A stretch of 64,000 bases of DNA from Pseudomonadota bacterium. GTDB lineage: Bacteria; Pseudomonadota; Alphaproteobacteria; UBA828. Below are positions 1 through 64,000 of the stretch, piece by piece. Under the pieces are notes generated by a model. That model searched no databases, had not been told where the DNA came from, and worked only from the letters and a program-made list of their open reading frames with translations. The stretch is from positions 1 through 64,000 of the forward strand of contig JAQBTG010000016.1 of the NCBI GenBank assembly GCA_027624955.1. Reading direction: 5' to 3'. Positions within the stretch are counted from its first letter, which is position 1; each line of letters begins with the position of its first letter. The position numbers and the translations under genes were made by a program.

Positions 1-825
1 TACAGGTTTTCCGAAAGACGGCGCTTCTGAAATACGCACATTTCTCGGTATAACGGTGTCATACACCTTAGAACCTAAGTGGTTTCGCACGTCCTCGGCG
101 ACCTGCTCGGACAGATTGTTCCGCTTGTCATACATTGTGAGAACGACGCCTTGAATTTGTAGGACACTATTGAACGATGTGCGCACGCGCTCATAGATGT
201 TCAGCAACTGACTTAGGCCCTCCAGCGCAAAGAATTCGCATTGCAGCGGCACCAGCAGTGAATCAGCTGCCACCAGCGCGTTTACGGTCAACATGCCGAG
301 GGCGGGCGGACAATCGATTAATATGTAGTCATAACGAGCCCGCGCGTCTTCCGGCGAGCCATGCCCTGATCGACTAGCAGATCCACTGGCAGATCCACTG
401 GCAAACTCACCGACCAGCCCGTCCTCTGGATTAATCGCGCGCTGCAGGAGATATTGCGGACGGGATATTTGCGCCAATTCATATTCAGCACCGGCCAATT
501 CGACCGTCGACGGCACCACATCGAGATTAGGAATTTTCGTCCTGCGGACGGTCTCGCTCAGCGCCACACCGTTGATAAGCCCGTAGCTGCCCGGTGCGCG
601 GCTCTCATGCTTAATGCCAAGCCCGGTGCTGGCATTGCCTTGCGGATCAAAGTCAAGAATCAGAACCTTTAGGCCGACGGCAGCCAATGCGGTGCCGAGA
701 TTGATTGCGGTGGTCGTCTTGCCGACTCCGCCCTTTTGATTCGCCACGGCGATGATTCGCCCGGAAAACTTCTCGGTACCCGAGACGCCATCTTTGCCGA
801 CGAAGAATTTGCGTGCCTGGTTCAT
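1..825 (-). CDS. parA: ParA chromosome-partitioning ATPase (C-terminus cut by window edge)
   Basis: ParA/Soj ATPases move chromosomal origins by cycling on the nucleoid with ParB bound at parS. From ATG 825 the frame stays open to base 1 (275 codons visible), so only the last 15-20 residues should be missing. The deviant Walker A motif KGGVGKTT is at residues 31-38, LIDCPP at about 169-174 and CEFFALEGLSQ soon after; all are ParA hallmarks. An AAGGGG ribosome-binding site lies about 9 bases before the start. About 22 residues precede the conserved RIIAVANQKGG core. Odd: residues about 142-153 (ASGSASGSASRS), just before the LIDCPP strand, are a Ser/Gly-rich insert encoded partly by a 12-bp tandem repeat. 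It is followed 20 bases later by rsmG on the same strand; parB should lie beyond base 1. Confidence 0.95.
   Translation of the reverse strand, partial: MNQARKFFVGKDGVSGTEKFSGRIIAVANQKGGVGKTTTAINLGTALAAVGLKVLILDFDPQGNASTGLGIKHESRAPGSYGLINGVALSETVRRTKIPNLDVVPSTVELAGAEYELAQISRPQYLLQRAINPEDGLVGEFASGSASGSASRSGHGSPEDARARYDYILIDCPPALGMLTVNALVAADSLLVPLQCEFFALEGLSQLLNIYERVRTSFNSVLQIQGVVLTMYDKRNNLSEQVAEDVRNHLGSKVYDTVIPRNVRISEAPSFGKPV
379..402. repeat. 12-bp perfect tandem repeat inside parA
   Basis: The unit AGATCCACTGGC occurs twice without a gap. Being a multiple of three it keeps the parA frame and, with neighbouring codons, gives an ASGSASGS stretch on the minus strand. Replication slippage is the simplest origin. 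Confidence 0.9.
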
Positions 826-845
826 GTTGGCCCCTTGCTTCAATT

Positions 846-1475
846 CTAGTGCCGGCGAATGTGATTTATTTTTAGGATGACGCCACCCGGCTCCACTTTG
901 CTCGGTACCTGTCGCACATCAAATTGCCAGCTTTCACGCGCTGCTTTTAGTTCATCCTCTGCCTGCATGCCCTTTGAAAACATACAATATGTTCTGTCAT
1001 ACACGATAGGAAAAACAATATCTAGTAGTTTTGCGAGAGGAGAAACCGCCCTTGCGGTGACAATCGCCGCTACTGGCAAGGCGGCGAGTGAAGCCGAGTC
1101 ATCTCCTAGCCGAATATTGTGGATTGTCACCTGGCAACCGGTGATGCGCGCCGCCTCGCGCAGAAAAACGCATTTCTTGGCGCCAGCTTCTATCAAGTGA
1201 ATGTCTGCTAGCCCCATGATGGCCAGTACCATGCCCGGGAAACCGGCGCCGCTGCCAACATCTATCAGCGCGCCTTCATAGGCTGGTATCACGTCGCGCA
1301 ATTGCGCCGAATCGGCGATGTGGCGGCGCCAGACATCATTTAGTGAATCTTTGGAAACCAAGTTGACGCGCCGGTTCCAGTGCCTCAGCAACTGTACAAA
1401 TTGCTCCAGGCGCGCGCATGTTTCACGTGAAACATCATAATCTCGGACAAAATCTTCTACGCCGTAGTGGGCCAT
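846..1475 (-). CDS. rsmG: RsmG, 16S rRNA (guanine527-N7) methyltransferase
   Basis: RsmG (GidB) transfers a methyl group from S-adenosylmethionine to N7 of G527 of 16S rRNA. The 209-residue product has normal family length. The SAM-binding motif DVGSGAGFPG is at residues 72-81, and the N-terminal WNRRVNLVS helix region is typical. Residues VSRET near position 15 are encoded by a perfect parS site, a coincidence of coding and centromere function often seen in this gene. It sits between mnmG and parA on the same strand, the usual order next to par loci. The frame is open upstream to a stop inside the second parS site, and the single ATG at 1475 is the natural start; its ribosome-binding site is weak. 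Confidence 0.96.
   Translation of the reverse strand: MAHYGVEDFVRDYDVSRETCARLEQFVQLLRHWNRRVNLVSKDSLNDVWRRHIADSAQLRDVIPAYEGALIDVGSGAGFPGMVLAIMGLADIHLIEAGAKKCVFLREAARITGCQVTIHNIRLGDDSASLAALPVAAIVTARAVSPLAKLLDIVFPIVYDRTYCMFSKGMQAEDELKAARESWQFDVRQVPSKVEPGGVILKINHIRRH
1419..1434. other. parS centromere site 1, inside rsmG
   Basis: The 16-bp palindrome TGTTTCACGTGAAACA matches the bacterial parS consensus at every position. It lies in the 5' part of rsmG and encodes the VSRET residues. ParB would load and spread from here. Confidence 0.95.
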
Positions 1476-1498
1476 GAATTCATCCGCGGTTTCTCTAA

Positions 1499-1514
1499 TG
1501 TTTCACGTGAAACA
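1499..1514. other. parS centromere site 2, between mnmG and rsmG
   Basis: A second perfect TGTTTCACGTGAAACA palindrome, exactly 80 bp from the first, in the 90-base gap between the mnmG stop and the rsmG start. Two close sites next to parA fit a primary ParB loading zone. Confidence 0.95.
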
Positions 1515-1565
1515 GTGGAACTAATTGAATCAGCCGGTCTCCGCACTTACCTAGGAGGTCATGCC

Positions 1566-3452
1566 TCACCGAGGGTTAAGAGAGCTTTGGTCCAGCCGTT
1601 TTACGTGGCGCAAAAGTGCGGTGATTGCTGCGGGGGTAACCCCGGCAATGCGCGATGCAGCGCCGAGCGTTGGCGGTAAACCCGTCTGCAATTTATTGCA
1701 CGCCTCTGTCGATAATCCGCCAATCCGGCCATAATCAAGACCAATGGGCAGAAGCAACTCTTCGTCCCTCTTGAACGCATCTATATCGGCCGATTGACGT
1801 TCCAAATAACGGGTATAGCCGGATTCGATCTTGATCTGAGCAAACATCTTACTGTCGACCTTACCCAATTGCGGCCAAATCCTCGCCAGCTGTTCTTGAT
1901 CTATTTCCGGGAAAGCCAACAGTTCTAGGGCACTTCGAAGGACCCCATCGTGCTTCACTTTAACGCCGTATTCCGACAATTTATTGGGACTGGCATCGAG
2001 GCTTTTCATCTGGCTCAACGCTCGATCCTGAGCCCGCATTTTGTCTTCAAACGCCGTTTGCCGCCCTCTACCCACACACCCCAAATCTATAGCCTTTGCG
2101 GTCAAACGTTGGTCAGCATTATCCGGCCGCAATTTGATGCGATACTCAGAGCGTGACGTGAACATGCGATAGGGTTCTGCGGCCCCCTGGGTGGTCAGGT
2201 CATCGATCATCACACCAATAAAAGCATCCGCCCTGTTCAAAATGAATGGTTTGTCGGAACCACCAGCGGCCAGCGCGGCATTCAAACCGGCAATGATGCC
2301 TTGCGCCGCCGCTTCTTCATATCCTGTGGTACCATTAATCTGGCCGGCAAGATAAAGACCGCCGATGCGCTTCGTCTGGAGGCTCGGCCACAGCTCTCTA
2401 GGGTCAATAAAATCATACTCAATGGCATAACCCGGCCGAACCATCTGAACTTTCTCGAGCCCTGGGATGGTATGCAGCATCGCCAATTGCACATCTTCCG
2501 GCAGAGAGGTGGATATGCCATTGGGATAGATGGTGTGATCCTCGAGACCTTCCGGTTCAAGAAAAATTTGATGTGAATTTCGATCGGGAAAACGGGTAAT
2601 TTTATCTTCGATGGACGGACAATATCGCGGGCCAACACCAGTTATATTACCTGAGTAAAGCGCTGATTTCAGTAAATTTGCACGAATGAGATCATGGCTC
2701 GCGATGCCTGTTCCAGTGATGAAACAATCAATCTGCCGCTGCGAAACCGTATCATTTAGGTAGGAGAAGGGCTGTGGTGGATTGTCACCAGGTTGCCGCT
2801 GCAAACCAGCAAAATCTATCGTTCGACCATCCAATCTGGGCGGCGTGCCGGTTTTCAGGCGCCCTAGTCTAAAGCCCCGATCCTGCAACGTATCTGCAAG
2901 ACCTGTTTCAGCAGGATCGCCCACCCGACCGGCAGAAATCCGTTTCTCGCCAATGTGAATAACGCCTTTGAGAAAGGTGCCCGTGGTAAGCACCACACGC
3001 GATGCTAGGATCGTTTCGCCGCGCGCGGTCACAACACCGGTAATCCGCGCGTCGCGGTCAACCACGATGTCCTCGACCGCCTCGGCCCTCAGGGTGAGAT
3101 GTGCCTGCTGCTTCAACTCCTGCTGCATCGCGGCGCGATAAAGTGCCCGATCCTGCTGCGCGCGCGGACCGTGCACCGCGGGCCCCTTGCTGCGGTTGAG
3201 AACGCGAAATTGGATACCTGCTTGATCCGCGACGCGGCCCATCAGACCGTCCAAGGCATCGACTTCGCGAACCAAGGTCCCCTTGGCCAAACCACCGATG
3301 GCCGGGTTGCACGACATCTCCCCAATAGTCTGTAGCTTGTGCGTCAAGAGCAGCGTCTCGGCGCCGAGGCGCGCCGCAGCGCCAGCGGCCTCACAGCCGG
3401 CATGACCCCCGCCGATAACTATAACGTCATATTTTGATGGTGTAGTCGTCAT
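1566..3452 (-). CDS. mnmG: MnmG, FAD-dependent tRNA uridine-34 modification enzyme
   Basis: MnmG (GidA) works with MnmE to install the carboxymethylaminomethyl group on wobble uridine-34 of certain tRNAs, using FAD, NADH and methylene-THF. The 628-residue product is full length. The Rossmann motif [10 protein letters not shown] lies at residues 14-23, CNPAIGG at about 48, and the family signatures [11 protein letters not shown] and [16 protein letters not shown] follow. It starts at ATG 3452, 72 bases after the mnmE stop, and is followed by rsmG; this is the classic mnmE-mnmG-rsmG-parA order. The 72-base gap holds TATATATAG-like AT-rich sequence that could be a promoter, but I cannot place one firmly. 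Confidence 0.97.
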
Positions 3453-3524
3453 GTTTTAAAGAGATGTTCCCTACATTTGGTGTGATATCGCACCTAGCGT
3501 CTATATATAGTGCATGAGGCGGGA

Positions 3525-4865
3525 TTACTTCCCGATGCAAAATTCTTTGAAAATGATATCCAGGACCTGCTCAATATCGCTACGTCCGGTTATCCGCCCC
3601 AAACAATCGGCTGCCAGGCGCAGTTCTTCCGCAGCAAGCTCCTCTCCCGCATCGATATCATATCTGTGCAACGATTCCAGACATTTTTCCAACGCATGGC
3701 GATGTCTCGACCGGGTCAGTACCGGAGAATCTGACGGCAGATAGCGCGCTTCAAGAAAATCCTTGATGCGCTCGAGCAATTCATCGAGGCCCTCGCCCGT
3801 CTTGCAGGAGACCTTAAGCAGCGGTTTGCCGCCGAAACGCGCCGCCGGTGCACTTTCAGCCAATAAGTCACATTTGTTCAACACCGCCAGCGCCTCGTTA
3901 TCGACCAACGCCTCAACCTCTTCGTCGCTATTCGGCCAGTGCGCGCCGTCAAGCAGCACAATCTTGAGATCGGCCTCACCGGCACGGGCGTGAGCGCGCC
4001 GCATGCCCTCGGCCTCTACGTCGCTCGTTGCGACACGCAGACCTGCCGTGTCGGCCACGGTTAGCGGCCAGCCGTCAAGATCCATACGTACTTCGATGAC
4101 GTCGCGCGTTGTGCCTTCTTCAGCTGCTACAATAGCCGCGTCTCTTCCGGCTAATCGATTGAGAAGACTAGATTTCCCAGCGTTTACCGGGCCCAGTATT
4201 GCGACCTGGACGCCCTCCCTCAAACGCTCCCCCCGGCCACCATCTCGCAGATGGGCGGAAATTTCGGTGCTGATGGCGTGTATCTCCGGCGCAACCGGAT
4301 CAAGCACCCCGTCCGGCAACTCCTGATCCGAGAAATCTATGGTTGATTCAATTAATGCACGAATTCTAAGCAACCGCCGGCGCCAATCCTCGTACAGTTC
4401 CCCAAGCGCACCGCCACTCTGCCGCAACGCCTGGCGGCGCTGAATTTCGGTTTCTGCATCAACCAGATCGGCGATACCTTCGGCGGCGGTAAGATCGAGC
4501 TTGCCGTGCTCGAAGGCGCGGCGCGAGAATTCACCGGCCTCGGCCGGGCGCAACTCTTTCATCGCGCTCAGCGCAGATAGCAGCGCAGCGATAACGGCAC
4601 GTCCACCATGAACATGAAACTCCGCCACGTCCTCGCCGGTGTAGCTCGCCGGGCCGGGAAACCACAGCACCAGTGCCCGATCGATCTCCGTGTGATTGTG
4701 CGGGTCGGCGAGACGGCGCAGCTCGGCCTGGCGTGGCGCCGGCGGCTCGCCACCCGTGAGGCGGCAGACGGTCTCGCGTGCCGCTCCACCAGACAGCCGC
4801 ACGATCGCCACCGCAGATTTTCCCGGTGCACTGGCCAGCGCGAATATGGTGTCGTCAAAGCGCAT
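3525..4865 (-). CDS. mnmE: MnmE, tRNA modification GTPase
   Basis: MnmE (TrmE) is the GTPase and tetrahydrofolate-binding partner of MnmG in wobble-uridine modification. The 446-residue protein shows the N-terminal THF domain, a G1 loop GPVNAGKSS at residues 225-233, the GTTRDVIE switch, a DTAG motif and NKCD. It ends in the invariant CIGK tetrapeptide, whose Cys is functionally important in the family. It starts at ATG 4865. Upstream, 93 bases separate it from the stop of the [2Fe-2S] protein gene, which lies on the same strand, so read-through from that pair is possible. Confidence 0.97.
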   Translation of the reverse strand: MRFDDTIFALASAPGKSAVAIVRLSGGAARETVCRLTGGEPPAPRQAELRRLADPHNHTEIDRALVLWFPGPASYTGEDVAEFHVHGGRAVIAALLSALSAMKELRPAEAGEFSRRAFEHGKLDLTAAEGIADLVDAETEIQRRQALRQSGGALGELYEDWRRRLLRIRALIESTIDFSDQELPDGVLDPVAPEIHAISTEISAHLRDGGRGERLREGVQVAILGPVNAGKSSLLNRLAGRDAAIVAAEEGTTRDVIEVRMDLDGWPLTVADTAGLRVATSDVEAEGMRRAHARAGEADLKIVLLDGAHWPNSDEEVEALVDNEALAVLNKCDLLAESAPAARFGGKPLLKVSCKTGEGLDELLERIKDFLEARYLPSDSPVLTRSRHRHALEKCLESLHRYDIDAGEELAAEELRLAADCLGRITGRSDIEQVLDIIFKEFCIGK

Positions 4866-4958
4866 CTGTGTGGCTGCCCCAACTATGGCGGAGTCTCGCC
4901 CCAGGCTTTCAAAATAAGACTAATTATTGTTTTGCGAAACAAAGTGGAAGGCGCGGCG

Positions 4959-5339
4959 TCACTCCGCGGCGCGCGTATCCGATCCATTGATGCGCGCTTC
5001 GTCAGGCTCTTTCTGGTCCGGGTACAGCACTAGTCGATCCACCTGCTCGCCTTTAAGTATATGGCGTTCAAGAATTTCATCGAGATCTTCCCGAGTCCGA
5101 TAGGTGTACCACACCCCTTCCGGATAAATCACCATCGTCGGACCGAGCTCGCAGCGGTCGAGGCATTGCGCGGCGTTGACGCGCACATTTTCAATGCCCA
5201 AAGACTTCACGCGTGCTTTCAAATGGGCGCGCAGTTTGCTAGCGCCGTGCTTTTCGCAGCAGCCGCGCGCATGACCATCGGCGCGCTGGTTGACGCAACA
5301 AAATATATGGCTGCGGTAAAACGGTTCGGTGGCGCTCAC
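4959..5339 (-). CDS. (2Fe-2S) ferredoxin-like domain protein
   Basis: A 126-residue protein of the thioredoxin-like [2Fe-2S] ferredoxin group. The N-terminal HIFCCVNQR...GCC cysteines and the CLDRCELGP motif are the expected cluster ligands, followed by the family's VIYPEGVWY stretch. It is probably an electron carrier; the partner is unknown. I chose GTG 5339 rather than the longer ORF from 5384, because GTG overlaps the upstream TGA as GTGA, which indicates translational coupling, and the product then begins with the family-like SATEPFYRSH. The C-terminal 20 residues are acidic and family-variable. Confidence 0.88.
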   Translation of the reverse strand: MSATEPFYRSHIFCCVNQRADGHARGCCEKHGASKLRAHLKARVKSLGIENVRVNAAQCLDRCELGPTMVIYPEGVWYTYRTREDLDEILERHILKGEQVDRLVLYPDQKEPDEARINGSDTRAAE

Positions 5340-5590
5340 GTCTTGCTGTCCTTGCCCTTCCCGTCGCCAGTGAAACCGGCCCAAAAACTCTTTTGCATTT
5401 CTTCCAAGCTTTTCGCCCCGCCCGACGTCCAGCTTTTCAGCAGCGATTCGGCATCGAATTCGCCAACTGCCTCGCGCATACGCGCGGTGATCGCTTCCAG
5501 AGTCGCCTGATGGACTTTGTCGAGGTCGGGCAAACCGAGAAATTTACGCGCCTCTTCCGGCGTGCAGTCGATATCGATTGATACTTTCAT
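5336..5590 (-). CDS. DUF6489-like small conserved protein
   Basis: An 84-residue protein starting MKVSIDIDCTPEEARKFLGLPDL, which I recognise as a small alphaproteobacterial family (DUF6489) of unknown function. ATG 5590 is preceded by GGGAAC and fits the conserved N-terminus, so the longer ORF to 5692 is not used. The C-terminus is Lys/Asp/Gly-rich. It overlaps the [2Fe-2S] protein gene by four bases and is transcribed first. The two are probably one operon, divergent from the thioredoxin-domain gene at 5736. No catalytic motif is visible. Confidence 0.8.
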   Translation of the reverse strand: MKVSIDIDCTPEEARKFLGLPDLDKVHQATLEAITARMREAVGEFDAESLLKSWTSGGAKSLEEMQKSFWAGFTGDGKGKDSKT

Positions 5591-5735
5591 AACGTTCCCG
5601 CGAAATGGCGCGTTCCCTGAAATGGGCCGGTTCGGCTGGCAAGCCTGCCGTTTCCATATATATTCACGTTTGTATCCTTCCAACAACCTCATTGGCGGCA
5701 GCGAGGTGGCGGGAACTGAACGCGGCGGGGAGTGA

Positions 5736-7802
5736 ATGAGCGGAAATCTTTTGGCTGGGGAATCCAGCCCCTATCTACAACAGCATCGCGACAATCCGGT
5801 ACATTGGCGCCCGTGGGGCGCGGCGGCGTTGGCGGAGGCCAAAGAAGCCAATAAGCCGATTTTATTGTCCGTCGGTTACTCCTCTTGTCACTGGTGCCAC
5901 GTCATGGCGCATGAGAGCTTTGAGCATGAGGAGACGGCGGCGCTGATGAATGATCTTTTCGTCAGCATCAAGATCGACCGCGAGGAACGCCCCGACCTCG
6001 ACGCCATCTACCAGCGCGCCATCTCACTGATGGGACAACAAGGCGGTTGGCCGCTCACCATGTTTCTCAATCCGGACGGCGAGCCGTTTTGGGGCGGCAC
6101 CTACTTCCCGCGCGAGCCGCGTTTTGGCCGGCCCGGATTTCGCGACGTGCTCAGGCAAATCCACGGCGCCTATGTCAATGATCCAGAAAACGTGCGCAAG
6201 AACCAGACCAATATGGTCGAGGCATTGCGCAAGATGGCGGACAACAATCCCGGCGGCGATATCGAAGAACAGCAGGTTGAGAATATCAGCCAAATGTTGT
6301 TGCGCGAGGTTGATCCGCGCCATGGCGGAATCGGCGGCGCGCCAAAGTTTCCGCAGATTCCGATGCTGGATATTCTGTGGCGCAATTATAGGCGCACCGG
6401 TTCTGAGTTGATGCGCACCGCCGTGCTGCTGTCGGCCCGCCAAATGAGTGAAGGCGGCATTTACGATCATCTCGCTGGCGGCTATTCGCGCTACTCGACC
6501 GATGAGCGCTGGCTGGTTCCGCATTTCGAGAAGATGCTGTACGACAATGCGCAAATTCTTGAGCAGTTGTGTGAGCTTTGGCAAGACACCAAAGAAGTGC
6601 TGTTCGAGCAGCGGGTGGAACAAACGGTGGCGTGGTTGTTGCGCGATATGGTGACCGGCGAGGGCGCTTTTGCCAGCGCGCTCGACGCCGATTCGGAAGG
6701 CGAGGAAGGGCGCTTTTATGTGTGGCAGGAGAGTGAAATAGACGCCCTGCTCGGCGCCGATTCACAAGTCTTCAAAGGCGTTTATGACGTGACCACCCTC
6801 GGCAATTTCGAGGGCAATAATATTCTCAACCGTCTGCGCTACCGACCCGATAGCGGCGCGCTTGACGAGGCGCAGTTGAAGCCGTTGCGCGACAAGTTGC
6901 TGGCAGTGCGCGACAAGCGGATTTGGCCGAGTTGGGATGACAAAGTGCTGGCCGATTGGAACGGCATGATGATCGCCGCGCTCGCCTTTGCCGCTGCGGT
7001 GTTCGAGCGCCCTGACTGGTTGGCCGCGGCGCGCCGCGCTTGGGACTATGTCGCCAATGAAATGGCTGATGGCGCGCGGCTACGCCATTCCGCCCGCCAC
7101 GGCCAGGTCAAAGAGATCGAATTCCTCGACGATTACGCGGAGATGTCGCGCGCCGCATTGATGCTGTACGAAGTAAGCGGCGAGGCGGTCTACCTGGAGC
7201 GTGCGCGAGCTTGGCTGGAAATCCTTGACGGGCAATATTGGGACGCAGAGGCGGGCGGCTATTTTTACAGCCCGGACAGCGGCGAGAAGTTGATCGCGCG
7301 CAATAAATCGGCACATGACAATGCGACGCCATCGGGTAACGGCACCCTCGTCGGGGTACTCGCCCGGGTCTATCATTTGACGGCGGAAGAAGCCTATCTG
7401 GAGCGCGCCAGTGCTCTGGTACGCGCCTTCACCGGTGAGATCGGCGAGCGTTTCGCGCCGATACCGACACTGATTAACAATTCCGATCTGCTGGACAATG
7501 CCATGCAAATCGTAATTGTCGGCACGCGCGGCGAGAGTGAGAGCGACGCGATGATTCGCACCGTTTATTCGCTCAGCCTGCCCAACCGTATCCTCAGCGT
7601 TATCGAGCCGGGCAACAGCATGCCGGCGGGCCATCCGGCGGCAGGCAAGACGCAACGGGACGGCAAAGCCACGGCCTATCTCTGTGTCGGCCCGACCTGT
7701 TCGCTTCCGGTCAGCAACGCGGCGGCGCTGCGCGCGCTGTTACAGGACGCGATGGAACCCGGCCCGAGCGCCGGTGCGCAAATCACGGAGCAAGATGCAT
7801 GA
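5736..7802 (+). CDS. Thioredoxin-domain protein of the YyaL/SSP411 family
   Basis: A 688-residue cytosolic protein with an N-terminal thioredoxin-like domain (DUF255) followed by an (alpha/alpha)6 barrel like those of glycan-processing enzymes. The start motif [21 protein letters not shown] and the SSCHWCH redox motif (Cys51, Cys54) are diagnostic; [20 protein letters not shown] and the [11 protein letters not shown] motif follow. The biochemical activity of the family is unsettled. The start ATG 5736 has GGGGAGTGA just upstream. It overlaps the next gene, ogt, by four bases (ATGA), so they are likely co-translated. Confidence 0.93.
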
Positions 7803-8281
7803 GCGGTCTGACCCGCCACCATATCGAGACGCCCATTGGCCCGCTCACCATCGAGCTATCAGACGAAGCGTTGACGTGGCTTGAATTCGGCGCGCACGGC
7901 ACGGCAACGGCGGGCGCGCCGACGAAGGGCCTTGCCGGTGAGACGGCGCGGCAGATCGAAGCCTACTTCGCCGGCAAGCTCAAACAATTCGACCTGCCAC
8001 TTCACGCCGAGGGCACGCCGTTTCGGCAAAAGGTCTGGCAGGCGCTGCGTGACGTGCCGTACGGTCAGACCCGCAGCTATGGAGAAATCGCCAGGGAAGT
8101 CGATTCCGCGCCGCGCGCCGTCGGCGGCGCCTGCGGCGCCAATCCCATCGCCATCGTCGTACCGTGCCATCGCATCGTCGGCGCCGGCGGCTGGATCGGC
8201 GGGTTTTCCGGCGGCGACGGCTGCGCGACAAAGCATTTACTGTTAGAACTTGAAACGCCGCAGCCCAGGCTCGCGGTCTGA
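7799..8281 (+). CDS. ogt: Methylated-DNA--protein-cysteine methyltransferase
   Basis: Repairs O6-methylguanine (and O4-methylthymine) in DNA by suicidal transfer of the alkyl group to a cysteine. The acceptor motif [18 protein letters not shown] contains Cys123 (PCHR at 122-125), and the DNA-binding helix [11 protein letters not shown] precedes it. At 160 residues it is the short Ogt form without an Ada regulatory domain. ATG 7799 lies inside the stop of the preceding gene (ATGA). A good GGAGGAA ribosome-binding site downstream begins the next gene, 26 bases after the stop. Confidence 0.95.
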
Positions 8282-8307
8282 AAAGAAACCGAGCGGAGGA
8301 ACAGAAT

Positions 8308-9009
8308 ATGCCAGGCAAAATGATCGACATCAAAGCCGCGGACGGCGGCTCGTTTCAGGGTTTTTTAGCGACCCCTGATTCCGGCAACGGCGCCGGCGTG
8401 ATCGTGCTGCAGGAAATATTTGGTATTAACTATTTCATGCGCGAGACCTGCCACCGTTTGGCCGCCCAGGGTTATATAGCGCTCTGTCCCGATCTGTTCT
8501 GGCGCCAAGAGCCGGGGGTCGAGCTGTCCGACATGTCGGAAGGCGAGTGGGGCAAGGCGTTCGGCTTTTATCAAGGCTTCGATATGGACAAGGGCGTGGC
8601 CGACGCCGGTGCCGCGCTCGAACAGTTGCGTGTGCTCGACGGCTGCACCGGCAAGGTCGGCGCGGTGGGATATTGTTTGGGCGGTATGCTGGCCTATTTG
8701 GTGGCGGCGCGGACCACGGCGGATGCTTCCATAGGCTATTACGGTGTTGGCATTCAGGACGCGCTCGGTGAAGCGACCAATATTTCCGGCCCGCATATGA
8801 TGCATATTGCCGAGCTCGATCAATTCGTGCCGCCGGAAGCGCAAACCGCCATCAAGGATGGGCTTGGCGGCAACGCTAAAGTCACGATCCATTCCTACGC
8901 GAATGTCGATCATGCCTTCGCCCGCACCGGCGGCGAGCATTTCGATGCCGCCTGCGCGACACAAGCGAACACCCGTACAGCGGAGTTTTTTGCCCAACAT
9001 CTTGCATAG
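8308..9009 (+). CDS. Dienelactone hydrolase family protein
   Basis: A 233-residue alpha/beta hydrolase of the dienelactone hydrolase family. The nucleophile is Cys123 in GYCLGGM (Cys in place of Ser is normal here); the acid is likely Asp in AELDQFVPPE and the base His in NVDHAFAR. The IVLQEIFGIN motif contains the regulatory Glu. Family members cleave lactone or ester bonds in carboxymethylenebutenolide-like compounds, but no catechol-pathway genes are nearby, so the true substrate is unknown. The start is supported by GGAGGAA before ATG 8308. Confidence 0.92.
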   Translation: MPGKMIDIKAADGGSFQGFLATPDSGNGAGVIVLQEIFGINYFMRETCHRLAAQGYIALCPDLFWRQEPGVELSDMSEGEWGKAFGFYQGFDMDKGVADAGAALEQLRVLDGCTGKVGAVGYCLGGMLAYLVAARTTADASIGYYGVGIQDALGEATNISGPHMMHIAELDQFVPPEAQTAIKDGLGGNAKVTIHSYANVDHAFARTGGEHFDAACATQANTRTAEFFAQHLA

Positions 9010-9084
9010 GACCTGCGTCACAAACCATCAGTGCAACCATGGCTGTGGTAAAACCATGAGCAGCTATTGCGGAAGGACGGCGGC

Positions 9085-10599
9085 ATGGTCGCCCATATCA
9101 ACACGGTCGCCTTTCAGGGCATCGAGGCGCTCGACGTGGATGTGCAAGTCAGCATCTCGGCTGGCCTGCCGAGCTTCACCATCGTCGGTCTGCCGGATAA
9201 GGCGGTCGGTGAATCGCGCGAACGCGTGCGCAGTGCGATCGGCGCCATGGGCCTGGCGTTGCCGCCCAAGCGCATCACGGTCAATCTCGCGCCTGCCGAT
9301 ATGCTCAAGGAAGGCAGCCATTTCGATCTCCCCATCGCGCTCGGCCTGCTCGTCGCCATGGATGTCGTCGGCGTCGAGGAAATGGCCGAATATGCCGCGC
9401 TCGGAGAACTCGGCCTAGACGGCGCGCTCATTCCGGTGGCCGGCGTGCTGCTGGCCGCCGTCGCGGCCAATGCCAACAATCTCGGCCTGATCTGCCCGCA
9501 AGCGAACGGCGCCGAAGCAGTTTGGGCCGGCGGCGGAGATGTCGTCGCCGCCGGATCGCTACTGGCCCTCATCAATCATTTCAAAGGCAGCCAGATCATC
9601 TCGCCACCGCTCCCCGCGGTGCTGGGGAAGGGCGCGGTCTATCCCGATCTCAAGGATATTAAAGGCCAGGAGACGGCCAAGCGCGCCCTCGAAGTCGCCG
9701 CGGCGGGCGGCCACAATCTGTTGATGATCGGCCCGCCCGGCGCCGGCAAATCAATGCTCGCCCAGCGTCTGCCCGGCATCCTGCCGCCGCTCGACGCGCG
9801 CGAGGCGCTGACCGTCTCGATGATCGCTTCGGTGGCTGGCCAGTTGCGCAACGGCGCCGTGACGCTCAATCGGCCCTTTCGTGATCCGCATCATTCCGCA
9901 TCTATGCCGGCTCTGGTTGGCGGCGGCGCCCGTGCCAAGCCGGGCGAGGCCTCGCTTGCCCATCAAGGTGTGCTGTTCCTTGACGAACTGCCGGAATTCT
10001 CGCGCGCGGTGCTGGATGCGCTGCGCCAGCCCACTGAATCCGGGAAAATCAGCATCGCCCGGGTCAACGCCCATGTTACCTATCCGGCACGCTTCCAACT
10101 GATCGCCGCGATGAATCCGTGCCGCTGCGGCTATTTAGGCGACCCGGAGCGGGAATGCACGCGGGTGCCGCGCTGCGCCCGAGAGTATCAGGCACGCATT
10201 TCCGGGCCGCTCTACGACCGCATCGATCTTCATGTTGAGGTGCCGGAGCTTTCCGCTGCCGATCTGTCCCTGCCGCCGCCGGCCGAGGGTTCGGCCGAGG
10301 TTGCGGCGCGAGTAGCGAGTGCGCGCGATATCCAACGCGCGCGCTATGCGGCGCTCGATGGTGAGGTGCGCACCAACGCCGAAGCCGAAGGCGAACTGCT
10401 CGACCAAGTGGCGATGCCGGACCCTAGCGGCAAAGCACTCTTGACCGAGGCGGTAGACCGGATGAAACTCTCAGCGCGGGGCTATCATCGAGTCATGCGC
10501 GTCGCTCGCACGTTGGCCGACCTCGAAGACAGCGCCGCGGTGGGACGCATTCACATCGCCGAGGCGTTGAGTTATCGGCGCATCCACCGACAAGTCTAA
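9085..10599 (+). CDS. comM: YifB/ComM-family AAA+ protein (Mg-chelatase-like)
   Basis: ComM/YifB proteins are hexameric AAA+ helicases that help branch migration when DNA is integrated during natural transformation. The order seen is the N-terminal Lon-like ChlI fold (SAGLPSFTIVGLPDKAV), the Walker A GPPGAGKS at about residues 216-223, the Walker B LFLDELPEFSR, the Cys motif MNPCRCGYLG, and the C-terminal SARGYHRVMRVARTLADLE domain. I chose ATG 9085, which has GGAAGGA eight bases upstream, rather than TTG 9067; this gives 504 residues. It may indicate competence potential, but no other competence genes are in view. Confidence 0.93.
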   Translation: MVAHINTVAFQGIEALDVDVQVSISAGLPSFTIVGLPDKAVGESRERVRSAIGAMGLALPPKRITVNLAPADMLKEGSHFDLPIALGLLVAMDVVGVEEMAEYAALGELGLDGALIPVAGVLLAAVAANANNLGLICPQANGAEAVWAGGGDVVAAGSLLALINHFKGSQIISPPLPAVLGKGAVYPDLKDIKGQETAKRALEVAAAGGHNLLMIGPPGAGKSMLAQRLPGILPPLDAREALTVSMIASVAGQLRNGAVTLNRPFRDPHHSASMPALVGGGARAKPGEASLAHQGVLFLDELPEFSRAVLDALRQPTESGKISIARVNAHVTYPARFQLIAAMNPCRCGYLGDPERECTRVPRCAREYQARISGPLYDRIDLHVEVPELSAADLSLPPPAEGSAEVAARVASARDIQRARYAALDGEVRTNAEAEGELLDQVAMPDPSGKALLTEAVDRMKLSARGYHRVMRVARTLADLEDSAAVGRIHIAEALSYRRIHRQV

Positions 10600-10645
10600 T
10601 ATTGTGGTCTGACGGAACATCGAACCAGAAAATCGGAGCGAAACC

Positions 10646-12475
10646 ATGGCATGGCACGAGAAAATCCTACGCGTCGACCTCACAAAAGGCACCTGCCAGG
10701 CGGAAGCGCTCAATATGGAGTGGGCGGGGCAATTTCTCGGACAACGCGGCCTCGCGACGAAATATCTTTCTGAAGAAATGGACCCGGCGGCAGATCCGCT
10801 GTCGCCAGGAAATGTGCTGATTTTCGCTACCGGCCCCTTAACCGGCACCAGCGCCGCAACCGGCGGGCGCTATTCGGTCATCACCAAGGGCGCGCTCACC
10901 GGCGCCATAGCGTGTTCCAATTCGGGCGGCTATTGGGGCGGTGAATTGCGTCTCGCCGGCTGGGATATGGTGCTCATTACAGGCAAAGCCAAAACGCCAG
11001 TTTATCTTCACATCGAAGATGACAAAGCCGAGCTTCTCGACGCGCGTGATTTTATTTGGGGCCAATCGGTTTGGGAAACTGAGGCGCGCATCAAGGAGCG
11101 CCACCAGGATGGCCGCATCCGCATCGCGTCGATCGGGCGCGCCGGCGAAAAACTCGCGCGCTATGCCTGCGTGATAAATGATCTCGACCGCGCGGCGGGA
11201 CGCTCCGGCGTCGGCGCGGTGATGGGCTCCAAAAACCTCAAAGCCATCGCGGTGCGCGGCACCACCGGCGTGCAGGTGAAGAATGCCGATGCGTTCCACG
11301 CTGCCGTCACGGCGGCGCGTGCCAAGCTCGACCCGAGCGGCGACCGCGCCGGGTTGGCGGCAACCGGCACGATATCCATGCTCGATATCACCCAGGCCTT
11401 CGGCAGCCTGCCGACGCGCAACAACCGCGATGTGCAGTTCGAAGGCACGAGCAAGATCGGCGCCAGCGCCATGGCGGCGCCCAGGCGCTCTGACGGCCAA
11501 CCGAATCTGATCAACACCAAGGCTTGCTTTAGTTGCACCATCGGTTGCGGGCGAGTGGTTAAAGTTGACCCCAAGCATTTCTCCGTCGAGGGCAAAGACC
11601 GCTACAAGAAAGCCTCAGGCGGGCTCGAATATGAATCCGTTTATGCGCTCGGGCCGATGGTCGGCGTCGACGATATCGATGCCGCGACCTACGCCAATTA
11701 TATTTGCAACGAAGAAGGCATGGACCCGATCTCGTTCGGCGCCACGCTCGCGGCGGCGATGGAGCTTTACGAAATTGGCGCGATCACCGACGCCGAAACC
11801 GACGGCCTGAAGCTTGAATTCGGCTCGGCGGAAGCATTGGTGAAGGCCGTCGAGCTTGCCGGTCTCGGCGAGGGCTTCGGCGTCGATCTTGGCCTCGGCG
11901 CGAAATTGTTGTGTGAAAAATATGGCAATCCCGATCTTGCCATGGTCGTCAAAGGTCAGGAATTTCCCGGCTATGACGGGCGTGCGATGCAAGGCATGGC
12001 CCTCGCCTACGCCACCAGCAACCGCGGCGCCTGCCATCTCCGCGCCGATCCCTTCGGCGACGATTTCAATGGCGGCGCGATCGAGGGCAAGGCGAAAATC
12101 GTTTACGAATCGCAGAATGCCGTGGCCGCGGTGGATTCAAGCGGGCTCTGCGTATTCCCGATGAGTGTCTGGGACTTGAGCGACGTCGCGTCGCAGATCG
12201 ATGCGGCCTGTGGCGGCGGTTGGACCGCCGAGCGCCTAGCAGATACCGGCGAGCGAATTTGGAACCTGGAACGCCGTTTCAATCTCGATGCCGGCCTCAC
12301 CGGCAAGGACGATACCTTGCCCAAACGCATTTTAAAGGACGCGGCGAAGAGCGGCGCCGGCAAGGGCAAGGTGGCGGAGCTCGACAAAATGCTGCCGGCC
12401 TATTACGAGATGCGCGGCTGGGACGACGAAGGCGTGCCGACCACCCAGACCTTGCAGCGCCTGTCGCTTACCTAA
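10646..12475 (+). CDS. Aldehyde ferredoxin oxidoreductase family (tungsten/molybdopterin) protein
   Basis: AOR-family enzymes carry a bis-pyranopterin W or Mo cofactor and one [4Fe-4S] cluster and oxidise aldehydes to acids with ferredoxin-type acceptors. The 609-residue product is full length. The N-terminal domain has the typical GPLTGTSAATGGRYSV and GGYWGGELRLAGWD motifs. Cluster ligands are visible as Cys294-x2-Cys297-x3-Cys301, plus Cys502 in DSSGLCVF, the same layout as the archaeal enzyme. The GACHLRADPFG stretch belongs to the pterin-binding region. A MoaD/ThiS-like gene follows 10 bases later. The real substrate, and whether W or Mo is used, cannot be read from the sequence. Confidence 0.92.
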   Translation: MAWHEKILRVDLTKGTCQAEALNMEWAGQFLGQRGLATKYLSEEMDPAADPLSPGNVLIFATGPLTGTSAATGGRYSVITKGALTGAIACSNSGGYWGGELRLAGWDMVLITGKAKTPVYLHIEDDKAELLDARDFIWGQSVWETEARIKERHQDGRIRIASIGRAGEKLARYACVINDLDRAAGRSGVGAVMGSKNLKAIAVRGTTGVQVKNADAFHAAVTAARAKLDPSGDRAGLAATGTISMLDITQAFGSLPTRNNRDVQFEGTSKIGASAMAAPRRSDGQPNLINTKACFSCTIGCGRVVKVDPKHFSVEGKDRYKKASGGLEYESVYALGPMVGVDDIDAATYANYICNEEGMDPISFGATLAAAMELYEIGAITDAETDGLKLEFGSAEALVKAVELAGLGEGFGVDLGLGAKLLCEKYGNPDLAMVVKGQEFPGYDGRAMQGMALAYATSNRGACHLRADPFGDDFNGGAIEGKAKIVYESQNAVAAVDSSGLCVFPMSVWDLSDVASQIDAACGGGWTAERLADTGERIWNLERRFNLDAGLTGKDDTLPKRILKDAAKSGAGKGKVAELDKMLPAYYEMRGWDDEGVPTTQTLQRLSLT

Positions 12476-12485
12476 TGTCCGGCAC

Positions 12486-12725
12486 ATGAAAATCACCGTC
12501 AAGCTAGTGGCCATTCGCCCGCCCGCGCCGCCGGAAACCGAACGGGTGATGGAAATACCTGAGGGCGCGACGGTCGCCGACGCCCTGGCCGGGTTGGGAT
12601 TGCAAAAGCCCGAAGGTCACGCGACGCTGTTGAACGATGAATCCGTTCCCGCCGGCACGCGCGCCGCAACGCTGTTAAAGGCCGATGACATCCTGACGGT
12701 GTTTCCACCAATCCATGGCGGCTAG
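12486..12725 (+). CDS. MoaD/ThiS-family ubiquitin-like sulfur carrier
   Basis: A 79-residue beta-grasp protein ending in the diagnostic Gly-Gly (FPPIHGG). In MoaD and ThiS this terminus is adenylated and thiocarboxylated to deliver sulfur for molybdopterin or thiazole. The IPEGATVADALAGLGL and KADDILTVFPP segments fit the fold. It is the second gene of a two-gene unit with the AOR-family enzyme, so a dedicated role in making that enzyme's pterin cofactor is a reasonable inference. No activating MoeB/ThiF gene is in the window. Confidence 0.88.
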   Translation: MKITVKLVAIRPPAPPETERVMEIPEGATVADALAGLGLQKPEGHATLLNDESVPAGTRAATLLKADDILTVFPPIHGG

Positions 12726-12890
12726 GGCGAACCAGCTGCCGCTATAGCCGAACGATTCGGTGAATGGTTTCAGGGTGGCGGGAGACGTGGCGGTTTGATC
12801 TCGGCAGTGCTTTCAGCCGCTCGGCTTTTTAAAGTTGCCGGCTTCGTGAAGCACAATCTCCAGTGCCAGAACATCCCTGGTGATGCTGGG
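12726..12890. other. Convergent intergenic gap, no gene seen
   Basis: 165 bases between the ends of the MoaD-like gene (plus) and the HIT gene (minus). I see no convincing gene or strong hairpin with a T-tract. Confidence 0.5.
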
Positions 12891-13253
12891 TTATTCCCGC
12901 GCGATCATTCGTCCCAACGCGCGGCCGGCACAAATATGCATATGGAAATGCGGCACTTCCTGGCCGCCATTCTGGCCGATGTTGGCGATTGCCCGGTAGC
13001 CGTCGCCATCGACACCCAATTGACGCGCGATCTCGCCCACTTTTTGAAAAAACCGCCCGACTACTTCCACCGGCGCATCGCGCGTGAAATCATCGAGCGA
13101 AACATATGCGCCCTTGGGAATCACCAATACATGCACCGGCGCCTGCGGGCCGATATCGTGAAACGCCAGCACTTCATCATCTTCGTAGACCGTGCTGTTG
13201 GGAATTTCGCCGCGTAAGATTTTGGCAAAAATATTGTCCGGCTGATAACCCAT
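12891..13253 (-). CDS. HIT-family (Hint-like) nucleotide-binding protein
   Basis: A 120-residue histidine-triad protein. The HFHMHI motif (H-x-H-x-H) is the nucleotide phosphoramidase active site, and the IFAKILRGEIP and HVLVIPKGAY segments are typical of bacterial HinT. Family members hydrolyse nucleoside phosphoramidates such as adenosine 5'-phosphoramidate. ATG 13253 has a strong GGGGAGG ribosome-binding site six bases upstream; the longer ORF begins at a TTG within that site and is rejected. It is the last gene of the his cluster, 29 bases after hisE, an order common in alphaproteobacteria. Confidence 0.92.
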   Translation of the reverse strand: MGYQPDNIFAKILRGEIPNSTVYEDDEVLAFHDIGPQAPVHVLVIPKGAYVSLDDFTRDAPVEVVGRFFQKVGEIARQLGVDGDGYRAIANIGQNGGQEVPHFHMHICAGRALGRMIARE

Positions 13254-13282
13254 CTCATGCCTCCCCAAATCTTGATTTTCAA

Positions 13283-13606
13283 TCAGGCGCGGGATTTTTT
13301 CTCGTCCAACCCGGAGACGCCGCGCCGTGCGCGCAGCGCATCGAGCGCCTCCTCAGGGCGGATGCCTTGATCGGCCCACAAAATCAGCAAGTGAAACAAC
13401 AGGTCGGCGCTTTCCGCCACAATCTCGTCGCGCTGACGCCGCGCCGCCGCTATGGCGACTTCGGTCGCTTCCTCGCCGATTTTTTTGGCAATATGGTCCG
13501 TGCCTTTGGCGAATTTTTTCGCGGTGTAGGATTGCTCGGGATCGCCGCCCTTGCGGCTCTCGATCACGCGGTAAAGCTCGTCGAGCACCGAATCGCTATC
13601 GGCCAT
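13283..13606 (-). CDS. hisE: HisE, phosphoribosyl-ATP pyrophosphatase
   Basis: HisE hydrolyses phosphoribosyl-ATP to phosphoribosyl-AMP, the second step of histidine synthesis. At 107 residues it is a stand-alone HisE, not fused to HisI. The acidic Mg-binding helix KIGEEATEVAIAA and the RDEIVAESADLLFHLLILWAD helix are the family core. ATG 13606 has GGAGA about six bases upstream; the ORF from 13621 would place that site inside the gene. It lies between hisF and the HIT gene. hisI, hisG and hisD are not in the window. Confidence 0.94.
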   Translation of the reverse strand: MADSDSVLDELYRVIESRKGGDPEQSYTAKKFAKGTDHIAKKIGEEATEVAIAAARRQRDEIVAESADLLFHLLILWADQGIRPEEALDALRARRGVSGLDEKKSRA

Positions 13607-13660
13607 GGCTGTCTCCTGCATCTGACTCGTCCCTATGGATAAGTTGTTGCCCGGCCTAGA

Positions 13661-14416
13661 TCAACGCATTGCTATGCCGGCGGCGCGCATATGCGCCTTG
13701 GCTTCGGCGATGGTGTGTTGGCCAAAATGGAAGATCGACGCGGCAAGCACGGCGGTGGCGTGGCCGTCATGAATGCCCGCCACCAGATGGTCAAGGGTGC
13801 CGACACCGCCCGATGCGATTACCGGCACGCCGACGGCATCCGCCACAGCGCGCGTAAGTTCTATATCGAAGCCCTGCTTGGTGCCATCGCGGTCCATCGA
13901 CGTCAGCAGGATCTCACCGGCACCCAATTCGGTCATGCGCCGGGCCCAAGAGATCGCCTCAATCCCGGTCGGCTCGCGCCCGCCATGGGTGAATATTTCG
14001 AAACGCCCGGAGCCAGTCCGTTTGGCGTCGATCGCCACAACGATACATTGCCGGCCGAACTTTTCCGCCGCCGCGGCGACGAACTCCGGATGCTTGACCG
14101 CGGCTGAGTTGATCGAGACCTTGTCGGCACCGGCCAGCAGCAATTTCCGCACATCCTCGGTGCTGCGCACACCGCCACCGACGGTCAACGGCATGAAGCA
14201 GACATCGGCGGTGCGCCGGATCACGTCATACATGCTTTCACGCCCCTCATGGGTGGCGGTGATATCGAGAAAGCACAGCTCGTCGGCACCTTGCGCGTCA
14301 TAGATGGTCGCTTGTTCCACCGGATCGCCGGCATCGACCAAATCAACGAAGTTGACGCCTTTGACGACGCGCCCGTCATGCACGTCGAGGCAGGGGATGA
14401 TGCGCATTTTCAACAT
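13661..14416 (-). CDS. hisF: HisF, imidazole glycerol phosphate synthase cyclase subunit
   Basis: HisF uses ammonia delivered from HisH to convert PRFAR into imidazole glycerol phosphate and AICAR. The 251-residue (beta/alpha)8 barrel begins [20 protein letters not shown] and has both phosphate-binding halves (VGGGVRS and [11 protein letters not shown]). The catalytic Asp residues are in CLDV and in [18 protein letters not shown] 14416 is 25 bases after the hisA stop. It lies in a complete hisB-hisH-hisA-hisF-hisE operon with the usual intervening genes. Confidence 0.97.
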
Positions 14417-14441
14417 TGTTCAGGCCCCGTTCCGGCCGCGT

Positions 14442-15167
14442 TCAAGCCGCCAGCAAGGCCAATGCAGCGGCGGGTTCGATGCGCCCGTCATACAGCGCGC
14501 GGCCACAGATCACACCGTCAATGCCCGCCGCTTCTTCCGCTTTCAGCGCCGCCAAGTCGGCGTGACTGGACACGCCGCCCGAGGCGATGACCGGCGTCGT
14601 GATGTGACCGGCGAGGGCGGCTGTGGCCGCGACATTCGGCCCCTGCATGGCGCCGTCGCGCCCGATATCCGTATAGATGATCGCCGCCACGCCGGCATCC
14701 TCAAAAGACTGCGCGAGATCGAGCGCCTCGGTTTCGGAGGTCTCTGCCCAGCCTTCGACCGCGACGCGCCCATCGCGAGCGTCAATGCCGACGGCGATGC
14801 GGCCCGGATGCGTCCGGCAGGCGGTGCGGACCAGGTCAGGATTGCGCAAGGCGATGGTGCCGAGAATTACCCGCGCGACGCCGCGCGCTAACCAATAGTC
14901 GATGGTTGCCATGTCGCGGATTCCGCCACCCAGTTGCAGCGGGATTGTCACTGCGCCGAGTATGGCGTCCACGGCATCGCCGTTTACCGGCCGGCCGGCA
15001 AAGGCGCCGTTGAGATCGACCACATGAATCCAGGCGAAGCCGGCCGCGGCGAAGCTCCGCGCCTGCGCAGCCGGGTCATCGGAAAATACGGTGGCACGGT
15101 CCATCTCGCCCTGCACTAGACGCACGCACTGGCCGTCCTTCAGGTCAATCGCCGGATAAAGAATCAT
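14442..15167 (-). CDS. hisA: HisA, ProFAR isomerase
   Basis: HisA catalyses the Amadori rearrangement of ProFAR to PRFAR in histidine synthesis. The 241-residue barrel begins [20 protein letters not shown] with catalytic Asp8, has the phosphate-binding motif [10 protein letters not shown], and the second catalytic Asp in [14 protein letters not shown]. The start codon overlaps the upstream GNAT stop (ATGA), so it is translationally coupled to it. Confidence 0.97.
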
Positions 15168-15682
15168 AATTCCTTGAAATAAAATTGGCCCGCGACGGTC
15201 TTGCCATCGACTTGAGCGTATTTCGGATGCGTTCCCCAGCGTTGGAAGCCGAGCGTCTCATACAGATTCAGCGCTGCAGTCTGGGTTTCCCGCACCGACA
15301 AATTCATCACGTCGAAACCGTGGGCGCGCGCCTCTTCCTCGATATGCTCGAGAAGCACGCGGGCCATGCCATGGCCACGCGCCCAGGGGGCGACGAAATG
15401 GGTGTCAATCTGACAGGCGAATGCCCAGGCTTCTTTTTGCGGCGGCGGCGAGACCAGTTGAACCGAGCCGCCGATGACGCCGTCGAGCCGGCTGACGAAC
15501 AGGGTACGCTCCGGTACCAAAATGACACCGCGCCAATAACGCTCGAAATCCTGCGCCTGCGGCGGACGCAGCCAGCCGAATCCGGCGCCGTCCCGGATCG
15601 CTGCCGAGGCCGCGTCGCACAGCTCGCTCAGCTCGCGCGTGCTCAGCTTCAAGGTTTTTTCGACTTTCACTTGCGGCGTCAT
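15164..15682 (-). CDS. GNAT-family N-acetyltransferase
   Basis: A 172-residue acetyltransferase of the GCN5 fold. The acetyl-CoA pyrophosphate loop region [25 protein letters not shown] is clear, followed by the [19 protein letters not shown] strand-helix typical of small-molecule acetyltransferases. The substrate is unknown. It is inserted between hisH and hisA, a position where an acetyltransferase is often found in this class, but a role in histidine synthesis is not shown. I chose ATG 15682; a GTG at 15691 and a TTG at 15694 are alternatives that begin closer to the hisH stop. Confidence 0.88.
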
Positions 15683-15695
15683 GTCGCGCACCAAA

Positions 15696-16343
15696 TCATG
15701 GCTGCCAGGCGAGAAAATTGGCGATCAGGCGGAGCCCCGCCTGCTGGCTTTTCTCGGGATGAAATTGGGTGCCTACCATGTTGTCGCGCCCGACCACCGC
15801 GGTGATAGCCTCGCCGTATGTCACCGTGGCGATGACCTCGGCAGGCTCGGCGCAGCGCAAGTGATAGCCATGAACGAAATAAGTATGGGTGCCGCTGTCG
15901 AGGCCGGCCAGCACCGCATGGCCGCGCTCGGCGCCGGGCTCAGCAAGGATAAGATCGTTCCAGCCCATATGCGGCACTTTGAGGCCATTGGCCGGCGCCA
16001 AGGCGACGACTTCGCCGTCGATCCAGCCGAAACCTTTATGTTTGCCATTCTCAAAGCCAAAACGCGCCATCAATTGCATGCCGACGCAGATGCCGAGAAA
16101 CGGCACGCCACGCCCGATCACCGCTTCCTCAAGCGCATCGCGCATGCCGGGCAGCGCCTCGACGCCTCGTTTGCAATCGGCGAAGGCACCGACACCGGGC
16201 AATACGATGCGCGCGGCCCGCGCGACATCGGCTGCGCTATCGCTCACTCGGATTTCGGGGCCCGCCACCCCGGCCGCGCGCTCAAACGCCTTGGCGGCGG
16301 ATCGCAGATTGCCCGAGCCGTAATCGATAATGACTACCGTCAT
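15696..16343 (-). CDS. hisH: HisH, imidazole glycerol phosphate synthase glutaminase subunit
   Basis: HisH is a class I glutaminase that hydrolyses glutamine and channels ammonia to HisF. The 215-residue protein begins MTVVIIDYGSGNLRS. The nucleophile Cys is in FLGICVGMQLM, and the His-Glu pair is in VGTQFHPEKSQ. ATG 16343 matches the conserved N-terminus; the longer ORF to 16451 reads into the preceding DUF2628 gene in another frame. It is 16 bases after the DUF2628 stop and directly before the GNAT gene. Confidence 0.97.
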   Translation of the reverse strand: MTVVIIDYGSGNLRSAAKAFERAAGVAGPEIRVSDSAADVARAARIVLPGVGAFADCKRGVEALPGMRDALEEAVIGRGVPFLGICVGMQLMARFGFENGKHKGFGWIDGEVVALAPANGLKVPHMGWNDLILAEPGAERGHAVLAGLDSGTHTYFVHGYHLRCAEPAEVIATVTYGEAITAVVGRDNMVGTQFHPEKSQQAGLRLIANFLAWQP

Positions 16344-16359
16344 CGCTGCGAATCCCCGA

Positions 16360-16872
16360 TCAAGACCAAAAGCCGGGGCTCGGGCCGAAATCGAGCCGGG
16401 GACCAGTTGGCGACGGGCCCGGTGTCTCCGCTGGCGGCGCATCTGAATCATTTTCAGCGCCGTCGCTCAATTGGCGCGCCAGGCGCATCAAGGCATGGCC
16501 GCGGTCGCGCGCGGCGATGACGCTGACCAAATCCCAATTGCTCTGATCGAGTCCGAGGCGGCGCCAGTCATTGCCGTTGAAACCGCAAAACAACGCATAA
16601 CCGAGCAGCAAAACCGCCCGGCTGGCCCAATCCAGGGCAAAAATTTCGGGCAGGCCGATGATCACAGCGAGCGCCGCCGCCATGGCCAAGGCACCGAACC
16701 ATAAGCCGTTCGCGATAGCCCAGGGAATGGAAAAGAAAAACGCCAACCAGCTGAATCCCTCGCGCACAAACAGTGCGGCGCCGAGCGCCTGTCTGGCGTG
16801 CCGTGAAGTGTCGTTCTCCGCCGGTCGGCCTTGGCTCAGCCCGCGCGGAAGGTGGACCGTATAATACCGCAT
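16360..16872 (-). CDS. DUF2628-family small membrane protein
   Basis: A 170-residue protein beginning MRYYTVHLPRG. About residues 40-110 carry three to four hydrophobic segments, including FSWLAFFFSIPWAIANGLWF, and the C-terminus is a Pro/Ser/Gly-rich tail. This matches the DUF2628 inner-membrane family of unknown function, which is regularly found between hisB and hisH in Rhodospirillales-type genomes. ATG 16872 lies 7 bases after the hisB stop; the longer ORF to 17109 is only hisB in another frame. Confidence 0.85.
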   Translation of the reverse strand: MRYYTVHLPRGLSQGRPAENDTSRHARQALGAALFVREGFSWLAFFFSIPWAIANGLWFGALAMAAALAVIIGLPEIFALDWASRAVLLLGYALFCGFNGNDWRRLGLDQSNWDLVSVIAARDRGHALMRLARQLSDGAENDSDAPPAETPGPSPTGPRLDFGPSPGFWS

Positions 16873-16879
16873 CTCGCCC

Positions 16880-17497
16880 TCAAGCCTCGACCTCTCCGCC
16901 GAGCGTGCCCTTGGTTGACGGAATGCGAAGCGCCGCCCGCGGGTCGAGCGAAATTGCCTCGCGCAGGGCGCGTGCCAGCCCTTTGAAGCAAGCCTCCACA
17001 ATGTGGTGGCTATTTTCGCCGTACAGGCATTCGACATGCAGCGTGATGCCGGCAGCCTGGGCGAAGGCTTGGAACCACTCCTTGAAGTGCTCCGTGTCCA
17101 TATCGTCAAGCCGCGGGCGGGCGAATTCCACCCGCCATATCAGATATGGCCGGTTGCTGATGTCGAGGCTGACGCGCACGCAGGCTTCGTCCATCGGTAT
17201 GAACGCACTGCCATAGCGCTGAATTCCACGCCGATCAGCGAGCGCGCGGCTCACCGCCTCGCCAACCGCGATGCCGGTATCCTCGGTGGTGTGGTGGAAA
17301 GTCACCTCGAGGTCGCCCTTAGCCCTAATGTTCAAGTCAATCAGGCTGTGACGCGACAATTGCTCCAGCATATGATCGAGAAATCCGATGCCGGTCGAGA
17401 CGTCATAGCTTCCTTCACCATCGAGATTGATATCGACGGTGATGCTGGTTTCCTTGGTGACCCGTTCCACACGGGCGGTGCGCGACGGCTGCTTCAT
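16880..17497 (-). CDS. hisB: HisB, imidazoleglycerol-phosphate dehydratase
   Basis: Dehydrates imidazole glycerol phosphate to imidazole acetol phosphate. The 205-residue product is the monofunctional form without the phosphatase domain of enterobacteria. Mn-binding histidines are in [24 protein letters not shown] and [11 protein letters not shown]. It is the first gene of the leftward his operon. The 225-base region to hslV, read in the opposite direction, must carry both promoters. Confidence 0.97.
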
Positions 17498-17649
17498 GGC
17501 GCGGTTGCTCTATTTGGCGGGCTCCGAGCCCAGAATTTCGGGGTAACTGGGCGCCCTTGTAGCAAGAACCGGTAAAATTCGCCAGACTCTTGACCCAACA
17601 CAAGCTTTTCTATTGATCTAGCGCCCGTTTCGCGGAATGGTCTCGCGCC

Positions 17650-17679
17650 CTTGACCCACCGCGGCCAATCACCACATTG
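17650..17679 (+). promoter_or_regulatory. Possible heat-shock (sigma-32) promoter of hslVU
   Basis: CTTGAC at 17650-17655 and CCACATTG at 17672-17679 with a 16-base spacer resemble the sigma-32 consensus (CTTGAA and CCCCATnT). hslVU is a known sigma-32 target. A second TTGACC at 17590 with TATTGA 15 bases on could be a housekeeping promoter. Eye match only. Confidence 0.35.
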
Positions 17680-17722
17680 TGGGAGCAGGGGCGCCGGCCA
17701 CAGGGGGCAACCGTGGCCCACC

Positions 17723-18316
17723 ATGCCGAAACGCAGCGCCGCAAGGGAGAGAACCATCAGCAACAATTCGTCCGAGCCCGCCATTTGGCACGGCACAACC
17801 ATACTTTCTGTGCGCAAGGGCGACACCGTCGTCGTCGCCGGCGACGGCCAGGTGACACTTGGCCATACGGTGATTAAATCCAATGCCCGTAAGGTGCGGC
17901 GCCTTGGCGACGGCAGCATTATTGCCGGCTTCGCCGGCGCCACGGCCGATGCCTTCACCTTGTTCGAGCGCCTTGAAGCCAAGCTTGAGCAACATCCCGG
18001 CCAGCTTATGCGGGCCAGCGTCGAGCTTGCCAAGGATTGGCGCACTGACCGCTACCTGCGCCGCCTCGAAGCGATGATGGCGGTGGCCGACGCCGAGATA
18101 TCCTTGGTGCTGACCGGCACCGGCGATGTGCTGGAGCCCGAGGACGGCCTGATTGCCATTGGCTCAGGCGGAAATTTCGCGCTCGCCGCGGCGCGCGCCC
18201 TGGTCGACATGGAAGGCCTCGACGCCGAAGCGGTGGCGCGCAAGGCCATGGCGATTGCCGCGGATATCTGCATTTACACCAACAATTCCCTGGTGGTGGA
18301 GAAATTGCCGAAATGA
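17723..18316 (+). CDS. hslV: HslV, protease subunit of the HslVU complex
   Basis: HslV is the threonine-protease core of the ATP-dependent HslVU (ClpYQ) proteasome-like complex. The catalytic Thr should be the first Thr of HGTTILSV (residue 25 from ATG 17723), exposed after loss of a propeptide. [24 protein letters not shown] and the C-terminal [11 protein letters not shown] are conserved. The start is uncertain: ATG 17723 gives 197 residues, but its ribosome-binding site is distant, while a good AGGGAGAG lies just before an in-frame ATC at 17756. The 18-kDa family core begins a few residues before WHGTT. It overlaps hslU by four bases (ATGA). Confidence 0.93.
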
Positions 18317-19623
18317 CCAGCTTTAGTCCGCGCGAAATTGTTTCCGAACTCGACCGATTCATTGTCGGCCAGAATGACGCCAAACGCTCCGTTGCCATTG
18401 CCATGCGCAACCGCTGGCGGCGCCACCAATTGCCGGAAGATTTGCGCGAGGAAGTCCTGCCCAAGAATATTCTGATGATCGGCCCAACCGGTGTCGGCAA
18501 GACCGAGATCGCGCGCCGCCTGGCGCGCCTGGCGCAGGCGCCTTTCCTCAAGGTCGAGGCGACCAAATTTACCGAAGTTGGTTATGTCGGACGCGATGTC
18601 GAGCAGATCGTGCGCGATTTGGTGGAAATCTCCATCCATATGACGCGCGAACAGATGCGCAAGGAAGTCACGGCCAAAGCTGAACTTCTTGCCGAGGAAC
18701 GGGTGCTCGATGCGCTGGTCGGCAAGAGCGCCGGCAAAGAGACCCGGCAAAAATTCCGTGCCAAGCTGCGCGACGGCGAGTTGGCGGAGAAGGAGATCGA
18801 TATCGAAGTCTCCGAGAGCGCCGGTGGGTCACTTCCCTCGTTCGAGATTCCCGGCATGCCGGGCGCACAAATGGGCATGGTCAATATCGGCGAGATGCTC
18901 GGCAAGGCCATGGGCGATCAGAAGAAATCCAAGCGCATGACGGTGGCCGAATCCTACGATGTGCTGATCGAGGAGGAGAGCGACCGACTATTGGATCAGG
19001 ACAAAGTGGTACGCATTGCACTCGAAAACGCAGCCAATAATGGCATCGTCTTTATCGACGAGATCGATAAAATCTGCGCCCGCTCCGACCGCATGGGCGC
19101 CGATGTCAGCCGCGAAGGCGTGCAGCGCGATCTTTTGCCTTTGATTGAGGGAACGGCGGTGGCGACCAAACATGGCACGATCACCACGGACCATATCCTG
19201 TTCATCGCGTCGGGCGCGTTTCACCTTTCCAAGCCATCCGATTTGCTGCCTGAACTCCAGGGCCGCCTGCCGATCCGAGTGGAACTGCAAGCGCTCACCC
19301 GGGATGATCTGAAACGCATTCTGACCGAGCCCGAAAACAGTCTTATCCGGCAATATGTGGCGCTTCTCGGCACCGAGAAAATCACCCTTGAATTCAGTGA
19401 CGACGCCATCGACGCGATCTCCGATCTTGCCGCCGAGGTGAATCGTGCGGTCGAGAATATCGGCGCGCGGCGCCTCCATACGGTGATGGAAAAATTGCTG
19501 GAAGAGATTAGTTTCGAGGCCACCGACCGCAGCGGCGAGACCATCGCCATCGACAGGGAATATGTCGACAGCCGCGTCGCCGATCTCGCCAAGGACACCG
19601 ACCTCAGCAAATTTATTTTGTAG
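18313..19623 (+). CDS. hslU: HslU, ATPase subunit of the HslVU complex
   Basis: HslU is the AAA+ unfoldase that feeds substrates to HslV. The 436-residue protein has Walker [16 protein letters not shown] near residue 57, the [16 protein letters not shown] pore region, Walker [12 protein letters not shown], the sensor region and the C-terminal [20 protein letters not shown] with the SKFIL tail that inserts into HslV. The start overlaps the hslV stop. It ends in the sequence GTAGCgcggcaGCTAC, a small inverted repeat at the convergent junction with the DUF1232 gene. Confidence 0.97.
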
Positions 19624-19631
19624 CGCGGCAG

Positions 19632-19958
19632 CTACTCGTCGCGGAAGAGGCTGCGGATCAGGCCGCCTTCGCGGTCTACAGTGCGCGCCTTTTCGCGGCA
19701 CTCAGCCATCACTGCTTCGGGAATCAAGCGGCGCACCAGCCACAGTCCGGCGACGATGATCACGATATCGTCGAGCATGCCGAAAAATGGAATGAAATCG
19801 GGAATAATGTCGATCGGGCTGGCGGCGTAAAGCAGCACCACGATCAAGATTGCCTTGGCCGTCCACGGCGTGTTGGGATGGCGGAAGACGAACCACATGG
19901 CATGCAGCTCGATCTTGAGCGCCCGGACCTTTTCCTTGACGCGCGCCACCCAACTCAT
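19632..19958 (-). CDS. DUF1232 (YkvA-like) membrane protein
   Basis: A 108-residue protein with the DUF1232 core LLYAASPIDIIPDFIPFFGMLDDIVIIVAGLWLV, which forms two membrane segments around the conserved SPIDxIPD motif. Function unknown. ATG 19958 gives the family-like MSWVARVKEKVRALK N-terminus; the ORF to 20036 runs into the upstream smr gene. It follows smr by four bases, so it is probably the last gene of the timA-mltA-lutABC-smr transcription unit. Confidence 0.88.
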   Translation of the reverse strand: MSWVARVKEKVRALKIELHAMWFVFRHPNTPWTAKAILIVVLLYAASPIDIIPDFIPFFGMLDDIVIIVAGLWLVRRLIPEAVMAECREKARTVDREGGLIRSLFRDE

Positions 19959-19962
19959 GGCG

Positions 19963-20517
19963 CTAACGCCGGCGGCGCAGCAGTAGATATAACGCGCCGG
20001 CACCACCGTCGCGCGGCGTCGCCTGCTCGATGGCAATCACCATTTCGCGGAGCGGCGGCTGATTGAGCCAGAGCGGCACCATGCGGCGCAGCACGCCGCC
20101 TTCGCGCACCGAACCCTTGCCGGTGATAACCAACACCGAGCGGCGATCGGCCATCCAGCATTCGGCGAGAAAGCTGTTCAATTCCGCGTGCGCTTCCGAT
20201 TGGGTCATGCCGTGCAGATCGACCCGCGCTTCGGGCCGCAGCTGACCACGCTTCAGGCGCTGAGCATTGCGCTTATCGAGGCCAGCGGTTTTGCCGGGCG
20301 CCAATTCGGGCAGCAGCTTAGCTCGGGTTGGGGCCGGCGGCGGCGGCGGAACGACGGTTGAAGCAATGGCCGTTGGCGGCTTCGGTTTCTTGGCCTTGTC
20401 GGGCGCGCTCCGGGTCTTGGGTTCTTCGAGCGGCTGCGAATATATTGGATCGACGTCGCCCGTCACCTGGCGCCACAGCGATTGCTCTTCGCGGCTGACG
20501 GAGCGTTTATGCGCCAT
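19963..20517 (-). CDS. Smr-domain protein (MutS2 C-terminal-like nuclease domain)
   Basis: A 184-residue protein. The C-terminal Smr domain begins at ARVDLHGMTQSEAHAEL (the DLHG motif) and contains VLVITGKGS, the TGxG motif; such domains have RNA or DNA endonuclease activity. The N-terminal half is a low-complexity, Pro-rich linker (STVVPPPPPAPT). MAHKRSVSREEQSLWRQV at ATG 20517 is typical of the alphaproteobacterial YdaL-like family. A GTG at 20532 overlaps the lutC stop (GTGA) and is a possible alternative start. In related genomes smr tends to follow mltA directly; here lutABC lies between them. Confidence 0.9.
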   Translation of the reverse strand: MAHKRSVSREEQSLWRQVTGDVDPIYSQPLEEPKTRSAPDKAKKPKPPTAIASTVVPPPPPAPTRAKLLPELAPGKTAGLDKRNAQRLKRGQLRPEARVDLHGMTQSEAHAELNSFLAECWMADRRSVLVITGKGSVREGGVLRRMVPLWLNQPPLREMVIAIEQATPRDGGAGALYLLLRRRR

Positions 20518-20528
20518 CGCCCCGGCTC

Positions 20529-21245
20529 TCACGCTTCAACGATGATGATGTGCAGACGCCGGGGGCCGTGCGCGCCAAGCTGGAGGCGCTGTTCGATATC
20601 ACCAGTGCGCGACGGCCCGGTGATCAGATTGACCGTGCGCGGCATGAAGGCGCCGTCCTCACCCTCGGCGCGCAGGCGGCGCCAGCCTTCTTCATAAGCG
20701 CCGGTAATCTGATCGGCACGCAGCACCACAATATGATTCTCGGGCAGGAAGTTCAGCGTCGAGGGCCGCGTCGCATCGGATGTCAGCATCAGCGTACCGG
20801 TTTCGGCGAATGCCATGTCGGCGCCGGTGATGCTCACCTGATCGGCATCCTCGGCGCGGCCGCGGCGCATGTTGAGCATCGGCCGCGATGCCCAGGGATA
20901 ACTATCTAGCGCGGTATCCGGCGCCATCACCATATCGCTCGGTAGATTGTTCTGCGCCAAATATTCCGCCACCGCATCCGGCACATCAGCACCGTTCGGC
21001 ACGCGCACGACACTCGCCTGCACGGCTTCCGCCATCTTGGAAAATAGCGCCACTTGGTCGGCGGGAGATCCATCGCCGCGGGCCGGGATTAGGTTGCTCT
21101 TGGGCGAGCTGAGGCGTGCCGACAATTCCTCGCGCACCGAAGCCGGCAATTCCTCCCGTCCGAGACTGCGCCGGAGCGCGCCAAGGATACGGTCGCGCCC
21201 CTTGCCTGCGCCGTTCGCTGCATTCTCTGTTGTATTGCCGCTCAT
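20529..21245 (-). CDS. lutC: LutC-like LUD-domain lactate utilization protein
   Basis: A 238-residue LUD-domain protein, the third component of the LutABC L-lactate oxidation complex. The motifs ITGADMAFAETGTLML and PSTLNFLPENHIVVL are typical, and the C-terminus GPSRTGDIEQRLQLGAHGPRRLHIIIVE is the family hallmark. ATG 21245 overlaps the lutB stop (ATGA); the longer ORF to 21266 is not needed. It is the last lut gene and may be translationally coupled to smr by a GTGA overlap. Confidence 0.92.
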   Translation of the reverse strand: MSGNTTENAANGAGKGRDRILGALRRSLGREELPASVREELSARLSSPKSNLIPARGDGSPADQVALFSKMAEAVQASVVRVPNGADVPDAVAEYLAQNNLPSDMVMAPDTALDSYPWASRPMLNMRRGRAEDADQVSITGADMAFAETGTLMLTSDATRPSTLNFLPENHIVVLRADQITGAYEEGWRRLRAEGEDGAFMPRTVNLITGPSRTGDIEQRLQLGAHGPRRLHIIIVEA

Positions 21246-22660
21246 GCCCGGCCCCGGCGGCGCCATTTGGCGTGAAACGATCCGCCCTCGGGCGTCGGCA
21301 TATCGCGCCCCGCCGTCCAGCCATGAGCGAACGGTAAGCTGGCGATGCGGCCGCGCCGGGCGCCGAGCAGGCGCAGCGCTCGGACCAGCAACGCTGTGGT
21401 CAGCCGGTAGCTGGCGGGGTGGCGCACCAGCCAGGCCCAGAACGCTAATCCCAGGCGATAGCGCGGCGCTTGCAGGCCGGCGTCAAATTCCTGTTCACGC
21501 CAGCGCCGCATGAGGCCGGGGAGCGGAATACGCATTGGGCATACTTCTTCGCAGCGGCCACAAAAGGTTGAGGCATTGGGCAGATGATGGGCTTCTTTCA
21601 GGCCCACCAGATTCGGCGTCAGCACTGCGCCCACCGGGCCCGGATAAACCCAGCCATAGGCATGGCCACCGATCGCACCGTATACCGGGCAATGGTTCAT
21701 GCAGGCGCCACATTTAATGCAGCGCAGCACCTCACGGAATTCGGAGCCCAGCATGCCGCTGCGGCCATTGTCGAGCAAGATGACGTGGAACGCCTCCGGC
21801 CCGTCCAGATCACCGGGTCGCTTGGGCCCGGTTGAGAGTGTGGTATAGGTCGAGAATTCCTGCCCGGTGGCGGAGCGTGCCAGCACGCGTAGAATGGTGC
21901 TCATGTCGTCGAGCGTCGGGACCGCCTTCTCCAGGGTGGCGAGCACGATATGTACGCGCGGCAATATTTGCGTCAGATCACCATTGCCCTCGTTGGTGAC
22001 GATGGCGGTGGTGCCGGTCTCGGCGACGAGAAAATTGGCGCCGGTAATGCCGACATCGGCGTCAATGAAACGATGACGCAACATGGCGCGCGCCTCGTCT
22101 ACCAGCTCGTCGACTTCTTCCAGCCGTTTGCCGCCGCCTTTTTCCTTGTGATGTTCGTAAAACAGGTCGGCGACCTGGTCTTTGGTTTTGTGAACAGCAG
22201 GCGCGATGATGTGGCTTGGATATTCGCCCGCGAGCTGGACGATATATTCACCGAGATCGGTCTCAATCGGCTCGATATCGTTTGCTTCAAGAAATTGATT
22301 GAGGCCGATTTCCTCGCCGATCATTGATTTTGATTTAGTGACTGTTTTCGCTTCGACGGCGCGGCAAATATCCAACACCGTTTGACGCGCGTCTTCGGGG
22401 GTCACGCACCAATGGACCACACCGCCGCTTTCCTCGACCTTGTCGGCGAAACGCTCGAGATAGAAATCAAGATGCTCCAGCGTGTGATTCTTTATCTCCA
22501 CGGCCTGATCACGGAGCGCCTCGAATTCCGGCAGGAGCGCCGCCGCTTCGGATCGCTTGACCGAAAAGCCCGTTCGAAAACGCGACAGGGCATCCTGCAG
22601 GTTTTCGTCTACAAGGCCCTTTTGGGCGCGGGCGATAAAATCATGGCTGGTTGATTGCAT
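21242..22660 (-). CDS. lutB: LutB-like iron-sulfur lactate utilization protein
   Basis: A 472-residue protein with an N-terminal LUD domain (VAETGTTAIVTNEGNGDL) and a C-terminal ferredoxin-like domain with two [4Fe-4S] ligand sets, CIKCGACMNHCPVYG and CGRCEEVCPMRIP. With LutA and LutC it oxidises L-lactate to pyruvate and passes electrons to the respiratory chain. ATG 22660 matches the conserved MQSTSHDF start and lies seven bases after the lutA stop. No lactate permease or LutR-type regulator is adjacent. Confidence 0.93.
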   Translation of the reverse strand: MQSTSHDFIARAQKGLVDENLQDALSRFRTGFSVKRSEAAALLPEFEALRDQAVEIKNHTLEHLDFYLERFADKVEESGGVVHWCVTPEDARQTVLDICRAVEAKTVTKSKSMIGEEIGLNQFLEANDIEPIETDLGEYIVQLAGEYPSHIIAPAVHKTKDQVADLFYEHHKEKGGGKRLEEVDELVDEARAMLRHRFIDADVGITGANFLVAETGTTAIVTNEGNGDLTQILPRVHIVLATLEKAVPTLDDMSTILRVLARSATGQEFSTYTTLSTGPKRPGDLDGPEAFHVILLDNGRSGMLGSEFREVLRCIKCGACMNHCPVYGAIGGHAYGWVYPGPVGAVLTPNLVGLKEAHHLPNASTFCGRCEEVCPMRIPLPGLMRRWREQEFDAGLQAPRYRLGLAFWAWLVRHPASYRLTTALLVRALRLLGARRGRIASLPFAHGWTAGRDMPTPEGGSFHAKWRRRGRA

Positions 22661-22667
22661 CTTCGCC

Positions 22668-23474
22668 TTAACCTGTTTGCCGAGCGCGGCGCTTGGCGCC
22701 TGCGGGTTCGCCGATCGCCGGCCCATCCGCCATGCCGGCGAGAACTTCGGCAACATGGCGTGTTTCTACGCCACGGCCTTCGCGGGTCAAGCGGCCGGCC
22801 ATGTTCAAGAGGCAACCGAGATCTCCGGCCAACAATGTACCGGCGCCGGTATCTGCGATATCGGCCACTTTATCGCTGACCATGCGGGTCGAAATTTCCG
22901 GATATTTGATACAAAAAGTTCCGCCGAAGCCACAGCACACATTGGCGCCCGGTAGCTCCTTCAACTGCAATCCGTGGACGCTCGCCAACAGCCGGCGCGG
23001 CTGTTCTTGCACGCCGAGTTCGCGCAGGCCGGCACAGGAATCGTGATAGGTGACGCTGCCGTTGAACTCCGCCGCCACCGTTTCCACGCCCAACTCATCG
23101 GTGAGAAACGACACCAGCTCGAATGTTTTGGCAGCGAGCGCCTCGGCACGCGGACGCCAGGCGGCATCGTCTGCGAAGAGCACGGGATAATGATGTTTGA
23201 TCATGCCGGCGCAAGAGCCAGATGGCGCCACCACGGCATCGAACCTTTCGAAGGATTCGATCACTTGGCGGGCGATAGCCCTGGTATTGCGGCTGTCGCC
23301 CGAATTATGCGCCGGTTGGCCGCAGCAGATTTGCGCACTCGGCGCTTCGACTATGCAGCCGGCATCCTCGAGCAGCTTGACCGCTGCGAAGCCGACGCTG
23401 GGGCGGAACAGATCGACCAAGCAGGTGACGAACAGACCAACCCTGACGGTGCCGCGCTCAGGCTTTTCACTCAT
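22668..23474 (-). CDS. lutA: LutA-like CCG-domain lactate utilization protein
   Basis: A 268-residue protein with two cysteine-rich CCG domains (ICCGQPAHNSG and NVCCGFGGTFCIKYPEIS), as in LutA/GlpC-type subunits that carry an Fe-S cluster. Other conserved parts are GLFVTCLVDLFRP at the N-terminus and APSGSCAGMIKHHY. It is the first gene of the lutABC order, 34 bases after the mltA stop, with no obvious separate promoter, so it may be read from the timA-mltA transcript. Confidence 0.93.
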   Translation of the reverse strand: MSEKPERGTVRVGLFVTCLVDLFRPSVGFAAVKLLEDAGCIVEAPSAQICCGQPAHNSGDSRNTRAIARQVIESFERFDAVVAPSGSCAGMIKHHYPVLFADDAAWRPRAEALAAKTFELVSFLTDELGVETVAAEFNGSVTYHDSCAGLRELGVQEQPRRLLASVHGLQLKELPGANVCCGFGGTFCIKYPEISTRMVSDKVADIADTGAGTLLAGDLGCLLNMAGRLTREGRGVETRHVAEVLAGMADGPAIGEPAGAKRRARQTG

Positions 23475-23508
23475 AATCTCGCTTTCCTTCCGTGCGAACG
23501 GCGCGAGA

Positions 23509-24762
23509 TTAGTTGACCAGCGCCTGAACGTCGAGGTCGCGTGGCAGGAGCAGCCAATACCGGCCCTGATGTTTCATTCGCCCGGCGATTTCGCCGGCGT
23601 CGTGCCCGGTTCCCCAAAACACGTCGCCGCGCACCGGGCCACGGATGGCGCCGCCGGTATCCTGGGTCACCATGAGGCGGCGTAGCATTTGGTCAGGCCT
23701 TGACGGATCGCCGTCCGGCGCTTGTGCCGCCAACCAAAGCGGCGCACCAAGCGGTAGGAACTTGCGGTCCACCGCCAGCGAACGCCCGGCCAGGAGCGGC
23801 ACGCCTTGCGCACCCACCGGCCCGAGCTCGGCCGTCTTGCCGTCTAACCAACGAAAGAAGACAAACGAATTATTTTCCTGCATCACCGCCGTCGCCCCAG
23901 CCGGATTGTCTTCCAGCCAGGCGCGGATGGACTGCATGGTGACCTCCTCCCGCGTCAGGGCGCCGCGTTCAACCAGGCTGCGGCCGATAGCAAGATAGGG
24001 TTGGCCATTGCTGGCGGCATAGGCGATGCGCCGCGCGCCGCCATCTTTCAGGCGGACCCGGCCCGAGCCCTGAATATGGAGGAAAAACGCATCGACCGCG
24101 CTATCGACCCAAACCAGCTCCAGGCTTCGACCGGCAAGCGCGCCGGTGTCGATCTCCGCCCGGGTGGGATAGGGCAAGAGCGCACCGTCAACGACGCGCC
24201 CGGCAATGCGCTCGCCCGCCATGGCTTCACGGAAACGACCGAGTGAAACCGAAACCAGATCGTCCGGACGGCGGTAGAGCGCGATGTCATAGCCCTCTCC
24301 GGGCGTCAGCGAGCCCTGCAATTCGGGCTCGAAATAGCCGGTAAACAGGCCCATTTCGCGGCCGTTGTTGAGCACCGCGTAGGGCTGGAACCAATCTTCG
24401 AAAAACAGACGCGCGGCCTGGTGATCACGCGTATCGCGCGCTCCGGCCGCTTCGCAAGCACCCTGCCAGGCGCCGGCGCTGCCCGGGATCGCGCCTCCGA
24501 GGCTGGCGCTGGCGTCACGCCGCAGCAGCTTATCGCAGGAGCGGAGAAATGCCTGCAAGCCATTGCCCTGCTGGTCGATGTCCCAGCCCGGCAAATCGGT
24601 GAATGATGCGGCGCGCAGGTGCAGCCGATCAACCGGCGGCGGCTCAAGTGAGGTTTTTGGACTCGAGAGCGGCGCGCAGGCGGTAAATAATACGAGCGTT
24701 GTTAGGAAGGTCGCCCAAGTGGCCCAAGCGATTAACCCGGCGTGCGGCACGGTCGTGCTCAA
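23509..24762 (-). CDS. mltA: MltA, membrane-bound lytic murein transglycosylase A (lipoprotein)
   Basis: Cleaves the MurNAc-GlcNAc bond of peptidoglycan, forming 1,6-anhydro-MurNAc. The 417-residue product has an N-terminal hydrophobic segment ending in the lipobox LFTAC. The MltA domain (TGYFEPELQGSL, HIQGSGRVRLKDG) is followed by the 3D domain with DTGGAIRGPVRGDVFWGTG. The start is TTG 24762, overlapping the timA stop as TTGA; a weaker GTG start lies four codons later. Periplasmic, outer-membrane anchored by inference. It may work with the AmpG-like permease at 60 kb in muropeptide recycling. Confidence 0.93.
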   Translation of the reverse strand: MSTTVPHAGLIAWATWATFLTTLVLFTACAPLSSPKTSLEPPPVDRLHLRAASFTDLPGWDIDQQGNGLQAFLRSCDKLLRRDASASLGGAIPGSAGAWQGACEAAGARDTRDHQAARLFFEDWFQPYAVLNNGREMGLFTGYFEPELQGSLTPGEGYDIALYRRPDDLVSVSLGRFREAMAGERIAGRVVDGALLPYPTRAEIDTGALAGRSLELVWVDSAVDAFFLHIQGSGRVRLKDGGARRIAYAASNGQPYLAIGRSLVERGALTREEVTMQSIRAWLEDNPAGATAVMQENNSFVFFRWLDGKTAELGPVGAQGVPLLAGRSLAVDRKFLPLGAPLWLAAQAPDGDPSRPDQMLRRLMVTQDTGGAIRGPVRGDVFWGTGHDAGEIAGRMKHQGRYWLLLPRDLDVQALVN

Positions 24763-25496
24763 TCAGGCGTACGGGTCTCGATCAAGGCCCAAGTCGGATC
24801 GCTGGAGCGCGTGTTGTGGGCAAACGTCCACAGATCGACCACCCGCACAATGGATTCGGGTTCGCCTTCCACCGTCTCACCGTTTTCATCACGGGTAACG
24901 GTCATTTGCTGGCTGCGAAAGCGAACCGTCAACCGCGCCGTGCTGCCTTTCAGATCGGCAGCATCGATGGCGGCGGAATCAAGCGAAACAATCGTGGTCT
25001 CGACGCTTTCCTTGGCGGCGATGCGCGCCCGGATGACATCGGCGAACTGGTCATAAACATCGTCGCCAAGAAGCGGTCGCAATGTCGCGGTATCACCGGC
25101 GGCGAAGGCTTCAACAATCATTTCGAAAGCACCCTTGGCGCCGGTCACGAACTGACGCGGGCTAAAATCCGGATCGGCGGCTCGAATGCGCATCAAGCCG
25201 ACGCGAATGTCGTCGGTTGCGTCTTGTTTCAAGTCGGGCTGAGATACCTCGCGATCGCCAACATCCGACAATTCCTTCTCGAACAGGTCGTCTTCGGATT
25301 CATCGCCATGACCCGGCAGATGAATAACCTTGCCGGTATTTTGCTCTTCAGCTTCGTTCGAACGTGAAAAGATATCGCTGGGGCGCTGACGTTCCTGCCC
25401 CGTGCGCCGGCCAAGTGCGCTGCGCAGCCGCAGAATCACGAACACCGCGATCAAGGCGAAAAATATTATGTCGAAATATTGGAACCCGTCAGACAT
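24759..25496 (-). CDS. timA: Tim44-like (TimA) membrane-associated protein
   Basis: A 245-residue protein with one N-terminal membrane segment (FDIIFFALIAVFVILRLRSAL), a charged linker, and a C-terminal Tim44/Mba1-like domain (FVTGAKGAFEMIVEAFAAGD to WTFAHNTRSSDPTWALIETR). The family is the bacterial relative of mitochondrial Tim44 and is found in this genomic spot, divergent from fxsA/secB, across alphaproteobacteria. Its molecular role in bacteria is not settled; a link to membrane biogenesis or protein export is inferred from the fold and neighbours. It is the first gene of the leftward unit. Confidence 0.93.
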   Translation of the reverse strand: MSDGFQYFDIIFFALIAVFVILRLRSALGRRTGQERQRPSDIFSRSNEAEEQNTGKVIHLPGHGDESEDDLFEKELSDVGDREVSQPDLKQDATDDIRVGLMRIRAADPDFSPRQFVTGAKGAFEMIVEAFAAGDTATLRPLLGDDVYDQFADVIRARIAAKESVETTIVSLDSAAIDAADLKGSTARLTVRFRSQQMTVTRDENGETVEGEPESIVRVVDLWTFAHNTRSSDPTWALIETRTPD

Positions 25497-25677
25497 ATTC
25501 CCTTACTCTTGCCTGAGCGCCCGGCTCACGAAATCAACCAATGAACGATGCATCGCGTCTGTCGAGCACATACTTGGTCGAGGCGCCGTATAAAATTTAA
25601 GCCGCACATAGCACCGCTCACGGCATGCTCTACCATATAACAAATAGACCTTCACTACGGAAACCGCAAGCTCTGCC
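25497..25677. other. Divergent intergenic region timA/fxsA
   Basis: 181 bases between divergent starts, so it should contain both promoters. I see AT-rich stretches but no motif firm enough to mark. Confidence 0.5.
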
Positions 25678-26193
25678 ATGATCCCGCTCCTCCTCTTCCT
25701 CGCAATTCCGGCCGCCGAAATATTCCTGTTTATCGAAGTGGGCGGCCAAATCGGAACCTGGCCGACCATCGCAATGATATTCGGAACCGCTATAATTGGT
25801 GGCACGATCTTGAGATATCAGGGTCGGCAAATGATCGAGCGGGCCCGTGAACAAGTTGCACGGCACGAGATGCCGGTGGCGGAAATTGCGCAGGGCGCCG
25901 TGCTCGTGGTTGCAGCACTGTTGTTGCTGACGCCAGGTTTCATTACCGATGCGCTCGGCGCGCTGTTGCTCATACCCATTCTCCGCCGCTTGGTTCTCGG
26001 CCTGCTTTTGCTCGCCATTCGGGCACGTTTGCGCGACAAATACCGGCCAACGGATCCGGGCGCCGCCGCCGCCTCCGACAAGGTTATCGATGGTGAATTC
26101 GAAGATATCAGCAGTTCACAAGGCGCGGATGATTCACCCGGCCAACCTGGGGGCCAGTCCGGGATTCCACCACCGCGTATCGATAGAGAGTAA
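25678..26193 (+). CDS. fxsA: FxsA-family cytoplasmic membrane protein
   Basis: A 171-residue inner-membrane protein. It starts MIPLLLFLAIPAAEIFLFIEV, has the family GTAIIGGTILRYQG stretch, and a second hydrophobic block VLVVAALLLLTPGFITDALGALLLI. The Asp/Ser/Gly-rich C-terminus should be cytosolic. In E. coli, FxsA overexpression blocks phage T7 exclusion by F plasmid; its normal role is unknown. It lies just before secB, as in many alphaproteobacteria. Confidence 0.93.
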   Translation: MIPLLLFLAIPAAEIFLFIEVGGQIGTWPTIAMIFGTAIIGGTILRYQGRQMIERAREQVARHEMPVAEIAQGAVLVVAALLLLTPGFITDALGALLLIPILRRLVLGLLLLAIRARLRDKYRPTDPGAAAASDKVIDGEFEDISSSQGADDSPGQPGGQSGIPPPRIDRE

Positions 26194-26289
26194 GACGTCG
26201 GGTATGTTAGTCTCATTTTCCCGAGCATTTCCGTGGCGCGCCGGGAAATCTCTGCCAAATTGACGTTATTTGACGAAAGGTATTCAGCG

Positions 26290-26898
26290 ATGAGCGATAG
26301 CGAGAAGACGGATAAAGGCAAAAGCAAAAAAGCAGCGGCAGCAGACGCGCCGGCAGAGGATTCAACATCCGCCAGCGCCGATGCGCAAGCCGCGGAAACC
26401 GGTACGGCCGAGGGTGCTGCGAGTGATGACGCCGGTGGCACAGTACCGGCAGCGCCGACCAGTGCCCCGCAAATCGGCATCCAATCGCAATATGTTAAGG
26501 ATCTGTCGTTCGAGAATCCCGGCGCCCCGGGTAGTCTTGTCGCGGCGGCGAAGGCGCCTGAAATCCAGGTCAATGTCGAAGTTCAAGCGCGCCCGTTACA
26601 GAACGATACCTACGAAGTCGCCCTGCATATCACGGCGAGCGGCAAGAACGGACAAACCACCTTGTTCATGGTGGATCTCACTTACGGCGCGGTCTGCCGG
26701 GTCATCGGGGTGCCCAAAGAGTCTCTACAGCCGGTGCTTCTGGTCGAATGTCCGCGCATGCTGTTTCCGTTTGCGCGGCGCGTTCTGTCCGACGCCACGC
26801 GGGATGGCGGATTTCCACCACTTATGCTCAACCCGATCGATTTCATGGCACTTTACCGTCAGCAACAACAGTCTCTGGCCGCAAATAGCGACGCCTAG
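26290..26898 (+). CDS. secB: SecB export chaperone with a long N-terminal extension
   Basis: SecB tetramers keep secretory preproteins unfolded and hand them to SecA. The SecB core starts near residue 60 (QIGIQSQYVKDLSFENPG) and runs through the VDLTYGAVCRVIGVP and LLVECPRMLFPFARRVL segments to PLMLNPIDFMALYRQQ. The first about 60 residues are a low-complexity Ala/Asp/Glu/Ser region with a Lys-rich start, so the protein is 202 residues against about 155 for E. coli SecB. ATG 26290 has GAAAGG about 11 bases upstream. The longer ORF to 26233 is less likely. Confidence 0.92.
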   Translation: MSDSEKTDKGKSKKAAAADAPAEDSTSASADAQAAETGTAEGAASDDAGGTVPAAPTSAPQIGIQSQYVKDLSFENPGAPGSLVAAAKAPEIQVNVEVQARPLQNDTYEVALHITASGKNGQTTLFMVDLTYGAVCRVIGVPKESLQPVLLVECPRMLFPFARRVLSDATRDGGFPPLMLNPIDFMALYRQQQQSLAANSDA

Positions 26899-26946
26899 TC
26901 CAACAGCGCCAGCGCCGGCGCCAACGACGGCGTCAACGGCGGCGCC

Positions 26947-27624
26947 TCAACTATTCCAGATCGGATCGTCCAGGGTGGCGATAAACGCCGCATGCGCTGC
27001 TTTTTCCTCGGTGCTCGGTTTATGCGGGCGCGGTGCTCTGGCGTCATTGATATGCAGTTCACCGTCCTCTCCCGGTCGCTTGGCTTGGCTGCTGGACAGG
27101 ACAAGGGCCGCCTGACGGCCGCCGATCAACTCCAGATAAACTTCTGCAAGCAGTTCCGCATCAAGCAGGGCGCCATGTTTTGTGCGCTGTGAATTGTCGA
27201 TTTCGAAGCGCCGGCAGAGGGCATCAAGGCTGGCCGGAGCGCCGGGATATTTGCGCCGCGCCAGCGACACCGTGTCGATCGCCCGTGCCGGCGGCAAAAC
27301 CGGTCTGCCCAACTTCTCTAATTCCGCGTTCAGGAAGCCGAGATCGAAGGCGGCATTATGAATAATCAGCGTGTCTTCAGCCACAAAGCTGATAAATTCA
27401 TCGGCGACGGCAGCGAATAGCGGCTTGTCGGCCAAAAATTGTGCGCTCAAGCCATGCACTCGAAATGCGCCTTCCGGCATCTCACGCTGTGGATTGATGT
27501 AACTCTGAAAGACTTTGCCGCTGGCTACATGATCGACCAACTCGACGCAGCCGATCTCGACGATGCGATCGCCGCGAAGCGGGTCAAGCCCGGTGGTTTC
27601 AGTATCCAGAACGATTTCCCGCAT
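26947..27624 (-). CDS. dnaQ: DnaQ, DNA polymerase III epsilon (3'-5' exonuclease) subunit
   Basis: The proofreading exonuclease of the replicative polymerase. The 225-residue protein starts MREIVLDTETTGLDP (ExoI motif with Asp7 and Glu9), followed by HNAAFDLGFLNAEL (ExoII) and HGALLDAELLAEVYLEL (ExoIII, DEDDh type). The C-terminal quarter is the polymerase-binding tail. It is the last gene of the leftward maf-aroE-coaE-dnaQ cluster, 17 bases after coaE, and is convergent with secB. Confidence 0.96.
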   Translation of the reverse strand: MREIVLDTETTGLDPLRGDRIVEIGCVELVDHVASGKVFQSYINPQREMPEGAFRVHGLSAQFLADKPLFAAVADEFISFVAEDTLIIHNAAFDLGFLNAELEKLGRPVLPPARAIDTVSLARRKYPGAPASLDALCRRFEIDNSQRTKHGALLDAELLAEVYLELIGGRQAALVLSSSQAKRPGEDGELHINDARAPRPHKPSTEEKAAHAAFIATLDDPIWNS

Positions 27625-27641
27625 GATGGGCTGAGTTTACT

Positions 27642-28286
27642 TCAGCTCGCCGTGGCGGGCCAACATAACGGCCAATGGGTGCCGCGCCGCGCCACAAGAA
27701 TATCGGCGACGCGTCTAATTGTTTGTTCGGAATCCCTTTTGTTCAGCCCTGTCCGGATTACGAAATCGGCGCGCCGACGTTTTTCCCCATCGCTCATTTG
27801 CCGCGCCAAAATCGCGTCATATTTGTGCACTGTCATGTTGGCGCGCGCCAACACGCGGGCGCGCTGGACGAATTCCGGGGCAGAGACCACGGCGGTGGCG
27901 TCACAGCGCGCATCACCGCCGGTTTCAAACAGCAGAGGTATGTCCAGAACGACAAGCCGGCAGCGGCGGCTCTTGGCGGTGGCGAGAAATCTGCGTTCGG
28001 CGCGCCGCACCATGGGATGCAGGATGGATTCCAACTGTCGCAGCGCTACTGCGTCCTGAAATACCAATTTTCCCAATGTCGGGCGATCCACGGCTACATC
28101 ACCACTCTCCTCGACGCGCGCTTCGGGAAATGCCGCCGTCACCGCCGTCACCGCCGCGCCGCCACGCGCCATCAGGCGGTGTACTGCAGCATCGGCATCC
28201 CAGATCGTGGCGCCATGACGGGCAAAGGCCCGTGTCGCCGTGCTCTTGCCCATACCGATCGAACCGGTGAGGCCAAGTATCATCAT
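27642..28286 (-). CDS. coaE: CoaE, dephospho-CoA kinase
   Basis: Phosphorylates dephospho-CoA at the 3' position, the last step of coenzyme A synthesis. The 214-residue protein has the P-loop GLTGSIGMGKST near its start, DADAAVHRLM, and the VVLDIPLLFETGGD lid region. Two adjacent ATG codons (28286 and 28283) are both possible starts. It is four bases after the aroE stop. Confidence 0.96.
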   Translation of the reverse strand: MMILGLTGSIGMGKSTATRAFARHGATIWDADAAVHRLMARGGAAVTAVTAAFPEARVEESGDVAVDRPTLGKLVFQDAVALRQLESILHPMVRRAERRFLATAKSRRCRLVVLDIPLLFETGGDARCDATAVVSAPEFVQRARVLARANMTVHKYDAILARQMSDGEKRRRADFVIRTGLNKRDSEQTIRRVADILVARRGTHWPLCWPATAS

Positions 28287-28290
28287 CTTT

Positions 28291-29139
28291 CTAGCCCGCC
28301 AAATCGACTGTCACGAAGGCACGTAGCTCCGCCGTGACTTGCGGCTCGACACCGAACCAAGCGGCAAATCCCGGCCGCGCCTGATGCAGCAGCATACCGA
28401 GGCCATCGACGACGATATTGCTGCACTCCCGCGCCGCGGCGAGAAGCGGGGTGGTCAACGGCGAATAAACAAGATCATTCACCACCGCGCGTTTCGGCAG
28501 CAGCGAAAGATCGATTTCGAGCGCCGGCTGGCCGGTCATGCCAAGGCTGGTGGTGTTGATCAAAAGCGCGGCGTCTTGCAGGGCAGCATGGCGCTCCGTC
28601 CATGGCGCCGGCTTGATGGCGGGCCCTAATATTTTGGCCAATGCTTCGGCGCGCGCCATGGTGCGATTTAAAACTCTGATTTCAGGCGCGCCTGACTGCA
28701 ACAATCCGGCGCATACCGCGCGCGCCGCGCCGCCCGCGCCCAACACGATTGTCGGGCCCGAAGTAAGATCGAGCTGCGGCGCTCCGTCACGCAAATTCTC
28801 GAGAAAGCCAAATGCATCACTGTTGTCACCGCGGAGTGTGCCATCCGTCTTCACGATCACGGTATTCACGGCGCCAATCCGCGCCGCGAGCGGGCTGATT
28901 TCGCCGACCAAATCCAACGCCGCCACTTTGTGGGGAATCGTGAGGTTGCAACCGCTGAAGCCCAAAGCCACAAGCCCGCCCAGCGCGGCCTGCAAATTAT
29001 CCGGCTGCACCGCGAGCGGCAGGTAAGCGCCGTCAATGCCATGGCGCTCCAACCAAAAACCGTGCACACGAGGCGAACGCGAATGCGCTACCGGCCATCC
29101 CATCACACCGGCGAGGCGGGTTTTTCCGCTGCCGATCAT
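28291..29139 (-). CDS. aroE: AroE, shikimate dehydrogenase
   Basis: Reduces 3-dehydroshikimate to shikimate with NADPH in aromatic amino acid synthesis. The 282-residue protein has the shikimate-binding HSRSPRVHGFWL motif, the catalytic Lys in NLTIPHKVAALD, the NADP Rossmann loop VLGAGGAARAV, and NRTMARAEALA. The ATG overlaps the maf stop as ATGA, so the two are coupled. Confidence 0.96.
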   Translation of the reverse strand: MIGSGKTRLAGVMGWPVAHSRSPRVHGFWLERHGIDGAYLPLAVQPDNLQAALGGLVALGFSGCNLTIPHKVAALDLVGEISPLAARIGAVNTVIVKTDGTLRGDNSDAFGFLENLRDGAPQLDLTSGPTIVLGAGGAARAVCAGLLQSGAPEIRVLNRTMARAEALAKILGPAIKPAPWTERHAALQDAALLINTTSLGMTGQPALEIDLSLLPKRAVVNDLVYSPLTTPLLAAARECSNIVVDGLGMLLHQARPGFAAWFGVEPQVTAELRAFVTVDLAG

Positions 29140-29738
29140 GCCGCGACGATTCCGCGGCTGCGCAGGAAGTCAAGCAACGGCAACAGGGGGAGGCCAAGAA
29201 TGGTGAAATAATCGCCTTCGATTTCGGCGAATAATTGCGCGCCCAGACCTTCCAAGCGATAAGCGCCGACACAGCCGAACGCTTCGTCACCGGCGCTCTC
29301 CAAATAGCTTTCTATGAAGCTGTCGGAAAAATCGCGCATCTTCAACCGCGGCGCGCCGGTGAAGCGCCACAGGCAGGCACCGTCCTGAACGGCGCACACC
29401 GACGTGAAGAGGCGGTGGTCTTTGCCACGCAAAAATCGCAATTGCTTGTCGGCATCGTCGCGATCTCGCGCCTTGTCGAACCAATCACCCTTACAATCGA
29501 GCAATTGATCGGCGCCGATGACGAGAGAGCCTGGTGCCTGCTTTGCGACATGGCGCGCCTTCAGCTCCGCCAGCGCCCCTGCCGTTGCCTCCGCGCCCTC
29601 CGCCTTCATCGTCGTCTTTAGTTCGTCTTCATCGACATCGGAGGGCCGGGTTTCGAAAGTGAGGCCGGCGCCGCGTAGGAGTTGGGCCCGAGCCGTACTG
29701 GCAGACGCCAAAATCAACAATTCTTTACTGTCATCCAC
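29136..29738 (-). CDS. maf: Maf-like nucleotide pyrophosphatase
   Basis: Maf proteins hydrolyse nucleotides such as dTTP, UTP or modified bases to monophosphates, preventing misincorporation. LILASASTARAQLLRGAGL carries the family start, FETRPSDVDEDE the second motif, and VIGADQLLDCKG the catalytic Asp region. I chose GTG 29738, giving 200 residues with about seven residues before the conserved LILASAS, as is usual, and a GGAGG about 12 bases upstream. The ORF also opens from TTG 29783. The subgroup (YhdE- or YceF-like) is not assigned. Confidence 0.9.
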   Translation of the reverse strand: MDDSKELLILASASTARAQLLRGAGLTFETRPSDVDEDELKTTMKAEGAEATAGALAELKARHVAKQAPGSLVIGADQLLDCKGDWFDKARDRDDADKQLRFLRGKDHRLFTSVCAVQDGACLWRFTGAPRLKMRDFSDSFIESYLESAGDEAFGCVGAYRLEGLGAQLFAEIEGDYFTILGLPLLPLLDFLRSRGIVAA

Positions 29739-29786
29739 GATAATTTTCGACCTCCGGCGATTCCCCTTGACCACCTGATTCAAGAG

Positions 29787-29838
29787 CTTTTACCCTTGCT
29801 GACGATTACAGCTTTACCTTTGCTGACAAATTCGTCAG
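29787..29838. promoter_or_regulatory. Direct repeat plus palindrome upstream of an unrecognised gene
   Basis: Two near-copies of TTTACCyTTGCTGAC lie about 24 bases apart, and the second runs into CTGACaaattcGTCAG, a perfect 5-bp inverted repeat. A two-turn spacing of near-identical sites before the gene at 29861 suggests an operator, but no matching regulator is known to me. Confidence 0.45.
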
Positions 29839-29860
29839 TGCAAAACGGAATTTCGCACAC

Positions 29861-30901
29861 ATGGCGACCGCTTCAGCATCCCCCGACGCCGCGATGGAGG
29901 GCAGCGCTTCCTCCTTCACTGCAACGCGCGATAAACTCAGCGAATTTCTGATTCAAGCAACGTTGATAGAGAGTTACCACAGCTTTGTGCGGCACGCCAA
30001 ACCCTACCCTTTTGCCGCCCGCGAAAGTTTGCAGCCCGGCGCCAGCATGGCGTCATTCGAGCATCCGTTTCAGCGTTCAGCGCTCGTCCTGATTGTCGAC
30101 GGGGCGTTGCCGGCGAACTTACGCAAGCATATCCGGTTCCGCCGGGCCAATGAACTGAGCGCCGATAATCTGTCCCGTCTGGCGCCTGAAATCGCCATGG
30201 CATTGCCCCCACCCGTCAGCCTGGCAATGGGAGACCCTGGGTTTCCCGCACTCTTGGACCGCCTGCTCGATCTGGATTATGCCCTGCTAATGCAGCGCGC
30301 GAGCCCGTCTTCGCCAATTACACTTAGCCATATGCATGTGAAGGTTGAGCGGCTGACGGACAATGCGGTGCGCCTGCTCGCCAGTGACCTTGGATATATC
30401 CGCCGCACGCTCTACGAAAGTGGCGAGGCGCATGCTGAGATGCTGGAGCGTAAATATTTCGAATATTTCGGCTTTGGGGCCAATGCATCGGGGCGAAAAT
30501 GTGCCGCGGCCATGGCTGCCCAACTGCTCGGCGCAGACGTTTCTCGATTTGCCGTCTTTGCCACCTGCCAGGAGGATTGCCGCCTCACCATGCTTGATGA
30601 CAGTGAGTCCGTCACCCATCATCTACTGATCCGGGTGAAGACAAAAACTCTGCGCGCTATCGGTGCTGAAGACCTTGAGAATTATGTGATCGATGCCGGG
30701 CGCGGCGCAAATGACGAGTCTATTGTGTGTTATCGCGGGCGATTGTGCCGCACCGCCGCGGCGCGGCCGCTCCCGGCAGAATCAACCGCGCGGCCCGATA
30801 GCGGTCTCAATCAGCCTTGGTTGGCAATCACCGAACAGACCTTGCTGCCGCTGCCAGGACATCATGCACCTGCCCTCTCCTTTGACTGGGTGGGTGACTA
30901 A
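29861..30901 (+). CDS. Unrecognised protein between maf and ppsR
   Basis: I do not recognise this 346-residue protein. It has no signal peptide or clear membrane helix. It has a Ser/Ala-rich N-terminus, a hydrophobic strand ALVLIVDGALPANL near residue 75, a long helical middle (LLASDLGYIRRTLYESGEAHAEMLERKYFEYFGFG), scattered Cys residues, and a Pro-rich end. The open frame has no stops for 1 kb and its codon choice looks like that of the neighbours, so it is likely a real gene. ATG 29861 has no ribosome-binding site; a second ATG is at codon 12. It lies divergent from maf, just before the stop of ppsR. Confidence 0.7.
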   Translation: MATASASPDAAMEGSASSFTATRDKLSEFLIQATLIESYHSFVRHAKPYPFAARESLQPGASMASFEHPFQRSALVLIVDGALPANLRKHIRFRRANELSADNLSRLAPEIAMALPPPVSLAMGDPGFPALLDRLLDLDYALLMQRASPSSPITLSHMHVKVERLTDNAVRLLASDLGYIRRTLYESGEAHAEMLERKYFEYFGFGANASGRKCAAAMAAQLLGADVSRFAVFATCQEDCRLTMLDDSESVTHHLLIRVKTKTLRAIGAEDLENYVIDAGRGANDESIVCYRGRLCRTAAARPLPAESTARPDSGLNQPWLAITEQTLLPLPGHHAPALSFDWVGD

Positions 30902-30936
30902 GTGAGGGACGGGGTAGGCCGCGCATACGCGCTGGG

Positions 30937-31761
30937 TTAATCCTCGCCGTCGATATGCTTGGCGTGAAGCTGCAGCACTGCGGCAGCCGTTTCCTCGATC
31001 GAGCGGTTTGTCACATCGATCACCGGCCATCCCGTCCTGGAGAACATTCGCCGCGCATGTTGCACCTCTTCGCGCACCGCCACGGGGTCAACATATTCCG
31101 TTTCCTCGTCCTGGCCGATCATGCGCAACCGGCTGCGGCGAATATCGACCAGCTGGTTGGCGCCGCAGGTGAGGCCGACGACCAGGGGGCGCTTGAGAAA
31201 CTCCAACTCCGGCGGCAGCGGGCAACCGGGCACGACGGGCACATTCGCCGTCTTGAATCCACGGTTAGCGAGATAAAAGCAAGTTGGCGTCTTGGACGAG
31301 CGCGACACGCCGACCAACACGATATCGGCACCCTCTAACGAACCGGTGGCCTGGCCATCGTCGTGCTGCAAAGTAAAGTTCATGGCGTCGATCCGGCCAA
31401 GATAATGCGCATCCATGACATGCTGGCTGCCCGGCAAGTTTTGGCTTTCAACGCCGAGGTACTGGCTCAAGGTCGCGATCACCATATCGAGCAAAGGGAT
31501 GCAGGGTATGTCGAGCTCGCGGCAGCCTTCCTGCAGCGCTTGGCGTAGTTCCTGATCGACCAGCGTAAACATAACCACGCCTGGATTTGCCGCAACGCTG
31601 GAAAGAACGCGCTTTAATTGATCTCTCGACCGCACCAGCGACCAAAGATGCTCGATCGCCTCGACATCGCTGAACTGTGCCACCGCGCCGCGCGCCACCG
31701 TGATAACGGTTTCGCCTGTGGCGTCGGAAACAAGGTGGAGATGAAAACTTTTAACGCTCAT
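30937..31761 (-). CDS. ppsR: PpsR/PDRP-type pyruvate,phosphate dikinase or PEP synthase regulatory protein (DUF299)
   Basis: A 274-residue bifunctional ADP-dependent kinase and phosphorylase family (DUF299) that inactivates and reactivates pyruvate,phosphate dikinase or PEP synthase by threonine phosphorylation. The N-terminus FHLHLVSDATGETVITVARG and the nucleotide loop GVSRSSKTPTCFYLANRG are the family signatures. This is the gene called RP001 in the conserved origin cluster of Caulobacter and Rickettsia. It is read away from the candidate origin, divergent from hemE. Confidence 0.94.
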   Translation of the reverse strand: MSVKSFHLHLVSDATGETVITVARGAVAQFSDVEAIEHLWSLVRSRDQLKRVLSSVAANPGVVMFTLVDQELRQALQEGCRELDIPCIPLLDMVIATLSQYLGVESQNLPGSQHVMDAHYLGRIDAMNFTLQHDDGQATGSLEGADIVLVGVSRSSKTPTCFYLANRGFKTANVPVVPGCPLPPELEFLKRPLVVGLTCGANQLVDIRRSRLRMIGQDEETEYVDPVAVREEVQHARRMFSRTGWPVIDVTNRSIEETAAAVLQLHAKHIDGED

Positions 31762-31780
31762 ATCCTATCCTTCACCGCCT

Positions 31781-31789
31781 TGTGTATAA
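31781..31789 (-). promoter_or_regulatory. DnaA box in candidate oriC
   Basis: TGTGTATAA on the plus strand reads TTATACACA on the minus strand, identical to the high-quality R2-type DnaA box of E. coli. It is 20 bases inside the gap from the ppsR start. Confidence 0.7.
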
Positions 31790-32031
31790 GCCTATCATGC
31801 ATTGTGAACAGCTTTGCAATCGGCCATCTGCCGGGATTCGTCAGCAAACGACGCGCCGCGATAGAGAGGACTTATGCTCAAAATCAGAAGTCCCTTCGTT
31901 TGCGGGGATATGTATTTTCGCGAGAAACTTATCCCACCAATCCCCGCTTTGTCCCGCGGCTAATTTTCGCATTAATTTTCGGTTGGTTGGAACATCACGC
32001 CCGTGATATCCCAAGGCCATCCACCGATGCG

Positions 32032-32050
32032 AAGAGGTGCCTGGCCTCTT
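32032..32050. repeat. Inverted repeat in candidate oriC
   Basis: AAGAGG at 32032-32037 pairs with CCTCTT at 32045-32050 (7-base loop). A second hairpin follows: GGGGAT 32071-32076 with ATCCCC 32086-32091, and a third arm pair, CCTACTAC 32104-32111 with GTAGTAGG 32149-32156. Confidence 0.7.
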
Positions 32051-32210
32051 GCCTGTTTGCCGGTGATGCTGGGGATAACAGCTTAATCCCCGGTTTCCCC
32101 CGTCCTACTACAACTACCACTACCTTTAATTTTTATAAGAATGTAAGAGTAGTAGGCATTCGCATATCTGTTCATAAGCCGATTCTCGTGACCATCTGGA
32201 TGATTCTTTC

Positions 32211-33257
32211 ATGAACTCCGAAGCTGGCATCAAGCCGTTGCTCTCGGCGCTGAGGGGCGTGCGTCAGACGCCCGTGCCGTTCTGGTATATGCGCCAGGCT
32301 GGGCGCTATTTGCCGGAATATCGCAAGCTGCGGGCCGAGGCCGGCGATTTCCTTGATCTCTGCTACTCGCCCGATCTTGCCGTTGAAGTCAGCCTGCAAC
32401 CGCTCCGGCGCTATGACATGGATGGCGTAATTTTATTCTCGGATATTCTAGTGGTGCCTGATGCGCTCGGAATCGGCCTCAGATATGTTGAGGGTGAGGG
32501 CCCAAAGCTTGATGCGCTGGACCAGCGCGATCCCCTGCCAGTTTATGAGCGTGAAAAATTTCTCGCCCATTTGTCTCCTGTGTTCGAAACGTTGAAGGGT
32601 ATCAATGCTCGTGCGCCCGCCACCGCTACCGTGATCGGTTTCGCCGGTGCGCCGTGGACGGTTGCCACCTATATGATCGAGGGCGGCAGCAGCCGGGATT
32701 TCGCCAAGACTAAAACCTGGGCGTTTCAGAATCCTGAGTCCTTTCAAAACCTGATTAACTTATTAGTCGATTCGACATCCGATTACCTGTTGGCCCAGAT
32801 CTATGCCGGCGCTGATGTTGTGCAAATTTTCGACAGCTGGGCAGGCGTGTTGCCGGAGATCGCCTTGCAGCGCTGGAGCCTGGCGCCAATTCTTGAAATC
32901 GTTAGGCGTGTCCGGCAGAAACATCCGGACGTGCCGGTTATCGCATTCCCGCGTGGCGCCGGCGTTTCTTATGCCGCCTATGCGGAGAGCGCGGATATCT
33001 CGGCCGTGTCACTGGATTCAACGATGCCGCTGTCCTGGGCCGCTGCGCACCTTCAGCCGCATGCGGTCGTGCAAGGTAACCTTGATCCCTTACTCCTCGT
33101 CTGTGGCGGCGCACCATTGTTCGAAGAGGCCGAGCGGATATTAACGACGCTTTCTGGTAAGCCGTTCGTGTTTAATCTTGGTCATGGCATCGTGCCGCAA
33201 ACGCCGCCCGAACATGTTGCCGCTTTGTCAGAATTCATTCGCGGTTGGAGAGCCTAG
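32211..33257 (+). CDS. hemE: HemE, uroporphyrinogen III decarboxylase
   Basis: Decarboxylates uroporphyrinogen III to coproporphyrinogen III in heme synthesis. The 348-residue protein carries the signature FWYMRQAGRYLPEYRKLR from about residue 24, IGFAGAPWTVATYMIEGG, and the HGIVPQTPPEHV end. It is the first gene right of the candidate origin and faces away from it. No strong ribosome-binding site is visible before ATG 32211. hemH follows three bases after its stop. Confidence 0.97.
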   Translation: MNSEAGIKPLLSALRGVRQTPVPFWYMRQAGRYLPEYRKLRAEAGDFLDLCYSPDLAVEVSLQPLRRYDMDGVILFSDILVVPDALGIGLRYVEGEGPKLDALDQRDPLPVYEREKFLAHLSPVFETLKGINARAPATATVIGFAGAPWTVATYMIEGGSSRDFAKTKTWAFQNPESFQNLINLLVDSTSDYLLAQIYAGADVVQIFDSWAGVLPEIALQRWSLAPILEIVRRVRQKHPDVPVIAFPRGAGVSYAAYAESADISAVSLDSTMPLSWAAAHLQPHAVVQGNLDPLLLVCGGAPLFEEAERILTTLSGKPFVFNLGHGIVPQTPPEHVAALSEFIRGWRA

Positions 33258-33260
33258 GCG

Positions 33261-34316
33261 ATGACGCGGACCGCTGTTGTGCTGTTCAATTTGGGTGGGC
33301 CGGATTCGCTCGAAGCGGTTGAGCCGTTCCTTTTCAACCTGTTTAGCGACCCGGCAATCATCCGCCTGCCGCGTCTATTACGTCACTGGGTTGCAACGCG
33401 GATATCGCGCCGCCGTGCGCCCATCGCGCAAGAGATCTATCGCCAGATCGGCGGTAAATCCCCAATCGTCGAGCAAACCCAGGCGCAAGCCGAAGCCTTG
33501 CAGGCGGCGCTCTCCGATTTGGGCGAGGTTCGGGTGTTTACCGCCATGCGCTATTGGCACCCGAGAAGCGATGTGGCGGCGATGGAAGTCAGAGGATTTG
33601 CGCCGGATAACATCGTGCTGCTGCCGCTCTATCCTCAGTTCTCGACGGCGACGACAAAGTCTTCGTTGGTCGATTGGTATCGAGCGGCAAAAAAAGTTGG
33701 CCTCCTGGCGCCGCGGGTGACGAGCACGGCGCTCTGCTGTTACGCCACGGCCAAAGGATTGATCGAGGCACAGGGCGACCTGATCGCGCCGCTCCTGAGC
33801 ACAGCCGCGGCGCGCGGGCCGGTCCGCTTGTTGCTGTCGGCGCATGGCTTGCCTGAGCGCATCGTGAAGCGCGGCGATCCTTATGCCTGGCAGGTCGAGC
33901 AGACCGCAGCCCATATCGTCGCCCGCCTCGGAATAGAGAATTTGGACTGGCGGTTGTGTTATCAAAGCCGCGTTGGGCCGATGAAATGGATTGGCCCAGC
34001 CACTGACGATGAAATTCGCCGCGCCGGAGCCGATGGTGTGGCATTGGTGATCGCGCCTATTGCCTTCGTTTCCGAACATTCGGAAACGCTGGTCGAGCTC
34101 GATATTGAGTATCGCGACCTGGCGGAAAGTTGCGGCGTCCCCGCCTATCATCGCGTGCCTGCCGTGGCTTGCCACCCGGCGTTTATTGCGGCGCTGGCGG
34201 ATTTGACCCGGCAATGTCTGGAACGCGCACCCGGGCACTGCGACAGCATGTTTTCGTTGTCCGCTGACCGGGTGTGTCCGGCGCCGCATTCGGGCTGCCC
34301 ACTCGTGGCGGGTTGA
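33261..34316 (+). CDS. hemH: HemH, ferrochelatase
   Basis: Inserts iron into protoporphyrin IX. The 351-residue protein has the N-terminal LFNLGGPDS motif, LLLSAHGLPERIVKRGDPYAWQ with the catalytic His, SRVGPMKWIGP, and IAFVSEHSETLVELD with the second His/Glu. The C-terminus carries four cysteines (spacing C-x7-C-x11-C-x6-C), which may bind a [2Fe-2S] cluster as in the Caulobacter enzyme. It lies between hemE and hemJ in the conserved origin-proximal order. Confidence 0.96.
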   Translation: MTRTAVVLFNLGGPDSLEAVEPFLFNLFSDPAIIRLPRLLRHWVATRISRRRAPIAQEIYRQIGGKSPIVEQTQAQAEALQAALSDLGEVRVFTAMRYWHPRSDVAAMEVRGFAPDNIVLLPLYPQFSTATTKSSLVDWYRAAKKVGLLAPRVTSTALCCYATAKGLIEAQGDLIAPLLSTAAARGPVRLLLSAHGLPERIVKRGDPYAWQVEQTAAHIVARLGIENLDWRLCYQSRVGPMKWIGPATDDEIRRAGADGVALVIAPIAFVSEHSETLVELDIEYRDLAESCGVPAYHRVPAVACHPAFIAALADLTRQCLERAPGHCDSMFSLSADRVCPAPHSGCPLVAG

Positions 34317-34340
34317 CGGCAGCGCGTCCGGAGCAATCAC

Positions 34341-34784
34341 ATGGCAGGCGATATTTATATTTGGCTAAAAGCTCTGCACATTATTTCGGTAGTGGCATGG
34401 ATGGCCGGCTTGCTCTATCTGCCGCGACTTTTCGTTTATCACTGCGCTGCCGAGGCCGGTTCTCCGCAAGCGAAAACCTTCGAGATCATGGAACGCAGAT
34501 TGCTGCGCGCCATCATGAATCCGGCAATGATCCTGAGCCTGGGATTTGGTGGCGCATTGCTGACCCAAACCAATGTTGTGGACTGGTCAGGCGATATTTG
34601 GATCTATCTGAAACTCGTTTTTGTCGCTCTACTGGTGGTGCTGCATCATTTTTTGGAGCGCTGGCGGATTGCCTTCGCAGCCGGGGAAAATCGTTTCGAC
34701 GCCCGGTTTTATAAGCGTGTGAACGAAGTGCCGACACTCGCGCTGATTGCCATCGTGATCTTCGTTGTGGTCAAGCCATTTTGA
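34341..34784 (+). CDS. hemJ: HemJ-like protoporphyrinogen oxidase (membrane protein)
   Basis: HemJ oxidises protoporphyrinogen IX to protoporphyrin IX in bacteria that lack HemG and HemY. The 147-residue protein has four predicted membrane helices (starting LKALHIISVVAWMAGLLYLPRLFVY, with the conserved His and Arg), and ends LIAIVIFVVVKPF. Its homologue RP883 in Rickettsia is part of the origin cluster RP001-hemE-hemH-RP883. GGAG precedes ATG 34341. It completes a three-gene heme unit. Confidence 0.94.
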   Translation: MAGDIYIWLKALHIISVVAWMAGLLYLPRLFVYHCAAEAGSPQAKTFEIMERRLLRAIMNPAMILSLGFGGALLTQTNVVDWSGDIWIYLKLVFVALLVVLHHFLERWRIAFAAGENRFDARFYKRVNEVPTLALIAIVIFVVVKPF

Positions 34785-34984
34785 GTTTCGGTTAATCTTT
34801 GTTTGACATTCGCGGCCTGTGTTCGATAATCCGCCCGCTGAACGCAAGGAACGGGCACGGAAGATCGCCCGGTGCGCCAGTCTCTCCAAGTTACTCCCGA
34901 TAAATCACCGTTATTCGGCCAAAGCGCGCCGTTATGTGATCATCCAAATTCCTCTCCCGCCTTTCACGTCAGGTTATCCCCGCC
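34785..34984 (+). other. rho leader region
   Basis: 200 bases between hemJ and rho. Rho in other bacteria controls its own leader, and a C-rich untranslated region is expected; this one contains a small stem (CGGGC/GCCCG at about 34852-34871) but no clear terminator. TTTGACATTCGCGG near 34801 with TAATCCG-like sequence downstream could be a promoter. Confidence 0.4.
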
Positions 34985-36241
34985 ATGCATCTCCAGGACC
35001 TCAAAACTAAATCCCCTAAAGAATTGCTCGAGTTTGCCGAAAATTTGCAAATCGAGAATGCCATCACCATGCGTCGCCAAGATCTGCTGTTTTCCATTCT
35101 CAAGCAGCTCGCCGATAATGATGAGGTCATCACTGGCTCCGGCGTTCTGGAAGCCTTGCAAGATGGTTTTGGGTTTATGCGCTCTCCGGAAGCGAGTTAC
35201 CTGCCCGGGCCCGACGATATTTATGTCAGCCCCAGTCAGATCAGGCGCTTTTCGCTGAGAACCGGCGATACGCTGGAGGGACCGATTCGCTCGCCGAAGG
35301 ATGGTGAGCGTTATTTTGCGTTGCTGGAGCTGGAGACGATCAATTTCGATCCGCCCGAGAAAATCAGGCACAAAGTAAATTTCGATAATTTGACTCCGCT
35401 TTATCCCGACGATCGCTTCACCCTCGAAATCAACGACCCGACGGTAAAGGACACGACTGGGCGCATCCTGGATTTGGTGGCGCCGCTCGGCAAGGGCCAG
35501 CGCGCCTTGATCGTTGCGCCGCCGCGCACCGGCAAAACCGTGATGCTGCAAAATATTGCCCATTCCATTGAGGCCAACCATCCCGAAGCCATATTGATCG
35601 TTCTGTTGATCGACGAGCGGCCGGAGGAGGTCACCGACATGGCCCGCTCAGTGAAGGGCGAGGTGGTCAGCTCGACCTTCGACGAACCCGCTACCCGCCA
35701 TGTTCAGGTCGCGGAAATGGTCATCGAAAAAGCCAAACGGCTGATCGAGCATAAACGCGACGTGGTGATTCTGCTGGATTCGATCACCCGCCTGGCCCGC
35801 GCCTACAACACGGTCGTGCCGTCTTCCGGCAAGGTGCTGACTGGCGGTGTTGACGCCAACGCCTTGCAGCGTCCTAAGCGCTTCTTTGGTGCCGCGCGCA
35901 ATATCGAGGAAGGTGGATCGTTGACCATCATCGCCACCGCCCTGGTCGATACCGGCTCGCGCATGGACGAGGTGATCTTCGAGGAGTTCAAGGGGACCGG
36001 TAATTCGGAAATCATACTTGACCGCAAGTTGGCTGATAAGCGGACCTGGCCGAGCATGGACATCGCGCGCTCCGGCACGCGCAAGGAAGAGCTGTTGGTG
36101 GACAAGGCCACGCTCTCGAAGATGTGGGTCCTGCGCCGTATCCTGATGCCGATGGGCGTGGTGGATGCCATGGAATTCCTCATCGACAAGACCAAAGGTA
36201 CCAAAAACAACCAAGACTTTTTCGATTCGATGAATGCCTAG
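34985..36241 (+). CDS. rho: Rho transcription termination factor
   Basis: The hexameric RNA helicase that ends transcription at Rho-dependent sites. The 418-residue protein has the N-terminal [19 protein letters not shown] domain, the cold-shock RNA-binding fold with [23 protein letters not shown], Walker [21 protein letters not shown], and the [18 protein letters not shown]-loop area. Start ATG 34985. The last residues and 3' flank contain three copies of GAATGCCTA. Confidence 0.97.
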
Positions 36242-36271
36242 TCCTGGGAATGCCTAATTTGCGAATGCCTA
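36232..36271. repeat. Three copies of GAATGCCTA around the rho stop codon
   Basis: Copies at 36232-36240 (the end of rho), 36248-36256 and 36263-36271, spaced 16 and 15 bases. The first holds the final codons and the first two bases of the stop codon TAG. Confidence 0.8.
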
Positions 36272-36344
36272 ACCAGGAACCCGGCGGTTGTTCGAGCAAT
36301 CCCGGCCGCGGTCTCTTTCACGCGCCATAGGCTAAGGCCGAGCC

Positions 36345-37256
36345 ATGACAGACGCCGCCGAGCGCCGCCAAATTCCCTTGCGCGGCATACTTTATATGTT
36401 GGCGACGGCGGTCGTCATCTTTCCGTTGCTCAATGCCTCGGTCAAATATCTGTCCGCCGATTATTCGCTGGTGCAGATCATTTGGATTCGCTCGGTCGTT
36501 CACCTGCTGTGGATGGTGTTGTTATTCATGCCGGGGCTCGGCCTGCGGCTATTCGCGACGCGCCGCCTCAAGCTGCAACTCACGCGCTCTCTGTTGCAAT
36601 TGTGCGCACTTACCACTTTTGTCGTCGGCCTGCTTTACATTCCGATGACGACCGCCACCGCCATATTCTTCACCGGGCCGCTCATCGTGGTGGCGCTTGC
36701 CGTCCCACTGCTGGGCGAGCGCGTTGGTATCCGGCGCTGGCTGGCTGTGCTGGCGGGTTTTGCCGGGGCGCTGATCATTATTCGCCCGGGCGCCGATGGC
36801 ACGCACTGGGCCGCAGTGCTGATCCTCGCCTCAGCGTGTTTCTACGCTCTCTATCAGGTATTGACGCGCCGCGCCGCAGATCACGACGATTTCCGCGTGT
36901 CCGCAGTCTACACAATCCTGATCGCTCTAGTGGTTTCCAGCATTGCGGTACCGTTTTTCTGGGAAACGCCCGTGGGTTGGCTCGATTGGCTGATATTTGG
37001 CGGCCTCGGCTTTCTTGGCGGCCTCGGCCATCTCTTTGTCATTAAGGCCTATGAGCATGCTGAGGCGTCGTTTATCGGCCCGTTCGATTACGGCCAATTG
37101 CTCGGTGCGACGGTTGTCGGATATCTGGTGTTCGCCGAGTTTCCCGATTTATGGACTTGGATCGGCGCTGCCGTCATCATCGTAAGTGGTATATATGTGG
37201 CGCGCCGCGAAGCGCTGGTACGGCGCCGGGCGACCCAAGGACCGGGGACAGTCTAA
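36345..37256 (+). CDS. EamA-family (DMT superfamily) transporter
   Basis: A 303-residue inner-membrane protein with about ten hydrophobic segments in two EamA repeats (first ILYMLATAVVIFPLLNASVKYL, second WAAVLILASACFYALYQVLTRRA). DMT permeases export or import small metabolites; the substrate cannot be read from the sequence. The N-terminus is short and cytosolic. Its stop overlaps the stop of the convergent hydrolase gene by four bases. Confidence 0.92.
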   Translation: MTDAAERRQIPLRGILYMLATAVVIFPLLNASVKYLSADYSLVQIIWIRSVVHLLWMVLLFMPGLGLRLFATRRLKLQLTRSLLQLCALTTFVVGLLYIPMTTATAIFFTGPLIVVALAVPLLGERVGIRRWLAVLAGFAGALIIIRPGADGTHWAAVLILASACFYALYQVLTRRAADHDDFRVSAVYTILIALVVSSIAVPFFWETPVGWLDWLIFGGLGFLGGLGHLFVIKAYEHAEASFIGPFDYGQLLGATVVGYLVFAEFPDLWTWIGAAVIIVSGIYVARREALVRRRATQGPGTV

Positions 37257-38113
37257 ACGAGGCCCATCTGCGCCAACACGGCCTGGGTAAGCGGCGCGTC
37301 AGCGTCCGCGAGCTGGCTGAGAATGGTGTAATGATTGCAGCCCTCGAGATAGAGCAGGTCAGTAGCATGATCAGCGGCGCGGCATTGTTCAGCATAGACC
37401 CGCGATTGGCGCAAAAATTCATCGGTTTCGTCAGCGCCCACGGCCACGGTTAACGCCGCGCCGGCGCGCGGCAGGCGGAACAACGGGCTGAATTGCCGCG
37501 CGCTCTTCGCATCGAGCCCAAGATCATTATTTATCGATGTCTCGATTAGGGGCGCCAAATCGTACAGGCCGCTTATTGCCGTGATGCCGCGGATGATATC
37601 TGCCGGCAGGCCGCGCGCCGGCCAGTCCGTTGCCACCAACTCGGCTGCGAGATGGCCGCCGGCGGAATGCCCTGCAAGGTGGATTCGTGAGCGGTCGAAA
37701 TTACCCGCCGCCGAGTTGTCATAAAGCCAGGCGACGGCGTCACGCGCATGCGCGACGATTTCGCCCATCGGCGTATCCGGCGCCAGCCCGTAATTGATGT
37801 TGGCCAGCGCGCCGCCGCGGGCGATGACGGGTGCTGCGATGAAGCCGTAATTGGTCTTCTCGTTGGAGCGCCAATAGCCGCCATGAATGAAAATCAGTAG
37901 GGGACTTGCAGCGGCACGTGCCGGAAACAAATCGAGCTGCTGGCGCGGCGCCTTGCCGTAGCGCAGATCTTCTTGCCAATCGAGGCTGGCTTTCGCCTTC
38001 GCACTCGCCGCTGCCCAGCCATCGCGCACGCTTTGATGATCGGGATGGCGGGCGCGGATATTGTATTCGGCTTCCAGGGTTGCCGGCGGGGTCGGGTTAT
38101 CCGATGTGGTCAC
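37253..38113 (-). CDS. Alpha/beta hydrolase, arylformamidase/BD-FAE-like
   Basis: A 286-residue esterase-fold protein. The oxyanion-hole motif HGGYWR (LLIFIHGGYW) and the nucleophile elbow GHSAGGH are those of the eukaryotic-type kynurenine formamidase and BD-FAE group; the acid is probably in VGADETDEF and the base His in EGCNHYTIL. The substrate is not certain, since no kyn genes are nearby. The GTG start overlaps the stop of the preceding quinone reductase gene (GTGA). Confidence 0.88.
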   Translation of the reverse strand: MTTSDNPTPPATLEAEYNIRARHPDHQSVRDGWAAASAKAKASLDWQEDLRYGKAPRQQLDLFPARAAASPLLIFIHGGYWRSNEKTNYGFIAAPVIARGGALANINYGLAPDTPMGEIVAHARDAVAWLYDNSAAGNFDRSRIHLAGHSAGGHLAAELVATDWPARGLPADIIRGITAISGLYDLAPLIETSINNDLGLDAKSARQFSPLFRLPRAGAALTVAVGADETDEFLRQSRVYAEQCRAADHATDLLYLEGCNHYTILSQLADADAPLTQAVLAQMGLV

Positions 38114-39087
38114 GGCACAAAAATCGTCGATCCCGTGGTCTTGCGCGCTTCCAAATCGCGGTGAGCCTGCGCGGCTTCCGCCAGCGGATAGGTTTGATTG
38201 ACTTCGATCTTGACGGCGCCACTTTCGACAACGTCGAACAAGGCCGTGGCGGATGCTTCCAATTCTGCCCGCGTCGCGTTGTAGGCGAACAGGGTCGGGC
38301 GCGTAAGGAAAAGCGATTTCGGCGCCAGCATGCCGGTGTGGAATTCATTGTAGGGACCCGACGCCTGGCCGAAATTGACCATCATGCCGAGGCGCTTCAG
38401 ACATTCGAGCGAGCCCTGAAAGGTGTCGTTGCAGACGGAATCATAGACCACCGGCACGCCCTCGCCATTGGTCAATTCCTTGACCTGCGCGACCCAATCT
38501 TCGCTGCGGTAATTGATTGTATGGTGGCAACCATGGGCTTTTGCCAGCGCCGCTTTTTCGCTGCTGCCGACGGTGCCGATTACCGTCACGCCGAGATGGT
38601 TGAGCCATTGACACTGAATCAGCCCGACGCCGCCGGCCGCGGCATGAACCAACACGGTTTCGCCGGCCTTCGCCGGATAGGTACGGCGGATCAGATATTC
38701 CACCGTCATGCCCTGCAGCATCATTGCTGCGCCTTGTTCGAAAGAAATAGCGTCTGGCAATTTGACCAGATATTGAGCCGACATATTGCGCGCTTCCGCA
38801 TAGGCGCCTGACGGCGCCGGCGCCGCATAGGCGACCCGGTCTCCGACCGCGACTTCGCTAACGCCCTCGCCGATTGCCTCCACCACGCCGGCGCCTTCCA
38901 TGCCGATGGTCCACGGCAATTGTGGCACGGGGTAGAGTCCGGAGCGCAGGTAGACGTCGATGTAATTGAGGCCGATCGCCACATGGCGCACTTGCGCCTC
39001 ACCGGCACCGGGCGCCGGCACATCGACATCCTCATATTTCAAAACTTCCGGCCCGCCTTGTTCATACAGGCGTATGGCTTTGGTCAT
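38110..39087 (-). CDS. Zinc-independent NADPH:quinone oxidoreductase (MDR superfamily)
   Basis: A 325-residue medium-chain dehydrogenase/reductase of the QOR type. It begins MTKAIRLYEQGGPEVLKYEDV, has the NADP-binding loop VLVHAAAGGVGLIQCQW, and lacks the structural and catalytic zinc cysteines. It reduces quinones with NADPH, one electron at a time in characterised members. Start ATG 39087. It is coupled to the downstream hydrolase gene. Confidence 0.93.
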   Translation of the reverse strand: MTKAIRLYEQGGPEVLKYEDVDVPAPGAGEAQVRHVAIGLNYIDVYLRSGLYPVPQLPWTIGMEGAGVVEAIGEGVSEVAVGDRVAYAAPAPSGAYAEARNMSAQYLVKLPDAISFEQGAAMMLQGMTVEYLIRRTYPAKAGETVLVHAAAGGVGLIQCQWLNHLGVTVIGTVGSSEKAALAKAHGCHHTINYRSEDWVAQVKELTNGEGVPVVYDSVCNDTFQGSLECLKRLGMMVNFGQASGPYNEFHTGMLAPKSLFLTRPTLFAYNATRAELEASATALFDVVESGAVKIEVNQTYPLAEAAQAHRDLEARKTTGSTIFVP

Positions 39088-39138
39088 GTGCTGTCTCCAA
39101 AATAAACTGCGGCGATTGCCCCGCGGGTTTTGCTAGCT

Positions 39139-40086
39139 CTAACGGGCGCCTACGCGCGCCTCGATGGCGTCCCAAACAAGCGCATCAAGGCGCGCATCGT
39201 CAAGCTGGTTAATTTCCATAATACCGGTCGGCGAGGTCACATTGATCTCGGTTAGAAAATCTCCGATCACGTCGATACCGACGAAAATCAAACCTTTCTC
39301 ACGCAACGCCGGACCGATGGCGGCGCAAATATCATGCTCGCGTGGCGTAAGTTCGGTTTTTTCGGCGCGGGCACCAACATGCAGGTTAGCCCGCGCCTCG
39401 CCGGCGGCGGGGACGCGGCTGACCGCGCCGGCCGCGACGCCATCAACCAGGATAATGCGTTTGTCGCCCAGGCGGACTTCCGGCAGATATTTTTGCACGA
39501 TGATCGGCTCGCGGTAGAGACCAGTGAACATTTCCAGCAGCGCATTGAGATTTTCGTCGTCGGGCCCGATGTGAAACACACCGGCGCCGCCATTGCCGAA
39601 CAGCGGCTTGACGATGATATCCAAATACTCGGCGCGGAATTCATGGATCAGGGCCGCGTCGCAGGTGATCAAGGTGGGCGGCATCACGTTTTCGAAATGG
39701 GTGACGAACAATTTCTCGGGCGCGTTCCTTACATGCACCGGGTCGTTGACCACCAGCGTTCCGGGATGAATATGCTCCAGTAGATGTGTGGCGGTGATAT
39801 AGGACATGTCGAACGGCGGGTCCTGGCGCATCAGCACCACATCCATGGTCGCCAGATCGAGCAATTCGGCTTCGCCGACTGCGAAGTGATTTCCGACCTG
39901 AGAGCGGACCTGGAGCGGCCGTGCGCGAGCGATCACGCGGCCCTGTTTCAGGGAGAGATCGGCGGGCAAATAATGAAACAGGGCATGGCCGCGCGCCTGT
40001 CCTTCCAAGGCCAACGCAAACGTGCTGTCGCCTGCAATGTTGATGCTGTCCATGGCATCCATTTGGATGGCGACCGCGAGACCCAT
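39139..40086 (-). CDS. gshB: GshB, glutathione synthetase
   Basis: Ligates gamma-glutamylcysteine and glycine with ATP. The 315-residue ATP-grasp enzyme begins [22 protein letters not shown], has [19 protein letters not shown], the [12 protein letters not shown] glycine-rich loop, and the [16 protein letters not shown] metal-binding end. The TAA stop of the upstream gene lies two bases before the start. Position after yraN/rsmI is typical of the class. Glutathione is also a substrate of the GST-type reductase at 59 kb. Confidence 0.96.
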
Positions 40087-40087
40087 G

Positions 40088-40918
40088 TTAATTCAAGCTC
40101 GACTTGATTTGTTTCAACAAGGATTGGGCTTCGTGCTCTTCATCATGAGAAGGCGCCAAATCTAGGAAGGTTTCGAGGGCGCTCACCGCGCGGCGCAAAT
40201 TTCCGGTTTGTACCGAAAGAATGCCCAACTCCTGCCACACGGATGCGACTTCCGGTGCGAGCAGCGCCATGCGCTCAAGAATCTCGCTGGCGCGCACGGT
40301 GTCGTCCGCCTTTAGCGCCCGCCCCTTGATGTTGTTTTGCAGTCGCAACAAAATATCGCGGTTGCCGACGGGCGCATGATGGCGCGGCATAAGCTCGGCA
40401 TCGGCGCCCATGAATTGTTTCAACAAATCGCGCAGGTGCCCGGCTTCGAGAGCTTGGCCGCCATGGAAGGGATCGATGATAATGCGCGCCGCGCCGTCGG
40501 TGGCGCGCAGCAGAAAATGGCCCGGAAACGCGAGCCCGGTGATATCGCAGCCGCTGGCGCGCGCGGCATGGACATAGAGGATGCCGATGCTGACCGGCAG
40601 CCCGGCACGCCTATCGATCACGTCCAACAAATTGGCATTTTCCGGACTGTCGTATGTCTCGATATCGCCCTTATAGCCATGCGTTTCGAACATCAGCCGG
40701 TTAATCGTAGACGTGCGTGTCTCAAGAAAATCATGTTCGTCGGACGTCTTCCGCGCGTCCGCTGCGAGGTTCGACAAATGTTCATGATACGGCTCGAGCG
40801 CCACGCCGGGGCGGTCGAGCGCACCCAGAATCAACGCCGCCTCGGCGAGGTCAATGCGATCATCCGGCAAATGGCCGATGAGCCTGAGCGCCGCCATATG
40901 GTCGCGTTTGCCGGTCAC
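40088..40918 (-). CDS. SirB1-family transglutaminase-like/TPR protein
   Basis: A 276-residue protein with a transglutaminase-like domain of the SirB1 type ([43 protein letters not shown]) and a C-terminal TPR-like tail ([38 protein letters not shown]). Function unknown; the family is widely conserved. The GTG start overlaps the BON gene stop (GTGA). Confidence 0.88.
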
Positions 40919-41571
40919 GGCCCTGGCGTCCGGCGCGGATCATCCCGCATGACCACATGGCTTACTACCTGTTTGACGTTCTCAATGCGCCGCGCATGGT
41001 CGACCACTTTGTCCAATTCGGCTTGGTCCTGGGCGATGCCGACGACATAAATGACGCCATTGACCGTTTCAATATTGTAATTGATCGACAGAATGTCTTT
41101 GTCGAACAACATCTCCGCCGTGAGCTGCGTCGAAATCCAGGTATCGCGCGCGTAGTTGACGATGCCACCCTGGTCGGTCACCTGGATTTCATTGATGACT
41201 TCGCGCACGCCGCTTGCTTTCCACGCGAGTTCCAGCGCGTGAATTCTATGCTCCTGCTTTTTTACCGCACCCTTCAGGAGGACGCGGCCTTCGATTACAT
41301 TGAAGGACACGCTCTGAAGCAGATCGACATTATCCTCATAAAATAGCTGGTTGAGTTCTGCCCGGATGGTTAGATCGTCGACTGCGTCGCCGATCGAGCG
41401 TTCCTGAACTGCGACGGCACCGCCGGTGGTCGCCGCGCCGACAAAAATCGAGGCGCAGCCGGTCAACGGCAAGGCACCGAGAAGCAGCAGGGTGAGCAAA
41501 ATCTTGTGCGGACGGACGCACCACGATGCCACCGGCAACGTGCTGATTGGTTTATCGTTCTCTGGCTTCAT
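40915..41571 (-). CDS. BON-domain lipoprotein
   Basis: A 218-residue protein with a signal peptide and lipobox LTGCA, followed by two BON domains (DDLTIRAELNQLFYEDNVDLLQ and DTWISTQLTAEMLFDKDIL), as in E. coli DolP/YraP. Likely outer-membrane; DolP-like proteins bind anionic lipids and support envelope integrity. ATG 41571 is preceded by GAGGAG at good spacing, so the GTG at 41574 is not used. In E. coli yraN is followed by diaA and dolP; here yraN, then BON, SirB1 and gshB. Confidence 0.9.
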   Translation of the reverse strand: MKPENDKPISTLPVASWCVRPHKILLTLLLLGALPLTGCASIFVGAATTGGAVAVQERSIGDAVDDLTIRAELNQLFYEDNVDLLQSVSFNVIEGRVLLKGAVKKQEHRIHALELAWKASGVREVINEIQVTDQGGIVNYARDTWISTQLTAEMLFDKDILSINYNIETVNGVIYVVGIAQDQAELDKVVDHARRIENVKQVVSHVVMRDDPRRTPGP

Positions 41572-41622
41572 CACGATCTCCTCACGATCTCCGCCGGGTT
41601 CTATACCTGTGCTGCGGCATGC

Positions 41623-41988
41623 TTATGGTGCCTCCGGTCGCCAGGCGTCCGTCACATGTTTCGGCAGGCGCCACGGCGTCACCGCCATGACGTCGAATCG
41701 AAAGCCCAGATTGCTCCATTTCGGATGTTGGGACAAGAAGGCCGCTGCCGCCCGCTCGATCCGCCGCTGTTGGCGTGGAGTCACTGCTTCGAGCGCCTCG
41801 GTAAGAGTGCGGCGCGCCTTGATTTCGATTACGGCGACGATATTGCCGCGTTTGGCGATTAGGTCTATCTCACCAACCGTCGTGCGGTAGCGCCGCGCCA
41901 GGATACGCCAGCCCCTGCAGCGCAGCAGCAGCGAACACCGTCGCTCGGCCGCGTGACCACGCAGATAAGCGCGCCGCCGCTCGCTCAC
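41623..41988 (-). CDS. yraN: YraN-like (UPF0102) predicted endonuclease-fold protein
   Basis: A 121-residue protein of the UPF0102 family with the restriction-endonuclease-like core TTVGEIDLIAKRGNIVAVIEIKARR, in which the Asp and the E-x-K residues mimic a nuclease site. Function unproven. The GTG start overlaps the rsmI stop (GTGA), so it is coupled to rsmI. This rsmI-yraN pair is conserved across proteobacteria. Confidence 0.92.
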   Translation of the reverse strand: MSERRRAYLRGHAAERRCSLLLRCRGWRILARRYRTTVGEIDLIAKRGNIVAVIEIKARRTLTEALEAVTPRQQRRIERAAAAFLSQHPKWSNLGFRFDVMAVTPWRLPKHVTDAWRPEAP

Positions 41989-42845
41989 TTTTGTCTGCTG
42001 TTAATACGCACGGCCAGCGCATAGAGATCACGCCGAGCCAAACCAGTTTCAACCGCTAGCTGGCCAGATGCGTCGCGCACGCTGGCCGATTGCAACAGTT
42101 CGGATAGACGGGCTTCAAGATGTTCCTCGGTATATTCCGGCGCCGCCAGGGGTGGCCCGATCACCACCACGACCTCGCCTTTGGGCGCGCCGCTTTCCGC
42201 ATAATGCGCCGCCAGCTGAGCCAGGTCGCCGCGCATAAATTCTTCGTAAATCTTTGTCATCTCGCGCGCCACTGAACAGTCGCGCGTGCCGAGAATAGCG
42301 GCCATATCGGTGAGGCTTGCCGCGAGCCGGCGCGGTGATTCAAAAAATATCAATGTTGTTTTGATTGTCGCCAATTCGCCGAGCGCATTTCGTCGCGCGC
42401 CAGATTTCGGCGGCAGGAAACCGACAAACATAAAACTATTGCTCGGCAGGCCCGAAAGTGTGAGGGCCATGAGCGCGGCGCTCGCCCCAGGCACCGCCGA
42501 AACATAGATGCCGGACGCGATGGCCTTGCGCACCAGCTTATAGCCTGGATCGGAGATAAGAGGCGTTCCGGCGTCAGACACCAACGCGAGGGTTTCGCCG
42601 TGAGTCAGGCGGGCCATAATCGCGGGCAGCATGAACTCGGCATTATGCTCATGGTAGGGCAGCAAACGCGCCTCGATACCGTGGCGATCAAGCAGATGGC
42701 GGGTGTGGCGCGTGTCCTCGCAGGCGATGCGGTCGACCGCGGCAAGAGTATCGAGCGCCCGCAGCGAGATATCGTCCATGTTGCCTATCGGCGTGGAGAC
42801 GATATAGAGCCCTGGACGCAATTTTGATGTCGGTTTACTTCGCAT
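41985..42845 (-). CDS. rsmI: RsmI, 16S rRNA (cytidine1402-2'-O) methyltransferase
   Basis: Methylates the ribose of C1402 in 16S rRNA. The 286-residue tetrapyrrole-methylase-fold protein has GLYIVSTPIGNMDDISLRAL, LVSDAGTPLISDPGYKLV and the AVPGASAALMALTLSGLPSNSFMFVGFLP SAM-binding region. ATG 42845. It is divergent from the LpoA/LppC-like gene, 57 bases away. Confidence 0.96.
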   Translation of the reverse strand: MRSKPTSKLRPGLYIVSTPIGNMDDISLRALDTLAAVDRIACEDTRHTRHLLDRHGIEARLLPYHEHNAEFMLPAIMARLTHGETLALVSDAGTPLISDPGYKLVRKAIASGIYVSAVPGASAALMALTLSGLPSNSFMFVGFLPPKSGARRNALGELATIKTTLIFFESPRRLAASLTDMAAILGTRDCSVAREMTKIYEEFMRGDLAQLAAHYAESGAPKGEVVVVIGPPLAAPEYTEEHLEARLSELLQSASVRDASGQLAVETGLARRDLYALAVRINSRQK

Positions 42846-42902
42846 GGCCGCCTCAATTAGGCTGCGGTTGGTTGAGACACATTTGTCACGAGGTACCCTG
42901 CT

Positions 42903-44291
42903 TTGAGAATGCGAACGCGCCGTGTGGCCATCCTGATCGCACTCTCGTTTCTTGTGGCCGCTTGTCAGTCACAGAGTTTACCCTCACGCAGCGCCGAGGA
43001 CAAAACTTCTACGGCTGGCGCAGGGCCGCTGGCGGTTGAATCCGCGCCAGCGCAAGACGCGAATATCACGAAGAGCGAGGAGCGCGCGCTCGCAGCGTTA
43101 TCCGAGAGGGCCGCGGCCGAAATAGAACAAACGCGGCTGGTCGATATCACCGAGGTTAAAGTTGGGTTGTTATTGCCGCTTAGCGGGCCGCTGGCGCGCG
43201 AAGGGGCGGCGCTTCTCGACGCCGCGCAGTTGGCGCTGTTCGATGTTGCGGACGCGCATTTCATTTTGCAACCTAGTGACACCGGTGGCACGGCGGACGG
43301 TGCAGTGCGCGCGGCAGAAGCACTGCTGGCGGATGGTGCCACGCTTCTTCTCGGCCCGTTGCTCAGCGAGGAAGTGCGTGCCGTGACACCAATTGCGCGC
43401 GCCGCTGGAGTGAATGTTGTCGCCTTTTCCACCGACGCCGAAGTCGCCGGCGACGGTATATATCTGCTCGGCCATACATCGCGTCAGCAGATCGACCGCC
43501 TGGTCGGTTTTGCATATGACAGTGGTCTGATGCGGATCGCCGTTCTGGCGCCGAGCACGCCCTATGGCCGCGCGGTGGCAGGGCAAACCCGTCGGGCGGT
43601 GGCGGCTGTTGGCGGCGATGTTACCGGCATCGCGTTTTATGCACCCGATGCCTCGGATGCCAATGAAGTGGTGCGCGGCCTCGCCAATTACGACCGCCGG
43701 CATGGCGACCTGGTGGCGCAGCGCGACGCCTTGAGCCAGCGCGATGACGAAATATCGAAGCGCGCCCTGCGCCGGCTCGAAGGCTTGGATACGTTGGGTG
43801 ATGTGCCGTTTGATGCCTTGTTGCTGCCCGATGGCGGCGAAAGCCTGAGACAGGTCGTTCCGCTGCTGCCCTATTACGATATCGACCCGGCCAAAGTGCG
43901 CTTTTTGGGCACTGGCTTGTGGGACAATTCCGAGACCCTTGGCGAGCCAACCCTGGTCGGCGGCTGGTATGTTGGCCCGCCGCCCGGCGCGCGCGTTGGT
44001 TTTATAGGGCGCTTTGTAGATACCTTTGGCTATACGCCGCACAGGATTGCCGCCCTCGCTTACGATGCGACGGCCCTGGCGGCGGCTTTGGCGCGCCGTG
44101 CCGGCCGCGCCGCGTTCGACTCCGATTCATTAGCTAGCCCGCGTGGCTTTCTCGGAGCCGGCGGGATATTCCGATTTTCCGCCGAAGGCTTGCCCGAACG
44201 CGGTCTGGCGGTACTTGAAATCACCGGCCGGAACGAGGTGGTTGTGGTCAGCCCGCCGCCCGAACGATTTGCTGTTTCAAAGGTCGAATAA
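42903..44291 (+). CDS. LpoA/LppC-like penicillin-binding-protein activator lipoprotein
   Basis: A 462-residue lipoprotein: signal sequence VAILIALSFLVAACQ with lipobox VAAC, then a periplasmic-binding-protein fold (VGLLLPLSGPLAREGAALLDAA, LLLGPLLSEEVRAVTPIARAAGV). The C-terminal half resembles the LpoA LppC domain that activates PBP1a. Role in peptidoglycan synthesis is inferred. I used TTG 42903, which has GAGG at ideal spacing; ATG 42909 would shorten it by two residues. It is usually found beside rsmI, as here. Confidence 0.9.
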   Translation: MRMRTRRVAILIALSFLVAACQSQSLPSRSAEDKTSTAGAGPLAVESAPAQDANITKSEERALAALSERAAAEIEQTRLVDITEVKVGLLLPLSGPLAREGAALLDAAQLALFDVADAHFILQPSDTGGTADGAVRAAEALLADGATLLLGPLLSEEVRAVTPIARAAGVNVVAFSTDAEVAGDGIYLLGHTSRQQIDRLVGFAYDSGLMRIAVLAPSTPYGRAVAGQTRRAVAAVGGDVTGIAFYAPDASDANEVVRGLANYDRRHGDLVAQRDALSQRDDEISKRALRRLEGLDTLGDVPFDALLLPDGGESLRQVVPLLPYYDIDPAKVRFLGTGLWDNSETLGEPTLVGGWYVGPPPGARVGFIGRFVDTFGYTPHRIAALAYDATALAAALARRAGRAAFDSDSLASPRGFLGAGGIFRFSAEGLPERGLAVLEITGRNEVVVVSPPPERFAVSKVE

Positions 44292-44296
44292 ATATT

Positions 44297-45493
44297 TCAG
44301 GCGAGAAGTTCGGACAGCACGCTGTTGAGCAGGGTGCGCCCGTTTTCCGTCGCCCGCAGCGTGTCACCGTCACAGGCTAGGAATCCGCCGTCCGTCAATC
44401 GTTGCAGGGCACCGGGCCGGACCGCCTGTGCCAGCGTGAGCCCGGAGCGGGCAGTTAAGCGCCGCACATCGACGCCGTCATGCAGGCGCAAGCCCATCAT
44501 CAACATTTCCTCGGCGCGCTCCGCCGCCGACAAGGGGCGCGTCTCGGCAGTGCCGTGGCCGGTGCGTTGCACGGCGTCCAGCCAGGTTTCCGGCTTGGCG
44601 TGGCGGCGCGTTGCGCGGGCGCCAGCATCTGCCGTCTGAAGGCGGCCATGCGCGCCCGGGCCGATGCCGGCATAGTCTTCATAGCGCCAGTAAGAAAGAT
44701 TATGGCGGCAGGCTTTGCCGGGCTGGGCGTGATTGGAAATTTCATAGGCGGGGTAGCCGGCATCGACTGTGAGCTCCTGGGTGATTTCAAAGAGCTCGGC
44801 CGCAGCGGCTTCTGGCGGCGTCTTAATTTCGCCGTTCTGGTGGCGCGCGTAGAACGGCGTGCCCTTTTCGATGGTGAGCTGATAAAGCGAAATATGTTCG
44901 CCGGCCATGTCGAGAGCAGTCGCCAATTCGCGCCGCCACGCCGCGGCGCTCTGTTCCGGGCGGGCGTAAATGAGATCGAACGAATAGCGCGGGAAGGTGC
45001 GTCGCGCGAGTTCAAGCGCAGCGCGTGCCTGGCGCGCGCTATGCTCGCGCCCGAGAAAGCCGAGCGCCGCATCATCGAGCGCCTGGACGCCAAGCGACAG
45101 CCGATTGACGCCGGCGGCGTGATAGGCGGTGAAGCGTTCCGCTTCAACGGAGGTCGGGTTGGCCTCCAGTGTGATTTCCGCGCCCGCATCGAGGCGCCAT
45201 ACCCGACCGACATGATCGATTACCGCAGCGACGGTCTCCGGCGCCATGAGCGATGGCGTACCGCCGCCAAAAAAAATGCTGGTGACATTGCGCCTAGGAG
45301 TCTCGGCAGCGACGTAATCGATTTCGGCACAGAGTGCGCGGCGCCAGCGCAAATCATCGACATCGTCGCGGACGTGGGAATTAAAGTCGCAATAGGGACA
45401 TTTGGCGAGGCAGAACGGCCAGTGTACGTAAACCGCAAGCGTCTCGTCTTGCGCTATGGATGATTCACCGGCGGCTGGCCCGGCTTCAGTCAT
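44297..45493 (-). CDS. hemW: HemW, radical-SAM heme chaperone
   Basis: A 398-residue radical SAM protein with the cluster motif C-x3-C-x2-C (PFCLAKCPYCDFN) near residue 28 and the HemN_C domain at the end. Bacterial HemW binds heme and is thought to deliver it to target proteins rather than oxidise coproporphyrinogen. ATG 45493 overlaps the end of rdgB by eight bases; the longer ORF to 45577 reads rdgB in another frame. Operon with rdgB and rph. Confidence 0.93.
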   Translation of the reverse strand: MTEAGPAAGESSIAQDETLAVYVHWPFCLAKCPYCDFNSHVRDDVDDLRWRRALCAEIDYVAAETPRRNVTSIFFGGGTPSLMAPETVAAVIDHVGRVWRLDAGAEITLEANPTSVEAERFTAYHAAGVNRLSLGVQALDDAALGFLGREHSARQARAALELARRTFPRYSFDLIYARPEQSAAAWRRELATALDMAGEHISLYQLTIEKGTPFYARHQNGEIKTPPEAAAAELFEITQELTVDAGYPAYEISNHAQPGKACRHNLSYWRYEDYAGIGPGAHGRLQTADAGARATRRHAKPETWLDAVQRTGHGTAETRPLSAAERAEEMLMMGLRLHDGVDVRRLTARSGLTLAQAVRPGALQRLTDGGFLACDGDTLRATENGRTLLNSVLSELLA

Positions 45494-46103
45494 CGCCGGG
45501 GAAACATGCCGCCACGAGTTTTTCGAAGGCGCGCGCACGGTGGCTGAGCGCGTGTTTTTCGCCAGGCGGCATTTCACCGAACGTCATGCGATAGCCGGTC
45601 GGGATGAATATGGGATCGTAGCCAAAGCCGTGTTTTCCGCGTGGCGGAAAGCTCAAATTGCCGTGCACTTCGCCCTCGAAATTCTCGCAATGGCCATCCG
45701 GCCAGCACAGGCTGAGCGCCGAGACGAAATAGGCATCGGCGCCTTCGGGCGCATGGTCGTTTTTCGTGAGTTCTGATTCTACGCGCGCCATGGCGACGCC
45801 AAAATCTCGCCCGGGGCCGCCCCAACGGGCCGAGAAAATTCCCGGCTGGCCATCCAAGGCCGGCACCACCAGGCCTGAATCATCGGCAAACGCCGGCAAT
45901 TGCGAGGCCGTTGCCGCGGCGCGGGATTTGAGTTCGGCGTTGGCAAGAAAGGTGGCTCCAGTTTCTTCCGGCTCAGCCAGGCCGAGCTCGCCGGCAGCGC
46001 ACACGGTGACGTCATACGGCGCCATCAAATCGACCATTTCACGGATCTTGCCGCTATTGTGGCTGGCGATAACCAGCCGGTCGGCTGAAAATTTACGCGC
46101 CAT
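45486..46103 (-). CDS. rdgB: RdgB, XTP/dITP pyrophosphatase
   Basis: Hydrolyses non-canonical purine nucleotides (dITP, XTP) to prevent their incorporation. The 205-residue protein has the substrate-binding SHNSGKIREMVDL start, FADDSGLVVPALDG, GYDPIFIP, and HALSHRARAFEKL. It starts at ATG 46103, 18 bases after the rph stop. Confidence 0.96.
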   Translation of the reverse strand: MARKFSADRLVIASHNSGKIREMVDLMAPYDVTVCAAGELGLAEPEETGATFLANAELKSRAAATASQLPAFADDSGLVVPALDGQPGIFSARWGGPGRDFGVAMARVESELTKNDHAPEGADAYFVSALSLCWPDGHCENFEGEVHGNLSFPPRGKHGFGYDPIFIPTGYRMTFGEMPPGEKHALSHRARAFEKLVAACFPGDD

Positions 46104-46121
46104 TTTCGCCGCCGCCGGCGC

Positions 46122-46844
46122 TCAGCCGCCGCCGCTTAGGGTCTCGCGCTGCAGTGCCGTCAGATGCGTGATGCCTTGTTTCGCGAGCGCCATGAGCTCA
46201 AGGAATTGATCTTCGCTGAAAGGTTCGCCCTCCGCGGTGCCCTGAACTTCGACGATGCCGCCAGCGCCGGTGAGAACGAAATTTGCATCGGTATCCGCAA
46301 CGCTGTCCTCGTCATAATCGAGATCGAGCACGGCCATACCTTTATAGATGCCGCAACTCACCGCCGCGATTTGATCATTGAGCGGAACGCGGGCGATTTC
46401 GCCGGCTTTGACGAGGCCTTCAAACGCTTGATGTAGGGCGACATATGCGCCCGTAATTGCCGCCGTACGCGTCCCGCCATCGGCCTGCAAAACATCGCAG
46501 TCGAGCGTAATTTGACGTTCGCCGAAGCCCTTCATATCGGTCACGGCGCGCAAGCTTCGCCCGATCAGGCGCTGGATCTCATGGGTGCGCCCGCCCTGCT
46601 TGCCGCGCGCGGCTTCACGTCCTGAGCGTGACCCGGTGGCGCGCGGCAGCATGCCGTACTCCGCCGTCACCCAGCCCCGTCCCGAATTGCGCAGGAACGG
46701 CGGCATGCGTGTTTCAACGCTCGCGGTGCATAGCACATGGGTATCGCCGAATTGGACCAGGCAGGATCCTTCGGCATGTTTGCTGTAGTTCGGCTGCAGC
46801 GAAATTTTGCGCAATTCGTCGGGCCGTCTGCCGGATGGGCGCAT
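46122..46844 (-). CDS. rph: RNase PH
   Basis: A phosphorolytic exoribonuclease that trims tRNA 3' ends. The 240-residue protein has the typical start [20 protein letters not shown], the RNA-contact [27 protein letters not shown] and the phosphate-binding [24 protein letters not shown]. It is divergent from hrcA, as is common in the class. Confidence 0.96.
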
Positions 46845-47086
46845 GATTTCTGTCCATTCATTGGTGATTTTCGCGGACCCTAACCGAGCGACTGGCGTCC
46901 GTCCAGCATCCGTCCGCCATCCATGCGGCGTGGGTCGGTTAGCGGTCCGTTGTCGGTCTGTTGTCGGTTCGTCACCGGGGTCCGGCGTCGGTCGGTAATG
47001 GGTCTGGCGTGACGTTGACGCTGCTCGGGGGGCTCACTACATTCAAAGGCGACGAATAAAATCCGCAATAATGTAAGCGTGTTGAT
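46845..47086. other. Divergent rph/hrcA intergenic region with short direct repeats
   Basis: About 240 bases that must hold both promoters. Between 46935 and 46996 the motif GTCGGT recurs five times; GTTGTCGGT is exact at 46949-46957 and 46960-46968, an 11-base period. I see no CIRCE element (TTAGCACTC-N9-GAGTGCTAA). Confidence 0.6.
46949..46968. repeat. 11-bp-period tandem repeat upstream of hrcA and rph
   Basis: GTTGTCGGT repeated exactly, with two bases between copies. The phase matches one helical turn, as in tandem protein-binding sites. Confidence 0.6.
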
Positions 47087-48124
47087 GTGTTGTATGAAAT
47101 GAACGGTCGGTCGCAAGAAGTTTTGCGCCGGCTGGTCGAAGAATTTATGCAGACCGGGCAGCCGGTCGGCTCGCGGACATTGTCGCGGCGCCTCCAGACA
47201 CCGATTTCGCCGGCAACGATCCGAAATGTCATGGCGGATTTGGAGGATTCGGGCCTACTGTTTTCGCCGCACACCTCCGCCGGGCGCCTGCCGACCCAGC
47301 TTGGGTTGCGCCTGTTTGTCGACGGCTTGCTGGAAGTCGGCAATCTGACCGAACAGGAGCGTTCCAGCATCGAGGGCACCTGCAATGCATCGGGCCGCAC
47401 TGTGGAGGAACTGCTCACCGAAGCAACGGAAGCGCTATCCGGCCTGTCACGCTGCGCTGGCCTGGTGCTCGCGCCCAAGGCGGATGTGCCGTTCAAGCAG
47501 GTTGAGTTTGCATCGCTCGGGCGTGGCGAAGCGCTTGCCATTATGGTGACGGAAAACGGAGTGGTGGAAAACCGTGTCATCAAGCTCTCCGAGGACATGC
47601 CGCAATCAGCGCTGACCGAAGCCGCCAACTACCTGAACGCGCGGCTTTCCGGGCGCACCCTAGAAGAAGTGCGTGCCGATATTACCGCGGAATTGCTGGA
47701 GCATCGCGCCCAATTGGATGAGCTGTCGACCAAGGTCGTTGAAGCGGGCCTCGCCACCTGGGCCAACGAAAAGAAGGAAAGCGGCACATTGATCGTGCGC
47801 GGGCGCGCCAATCTGTTGGATGACGTGACCGCGATGGCCGACCTCGACCGCATCCGCAGCCTGTTCGAAGCGCTCGACAGCAGGGAGGGTTTCGTGCAAT
47901 TGCTGGAAAGCACGGAAGATGCCGAAGGCGTCCAGATTTTCATCGGCGCCGAGAACGAATTATTTCACAATACCGAGTGCTCGATGATCGTCGCCCCATA
48001 TCGCGACAAGAATTCACGCTTTATTGGCGCGATTGGCGTGATAGGACCTTCCCGCATTAATTATGCCCGCGTTGTCCCGCTGGTTGATCATACCGCGAGT
48101 GTGATCGGGCGAATCTTGAGTTAA
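47087..48124 (+). CDS. hrcA: HrcA, heat-inducible transcription repressor
   Basis: HrcA represses chaperone operons, mainly groESL, by binding CIRCE. The 345-residue protein has the N-terminal winged helix (LRRLVEEFMQTGQPVGSRTLSRRL, SPATIRNVMADLEDSGLLFSPHTSAGR) and the C-terminal GAF-like domain with VIGPSRINYARVVPLVDHTASVIG. The start is uncertain: GTG 47087 gives the expected few residues before NxRS; ATG 47099 is the alternative. No ribosome-binding site is clear. Confidence 0.94.
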   Translation: MLYEMNGRSQEVLRRLVEEFMQTGQPVGSRTLSRRLQTPISPATIRNVMADLEDSGLLFSPHTSAGRLPTQLGLRLFVDGLLEVGNLTEQERSSIEGTCNASGRTVEELLTEATEALSGLSRCAGLVLAPKADVPFKQVEFASLGRGEALAIMVTENGVVENRVIKLSEDMPQSALTEAANYLNARLSGRTLEEVRADITAELLEHRAQLDELSTKVVEAGLATWANEKKESGTLIVRGRANLLDDVTAMADLDRIRSLFEALDSREGFVQLLESTEDAEGVQIFIGAENELFHNTECSMIVAPYRDKNSRFIGAIGVIGPSRINYARVVPLVDHTASVIGRILS

Positions 48125-48147
48125 CGACAGACTGAGGTGAAGTTCAA

Positions 48148-48858
48148 ATGACCGATAAGGAGCTGCAATCCGGCGGCGGCGAACAGGCCAGCGAGTCCGG
48201 AGAGCCCAGAGAGCACATTGAAACTAACAGTGAGGACAAGGCTTTGGCGCCATGCCAACCGACCGATCAGGATGAGAGCGAGATCGAGGAAAGTGAAGCG
48301 GATGCCGGCGATAGTGCCGCACAATTGAAGGATCAACTGCTTCGGGCGTTGGCCGAGACCGAAAATGTCCGCCGCAGGGCCAGAAAAGACGTCACCGATG
48401 CCAACCGCTACGGAATCGCCAACTTTGCCCGCGATATGCTCTCGGTATCGGATAATATGGGGCGCGCTCTCGATTCGATTCCAGACGACGCGCGCGAGGA
48501 GAGCGAAATTGTAAAAGCCATAGCCGAGGGCGTGGAAATGACGGCGCGCGAGATGACGAGCACGTTGGAGCGCCACGGTGTCCGGCAGGTCAATCCGCTG
48601 GGCGAGAAATTCGATTATAATTTGCATCAGGCGATGTTCGAGGCAAAGGACAGCGGCCAGCCCGACGGGACGATCGTCGAAGTGGTGCAAGCCGGTTACA
48701 TGATCGGCGAGCGTCTATTGCGCCCGGCGATGGTTGGCGTCGCCAAGGGCGGCAGTGCTGCTCCCAGCGATGATGCCGATGGCGCAAGCAATTCCAGTGA
48801 AGATGGTGCCGACGAAGACGACGCGAATCTCGGCGCAAAACTTGATACCACTGCCTAA
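48148..48858 (+). CDS. grpE: GrpE, nucleotide exchange factor for DnaK
   Basis: Releases ADP from DnaK. The 236-residue protein has an acidic, disordered N-terminal 50 residues, the coiled-coil beginning [24 protein letters not shown], and the beta domain with [22 protein letters not shown] and [19 protein letters not shown]. An acidic C-terminal tail follows. GAGGTGA precedes ATG 48148, and hrcA ends 23 bases earlier, so they form an hrcA-grpE operon. Confidence 0.96.
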
Positions 48859-49124
48859 TTTACCGGGAGAGGCAGATATTTATGGCAATTTGGCCGAATA
48901 CCTGGGATTAGAAGGGCGTATTTTACCCGGCAATCGGGCGAATCAACGGAAATCATGCAATAACGGCAAATTTTGATGCCAGAGGCGGTTGCAGACGGGC
49001 TTGCGGGCACCAATATATGCCCACGACTTGAACCGTTGCCGACGCGGCGGTTTGCCCAATCCTATGGGGCCCGACGCGGTGCATCATGTGGCCGCCGGGG
49101 TCTGCAAAATTATGAGGGCGTAAC
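48859..49124 (+). other. dnaK upstream region
   Basis: 266 bases between grpE and dnaK. No gene is seen. It should hold a heat-shock promoter; the best candidate is listed separately. GAGGGCG lies just before the dnaK ATG. Confidence 0.5.
48989..49018 (+). promoter_or_regulatory. Possible heat-shock promoter of dnaKJ
   Basis: TTGCAG at 48989-48994 and CCAATATAT at 49010-49018 with a 15-base spacer resemble an alphaproteobacterial sigma-32 promoter. CTTGAA at 49027 has no correctly spaced -10 element. Eye match only. Confidence 0.3.
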
Positions 49125-51074
49125 ATGGCTAAAGTAATCGGAATTGATCTCGGCACCACAAACTCCTGTGTGGCGATCATGGAGGGCTCCGAGCCCCGTG
49201 TGATCGAAAATTCGGAGGGCGGACGTACCACCCCGTCGATTGTCGCATTCACCGAGAATGGTGAGCGGCTGGTTGGCCAACCGGCCAAGCGCCAAGCGGT
49301 AACCAACCCGGAAAACACAATTTTCGCCATCAAGCGGCTTATCGGACGTGCCTTCAAGGACCCGATGACGCAAAAAGACATCAAGATGGTGCCCTATTCA
49401 ATCGTCGATCATGGCAATGCGGATGCCTGGGTCTCAGCGCGCGGCGAAACCTATTCACCGAGCCAAATCAGCGCTTTCATTCTGCAAAAGATGAAAGAAA
49501 CCGTCGAATCCAATCTCGGTGAGACGATTACCCAAGCGGTCATCACCGTGCCGGCATATTTCAATGATTCGCAACGCCAAGCGACCAAGGACGCCGGGCA
49601 GATCGCCGGCCTCGAAGTGCTGCGCATTATCAACGAACCGACTGCCGCGGCGCTCGCCTACGGGCTAGACCGCAAGGAAAACGGAACGATTGCTGTTTTC
49701 GACCTCGGCGGCGGCACGTTCGACGTTTCGGTTCTGGAAATCGGCGACGGCGTGTTTGAAGTGAAATCGACCAATGGCGATACATTCCTCGGCGGCGAAG
49801 ATTTCGACATGCGTCTGATGGGCTATCTGGCGGACGAGTTTAAGAAAGAAAACGGTATCGACCTGCGCGAAGACAAACTCGCTTTGCAGCGGTTAAAGGA
49901 AGCGGCCGAGAAAGCCAAGATCGAGCTGTCGAGCGCCGTGCAGACGGAAATTAACCTGCCCTTCATCACCGCCGATGCAAACGGCCCCAAGCATCTGACG
50001 ATGAAGGTGACACGCTCCAAACTCGAAGCCATCGTTGAAGATCTCGTCAACCGGACGATCGATCCCTGCAAGGCGGCGCTCAAGGATGCCGGCCTGTCGC
50101 CGGGTGAGATCGACGAAGTGATTCTCGTCGGCGGCATGACACGCATGCCCAAAGTAATCGAGACCGTGAAGAATTTCTTTGGCCGCGAGCCCAATAAGAG
50201 CGTTAACCCGGACGAAGTCGTCGCCGTCGGCGCCGCCATTCAAGCCGGCGTCCTGCAGGGCGACGTCAAGGATGTGTTGTTGCTCGATGTTACGCCGCTG
50301 TCGCTCGGTATCGAAACATTGGGCGGCGTGTTCACCCGCTTGATCGACCGCAACACCACGATCCCGACCAAAAAGAGCCAAGTCTTTTCCACCGCCGAGG
50401 ACGGTCAGTCGGCGGTCACCATTCGCGTCTTTCAGGGCGAACGTGAGATGGCGGCGGACAACAAGCTGCTCGGCCAGTTCGATCTGGTCGGAATACCCCC
50501 GTCGCCGCGCGGCCTGCCGCAGATCGAGGTGACGTTCGATATTGACGCCAACGGCATCGTGAATGTGTCGGCCAAAGACAAGGCCACGGCCAAGGAACAG
50601 CAGATTCGTATCCAGGCCTCGGGCGGGCTCGATGACGCGGAGATCGACCGCATGGTGCATGATGCGGAAGCTCATGCCGAAGACGATAAAACTCGCAAGG
50701 CTCTGGTCGAAGCGCGCAACCATGCGGAAGCCATGATCCATAGCGTCCAAAAGATGCTGGAAGAGCATGGCGATAAGATCAGCGCCGAGGAGAAAGGCGA
50801 AATCGAAGCACAAATCGCAGAGGTGCAGGGCGTGCTCGCCAGCGAGGACGCGGCCGAGATTGCCGCCAAGATGGAACAGCTCGGTCAGGCGTCGATGAAA
50901 CTCGGCGAAGCCGTGTATAAAGATGCTGGTGGCGCCGAGGCCGGCATGGCGGAGGGTATGGGGGCTCACCCCTCCGGCGACGCAGACGATGAGGATGCGC
51001 CGCAACCTGACGATATTGTTGATGCGGAATTCGAGGAGTTGGACGACGAGGACAAGAATCAGCGTTCCAGCTAA
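49125..51074 (+). CDS. dnaK: DnaK, Hsp70 chaperone
   Basis: The 649-residue ATP-dependent chaperone. [17 protein letters not shown] starts the nucleotide-binding domain, [14 protein letters not shown] and [18 protein letters not shown] follow, [13 protein letters not shown] opens the substrate-binding domain, and the tail ends [10 protein letters not shown] after an acidic stretch ([11 protein letters not shown]). A long open frame on the opposite strand is a codon-usage artefact common in dnaK genes. dnaJ follows after a strong stem-loop. Confidence 0.98.
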
Positions 51075-51119
51075 TCTGCTCCTCCCCAGTGACACTAATC
51101 ATGCATATCTTGCCGGCAA

Positions 51120-51143
51120 CGTCGCCGCCGTCTTGCGGCGACG
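51120..51143 (+). terminator. 9-bp GC stem-loop between dnaK and dnaJ
   Basis: CGTCGCCGC (51120-51128) pairs perfectly with GCGGCGACG (51135-51143) around a six-base loop. No T-run follows, so it is more likely an attenuating or RNA-stabilising hairpin than a full terminator. It lies 31 bases before dnaJ. Confidence 0.65.
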
Positions 51144-51173
51144 ATTGTCGCCTTGCTGATCGCTGAGAATCCG

Positions 51174-52304
51174 ATGGCCAAACCTGATTTTTACGCAACA
51201 CTTGGAGTTTCCCGCGAAGTCGGCGCGGATGAGCTTAAAAAATCCTATCGCACGCTCGCGATGAAATATCATCCGGACCGCAATCCCGATGACGCGGCGG
51301 CGGAAGCCAAGTTCAAAGAACTCTCGGAAGCCTATGGCGTGCTGTCCGATCCGCAGAAGCGCGAAGCCTATAACCAGTATGGTCATGCGGCATTCGAAGG
51401 CGGTGGCGGCGGCGGTGGCGGTGATTTCGATATGCGCTCCAGCTTCTCCGATGTGTTCGATGATTTGTTTGGCGATTTCATGGGCGGCGGGCGGCGTGGT
51501 GGCCGGCGCGGCCCGGCGCGGGGCGCCGATCTACGTTACAACATGGAAATCAACCTGGAAGATGCCTTTAGCGGCAAGCAAGCCAAGGTTCAAGCCGCGA
51601 CGTCCGTAAGCTGTGAAGGCTGCTCCGGGACGGGCGCGAAGGAAGGTACCAAGCCGACGATCTGCGGCGCCTGCGGTGGTGTCGGCAAGGTGCGCGCTCA
51701 GCAGGGATTTTTTACCGTCGAACGGACCTGTCCGACCTGCCAGGGTTCGGGCACGGTGATCGCTGATCCGTGCAACAAGTGCCGCGGCGCCGGACGCGTG
51801 CAAAAGGATAAGACGCTTTCGGTCAATATTCCGGCGGGCGTTGAAAATGGCACCCGCATCCGTCTTGCCGGCGAAGGCGAGGCGGGCGCCCGCGGCGCTC
51901 CGGCCGGCGATCTCTACATATTTATTTCGGTCAAGCCGCATCCCCTGTTTCAGCGCGACGCGATGAATCTCTATTGCGAGGTGCCGATTCCGATGTTCTC
52001 GGCGACCCTCGGCGGCTCAATCGATGTGCCGACTTTGGGAGGCGGCCGGGCGCGTGTCACCATCCCGTCGGGCACCCAAAACGGCCATCAGTTTCGTCTG
52101 CGAGCGAAGGGCATGCCGGCGCTCAGAGGCGGCTCTCCGGGCGATATGTATATCCAAGTGGCGGTCGAAACGCCGGTTAATCTGAACAAGAAACAAAAAG
52201 AATTGCTCAAGCAGTTCGATTCTCTCGGTACCAAGAGCACCAGTCCGCAATCGGATGGTTTCTTCTCCAAGGTCAAGGATCTCTGGGAAGACCTTAAGGA
52301 CTGA
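51174..52304 (+). CDS. dnaJ: DnaJ, Hsp40 co-chaperone
   Basis: Stimulates DnaK ATPase and delivers clients. The 376-residue protein has the J domain with [11 protein letters not shown] (HPD), a Gly/Phe-rich linker, four zinc-binding CxxCxGxG repeats ([32 protein letters not shown]) and the C-terminal substrate domain. Start ATG 51174 matches [12 protein letters not shown]; the ORF to 51153 is longer by seven codons without support. Confidence 0.97.
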
Positions 52305-52434
52305 TCCCGCGTCCGCCGCTCGGATCGCACCCCCCTTTCGCCGCCGGCATTCGAATAGCGCTTGGTGTGCGCGCGGCTTTGTGTATTTTTGCCTGGGCAA
52401 GCTGACGCGGGCGGCGCAAACAGACGAGGGCGGC

Positions 52435-53262
52435 ATGGCGGGAACAGGTGACATCAAAATCGGCGTAACCGGCGCGGCTGGAAAAATGGGCGGCGTTCTT
52501 ATTCGCGAGGTAAGCGATACTAAGGGCTTTCGTCTCGTGGCGGCGAGCGAGATTGCCGGACATGCCATGCTCGGGCGCGACGCCGGTGAGTTGGCCGGGC
52601 TGGCAGCGTTAGCGGTGCCGATCGGTGCCGATACCGACGCGCTGTTCGCGGCGAGCGATGCGGTACTCGATTTTACCCTGCCGGGCGCTACGGTGGGCCA
52701 TAGCCATTGTGCCGCTCGGCACGGTACGGCGCTGATTATCGGCACCACCGGGCTCGACGCGGTGCAGCAACAGGCGCTGCAGAAGGCCGGCGATACCGCG
52801 GTGATCGTCCAGGCGCCGAATATGAGCCTTTGCGTTAATCTCTTGATGCGCCTGGTGGAACAGGCCGCCGCCCTTCTCGATGATGCCTTTGACGTCGAGA
52901 TCGTCGAGATGCATCACCGCTACAAGGTCGATGCGCCGTCGGGCACTGCGCTTGGCCTCGGACGGGCGGTGGCGAAGGGCCGCGGTGTCAGCCTCGACGC
53001 GATGGCCGCGCGCGGGCGTGACGGCGTCACCGGCCCGCGTCAACGTGGCGCCATCGGTTTCGCCGCGCTGCGCGGCGGCGATGTGGTTGGCGATCACAGC
53101 GTGATATTTGCCGCCGATGGTGAGCGCCTGGAATTGACCCACAAAGCCGCTAGCCGGCAAACTTATGCCCGCGGTGCGCTGCGCGCCGCGGGCTGGGCGC
53201 ATAATAAACCGCCCGGCCTCTACACCATGGCGGACGTCTTGGAATTCACCGCGCTTAGCTAA
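52435..53262 (+). CDS. dapB: DapB, 4-hydroxy-tetrahydrodipicolinate reductase
   Basis: Reduces HTPA to tetrahydrodipicolinate in lysine and diaminopimelate synthesis. The 275-residue protein has the NAD(P)-binding IGVTGAAGKMGGVLIREV, APNMSLCVNLLMRLVEQAA, and EMHHRYKVDAPSGTAL (catalytic His and Lys). ATG 52435 has GAGGGC upstream and gives the normal N-terminus; the 60-codon longer ORF is not used. Its stop overlaps the convergent DUF2244 gene by eight bases. Confidence 0.96.
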   Translation: MAGTGDIKIGVTGAAGKMGGVLIREVSDTKGFRLVAASEIAGHAMLGRDAGELAGLAALAVPIGADTDALFAASDAVLDFTLPGATVGHSHCAARHGTALIIGTTGLDAVQQQALQKAGDTAVIVQAPNMSLCVNLLMRLVEQAAALLDDAFDVEIVEMHHRYKVDAPSGTALGLGRAVAKGRGVSLDAMAARGRDGVTGPRQRGAIGFAALRGGDVVGDHSVIFAADGERLELTHKAASRQTYARGALRAAGWAHNKPPGLYTMADVLEFTALS

Positions 53263-53809
53263 TTCGCCCCATATCCGCCAGCGCTTTTTTTAGCGCCGCA
53301 GAAATTTCTTGGCGCTCGGCGGGCAGGAGAAAGGCACCGAGGCTGAGCGAAAAGCCGTGCGAGGAGAGACGGAGTTCACCCTTTCCGGTCGCTGATTCAC
53401 TAACGGCGACATTCAGCCAGTAAGGATTAAAGCTCCAGCTCTCGTCGCCGCGCGGCCCGGACCGTGTCACCACAACCTGTTCCGACGTGACGCGGATACG
53501 CTCGACGATCTTGCGGGCGCGGGCGTTTAGCTTGATCGCTAGCCACAGGAGAAAAAGATCGAGCCCGAGAAATCCAAAGACCGGCCACGCACCCATGGCC
53601 AGAAAAAGAATGCCGAAGCCGAGCGTGATAAGCCCAACAAAGAGGATCACCGCGAAAAAGCCGGAGCGCGATAGCGAGCGGTGCGGCTCGAACATGGCAT
53701 CGAAGAGAACTGGTGCCGTAATTTCGCCGCTGCGTACCGAGGCGCCGCAAACTTCAGATTGCCTGTTTTGAAGTTCGGGGCGGGGCTGATGTTCCCGGTT
53801 TCGCGTCAT
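53255..53809 (-). CDS. DUF2244-family membrane protein
   Basis: A 184-residue protein. FEPHRSLSRSGFFAVILFVG opens the DUF2244 domain, with two close membrane segments ending FGFLGLDLFLLWLAIKLN, then a cytosolic beta-rich region (SEQVVVTRSGPRGDESWSFNPYW). The family has no known function; it tends to lie near nth and dapB in this class. The 30-residue N-terminus before the domain is Gln/Arg-rich. Start ATG 53809; a later ATG at MFEPHRS is possible. Confidence 0.87.
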   Translation of the reverse strand: MTRNREHQPRPELQNRQSEVCGASVRSGEITAPVLFDAMFEPHRSLSRSGFFAVILFVGLITLGFGILFLAMGAWPVFGFLGLDLFLLWLAIKLNARARKIVERIRVTSEQVVVTRSGPRGDESWSFNPYWLNVAVSESATGKGELRLSSHGFSLSLGAFLLPAERQEISAALKKALADMGRIS

Positions 53810-53825
53810 CCTAGCCGCCGTCTGC

Positions 53826-55067
53826 CTATTTCCAACATTCGATTAACGCGGTGTAGAACTGCGCGCGCTCGGCCACATCTGCCGCCGGCAGATTGGCTTC
53901 GGAAGGCGCTGAAACGGCTTCAATGCCGTTGGCAGCCATAAAGTCCCGCGCCACTGAGCCCTTGATGGCGAAATTGACGTTTTGCGGAATATCGCCAGTG
54001 GTGCGGGCCAATTTCAGCGCGTCCAGCTTGCTCACCACCACGCCTACCAAATGGCCCGACAGATCGAGCAGTGGTCCGCCGCTATTGCCCTTCTGCACCG
54101 GCGCGGAGAGCTGCATGAGGTTTCTATTATTGCCCGGCCCAGCCAACCCGCTCACCGTTCCGGTGGTGATCTTGAGATCAGAGGCGAGCACGCCGGGCAG
54201 CGGAAAGCCTGCCACCACCACGGTTTCGCCTTTGCGAATTTCACCATCGCGAAATGTTGCGAAGCGTTTGAACTTCGCGCCTACCTTGAGAAGCGCAAGA
54301 TCGAGCCCGGCGTCTTGCGCGATGATCGGCACGACCAGGGGCTTGATACGCACTTCGCTGCAACCGGCCACGACGTGATTGTTGGTGAGAACATAGCCGT
54401 CCGCGCTGACGATAAAGCCGGTGCCGGTCGATTGCTTGCGCGGCGGGTCCACCGCTTCAGCCCCGTTGCCAAACTCTTGCGCCGATTTATTCAACAGCGC
54501 CGCGCCGCGCGCCTTTTCACTTTCGCTGAGTGTGCCCGCAATTTTGTCGCGCGCTTTCGCCGCATGATCGGCTAGCGCGCCGGACCTTTTATTGCTGGCG
54601 GCGCGTGAATACCACACGAACGAGAGAACCGCATCGGTCGTGCCGCCCAGGCCGTCGAGATAAAATGCACCCAGGCGATACTGCGCCAGCGGAATGCCGG
54701 CGTGTGCGGCGGCGTAGTAATATTTTGCCGCGAGAGCGAAATTCTTAGCCACTATATCGCCGGCTTCATAAATATTAGCGAGATTGAACTGGGCCGCCGC
54801 GTCGCCCTGCGCGACCGCTTGTTGCGTCCAGTGAAGCGCGCGCTCGCCATTCTTGGCGACGCCCTGGCCTTGACGGTACATCACGCCGAGCAGGCGCTGA
54901 GCGTTGGGCTCGCCGGATTCGGCGAGAGGTGTTATCTCCGCCAAAGCTGCGGCGTAGTCGCCCTGTGCATAGGCGGCGCGCCCTTCGCTCAGGCCGGCTC
55001 GAGCGCTAGCAAGCGGCGCCAGCGTCGCACAGGCGACAATCAGCAGCGAGGTCACGAGTAATCTCAT
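53826..55067 (-). CDS. Secreted Sel1-repeat trypsin-like serine protease
   Basis: A 413-residue exported protein. An N-terminal signal peptide (LLVTSLLIVACATLAPLASARA) is followed by three or four Sel1/TPR-like repeats (residues about 30-150, e.g. NAQRLLGVMYRQGQGVAKNG) and a trypsin-like domain with His in LTNNHVVAG, Asp in DLALLKVG and Ser in KGNSGGPLLDLSG. The scaffold plus protease layout suggests a periplasmic quality-control enzyme. ATG 55067 is preferred over the ORF start at 55091. It is divergent from nth. Confidence 0.9.
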   Translation of the reverse strand: MRLLVTSLLIVACATLAPLASARAGLSEGRAAYAQGDYAAALAEITPLAESGEPNAQRLLGVMYRQGQGVAKNGERALHWTQQAVAQGDAAAQFNLANIYEAGDIVAKNFALAAKYYYAAAHAGIPLAQYRLGAFYLDGLGGTTDAVLSFVWYSRAASNKRSGALADHAAKARDKIAGTLSESEKARGAALLNKSAQEFGNGAEAVDPPRKQSTGTGFIVSADGYVLTNNHVVAGCSEVRIKPLVVPIIAQDAGLDLALLKVGAKFKRFATFRDGEIRKGETVVVAGFPLPGVLASDLKITTGTVSGLAGPGNNRNLMQLSAPVQKGNSGGPLLDLSGHLVGVVVSKLDALKLARTTGDIPQNVNFAIKGSVARDFMAANGIEAVSAPSEANLPAADVAERAQFYTALIECWK

Positions 55068-55153
55068 GTCAGTGCGCCTTGGCGGTCGCATTCATCAGTT
55101 CCAGCCATTCTATTCTCTAGTTTAACCCGCCCGGTCCAACTATTCTCGAGCTT

Positions 55154-55789
55154 ATGAAAAAGAGCGATGCTAAAGAGTTCATGAAACGGTTGGCCGAGCG
55201 TATTCCCGCACCGGTGACCGAGCTCAACTTCAATAATCCTTTCACGCTTTTGGTCGCTGTCGTGTTGTCTGCGCAAGCCACCGACGTCGGTGTCAACAAA
55301 GCAACAAAAGCACTTTTTGCCGCCGTCGACACGCCGGAGAAAATGGTAGCCTTGGGCGAAGCTAGGCTCAAGACGCACATCCGCACGATCGGCCTCTACA
55401 ATGCCAAGGCCAAAAACATAATCGCCCTGAGCGGGATGCTGATCGAGCACCATAACAGCCAGGTGCCGGACGAACGTTCGCATCTCGAGGCGCTGCCCGG
55501 GGTCGGGCGCAAAACCGCGGGAGTCGTTCTCAACACGGTGTTCGGTCAGCCCACTATCGCTGTCGATACGCATGTCTTCCGGGTTTCGAACCGCTCAGGC
55601 CTAGCGCCCGGCAAGACGCCCGATCAGGTTGAGCAAAAGCTCTATAAAATTGTGCCGGAGGAATATCTTCAGCACGCCCATCACTGGCTAATTCTGTTCG
55701 GGCGCCATGTTTGCAAAGCCCGCACGCCCGATTGCCCGGGCTGTGTGGTGCGCGAATTATGTGGCTTTAAGCAAAAAACCCAAGCCTAG
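55154..55789 (+). CDS. nth: Endonuclease III (Nth)
   Basis: DNA glycosylase/AP lyase that removes oxidised pyrimidines. The 211-residue protein has VAVVLSAQATDVGVNKAT, the helix-hairpin-helix LPGVGRKTAGVVLN with the catalytic Lys, Asp in VDTHVFRVSNR, and the [4Fe-4S] ligands C-x6-C-x2-C-x5-C (CKARTPDCPGCVVRELC). Start ATG 55154. Confidence 0.97.
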   Translation: MKKSDAKEFMKRLAERIPAPVTELNFNNPFTLLVAVVLSAQATDVGVNKATKALFAAVDTPEKMVALGEARLKTHIRTIGLYNAKAKNIIALSGMLIEHHNSQVPDERSHLEALPGVGRKTAGVVLNTVFGQPTIAVDTHVFRVSNRSGLAPGKTPDQVEQKLYKIVPEEYLQHAHHWLILFGRHVCKARTPDCPGCVVRELCGFKQKTQA

Positions 55790-55835
55790 CGTGGGCCAAG
55801 CAGCGCCGCCGCGCGCGCACCGCGCGAGGTAGTTG

Positions 55836-56411
55836 TCAAGATTCGGGAGTGGTGTCCGCCGCGAGATTGCGGCGTGCGATAATGTCGGCGAAGCAAGCGC
55901 GTCGGCCGCTCCCGGGAGATTGGGTTCTGCGGATTTCGTAATAGGTCACGCGCGATCGGTCGGGCGCCTCGTCTTCGGCGTAGAGATAAATGTCGAGCAC
56001 GCAATTGGCCGCTGTGTATTGCCAGACCTGAGCCGGTATTTCCGTCCGCAACAGGGAGGGTGGACCCAGTAGGTGGCTGACGGCGTGAGGTGCCAGACCC
56101 ATCAACTGATCCGGATCATCATTGATCGGCGCGATCGGCGCGACGGGGGTGAGCGGCACGGCCGGCGCCCGCGTGGTTTTCTGTTCCGGAGCAACGGGTG
56201 GCTCGAGAGCTTGCCCCGGCGCTGGCGGATCGAGCGCCGCGTTTGAAGACAGTGCTTCGGACGACGATTCCGCTGCTTTACTTGGTGGTTGGGAGTTGCT
56301 GTCGCGCGCCGTGCCGCCGGGCGCGCCGCACGCGGCGAGGACAAGCAAGCTCAGCGCAAGTGCTAACGTGCCCGCTCGAGCCGGCCGCATGCCGGTCGAG
56401 CGCCGTATCAT
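55836..56411 (-). CDS. Lipoprotein of unknown function
   Basis: A 191-residue lipoprotein. LALALSLLVLAACG ends in lipobox LAAC. A long Ser/Pro/Ala-rich linker (to about residue 95) leads to a C-terminal domain DPDQLMGLAPHAVSHLLGPPSLLRTE with a conserved-looking QVWQY and CVLDIYLY, reminiscent of BamE/SmpA-like outer-membrane proteins, but I would not name it. The ATG shares one base with the bactofilin stop (TGATG), so it is the third gene of the EI24-bactofilin unit. Confidence 0.8.
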   Translation of the reverse strand: MIRRSTGMRPARAGTLALALSLLVLAACGAPGGTARDSNSQPPSKAAESSSEALSSNAALDPPAPGQALEPPVAPEQKTTRAPAVPLTPVAPIAPINDDPDQLMGLAPHAVSHLLGPPSLLRTEIPAQVWQYTAANCVLDIYLYAEDEAPDRSRVTYYEIRRTQSPGSGRRACFADIIARRNLAADTTPES

Positions 56412-57043
56412 CAATCCGTTTCAGGCAAGAACGTTGGGTTTGGAAATGTGATTTCCTGGCTGCCATCGCCGATTAGTTGCGGGTCGGCCTCGCGGTTCTT
56501 ACCGTCCTGTTCGGCTTGGCCGTTTATCCGCCCGCCGCGCTCGACCTCTAATTGGCCATAGCGTACCTGACCTAGAACCAGGCCTGAAGCATGAATGGCG
56601 AGGCGGTTATGCACCGTCAATTCGCCCTCGAAAGTGCCGGCGATCTCGGCATTGTCGACCACCGCCGTGCCCCTAAAGACGCCGCCATAATCGATTTCGA
56701 GGTAGCGGGCGCTGTTCAGGTTGCCCTCGATCGTGCCTTCGATCACCAAGCGGTCGCAATCCGATATCTCCGCGCTGCTCAGGCTCATATCCCTGCCGAC
56801 TGTCAGGCGCCTGGAATCCGAGGCAAACTCTTGCGGTGCTTCAGACAGGACTTGCGGATGCGAGCCGATGATTCGATTTGGAACATCGGGATGGAATTGC
56901 ACGGCGCGACCGGCGCCGTCCACATTCATCGAATTACTGGACAGGCGTGAGATCACGTGGGGTTCGTCACTATTGCTGCCGGCCATGGACCTGCGGCCTC
57001 CTGGTTCGTTGCTTTTGCGGCGGAACATTTCTGTTTCCGTCAT
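56411..57043 (-). CDS. Bactofilin (polymer-forming cytoskeletal protein)
   Basis: A 210-residue protein. After about 75 N-terminal residues of low conservation comes the beta-helical bactofilin core, LTVGRDMSLSSAEISDCDRLVIEGTIEGNL through AIHASGLVLGQVRYGQLEVERGGRINGQA. Bactofilins form membrane-bound filaments that position envelope enzymes. I chose ATG 57043; the ORF to 57136 includes codons of the upstream EI24 gene in another frame. It lies five bases after that gene. Confidence 0.9.
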   Translation of the reverse strand: MTETEMFRRKSNEPGGRRSMAGSNSDEPHVISRLSSNSMNVDGAGRAVQFHPDVPNRIIGSHPQVLSEAPQEFASDSRRLTVGRDMSLSSAEISDCDRLVIEGTIEGNLNSARYLEIDYGGVFRGTAVVDNAEIAGTFEGELTVHNRLAIHASGLVLGQVRYGQLEVERGGRINGQAEQDGKNREADPQLIGDGSQEITFPNPTFLPETD

Positions 57044-57047
57044 TCGC

Positions 57048-57743
57048 TCACGATCGCGATTCGCTTCGTTTGCCGCCGCCGTCGCGCAAGCCGTGGAAGA
57101 TATGGACCATAAATGCAGTCGCCACGACCGGCGCAATTAAATTAACCAGCGGAATTGAGAATAATAATGCAATTACAATGCCTGCGACAAATAATTTGCT
57201 GCGGTGCTTGCGTCGCAATTTACGCACCGCCGCAAAATCCATGCGCCGCGGCGCGACAATTTCAAAAAACTCGCGCCCTAACAAGGCGCCGTTAACGATC
57301 AAATAGATAATCGGATATACGACCTGGACAACCGGAATCAACGCCAGCGGCAGTATAAGCAGGTTGAAAAAGGTCATCACCAGGGCGAGGCGAATGCCGG
57401 CAACCGCATATTGCCAAAATGTCGCCGGGTTGGGCCGCGGCAGGCGGGGATAATGGCGCGCCTCGACCGCGTCCGCGACTTGATCGACGAACATATAAAG
57501 AAACTCCGCCGCCAGGATCGGAAATAACATCCAGGCGACGAACGCTGCGGCGATGCCACCCAGCAAGGCCAACGCCCAATCAAACAAGAAGAAGCCGGAC
57601 ACTTCCCAGAGTGCAAACAGGGCGGCCGCGCCGGCGATCAACAGCGCGGAGACAGCCAATGTGAGCAAGATCGTCCACAGCATCGGTCGGCGGATACGCT
57701 TGTCGCCGAGTTGTTCGAACGCCAGGACCAGCGCTTCTATCAT
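57048..57743 (-). CDS. EI24/CysZ-family membrane protein
   Basis: A 231-residue inner-membrane protein with about four to six hydrophobic segments (LLTLAVSALLIAGAAALFALW, GGIAAAFVAWMLFPILAAEF) and the conserved NPATFWQYAVAGIRLALVM and LVNGALLGREFFEIVAPRR motifs. Some relatives (CysZ) import sulfate; whether this one does is unknown. First gene of the EI24-bactofilin-lipoprotein unit; divergent from the PfkB gene by 237 bases. Confidence 0.9.
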   Translation of the reverse strand: MIEALVLAFEQLGDKRIRRPMLWTILLTLAVSALLIAGAAALFALWEVSGFFLFDWALALLGGIAAAFVAWMLFPILAAEFLYMFVDQVADAVEARHYPRLPRPNPATFWQYAVAGIRLALVMTFFNLLILPLALIPVVQVVYPIIYLIVNGALLGREFFEIVAPRRMDFAAVRKLRRKHRSKLFVAGIVIALLFSIPLVNLIAPVVATAFMVHIFHGLRDGGGKRSESRS

Positions 57744-57980
57744 GATGCCATCTCCGGATTGCTACGGTGCGCCAAAGCGCATCCTCCCGTCCGCTCAAGG
57801 GCGGCTTGTATTGCGTTGCCACCGGCGCTGCAAGCTATGTCCGGCGCGTTACAGCACTCTTGTCCTGCGCAAGTCGTGCGCAATGTCGAATAGGTACGGG
57901 GTACTGGTGGATAGAAAGCACCAAGCCCCTTATAGTGCGGCCCGCAACAACCCCTGGCGCGGATGAATCGGAGAGAAAAT
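57744..57980. other. Divergent intergenic region EI24/PfkB
   Basis: About 237 bases with no supported gene; the promoters of both divergent units must lie here. No clear operator seen. Confidence 0.5.
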
Positions 57981-58985
57981 ATGACGCAACCCAGTATGGA
58001 TGTGGTCGGCATTGGCAATGCGATCGTCGATGTGATTGCCCACGCCGAGGATTCTTTTCTCGTCGATCACGCGCTGGCCAAGGGCACCATGACATTGATC
58101 GATGCCGTGCAGGCCGAGGCGTTGTACGGCGCGATGGGGGTGGGCGTTGAAGTATCGGGCGGCTCTGCCGCCAATACCATGGTCGGGCTGGCCTTGCTGG
58201 GCGGCGCGGCGGGTTATGTCGGCAAGATCAGTGAAGACACGCTGGGCGGTGTATTCGGCCACGATATTGGTGCAGCGGGCGTGCGCTTCGAGACCGCACC
58301 CTCGGTCGACAGCGCACCCACAGCGCGCTGCCTGATCCTTGTTACCGACGATGCGCAGCGCACCATGAACACCTATCTCGGAGCTTGTGTCGAACTTGGC
58401 CCCGACGACATCGACGAAGCGTTCATTGCCGCCGCCAAGATTACCTATATGGAAGGTTATCTCTGGGACCCGCCTGGCGCCAAGCAGGCCTTTCGTAAGG
58501 CGCAAGGAATCGCCGCAGCGCATGGCCGGCGGGTGGCTCTCAGCCTGTCTGACCCGTTTTGCGTCGAGCGTCATCGTGCAGAACTGCGCGAGTTGGTCGA
58601 GCATCATGTCGACATTCTGTTTGCCAACGAGGATGAGATCCTTTCGCTCTATCAGGTTGGAGATTTCGACGCCGCGCTTCAGCAAGTCAGCAAACATTGC
58701 GAAATCGCAGCGCTGACGCGGAGCGAGCATGGTTCGGTCGTGGTCGGACGCGGCGAAGTCCACGTCATTGGCGCGGCGCCTGTGGCGCGGGTGAAAGATA
58801 CCACTGGCGCTGGTGATCTCTATGCCGCCGGATTCCTCTACGGCATCACCCATGATTTCGATTTAGCGCGCTGCGGCCGGCTTGGCGCTTTGGCTGCGGC
58901 CGAAGTAATTTCTCATTTCGGCCCCAAGCCCGAATCGGATATTGCCCAACTCGTGGCCGCGAGCGGGCGCCCACCGGCCGTATAA
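57981..58985 (+). CDS. PfkB-family carbohydrate/adenosine kinase
   Basis: A 334-residue ribokinase-fold kinase. VVGIGNAIVDVIAHAE begins the domain, VSGGSAANTMVGLALLGG forms the substrate region, and the DTTGAGDLYAAGFLYG motif carries the catalytic Asp. The family includes adenosine kinase-like proteins conserved in this class; the substrate here is not shown. ATG 57981 has GGAGAG at good spacing; the ORF to 57963 is longer without support. Confidence 0.92.
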   Translation: MTQPSMDVVGIGNAIVDVIAHAEDSFLVDHALAKGTMTLIDAVQAEALYGAMGVGVEVSGGSAANTMVGLALLGGAAGYVGKISEDTLGGVFGHDIGAAGVRFETAPSVDSAPTARCLILVTDDAQRTMNTYLGACVELGPDDIDEAFIAAAKITYMEGYLWDPPGAKQAFRKAQGIAAAHGRRVALSLSDPFCVERHRAELRELVEHHVDILFANEDEILSLYQVGDFDAALQQVSKHCEIAALTRSEHGSVVVGRGEVHVIGAAPVARVKDTTGAGDLYAAGFLYGITHDFDLARCGRLGALAAAEVISHFGPKPESDIAQLVAASGRPPAV

Positions 58986-59075
58986 GGGCGCCGTAAATAC
59001 GTTTAATTTCAATGCTTTGCCATTTGTCATATCGTTGTATGACGGGGCGACGACGGATTTAGGGGGAGCGCAGGA

Positions 59076-60035
59076 ATGGGCCAGTTGGTGGACGGCGTTT
59101 GGCAAACTGAAACGCTTGAGGTGCGCTCAAAGGACGGCAGTTTCGTGCGCGCCGACACCCAGTTCCGCGATCAAATCACGGCCGACGGTGCGTCCGGCTT
59201 CAAGGCGGAGAAAGGGCGCTATCATCTCTATATCTCACTCGCCTGCCCTTGGGCCCACCGCACATTAATATATCGCCAACTCAAAGGCTTAGAAGACGCG
59301 ATCAGCGTCTCGGTCGTCGATCCATTCATGGCGGATCAGGGTTGGCAGTTTGGCGATAGTGAGGGCTGCATCGCCGATCCGCTGTTCGCCGCCGGCTACA
59401 TGTACGAAATCTATACCCAAGCGCGGAGCGATTATTCCGGCCGCGTTACGGTGCCGGTGTTGTGGGACAGGGAACGCGCCACAATCGTCAGCAATGAATC
59501 TTCCGAGATCATTCGCATGATGAACAGCGAATTCGCTGCGCTGACAGCCGAAACGCCTGATTACTGTCCACTTGAGCTACGAAGTGAAATAGATGCGGTC
59601 AATGACCGGGTCTATGCCGACATCAACAACGGCGTCTACCGCACCGGGTTTGCCGCTGCTCAGCGCGCCTATGAGCAAGCCTTTGATCAACTCTTTGCGG
59701 CGCTCGATTGGCTGGAAGAGAGATTGCGGACGCGGCGCTATCTATGCGGCGCACAATTGACCGAAGCGGATTGGCGGCTGTTTCCGACGCTGGTGCGTTT
59801 CGATCCTGTCTATTTCGGGCACTTCAAATGCAATCTCCGAAGAATCGCAGACTATCCGTGCCTTTCCAGTTACTTACGGGAGCTATACCAAATCCCGGGC
59901 ATCGCTGAGCTGTGCAATTTCCGTCACATCAAGGAACATTATTACCGCAGCCATGAGAGCCTCAATCCGACCCGCATCGTGCCGCGCGGACCCGAGATGT
60001 ACCTGAACCAGCCGCATGACAGGGACCAACTCTGA
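59076..60035 (+). CDS. Glutathionyl-hydroquinone reductase (Xi-class GST)
   Basis: A 319-residue protein of the YqjG/EcXi type that removes glutathione from glutathionyl-hydroquinones. The catalytic Cys is in SLACPWAHRTLIYRQLKGLE, followed by SVVDPFMADQGWQF, VPVLWDRERATIVSNESSEIIRMMN, and the C-terminal YCPLELRSEIDAVNDRVY helices. GGAGCGCAGGA precedes ATG 59076. The AmpG-like gene follows after 21 bases. Confidence 0.93.
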   Translation: MGQLVDGVWQTETLEVRSKDGSFVRADTQFRDQITADGASGFKAEKGRYHLYISLACPWAHRTLIYRQLKGLEDAISVSVVDPFMADQGWQFGDSEGCIADPLFAAGYMYEIYTQARSDYSGRVTVPVLWDRERATIVSNESSEIIRMMNSEFAALTAETPDYCPLELRSEIDAVNDRVYADINNGVYRTGFAAAQRAYEQAFDQLFAALDWLEERLRTRRYLCGAQLTEADWRLFPTLVRFDPVYFGHFKCNLRRIADYPCLSSYLRELYQIPGIAELCNFRHIKEHYYRSHESLNPTRIVPRGPEMYLNQPHDRDQL

Positions 60036-60056
60036 AGGCAACCCGGCGAGCATATC

Positions 60057-61469
60057 GTGACTAACGGCCGCTCTCCCGCCACGCCGCCAGGAGACGGGCT
60101 CGGCTCGGCTGCCGGGAAATCTTGGCGCGCCACACTTCTCAATTACCGGGACCGGCGCATCGCCGCGATCCTCTTTCTCGGTCTCTCGAGCGGCCTGCCG
60201 CTCGCTCTGGTGTTGGGTACGCTGGGCATATGGCTAGCACGCGAAGGCATCGACAAGACGACGGTCGGCCTGTTCTCTGCCGTGACCCTGCCCTACACAC
60301 TGAAATTCCTGTGGGCGCCGCTCCTCGACCGGGCGCCGTTTCCGCTGCTGACGCGCTGGCTCGGGCAGCGCCGCGGCTGGACGGTGGCCAGCCAAGTGGC
60401 GCTGATACCCGCGATTTGCGCCATGGCGCTCACCGATCCGGCGGCGAATCCGGCGCTGATGGCGGGTTTTGCGCTGCTTGTCTCGTTTTGCAGCGCTAGT
60501 CAGGATGTGGTGATCGACGCCTACCGAGTGGAGCTTCTCGAAGAGGAAAAGATTGGCGTCGGTGCCAGCACGGTGGTCTTGGGCTATCGTGTCGGCATGC
60601 TGGTTTCCGGAGCCGGCGCGCTTTATCTGGCCGAGGGGCTCGATTGGAGCGTGGTCTATTTTATTATGGCCGCGCTCATGCTCATCGGTGTCGCGACGAT
60701 CCTGCTGAGCCGCGAGCCAGTGCGTGGCATCGACATCGAGACCGAGCGCCGCGAGCGTCGGGTTGGTGAGTATTTGGCTAGCCGGCCCGAATTGACGGGA
60801 CGGCGGGCGGTGGTTCTTGCCTGGGCTTACGGCGCGGTGATCGGCCCCTTCGCCGATTTCACGACCCGCCCACTGTGGCTCGTCATTCTGCTGTTCATCG
60901 TCTTTTTCAAGCTCGGCGATTCCATGGCCGGTGTGATGACCGGTTATTTCATGGTCGAGCTCGGCTTCAGCAATGCTGAGATCGCCTACGTCGGCAAGAT
61001 TTTCGGCTTTGGCGCCACGATGGTGGGATTTGTTGCCGGTGGGTGGCTGATCGCTCAAATGGGCATGCTGTGGGCGCTATGGATTTGCGGCGGTTTGCAG
61101 ATGCTCTCCAATATGATGTTCGCCGTTCAGGCCATGGTCGGTCACGATACCGGCATGCTGGCCGCCGCGGTTGGGGTTGAGAATCTCGCCGGAGGCATGG
61201 GAACGGCGGCGCTTGTGGCCTATCTGTCGAGCCTGTGCAATCTCGCCTACACGGCGACGCAATATGCGCTGTTGAGCGCTATCGCGGCGCTTGGTCGCAC
61301 TTTTCTTGCCGCGCCAGCGGGGCGACTGGCCGAGATGCTGGATTGGGCGCCGTTTTTCCTGGTGACGACGCTCGCCGCATTGCCAGGATTGGCTTTGTTG
61401 CTGTGGTTGACGGTGGCGCACAGGCAGAGCGTGGCGCGGTCGGATGTGGATGCTCCTGAGACGCCTTAG
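60057..61469 (+). CDS. AmpG-like muropeptide permease (MFS)
   Basis: A 470-residue inner-membrane transporter with about 12 to 14 hydrophobic segments. LFLGLSSGLPLALVLGTLGIWLA and KFLWAPLLDR, then SASQDVVIDAYRVELLEEEK, match AmpG, which imports anhydro-muropeptides for cell-wall recycling. The GTG start is at 60057. Together with mltA at 24 kb it suggests muropeptide recycling. Confidence 0.92.
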   Translation: MTNGRSPATPPGDGLGSAAGKSWRATLLNYRDRRIAAILFLGLSSGLPLALVLGTLGIWLAREGIDKTTVGLFSAVTLPYTLKFLWAPLLDRAPFPLLTRWLGQRRGWTVASQVALIPAICAMALTDPAANPALMAGFALLVSFCSASQDVVIDAYRVELLEEEKIGVGASTVVLGYRVGMLVSGAGALYLAEGLDWSVVYFIMAALMLIGVATILLSREPVRGIDIETERRERRVGEYLASRPELTGRRAVVLAWAYGAVIGPFADFTTRPLWLVILLFIVFFKLGDSMAGVMTGYFMVELGFSNAEIAYVGKIFGFGATMVGFVAGGWLIAQMGMLWALWICGGLQMLSNMMFAVQAMVGHDTGMLAAAVGVENLAGGMGTAALVAYLSSLCNLAYTATQYALLSAIAALGRTFLAAPAGRLAEMLDWAPFFLVTTLAALPGLALLLWLTVAHRQSVARSDVDAPETP

Positions 61470-61520
61470 GCAACCGGCGACAGGCTGACAAACCGAAGCT
61501 TTTTGTATGGAAACAGTCGG

Positions 61521-62840
61521 TTACGGTTTATCCGGTCTGATCGCTTGTTTCAGCGCCAGCAGCATTTCATCTTCTTCGCTGACCACTGGTTTATCTTCAG
61601 CGGCTGGGGCGGCGGCCGTGACGGGGCTTGCATCGTCCAACGTTGGTTCACGCAGGTCGTCCGCAGTTATTGCTTGGGCGCTGTTCTGGGCGCCATCTTC
61701 GACCATATATTCGCTCGCCCAATCATCGTCGTCGAGCGACTTGGATTTGTCGACCGACTTGGCGTTGTCGACCGTCTTGGCGTCGGCTTTAGCGTTTGCC
61801 TGGTCTACCGAAGGATCGTCGGTTTCTGAATTGCCTTGCTTGCTAACCCAGCTGCTGTCGTCATCTCCGTCTTCTGCGCCGGACTCGTCCAATTCATCGG
61901 CCAAGCGCTGGCTGTTCTTAATCGCCCGCGCATTCAACGCATTGAAATCAAATTTGAGGCGCTCACTCTTTTCAGCGCCGCCCTGCTGTAGCGATTGGGC
62001 TTGTGACACCGGGCTATAGAGTTGCGGTTCACTCGCCCCGTCGCTCGCGGCAGACCCGTCTGGAGTGTCGTAAAACTGTGCCGCTGCTGGTGGTGGTGGC
62101 GCCTCTTGCGCGGCTCGTTGAGAAGTCGAAGACATGCGATTGCCAAGGGCGTTGACCGCATCTTCAAGCGGCGCAACGAAATTGCTGATGCTCTGCGCCG
62201 TGCGGACATTATTTCGGGTGAGCGCGGTTTCTAAACTTAGTGCTAAATCGGCGAGCCCGCGCGTTACAGCTATGATGCGCTCCTCGCCGCGTTCCGCTCT
62301 CTCGGCCACGCCATGCATCAAGGTAAGCAACGAATCTTCGCGTTTTTCAGCCGATTCCAGCCGCTCGACCAGCAATGTGAGGGCGCGCGAACGCTGCTCC
62401 ACTAGGCCGATCTGTTCGGCCATGACGCTCACTTCTCTGCCCTTATATTCAGCGCCTTCCATCCGCTCCACTAAAGAAATGATTGCGTCGTTGCGCGTCT
62501 CCGAGCGCTCGAAGCGTTCCGCCAAGGCAAGCAGTGCCTTGCCAAGTGGCGTATCGTCCTGTGCGGTTGAAGCTGGCAGTCCAGCCTGCCCATATTGCGA
62601 CTGGTCGCGGCGTGGGCCGGTGCCGAGTTCTTCGTTGGCGGCTTGGGTGAGCGCGTTGGTGACCCATTCGCCAATGGTCTCTCAGCGCCGTGCCGCGGCT
62701 TTGCTCGCCTTCGCGCGGGCTTCCCTCGAGACGCCTCTGACTGACCAGGGCGACGGCGCCTTGGCGCGCGCCTCGCCATTGCCGCTGTCGGGGCGGTTGT
62801 CAACCATCGCCCGGCCTGAATTTGCATGTCGTACAGCCAT
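61521..62840 (-). pseudogene. PodJ/SPOR-scaffold-like coiled-coil gene interrupted by one in-frame TGA
   Basis: From ATG 62840 (MAVRHANSG...) the frame reads 52 codons, including PWSVRGVSREARAKASKAAARR, to a TGA at 62682-62684, then continues in the same frame as ETIGEWVTNAL and on for 387 codons to 61521. The two parts together resemble the N-terminus of PodJ-like localisation factors (helix-turn motif RR-x-ETLGEWV) followed by a heptad-rich coiled coil (residues about 100-200) and an acidic Asp/Ser-rich tail. It is either a nonsense mutation, a sequencing error, or a gene restarted downstream (TTG 62525). CGA to TGA would be one transition. Other genes here use TGA as stop, so recoding is unlikely. 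Confidence 0.7.
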
Positions 62841-63182
62841 GCTGCGCCATATATGATGCCGAACGGAAATTTATCTCGTGTCTAACTCTGTAGCACATAC
62901 CACTAACAGACTGATCACACAAGTATATACATCGTTTTATTGTTTAGTTACAAGGTGCTATCAACCACCATTGCTAGTATGCGCGAGCTAAATGATCGCA
63001 AAATATGGTATTCCTTCTAAGGGGCGTTAAAACGCGCCGGTAGCACATTGCAAGCACGGCCAGCGCTCAAACGGCGACATTCAGCTTGTAGGACATTATG
63101 TACTACAAGCAATATGTACTACAAGCAATTGGCGATTCCTTGATCGCCGCGTGAGAGCTTGTACCGACCTAACCAAAATTTG
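62841..63182. other. AT-rich gap between PodJ-like gene and phoB
   Basis: About 340 bases, AT-rich, no gene. It holds an 8-bp inverted repeat (GCTTGTAG 63084-63091 / CTACAAGC 63103-63110), a 16-bp tandem repeat and the small hairpin CCTAAC(63168-63173)/GTTAGG(63182-63187) at the phoB stop, possibly a weak terminator for phoB. Confidence 0.7.
63098..63129. repeat. 16-bp perfect tandem repeat downstream of phoB
   Basis: ATGTACTACAAGCAAT occurs twice with no gap. The CTACAAGC in its first copy pairs with GCTTGTAG at 63084-63091. Confidence 0.9.
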
Positions 63183-63872
63183 TTAGGCGTGCTCGTCCAA
63201 CGCGTATCCAGCGGCGCGCACGGTCCTGATAATATCCTGTTTTCCGCCGGCGTTTAGTGTTCTGCGTAGGCGCCGGACATGGACATCGACCGTTCTCGAT
63301 TCAAGATATATTTCCCGCCCCCACACGGCATCGAGCAATTGCTCACGGCTGAAGACGCGGCCGGGATGCTCCATGAAGTGGCGCAGGAGGCGAAATTCTG
63401 TCGGGGCCAAACGAATTGGGTCGCCGCCGCGTGTCACCCGGTATTTAGCGAGGTCCATGGTCACGTCGGCGAACTGAATGATCTCGGCTTCAAAAGCGGG
63501 GCGCAGCCGGCGCAGCACGGCGCGCACCCGCGCCACCAATTCGCTCGGTGAGAACGGCTTGACGATATAATCGTCGGCGCCGTAATCGAGACCGCGCACC
63601 CGGTCGCTTTCCTCGCCACGCGCTGTCAGCATGATGATCGGCAGATTCTGCGTCTGAGTTGCGCGGCGAATGCGGCGGCAAACTTCGATGCCGGAAATCC
63701 GCGGCATCATCCAGTCTAGAATAACGAGATCCGGGCAGCGCTCGGCGATCATCGTCATCGCCTCCTCGCCGTTCACCGCCTCGCCGACTTCGAAGCCGCC
63801 GCGTTCAAGATTGTAGCGCACCAAAGTCAGCAGATCGGCCTCATCGTCGACCACAAGCACATATGGTTTCAC
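63183..63872 (-). CDS. phoB: PhoB, phosphate regulon response regulator
   Basis: A 229-residue OmpR/PhoB-family response regulator. The receiver domain begins YVLVVDDEADLL and has the phospho-acceptor Asp in VILDWMMPRISG; TARGEE and KPF follow. The C-terminal winged helix has PTEFRLLRHFMEHPGRVFSREQLLDAVWG and DVHVRRLRRTL. GTG 63872 is the start. It is 12 bases after the phoU stop, the usual pst/pho order, and would activate phosphate-starvation genes after PhoR phosphorylation (not in window). Confidence 0.94.
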   Translation of the reverse strand: MKPYVLVVDDEADLLTLVRYNLERGGFEVGEAVNGEEAMTMIAERCPDLVILDWMMPRISGIEVCRRIRRATQTQNLPIIMLTARGEESDRVRGLDYGADDYIVKPFSPSELVARVRAVLRRLRPAFEAEIIQFADVTMDLAKYRVTRGGDPIRLAPTEFRLLRHFMEHPGRVFSREQLLDAVWGREIYLESRTVDVHVRRLRRTLNAGGKQDIIRTVRAAGYALDEHA

Positions 63873-63889
63873 GGGTTCACGGGTTCACG
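63870..63889. repeat. 8-bp repeats between phoU and phoB
   Basis: On the minus strand GTGAACCC recurs with period 8 (GTGAACCC, GTGAACCC, then GTGAAACC), starting at the phoU stop codon and ending at the phoB GTG start. Confidence 0.75.
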
Positions 63890-64000
63890 GCTTTACGGCC
63901 TCATCGCCGGCACGATCCGGCGCCGTTGCGAACGGCGTCGTATCGCCCTTGGGGCGCGCCTCGCTGAGTGGCTTGCCGGTCACGAGAAAGGTGATGGTCT
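63885..64000 (-). CDS. phoU: PhoU, phosphate signalling protein (C-terminal fragment)
   Basis: The last 38 codons read ...TITFLVTGKPLSEARPKGD, then a Thr/Ala/Pro-rich tail ending KP and TGA at 63885. The VTGKPL segment and position directly before phoB on the same strand match the end of PhoU, which damps PhoR activity through the Pst transporter. The rest lies beyond the window. Confidence 0.8.
   Translation of the reverse strand, partial: TITFLVTGKPLSEARPKGDTTPFATAPDRAGDEAVKP

Follow-up and report, generated by a model that had tools for sequence, protein, structure and literature searches.

Chromosomal replication origins lying between hemE and a COG1806 gene (ppsR/RP001) are known from Caulobacter crescentus and Rickettsia (Ioannidis et al. 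2007, PMC1914354, citing Brassinga et al. 2002). The W-boxes of Caulobacter read TCCCCA (PMC4285127) and, according to a review, most other alphaproteobacterial origins show no CtrA sites (PMC4468827). In Bacillus subtilis and many other bacteria, strand opening depends on a basal unwinding system (BUS) that combines DnaA boxes with DnaA-trios (PMC8287927, PMC6669920, PMC10721633). The central A of the Bacillus trio hydrogen-bonds Asn187 of DnaA; C is tolerated at this position, while G or T weaken the origin both in vitro and in vivo (PMC10721633). Among the openly available papers searched, a single one names DnaA-trios and Alphaproteobacteria together, and its subject is epsilonproteobacterial origins.

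We analysed the first 64,000 nucleotides (the window) of an 82,081-bp contig from an alphaproteobacterial draft genome of 3.58 Mb in 84 contigs. Its ppsR-hemE gap resembles the C. crescentus and Rickettsia origins in its flanking genes, its length of roughly 400 bp, its AT-rich stretch and its few DnaA boxes, and shares weak W-box-like TCCCC sites with Caulobacter (PMC4285127), but it has no CtrA sites. Like the B. subtilis BUS, it presents a box, a short spacer, a trinucleotide repeat on the same relative strand and an AT-rich element (PMC8287927, PMC6669920, PMC10721633). Unlike in B. subtilis, the proximal boxes are of the ATCCCC type, only half of the alphaproteobacterial trios have A at the centre (TNG instead of TAG), the DnaA of this genome carries Tyr in place of Asn187, and a second, facing module is a candidate in the window's genus. 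E. coli oriC likewise has two oppositely oriented DnaA assemblies within a single origin (PMC10316083), although its two clusters of boxes are both found to the same side of the unwinding element, whereas the two modules described here would flank a single AT core. The location of the origin is therefore of a known kind and in a known place. What is newly added is, on solid ground, a core module and a class-wide profile and, as hypotheses drawn from sequence comparison, a cause in DnaA for the relaxed trio alphabet and a facing module at the genus level.

Location of the origin in the ppsR-hemE gap

The gap (31762-32210, 449 bp) separates ppsR (RP001/COG1806 homologue, 30937-31761, minus strand; NF003742, 326 bits) from the divergent hemE (32211-33257, plus strand; TIGR01464, 384 bits), the arrangement of hemE/ppsR-type alphaproteobacterial oriC. 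As the initial annotation had it, the genes on both sides point away from the gap, hemE opening at 32211 a rightward run with hemH, hemJ and rho, all on the plus strand. Cumulative GC skew is lowest at 32245, the gap/hemE boundary, in the window as well as in the whole 82-kb contig. When the 16 largest contigs, which make up 1.59 Mb or 44% of the genome, were compared, the strongest negative-to-positive reversal was found on this one (t = 5.6; at most 3.6 on the others), so that the skew check proposed in the initial annotation speaks for the gap at contig level. The best split in this reversal test is at 42 kb, as the skew hardly changes between 32 and 42 kb; skew thus resolves the turn to no better than about 10 kb, and it is at this resolution that the minimum coincides with the gap, as in origins of the hemE/ppsR type.

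The genome has just two perfect parS sites (TGTTTCACGTGAAACA, 1419-1434 and 1499-1514); both lie on the same contig about 30 kb from the gap, beside rsmG-mnmG-mnmE. They are 80 bp apart and one overlaps the start of rsmG, the gene cluster spanning 846-4865; the sole other near-parS sequence in the genome (G000:C2:115510) has two mismatches. In a nearest-neighbour stability scan of the window, the minima for stretches of 30, 50 and 80 bp all start at 32105-32125.

The DnaA boxes listed in the initial annotation are all present. They comprise TTATACACA (consensus TTATNCACA; 31781-31789, minus strand), which appears as TTAT[AG]CACA in six of six congeners, the weak box TTATGCTCA (31872-31880, plus strand; mostly TTATGCCCA in congeners), and TTATCCCCA (32070-32078, minus strand), with a W-box-like TCCCCA. 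We further detected a weak-box element, TTATCCCAC plus AATCCCCG (together TTATCCCACCAATCCCCG; 31929-31946, plus strand), which is conserved in congeners and whose AATCCCCG part recurs at 32085 as a direct repeat (D1). Allowing at most one mismatch and leaving position 5 free, the gap has four box-like sites where 0.12 would be expected per 450 bp, a count matched at only one other place in the 1.59 Mb scanned. Similarly, ATCCCC occurs four times against 0.09 expected. Given this excess and the TCCCCA form of Caulobacter W-boxes, the gap appears to be an origin made up of weak, W-like boxes and a single consensus box.

The repeats fared less uniformly. Three perfect 8-bp inverted repeats are indeed present (31844/31896, 31902/31940 and 32104/32149), the third (CCTACTAC/GTAGTAGG) corresponding to the outer ends of the two facing trio tracts described below. 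The two copies of TAATTTTCG that had been pointed out do exist, at 31961 and 31973, but the second belongs to a 12-bp tandem insertion (TAATTTTCGCAT-like duplication, 31961-31984), which lies within the origin and is particular to this genome among six congeners. As five congeners lack the insertion, the second copy is unlikely to matter, and we discarded the pair as a functional repeat.

For comparison with other genomes, ppsR-hemE gaps were gathered from 95 loci, and an aligned subset of 34, all from outside the window's GTDB family, provided a sequence profile, R1. Since these members were chosen by eye for a visible tract, R1 tests the window and other genomes and not its own members. At E values of up to 10, it matches the 3.58-Mb genome once, at 32080-32149 (E = 4.2e-8). 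Matches were obtained in 170 of 289 genomes of the class, nearly always one per genome, about 40% of class genomes having none under strict filters; hemE and/or ppsR lay within 1.5 kb at all 30 of the best class matches examined. In one complete genome of the same class (G027), the single match (3,605,263) falls at the minimum of the sampled cumulative skew, in the interval from the last negative tile (3,553,001) to the first positive tile (3,646,501); in a second complete genome, half of which was sampled, skew is too weak to be informative. Weak matches also occur in other classes of the phylum (G430:C15:27916-27976 and G433:C1:46621-46687, E about 1e-4).

Skew minimum, parS pair, four boxes, least stable DNA and a single genome-wide R1 match all uphold the central claim of the initial annotation, and the ppsR-hemE gap is, on these signals, almost certainly the chromosomal replication origin. 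It is very improbable that the origin lies elsewhere and the gap is a relic or a regulatory region: in other bacteria, origins do occur at dnaA-dnaN and at mnmE-mnmG-rsmG-parS (here 30 kb to the left), other low-stability stretches (967 and 3414) and a perfect DnaA box (2954) lie near parS, and contig C7 shows a skew V of its own, but that V is weaker, the skew is still falling from parS to 32 kb, only one box-like site is found at dnaA-dnaN and one near the C7 minimum, and R1 has no match outside the gap anywhere in the genome. Two other identities for the gap were rejected: a 198-amino-acid ORF (31618-32214) has no Pfam match and the relatives are set apart by indels, and an RNA element finds no match in Rfam.

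No TTAA-N7-TTAA sequence occurs in the window, nor does one occur in the gap with one mismatch, and a Caulobacter-type CtrA-controlled origin was accordingly rejected. The absence, already remarked upon in the initial annotation, is real but unremarkable, as most other alphaproteobacterial origins likewise lack CtrA sites (PMC4468827). The genome does encode a GcrA homologue (G000:C4:47903-48277), so a Caulobacter-type cell-cycle circuit is partly present, though the origin shows no CtrA sites.

A box-trio module beside the AT-rich element

Neither of the two modules considered from here on, at 32084-32124 and, facing it, at 32144-32177, figured in the initial annotation. The left one consists of the trio-proximal box TAATCCCCG (32084-32092, plus strand), the most conserved box in the alignment of Alphaproteobacteria, a 12-nt spacer and a tract of six ACN triplets, CTACTACAACTACCACTACC (32105-32124, plus strand), read on the opposite strand as the trios TAG-TGG-TAG-TTG-TAG-TAG. 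It is followed by an AT-rich unwinding element (32125-32154), the least stable 30 bp of the window. Among six congeners, mean identity to the window is 0.83 in the block 32082-32157 and drops to 0.53 on the left of the block and 0.49 on the right.

In order and strand, this layout of box, spacer of up to 16 nt, triplet repeat and AT element is that of a BUS. The published search rule asks for a box with at most two mismatches, a spacer of 0-16 nt and NAN trios with at least three consecutive central adenines, and the left module does not satisfy it: its trio centres are A, A, T, A, G and A, and TAATCCCCG, although a conserved alphaproteobacterial form, has three mismatches to TTATCCACA. We thus describe it as a variant that would work like a BUS.

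The tract is not peculiar to the window. When the 16 XYN units were each scored on unselected gaps, ACN came far ahead, with an enrichment of about 100-fold; ACN runs scoring at least 4 occur in 24% of these gaps and in 0.2% of dinucleotide shuffles and, when the window's family is left out, in 14 gaps against 0.24 expected. The tract is frequent in Rhodospirillales-like lineages, but is missing from six Caulobacterales/Maricaulales and eleven Hyphomicrobiales gaps, so it is not obligatory for an origin of the hemE/ppsR type. This suggests that some lineages swapped the unwinding element yet kept the hemE-ppsR locus. Gaps lacking ACN runs include those of Phenylobacterium/Caulobacter (L101, L103, L105 and L108) and Methylobacterium (L081 and L090).

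We consider it very probable that the gap is an origin equipped with a box-trio unwinding module, and we infer that DnaA binds the boxes of the gap and grips the tract as a single strand. DnaA would load on mostly weak sites, W-box-like and of the ATCCCC type except for the one consensus box at 31781. A DnaA filament would be anchored at TAATCCCCG (32084), the box closest to where the strands melt, and would cross the 12-nt spacer onto the triplet tract (32105-32124) and open the AT-rich element (32125-32154), where the helicase would be loaded. The parS sites 30 kb away would then serve to separate the copied origins.

Trio centres and the DnaA pocket

Across alphaproteobacterial gaps, the bottom-strand trios follow a 5'-TNG-3' pattern, with A at the centre in 65 cases, T in 43, G in 22 and C in none (on the hemE strand, a third ACN base of T, A, C or G, respectively). 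As Bacillus handles only A and C centres well, about half of the alphaproteobacterial trios have a centre that it would handle poorly. In the DnaA of this genome, Glu183 and Glu228 of the Bacillus protein are kept, while Val replaces both Ile190 and Ile193, Lys replaces Arg202 and Tyr replaces Asn187, the aligned pocket reading EKF-M-Y-H-F here and EKF-T-N-E-F in Bacillus. A second, short DnaA-like match in the genome (G000:C57:2087-2353) covers profile positions 347-436, in the DNA-binding domain, and at 70.6 bits remains below the cut-off.

The EKFMYxF codon pattern is found in 181 of the 289 class genomes and in none of 109 genomes from other classes of the phylum; a degenerate Asn/His/Asp pattern for the same position proved too unspecific and was dropped. 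R1 and EKFMYxF are associated (128 genomes with both, 42 with R1 only, 53 with the motif only and 66 with neither; odds ratio 3.8), but the genomes share ancestry, so the association may reflect descent only, and absence of the pattern does not mean that Asn is present. The explanation we favour for this tract, that alphaproteobacterial DnaA lost strict reading of the centre base through the change from Asn187 to Tyr, letting trios drift from TAG to TNG, is a hypothesis with slightly less than an even chance of being right. The pocket for the trio G would be retained, with Glu228 kept and Arg202 replaced by Lys. The TNG form may already have been noted elsewhere, for example among the predicted alphaproteobacterial sequences that the supplements of PMC8287927 probably contain.

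The same base counts could be explained differently, if the origin is here but the recognised strand is the hemE-sense one, with its G-free HAC repeats, contacted either by DnaA in the other polarity or by the helicase-loading machinery. On that strand each triplet offers two fixed amino-bearing bases (A and C) and a third that is never G, while the bottom-strand centre, being A, T or G and never C, is the reverse of the Bacillus tolerance. This explanation is nonetheless unlikely, as box orientation, spacer length and the adjoining AT element fit the known box-trio layout, and the G-contacting residues of this DnaA are kept or conservatively changed.

A candidate facing module in the window's genus

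To the right of the AT core, a trio tract of Bacillus type, with central A (TAA-GAG-TAG-TAG, TAAGAGTAGTAG; 32144-32155, plus strand), can be read from a weak DnaA box, TTATGAACA (TGTTCATAA; 32169-32177, minus strand), located 13 nt away. With this box, spacer and four trios, the right module conforms to the published BUS rule, which is permissive, and is the only strong match to it in the window (at least four trios and a good GAT score). Strong minus-strand matches were found in 4 of the 95 gaps and in none of the shuffles, all four belonging to the window's genus. The right arm also gives the second-best R1 match of the window, in mirror orientation, although a weak one (8.2 bits, E = 0.18). 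It is strongly conserved among congeners, with box and spacing largely kept. The two arms differ in the congeners, being of ACN type on the left and TAA-GAG-AAG-TAG on the right; each is conserved in its own form, so it is not a simple hairpin that has been preserved. A mirrored ACN tract throughout the class was rejected, opposite-strand ACN runs showing no excess over chance (2% of gaps and 4% of shuffles), and we thus propose only at the genus level, as a hypothesis, that one AT core is flanked by two box-trio modules pointing towards each other.

Alternatively, the right arm (32129-32177) could be a promoter, leader or regulator site of hemE, conserved for transcription. It sits 33-82 bp before the hemE start, and strong facing-module matches confined to one genus may represent a single event; against this stand the fit to the BUS rule, the kept box and spacing, and the fact that neither a sigma-70-like promoter nor an Rfam match was found in the arm. 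We give this explanation odds a little short of even, and regard a hemE promoter or leader as about as likely as one filament per strand as the meaning of the right arm. The fullest version of the facing-module proposal, in which Tyr permits relaxed 5'-TNG-3' reading and two facing modules each build one filament, on one strand each, and each admit one of the two helicases needed for bidirectional replication, would be quite unlikely to hold in its entirety.

R1 finds hemE/ppsR origins in draft genomes, usually as a single match. The published rule for origin unwinding is built around a central adenine that Bacillus Asn187 contacts, and the class-wide tract retains the outer bases but leaves that centre free. 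Such a tract, in a class with Tyr at the Asn187 position in many of its genomes, is a natural experiment on single-strand recognition by DnaA, and the idea of relaxed trios makes predictions that a simple strand-separation assay could check directly. If they do function, modules facing each other on the two strands would be relevant to the loading of a pair of opposed helicases.
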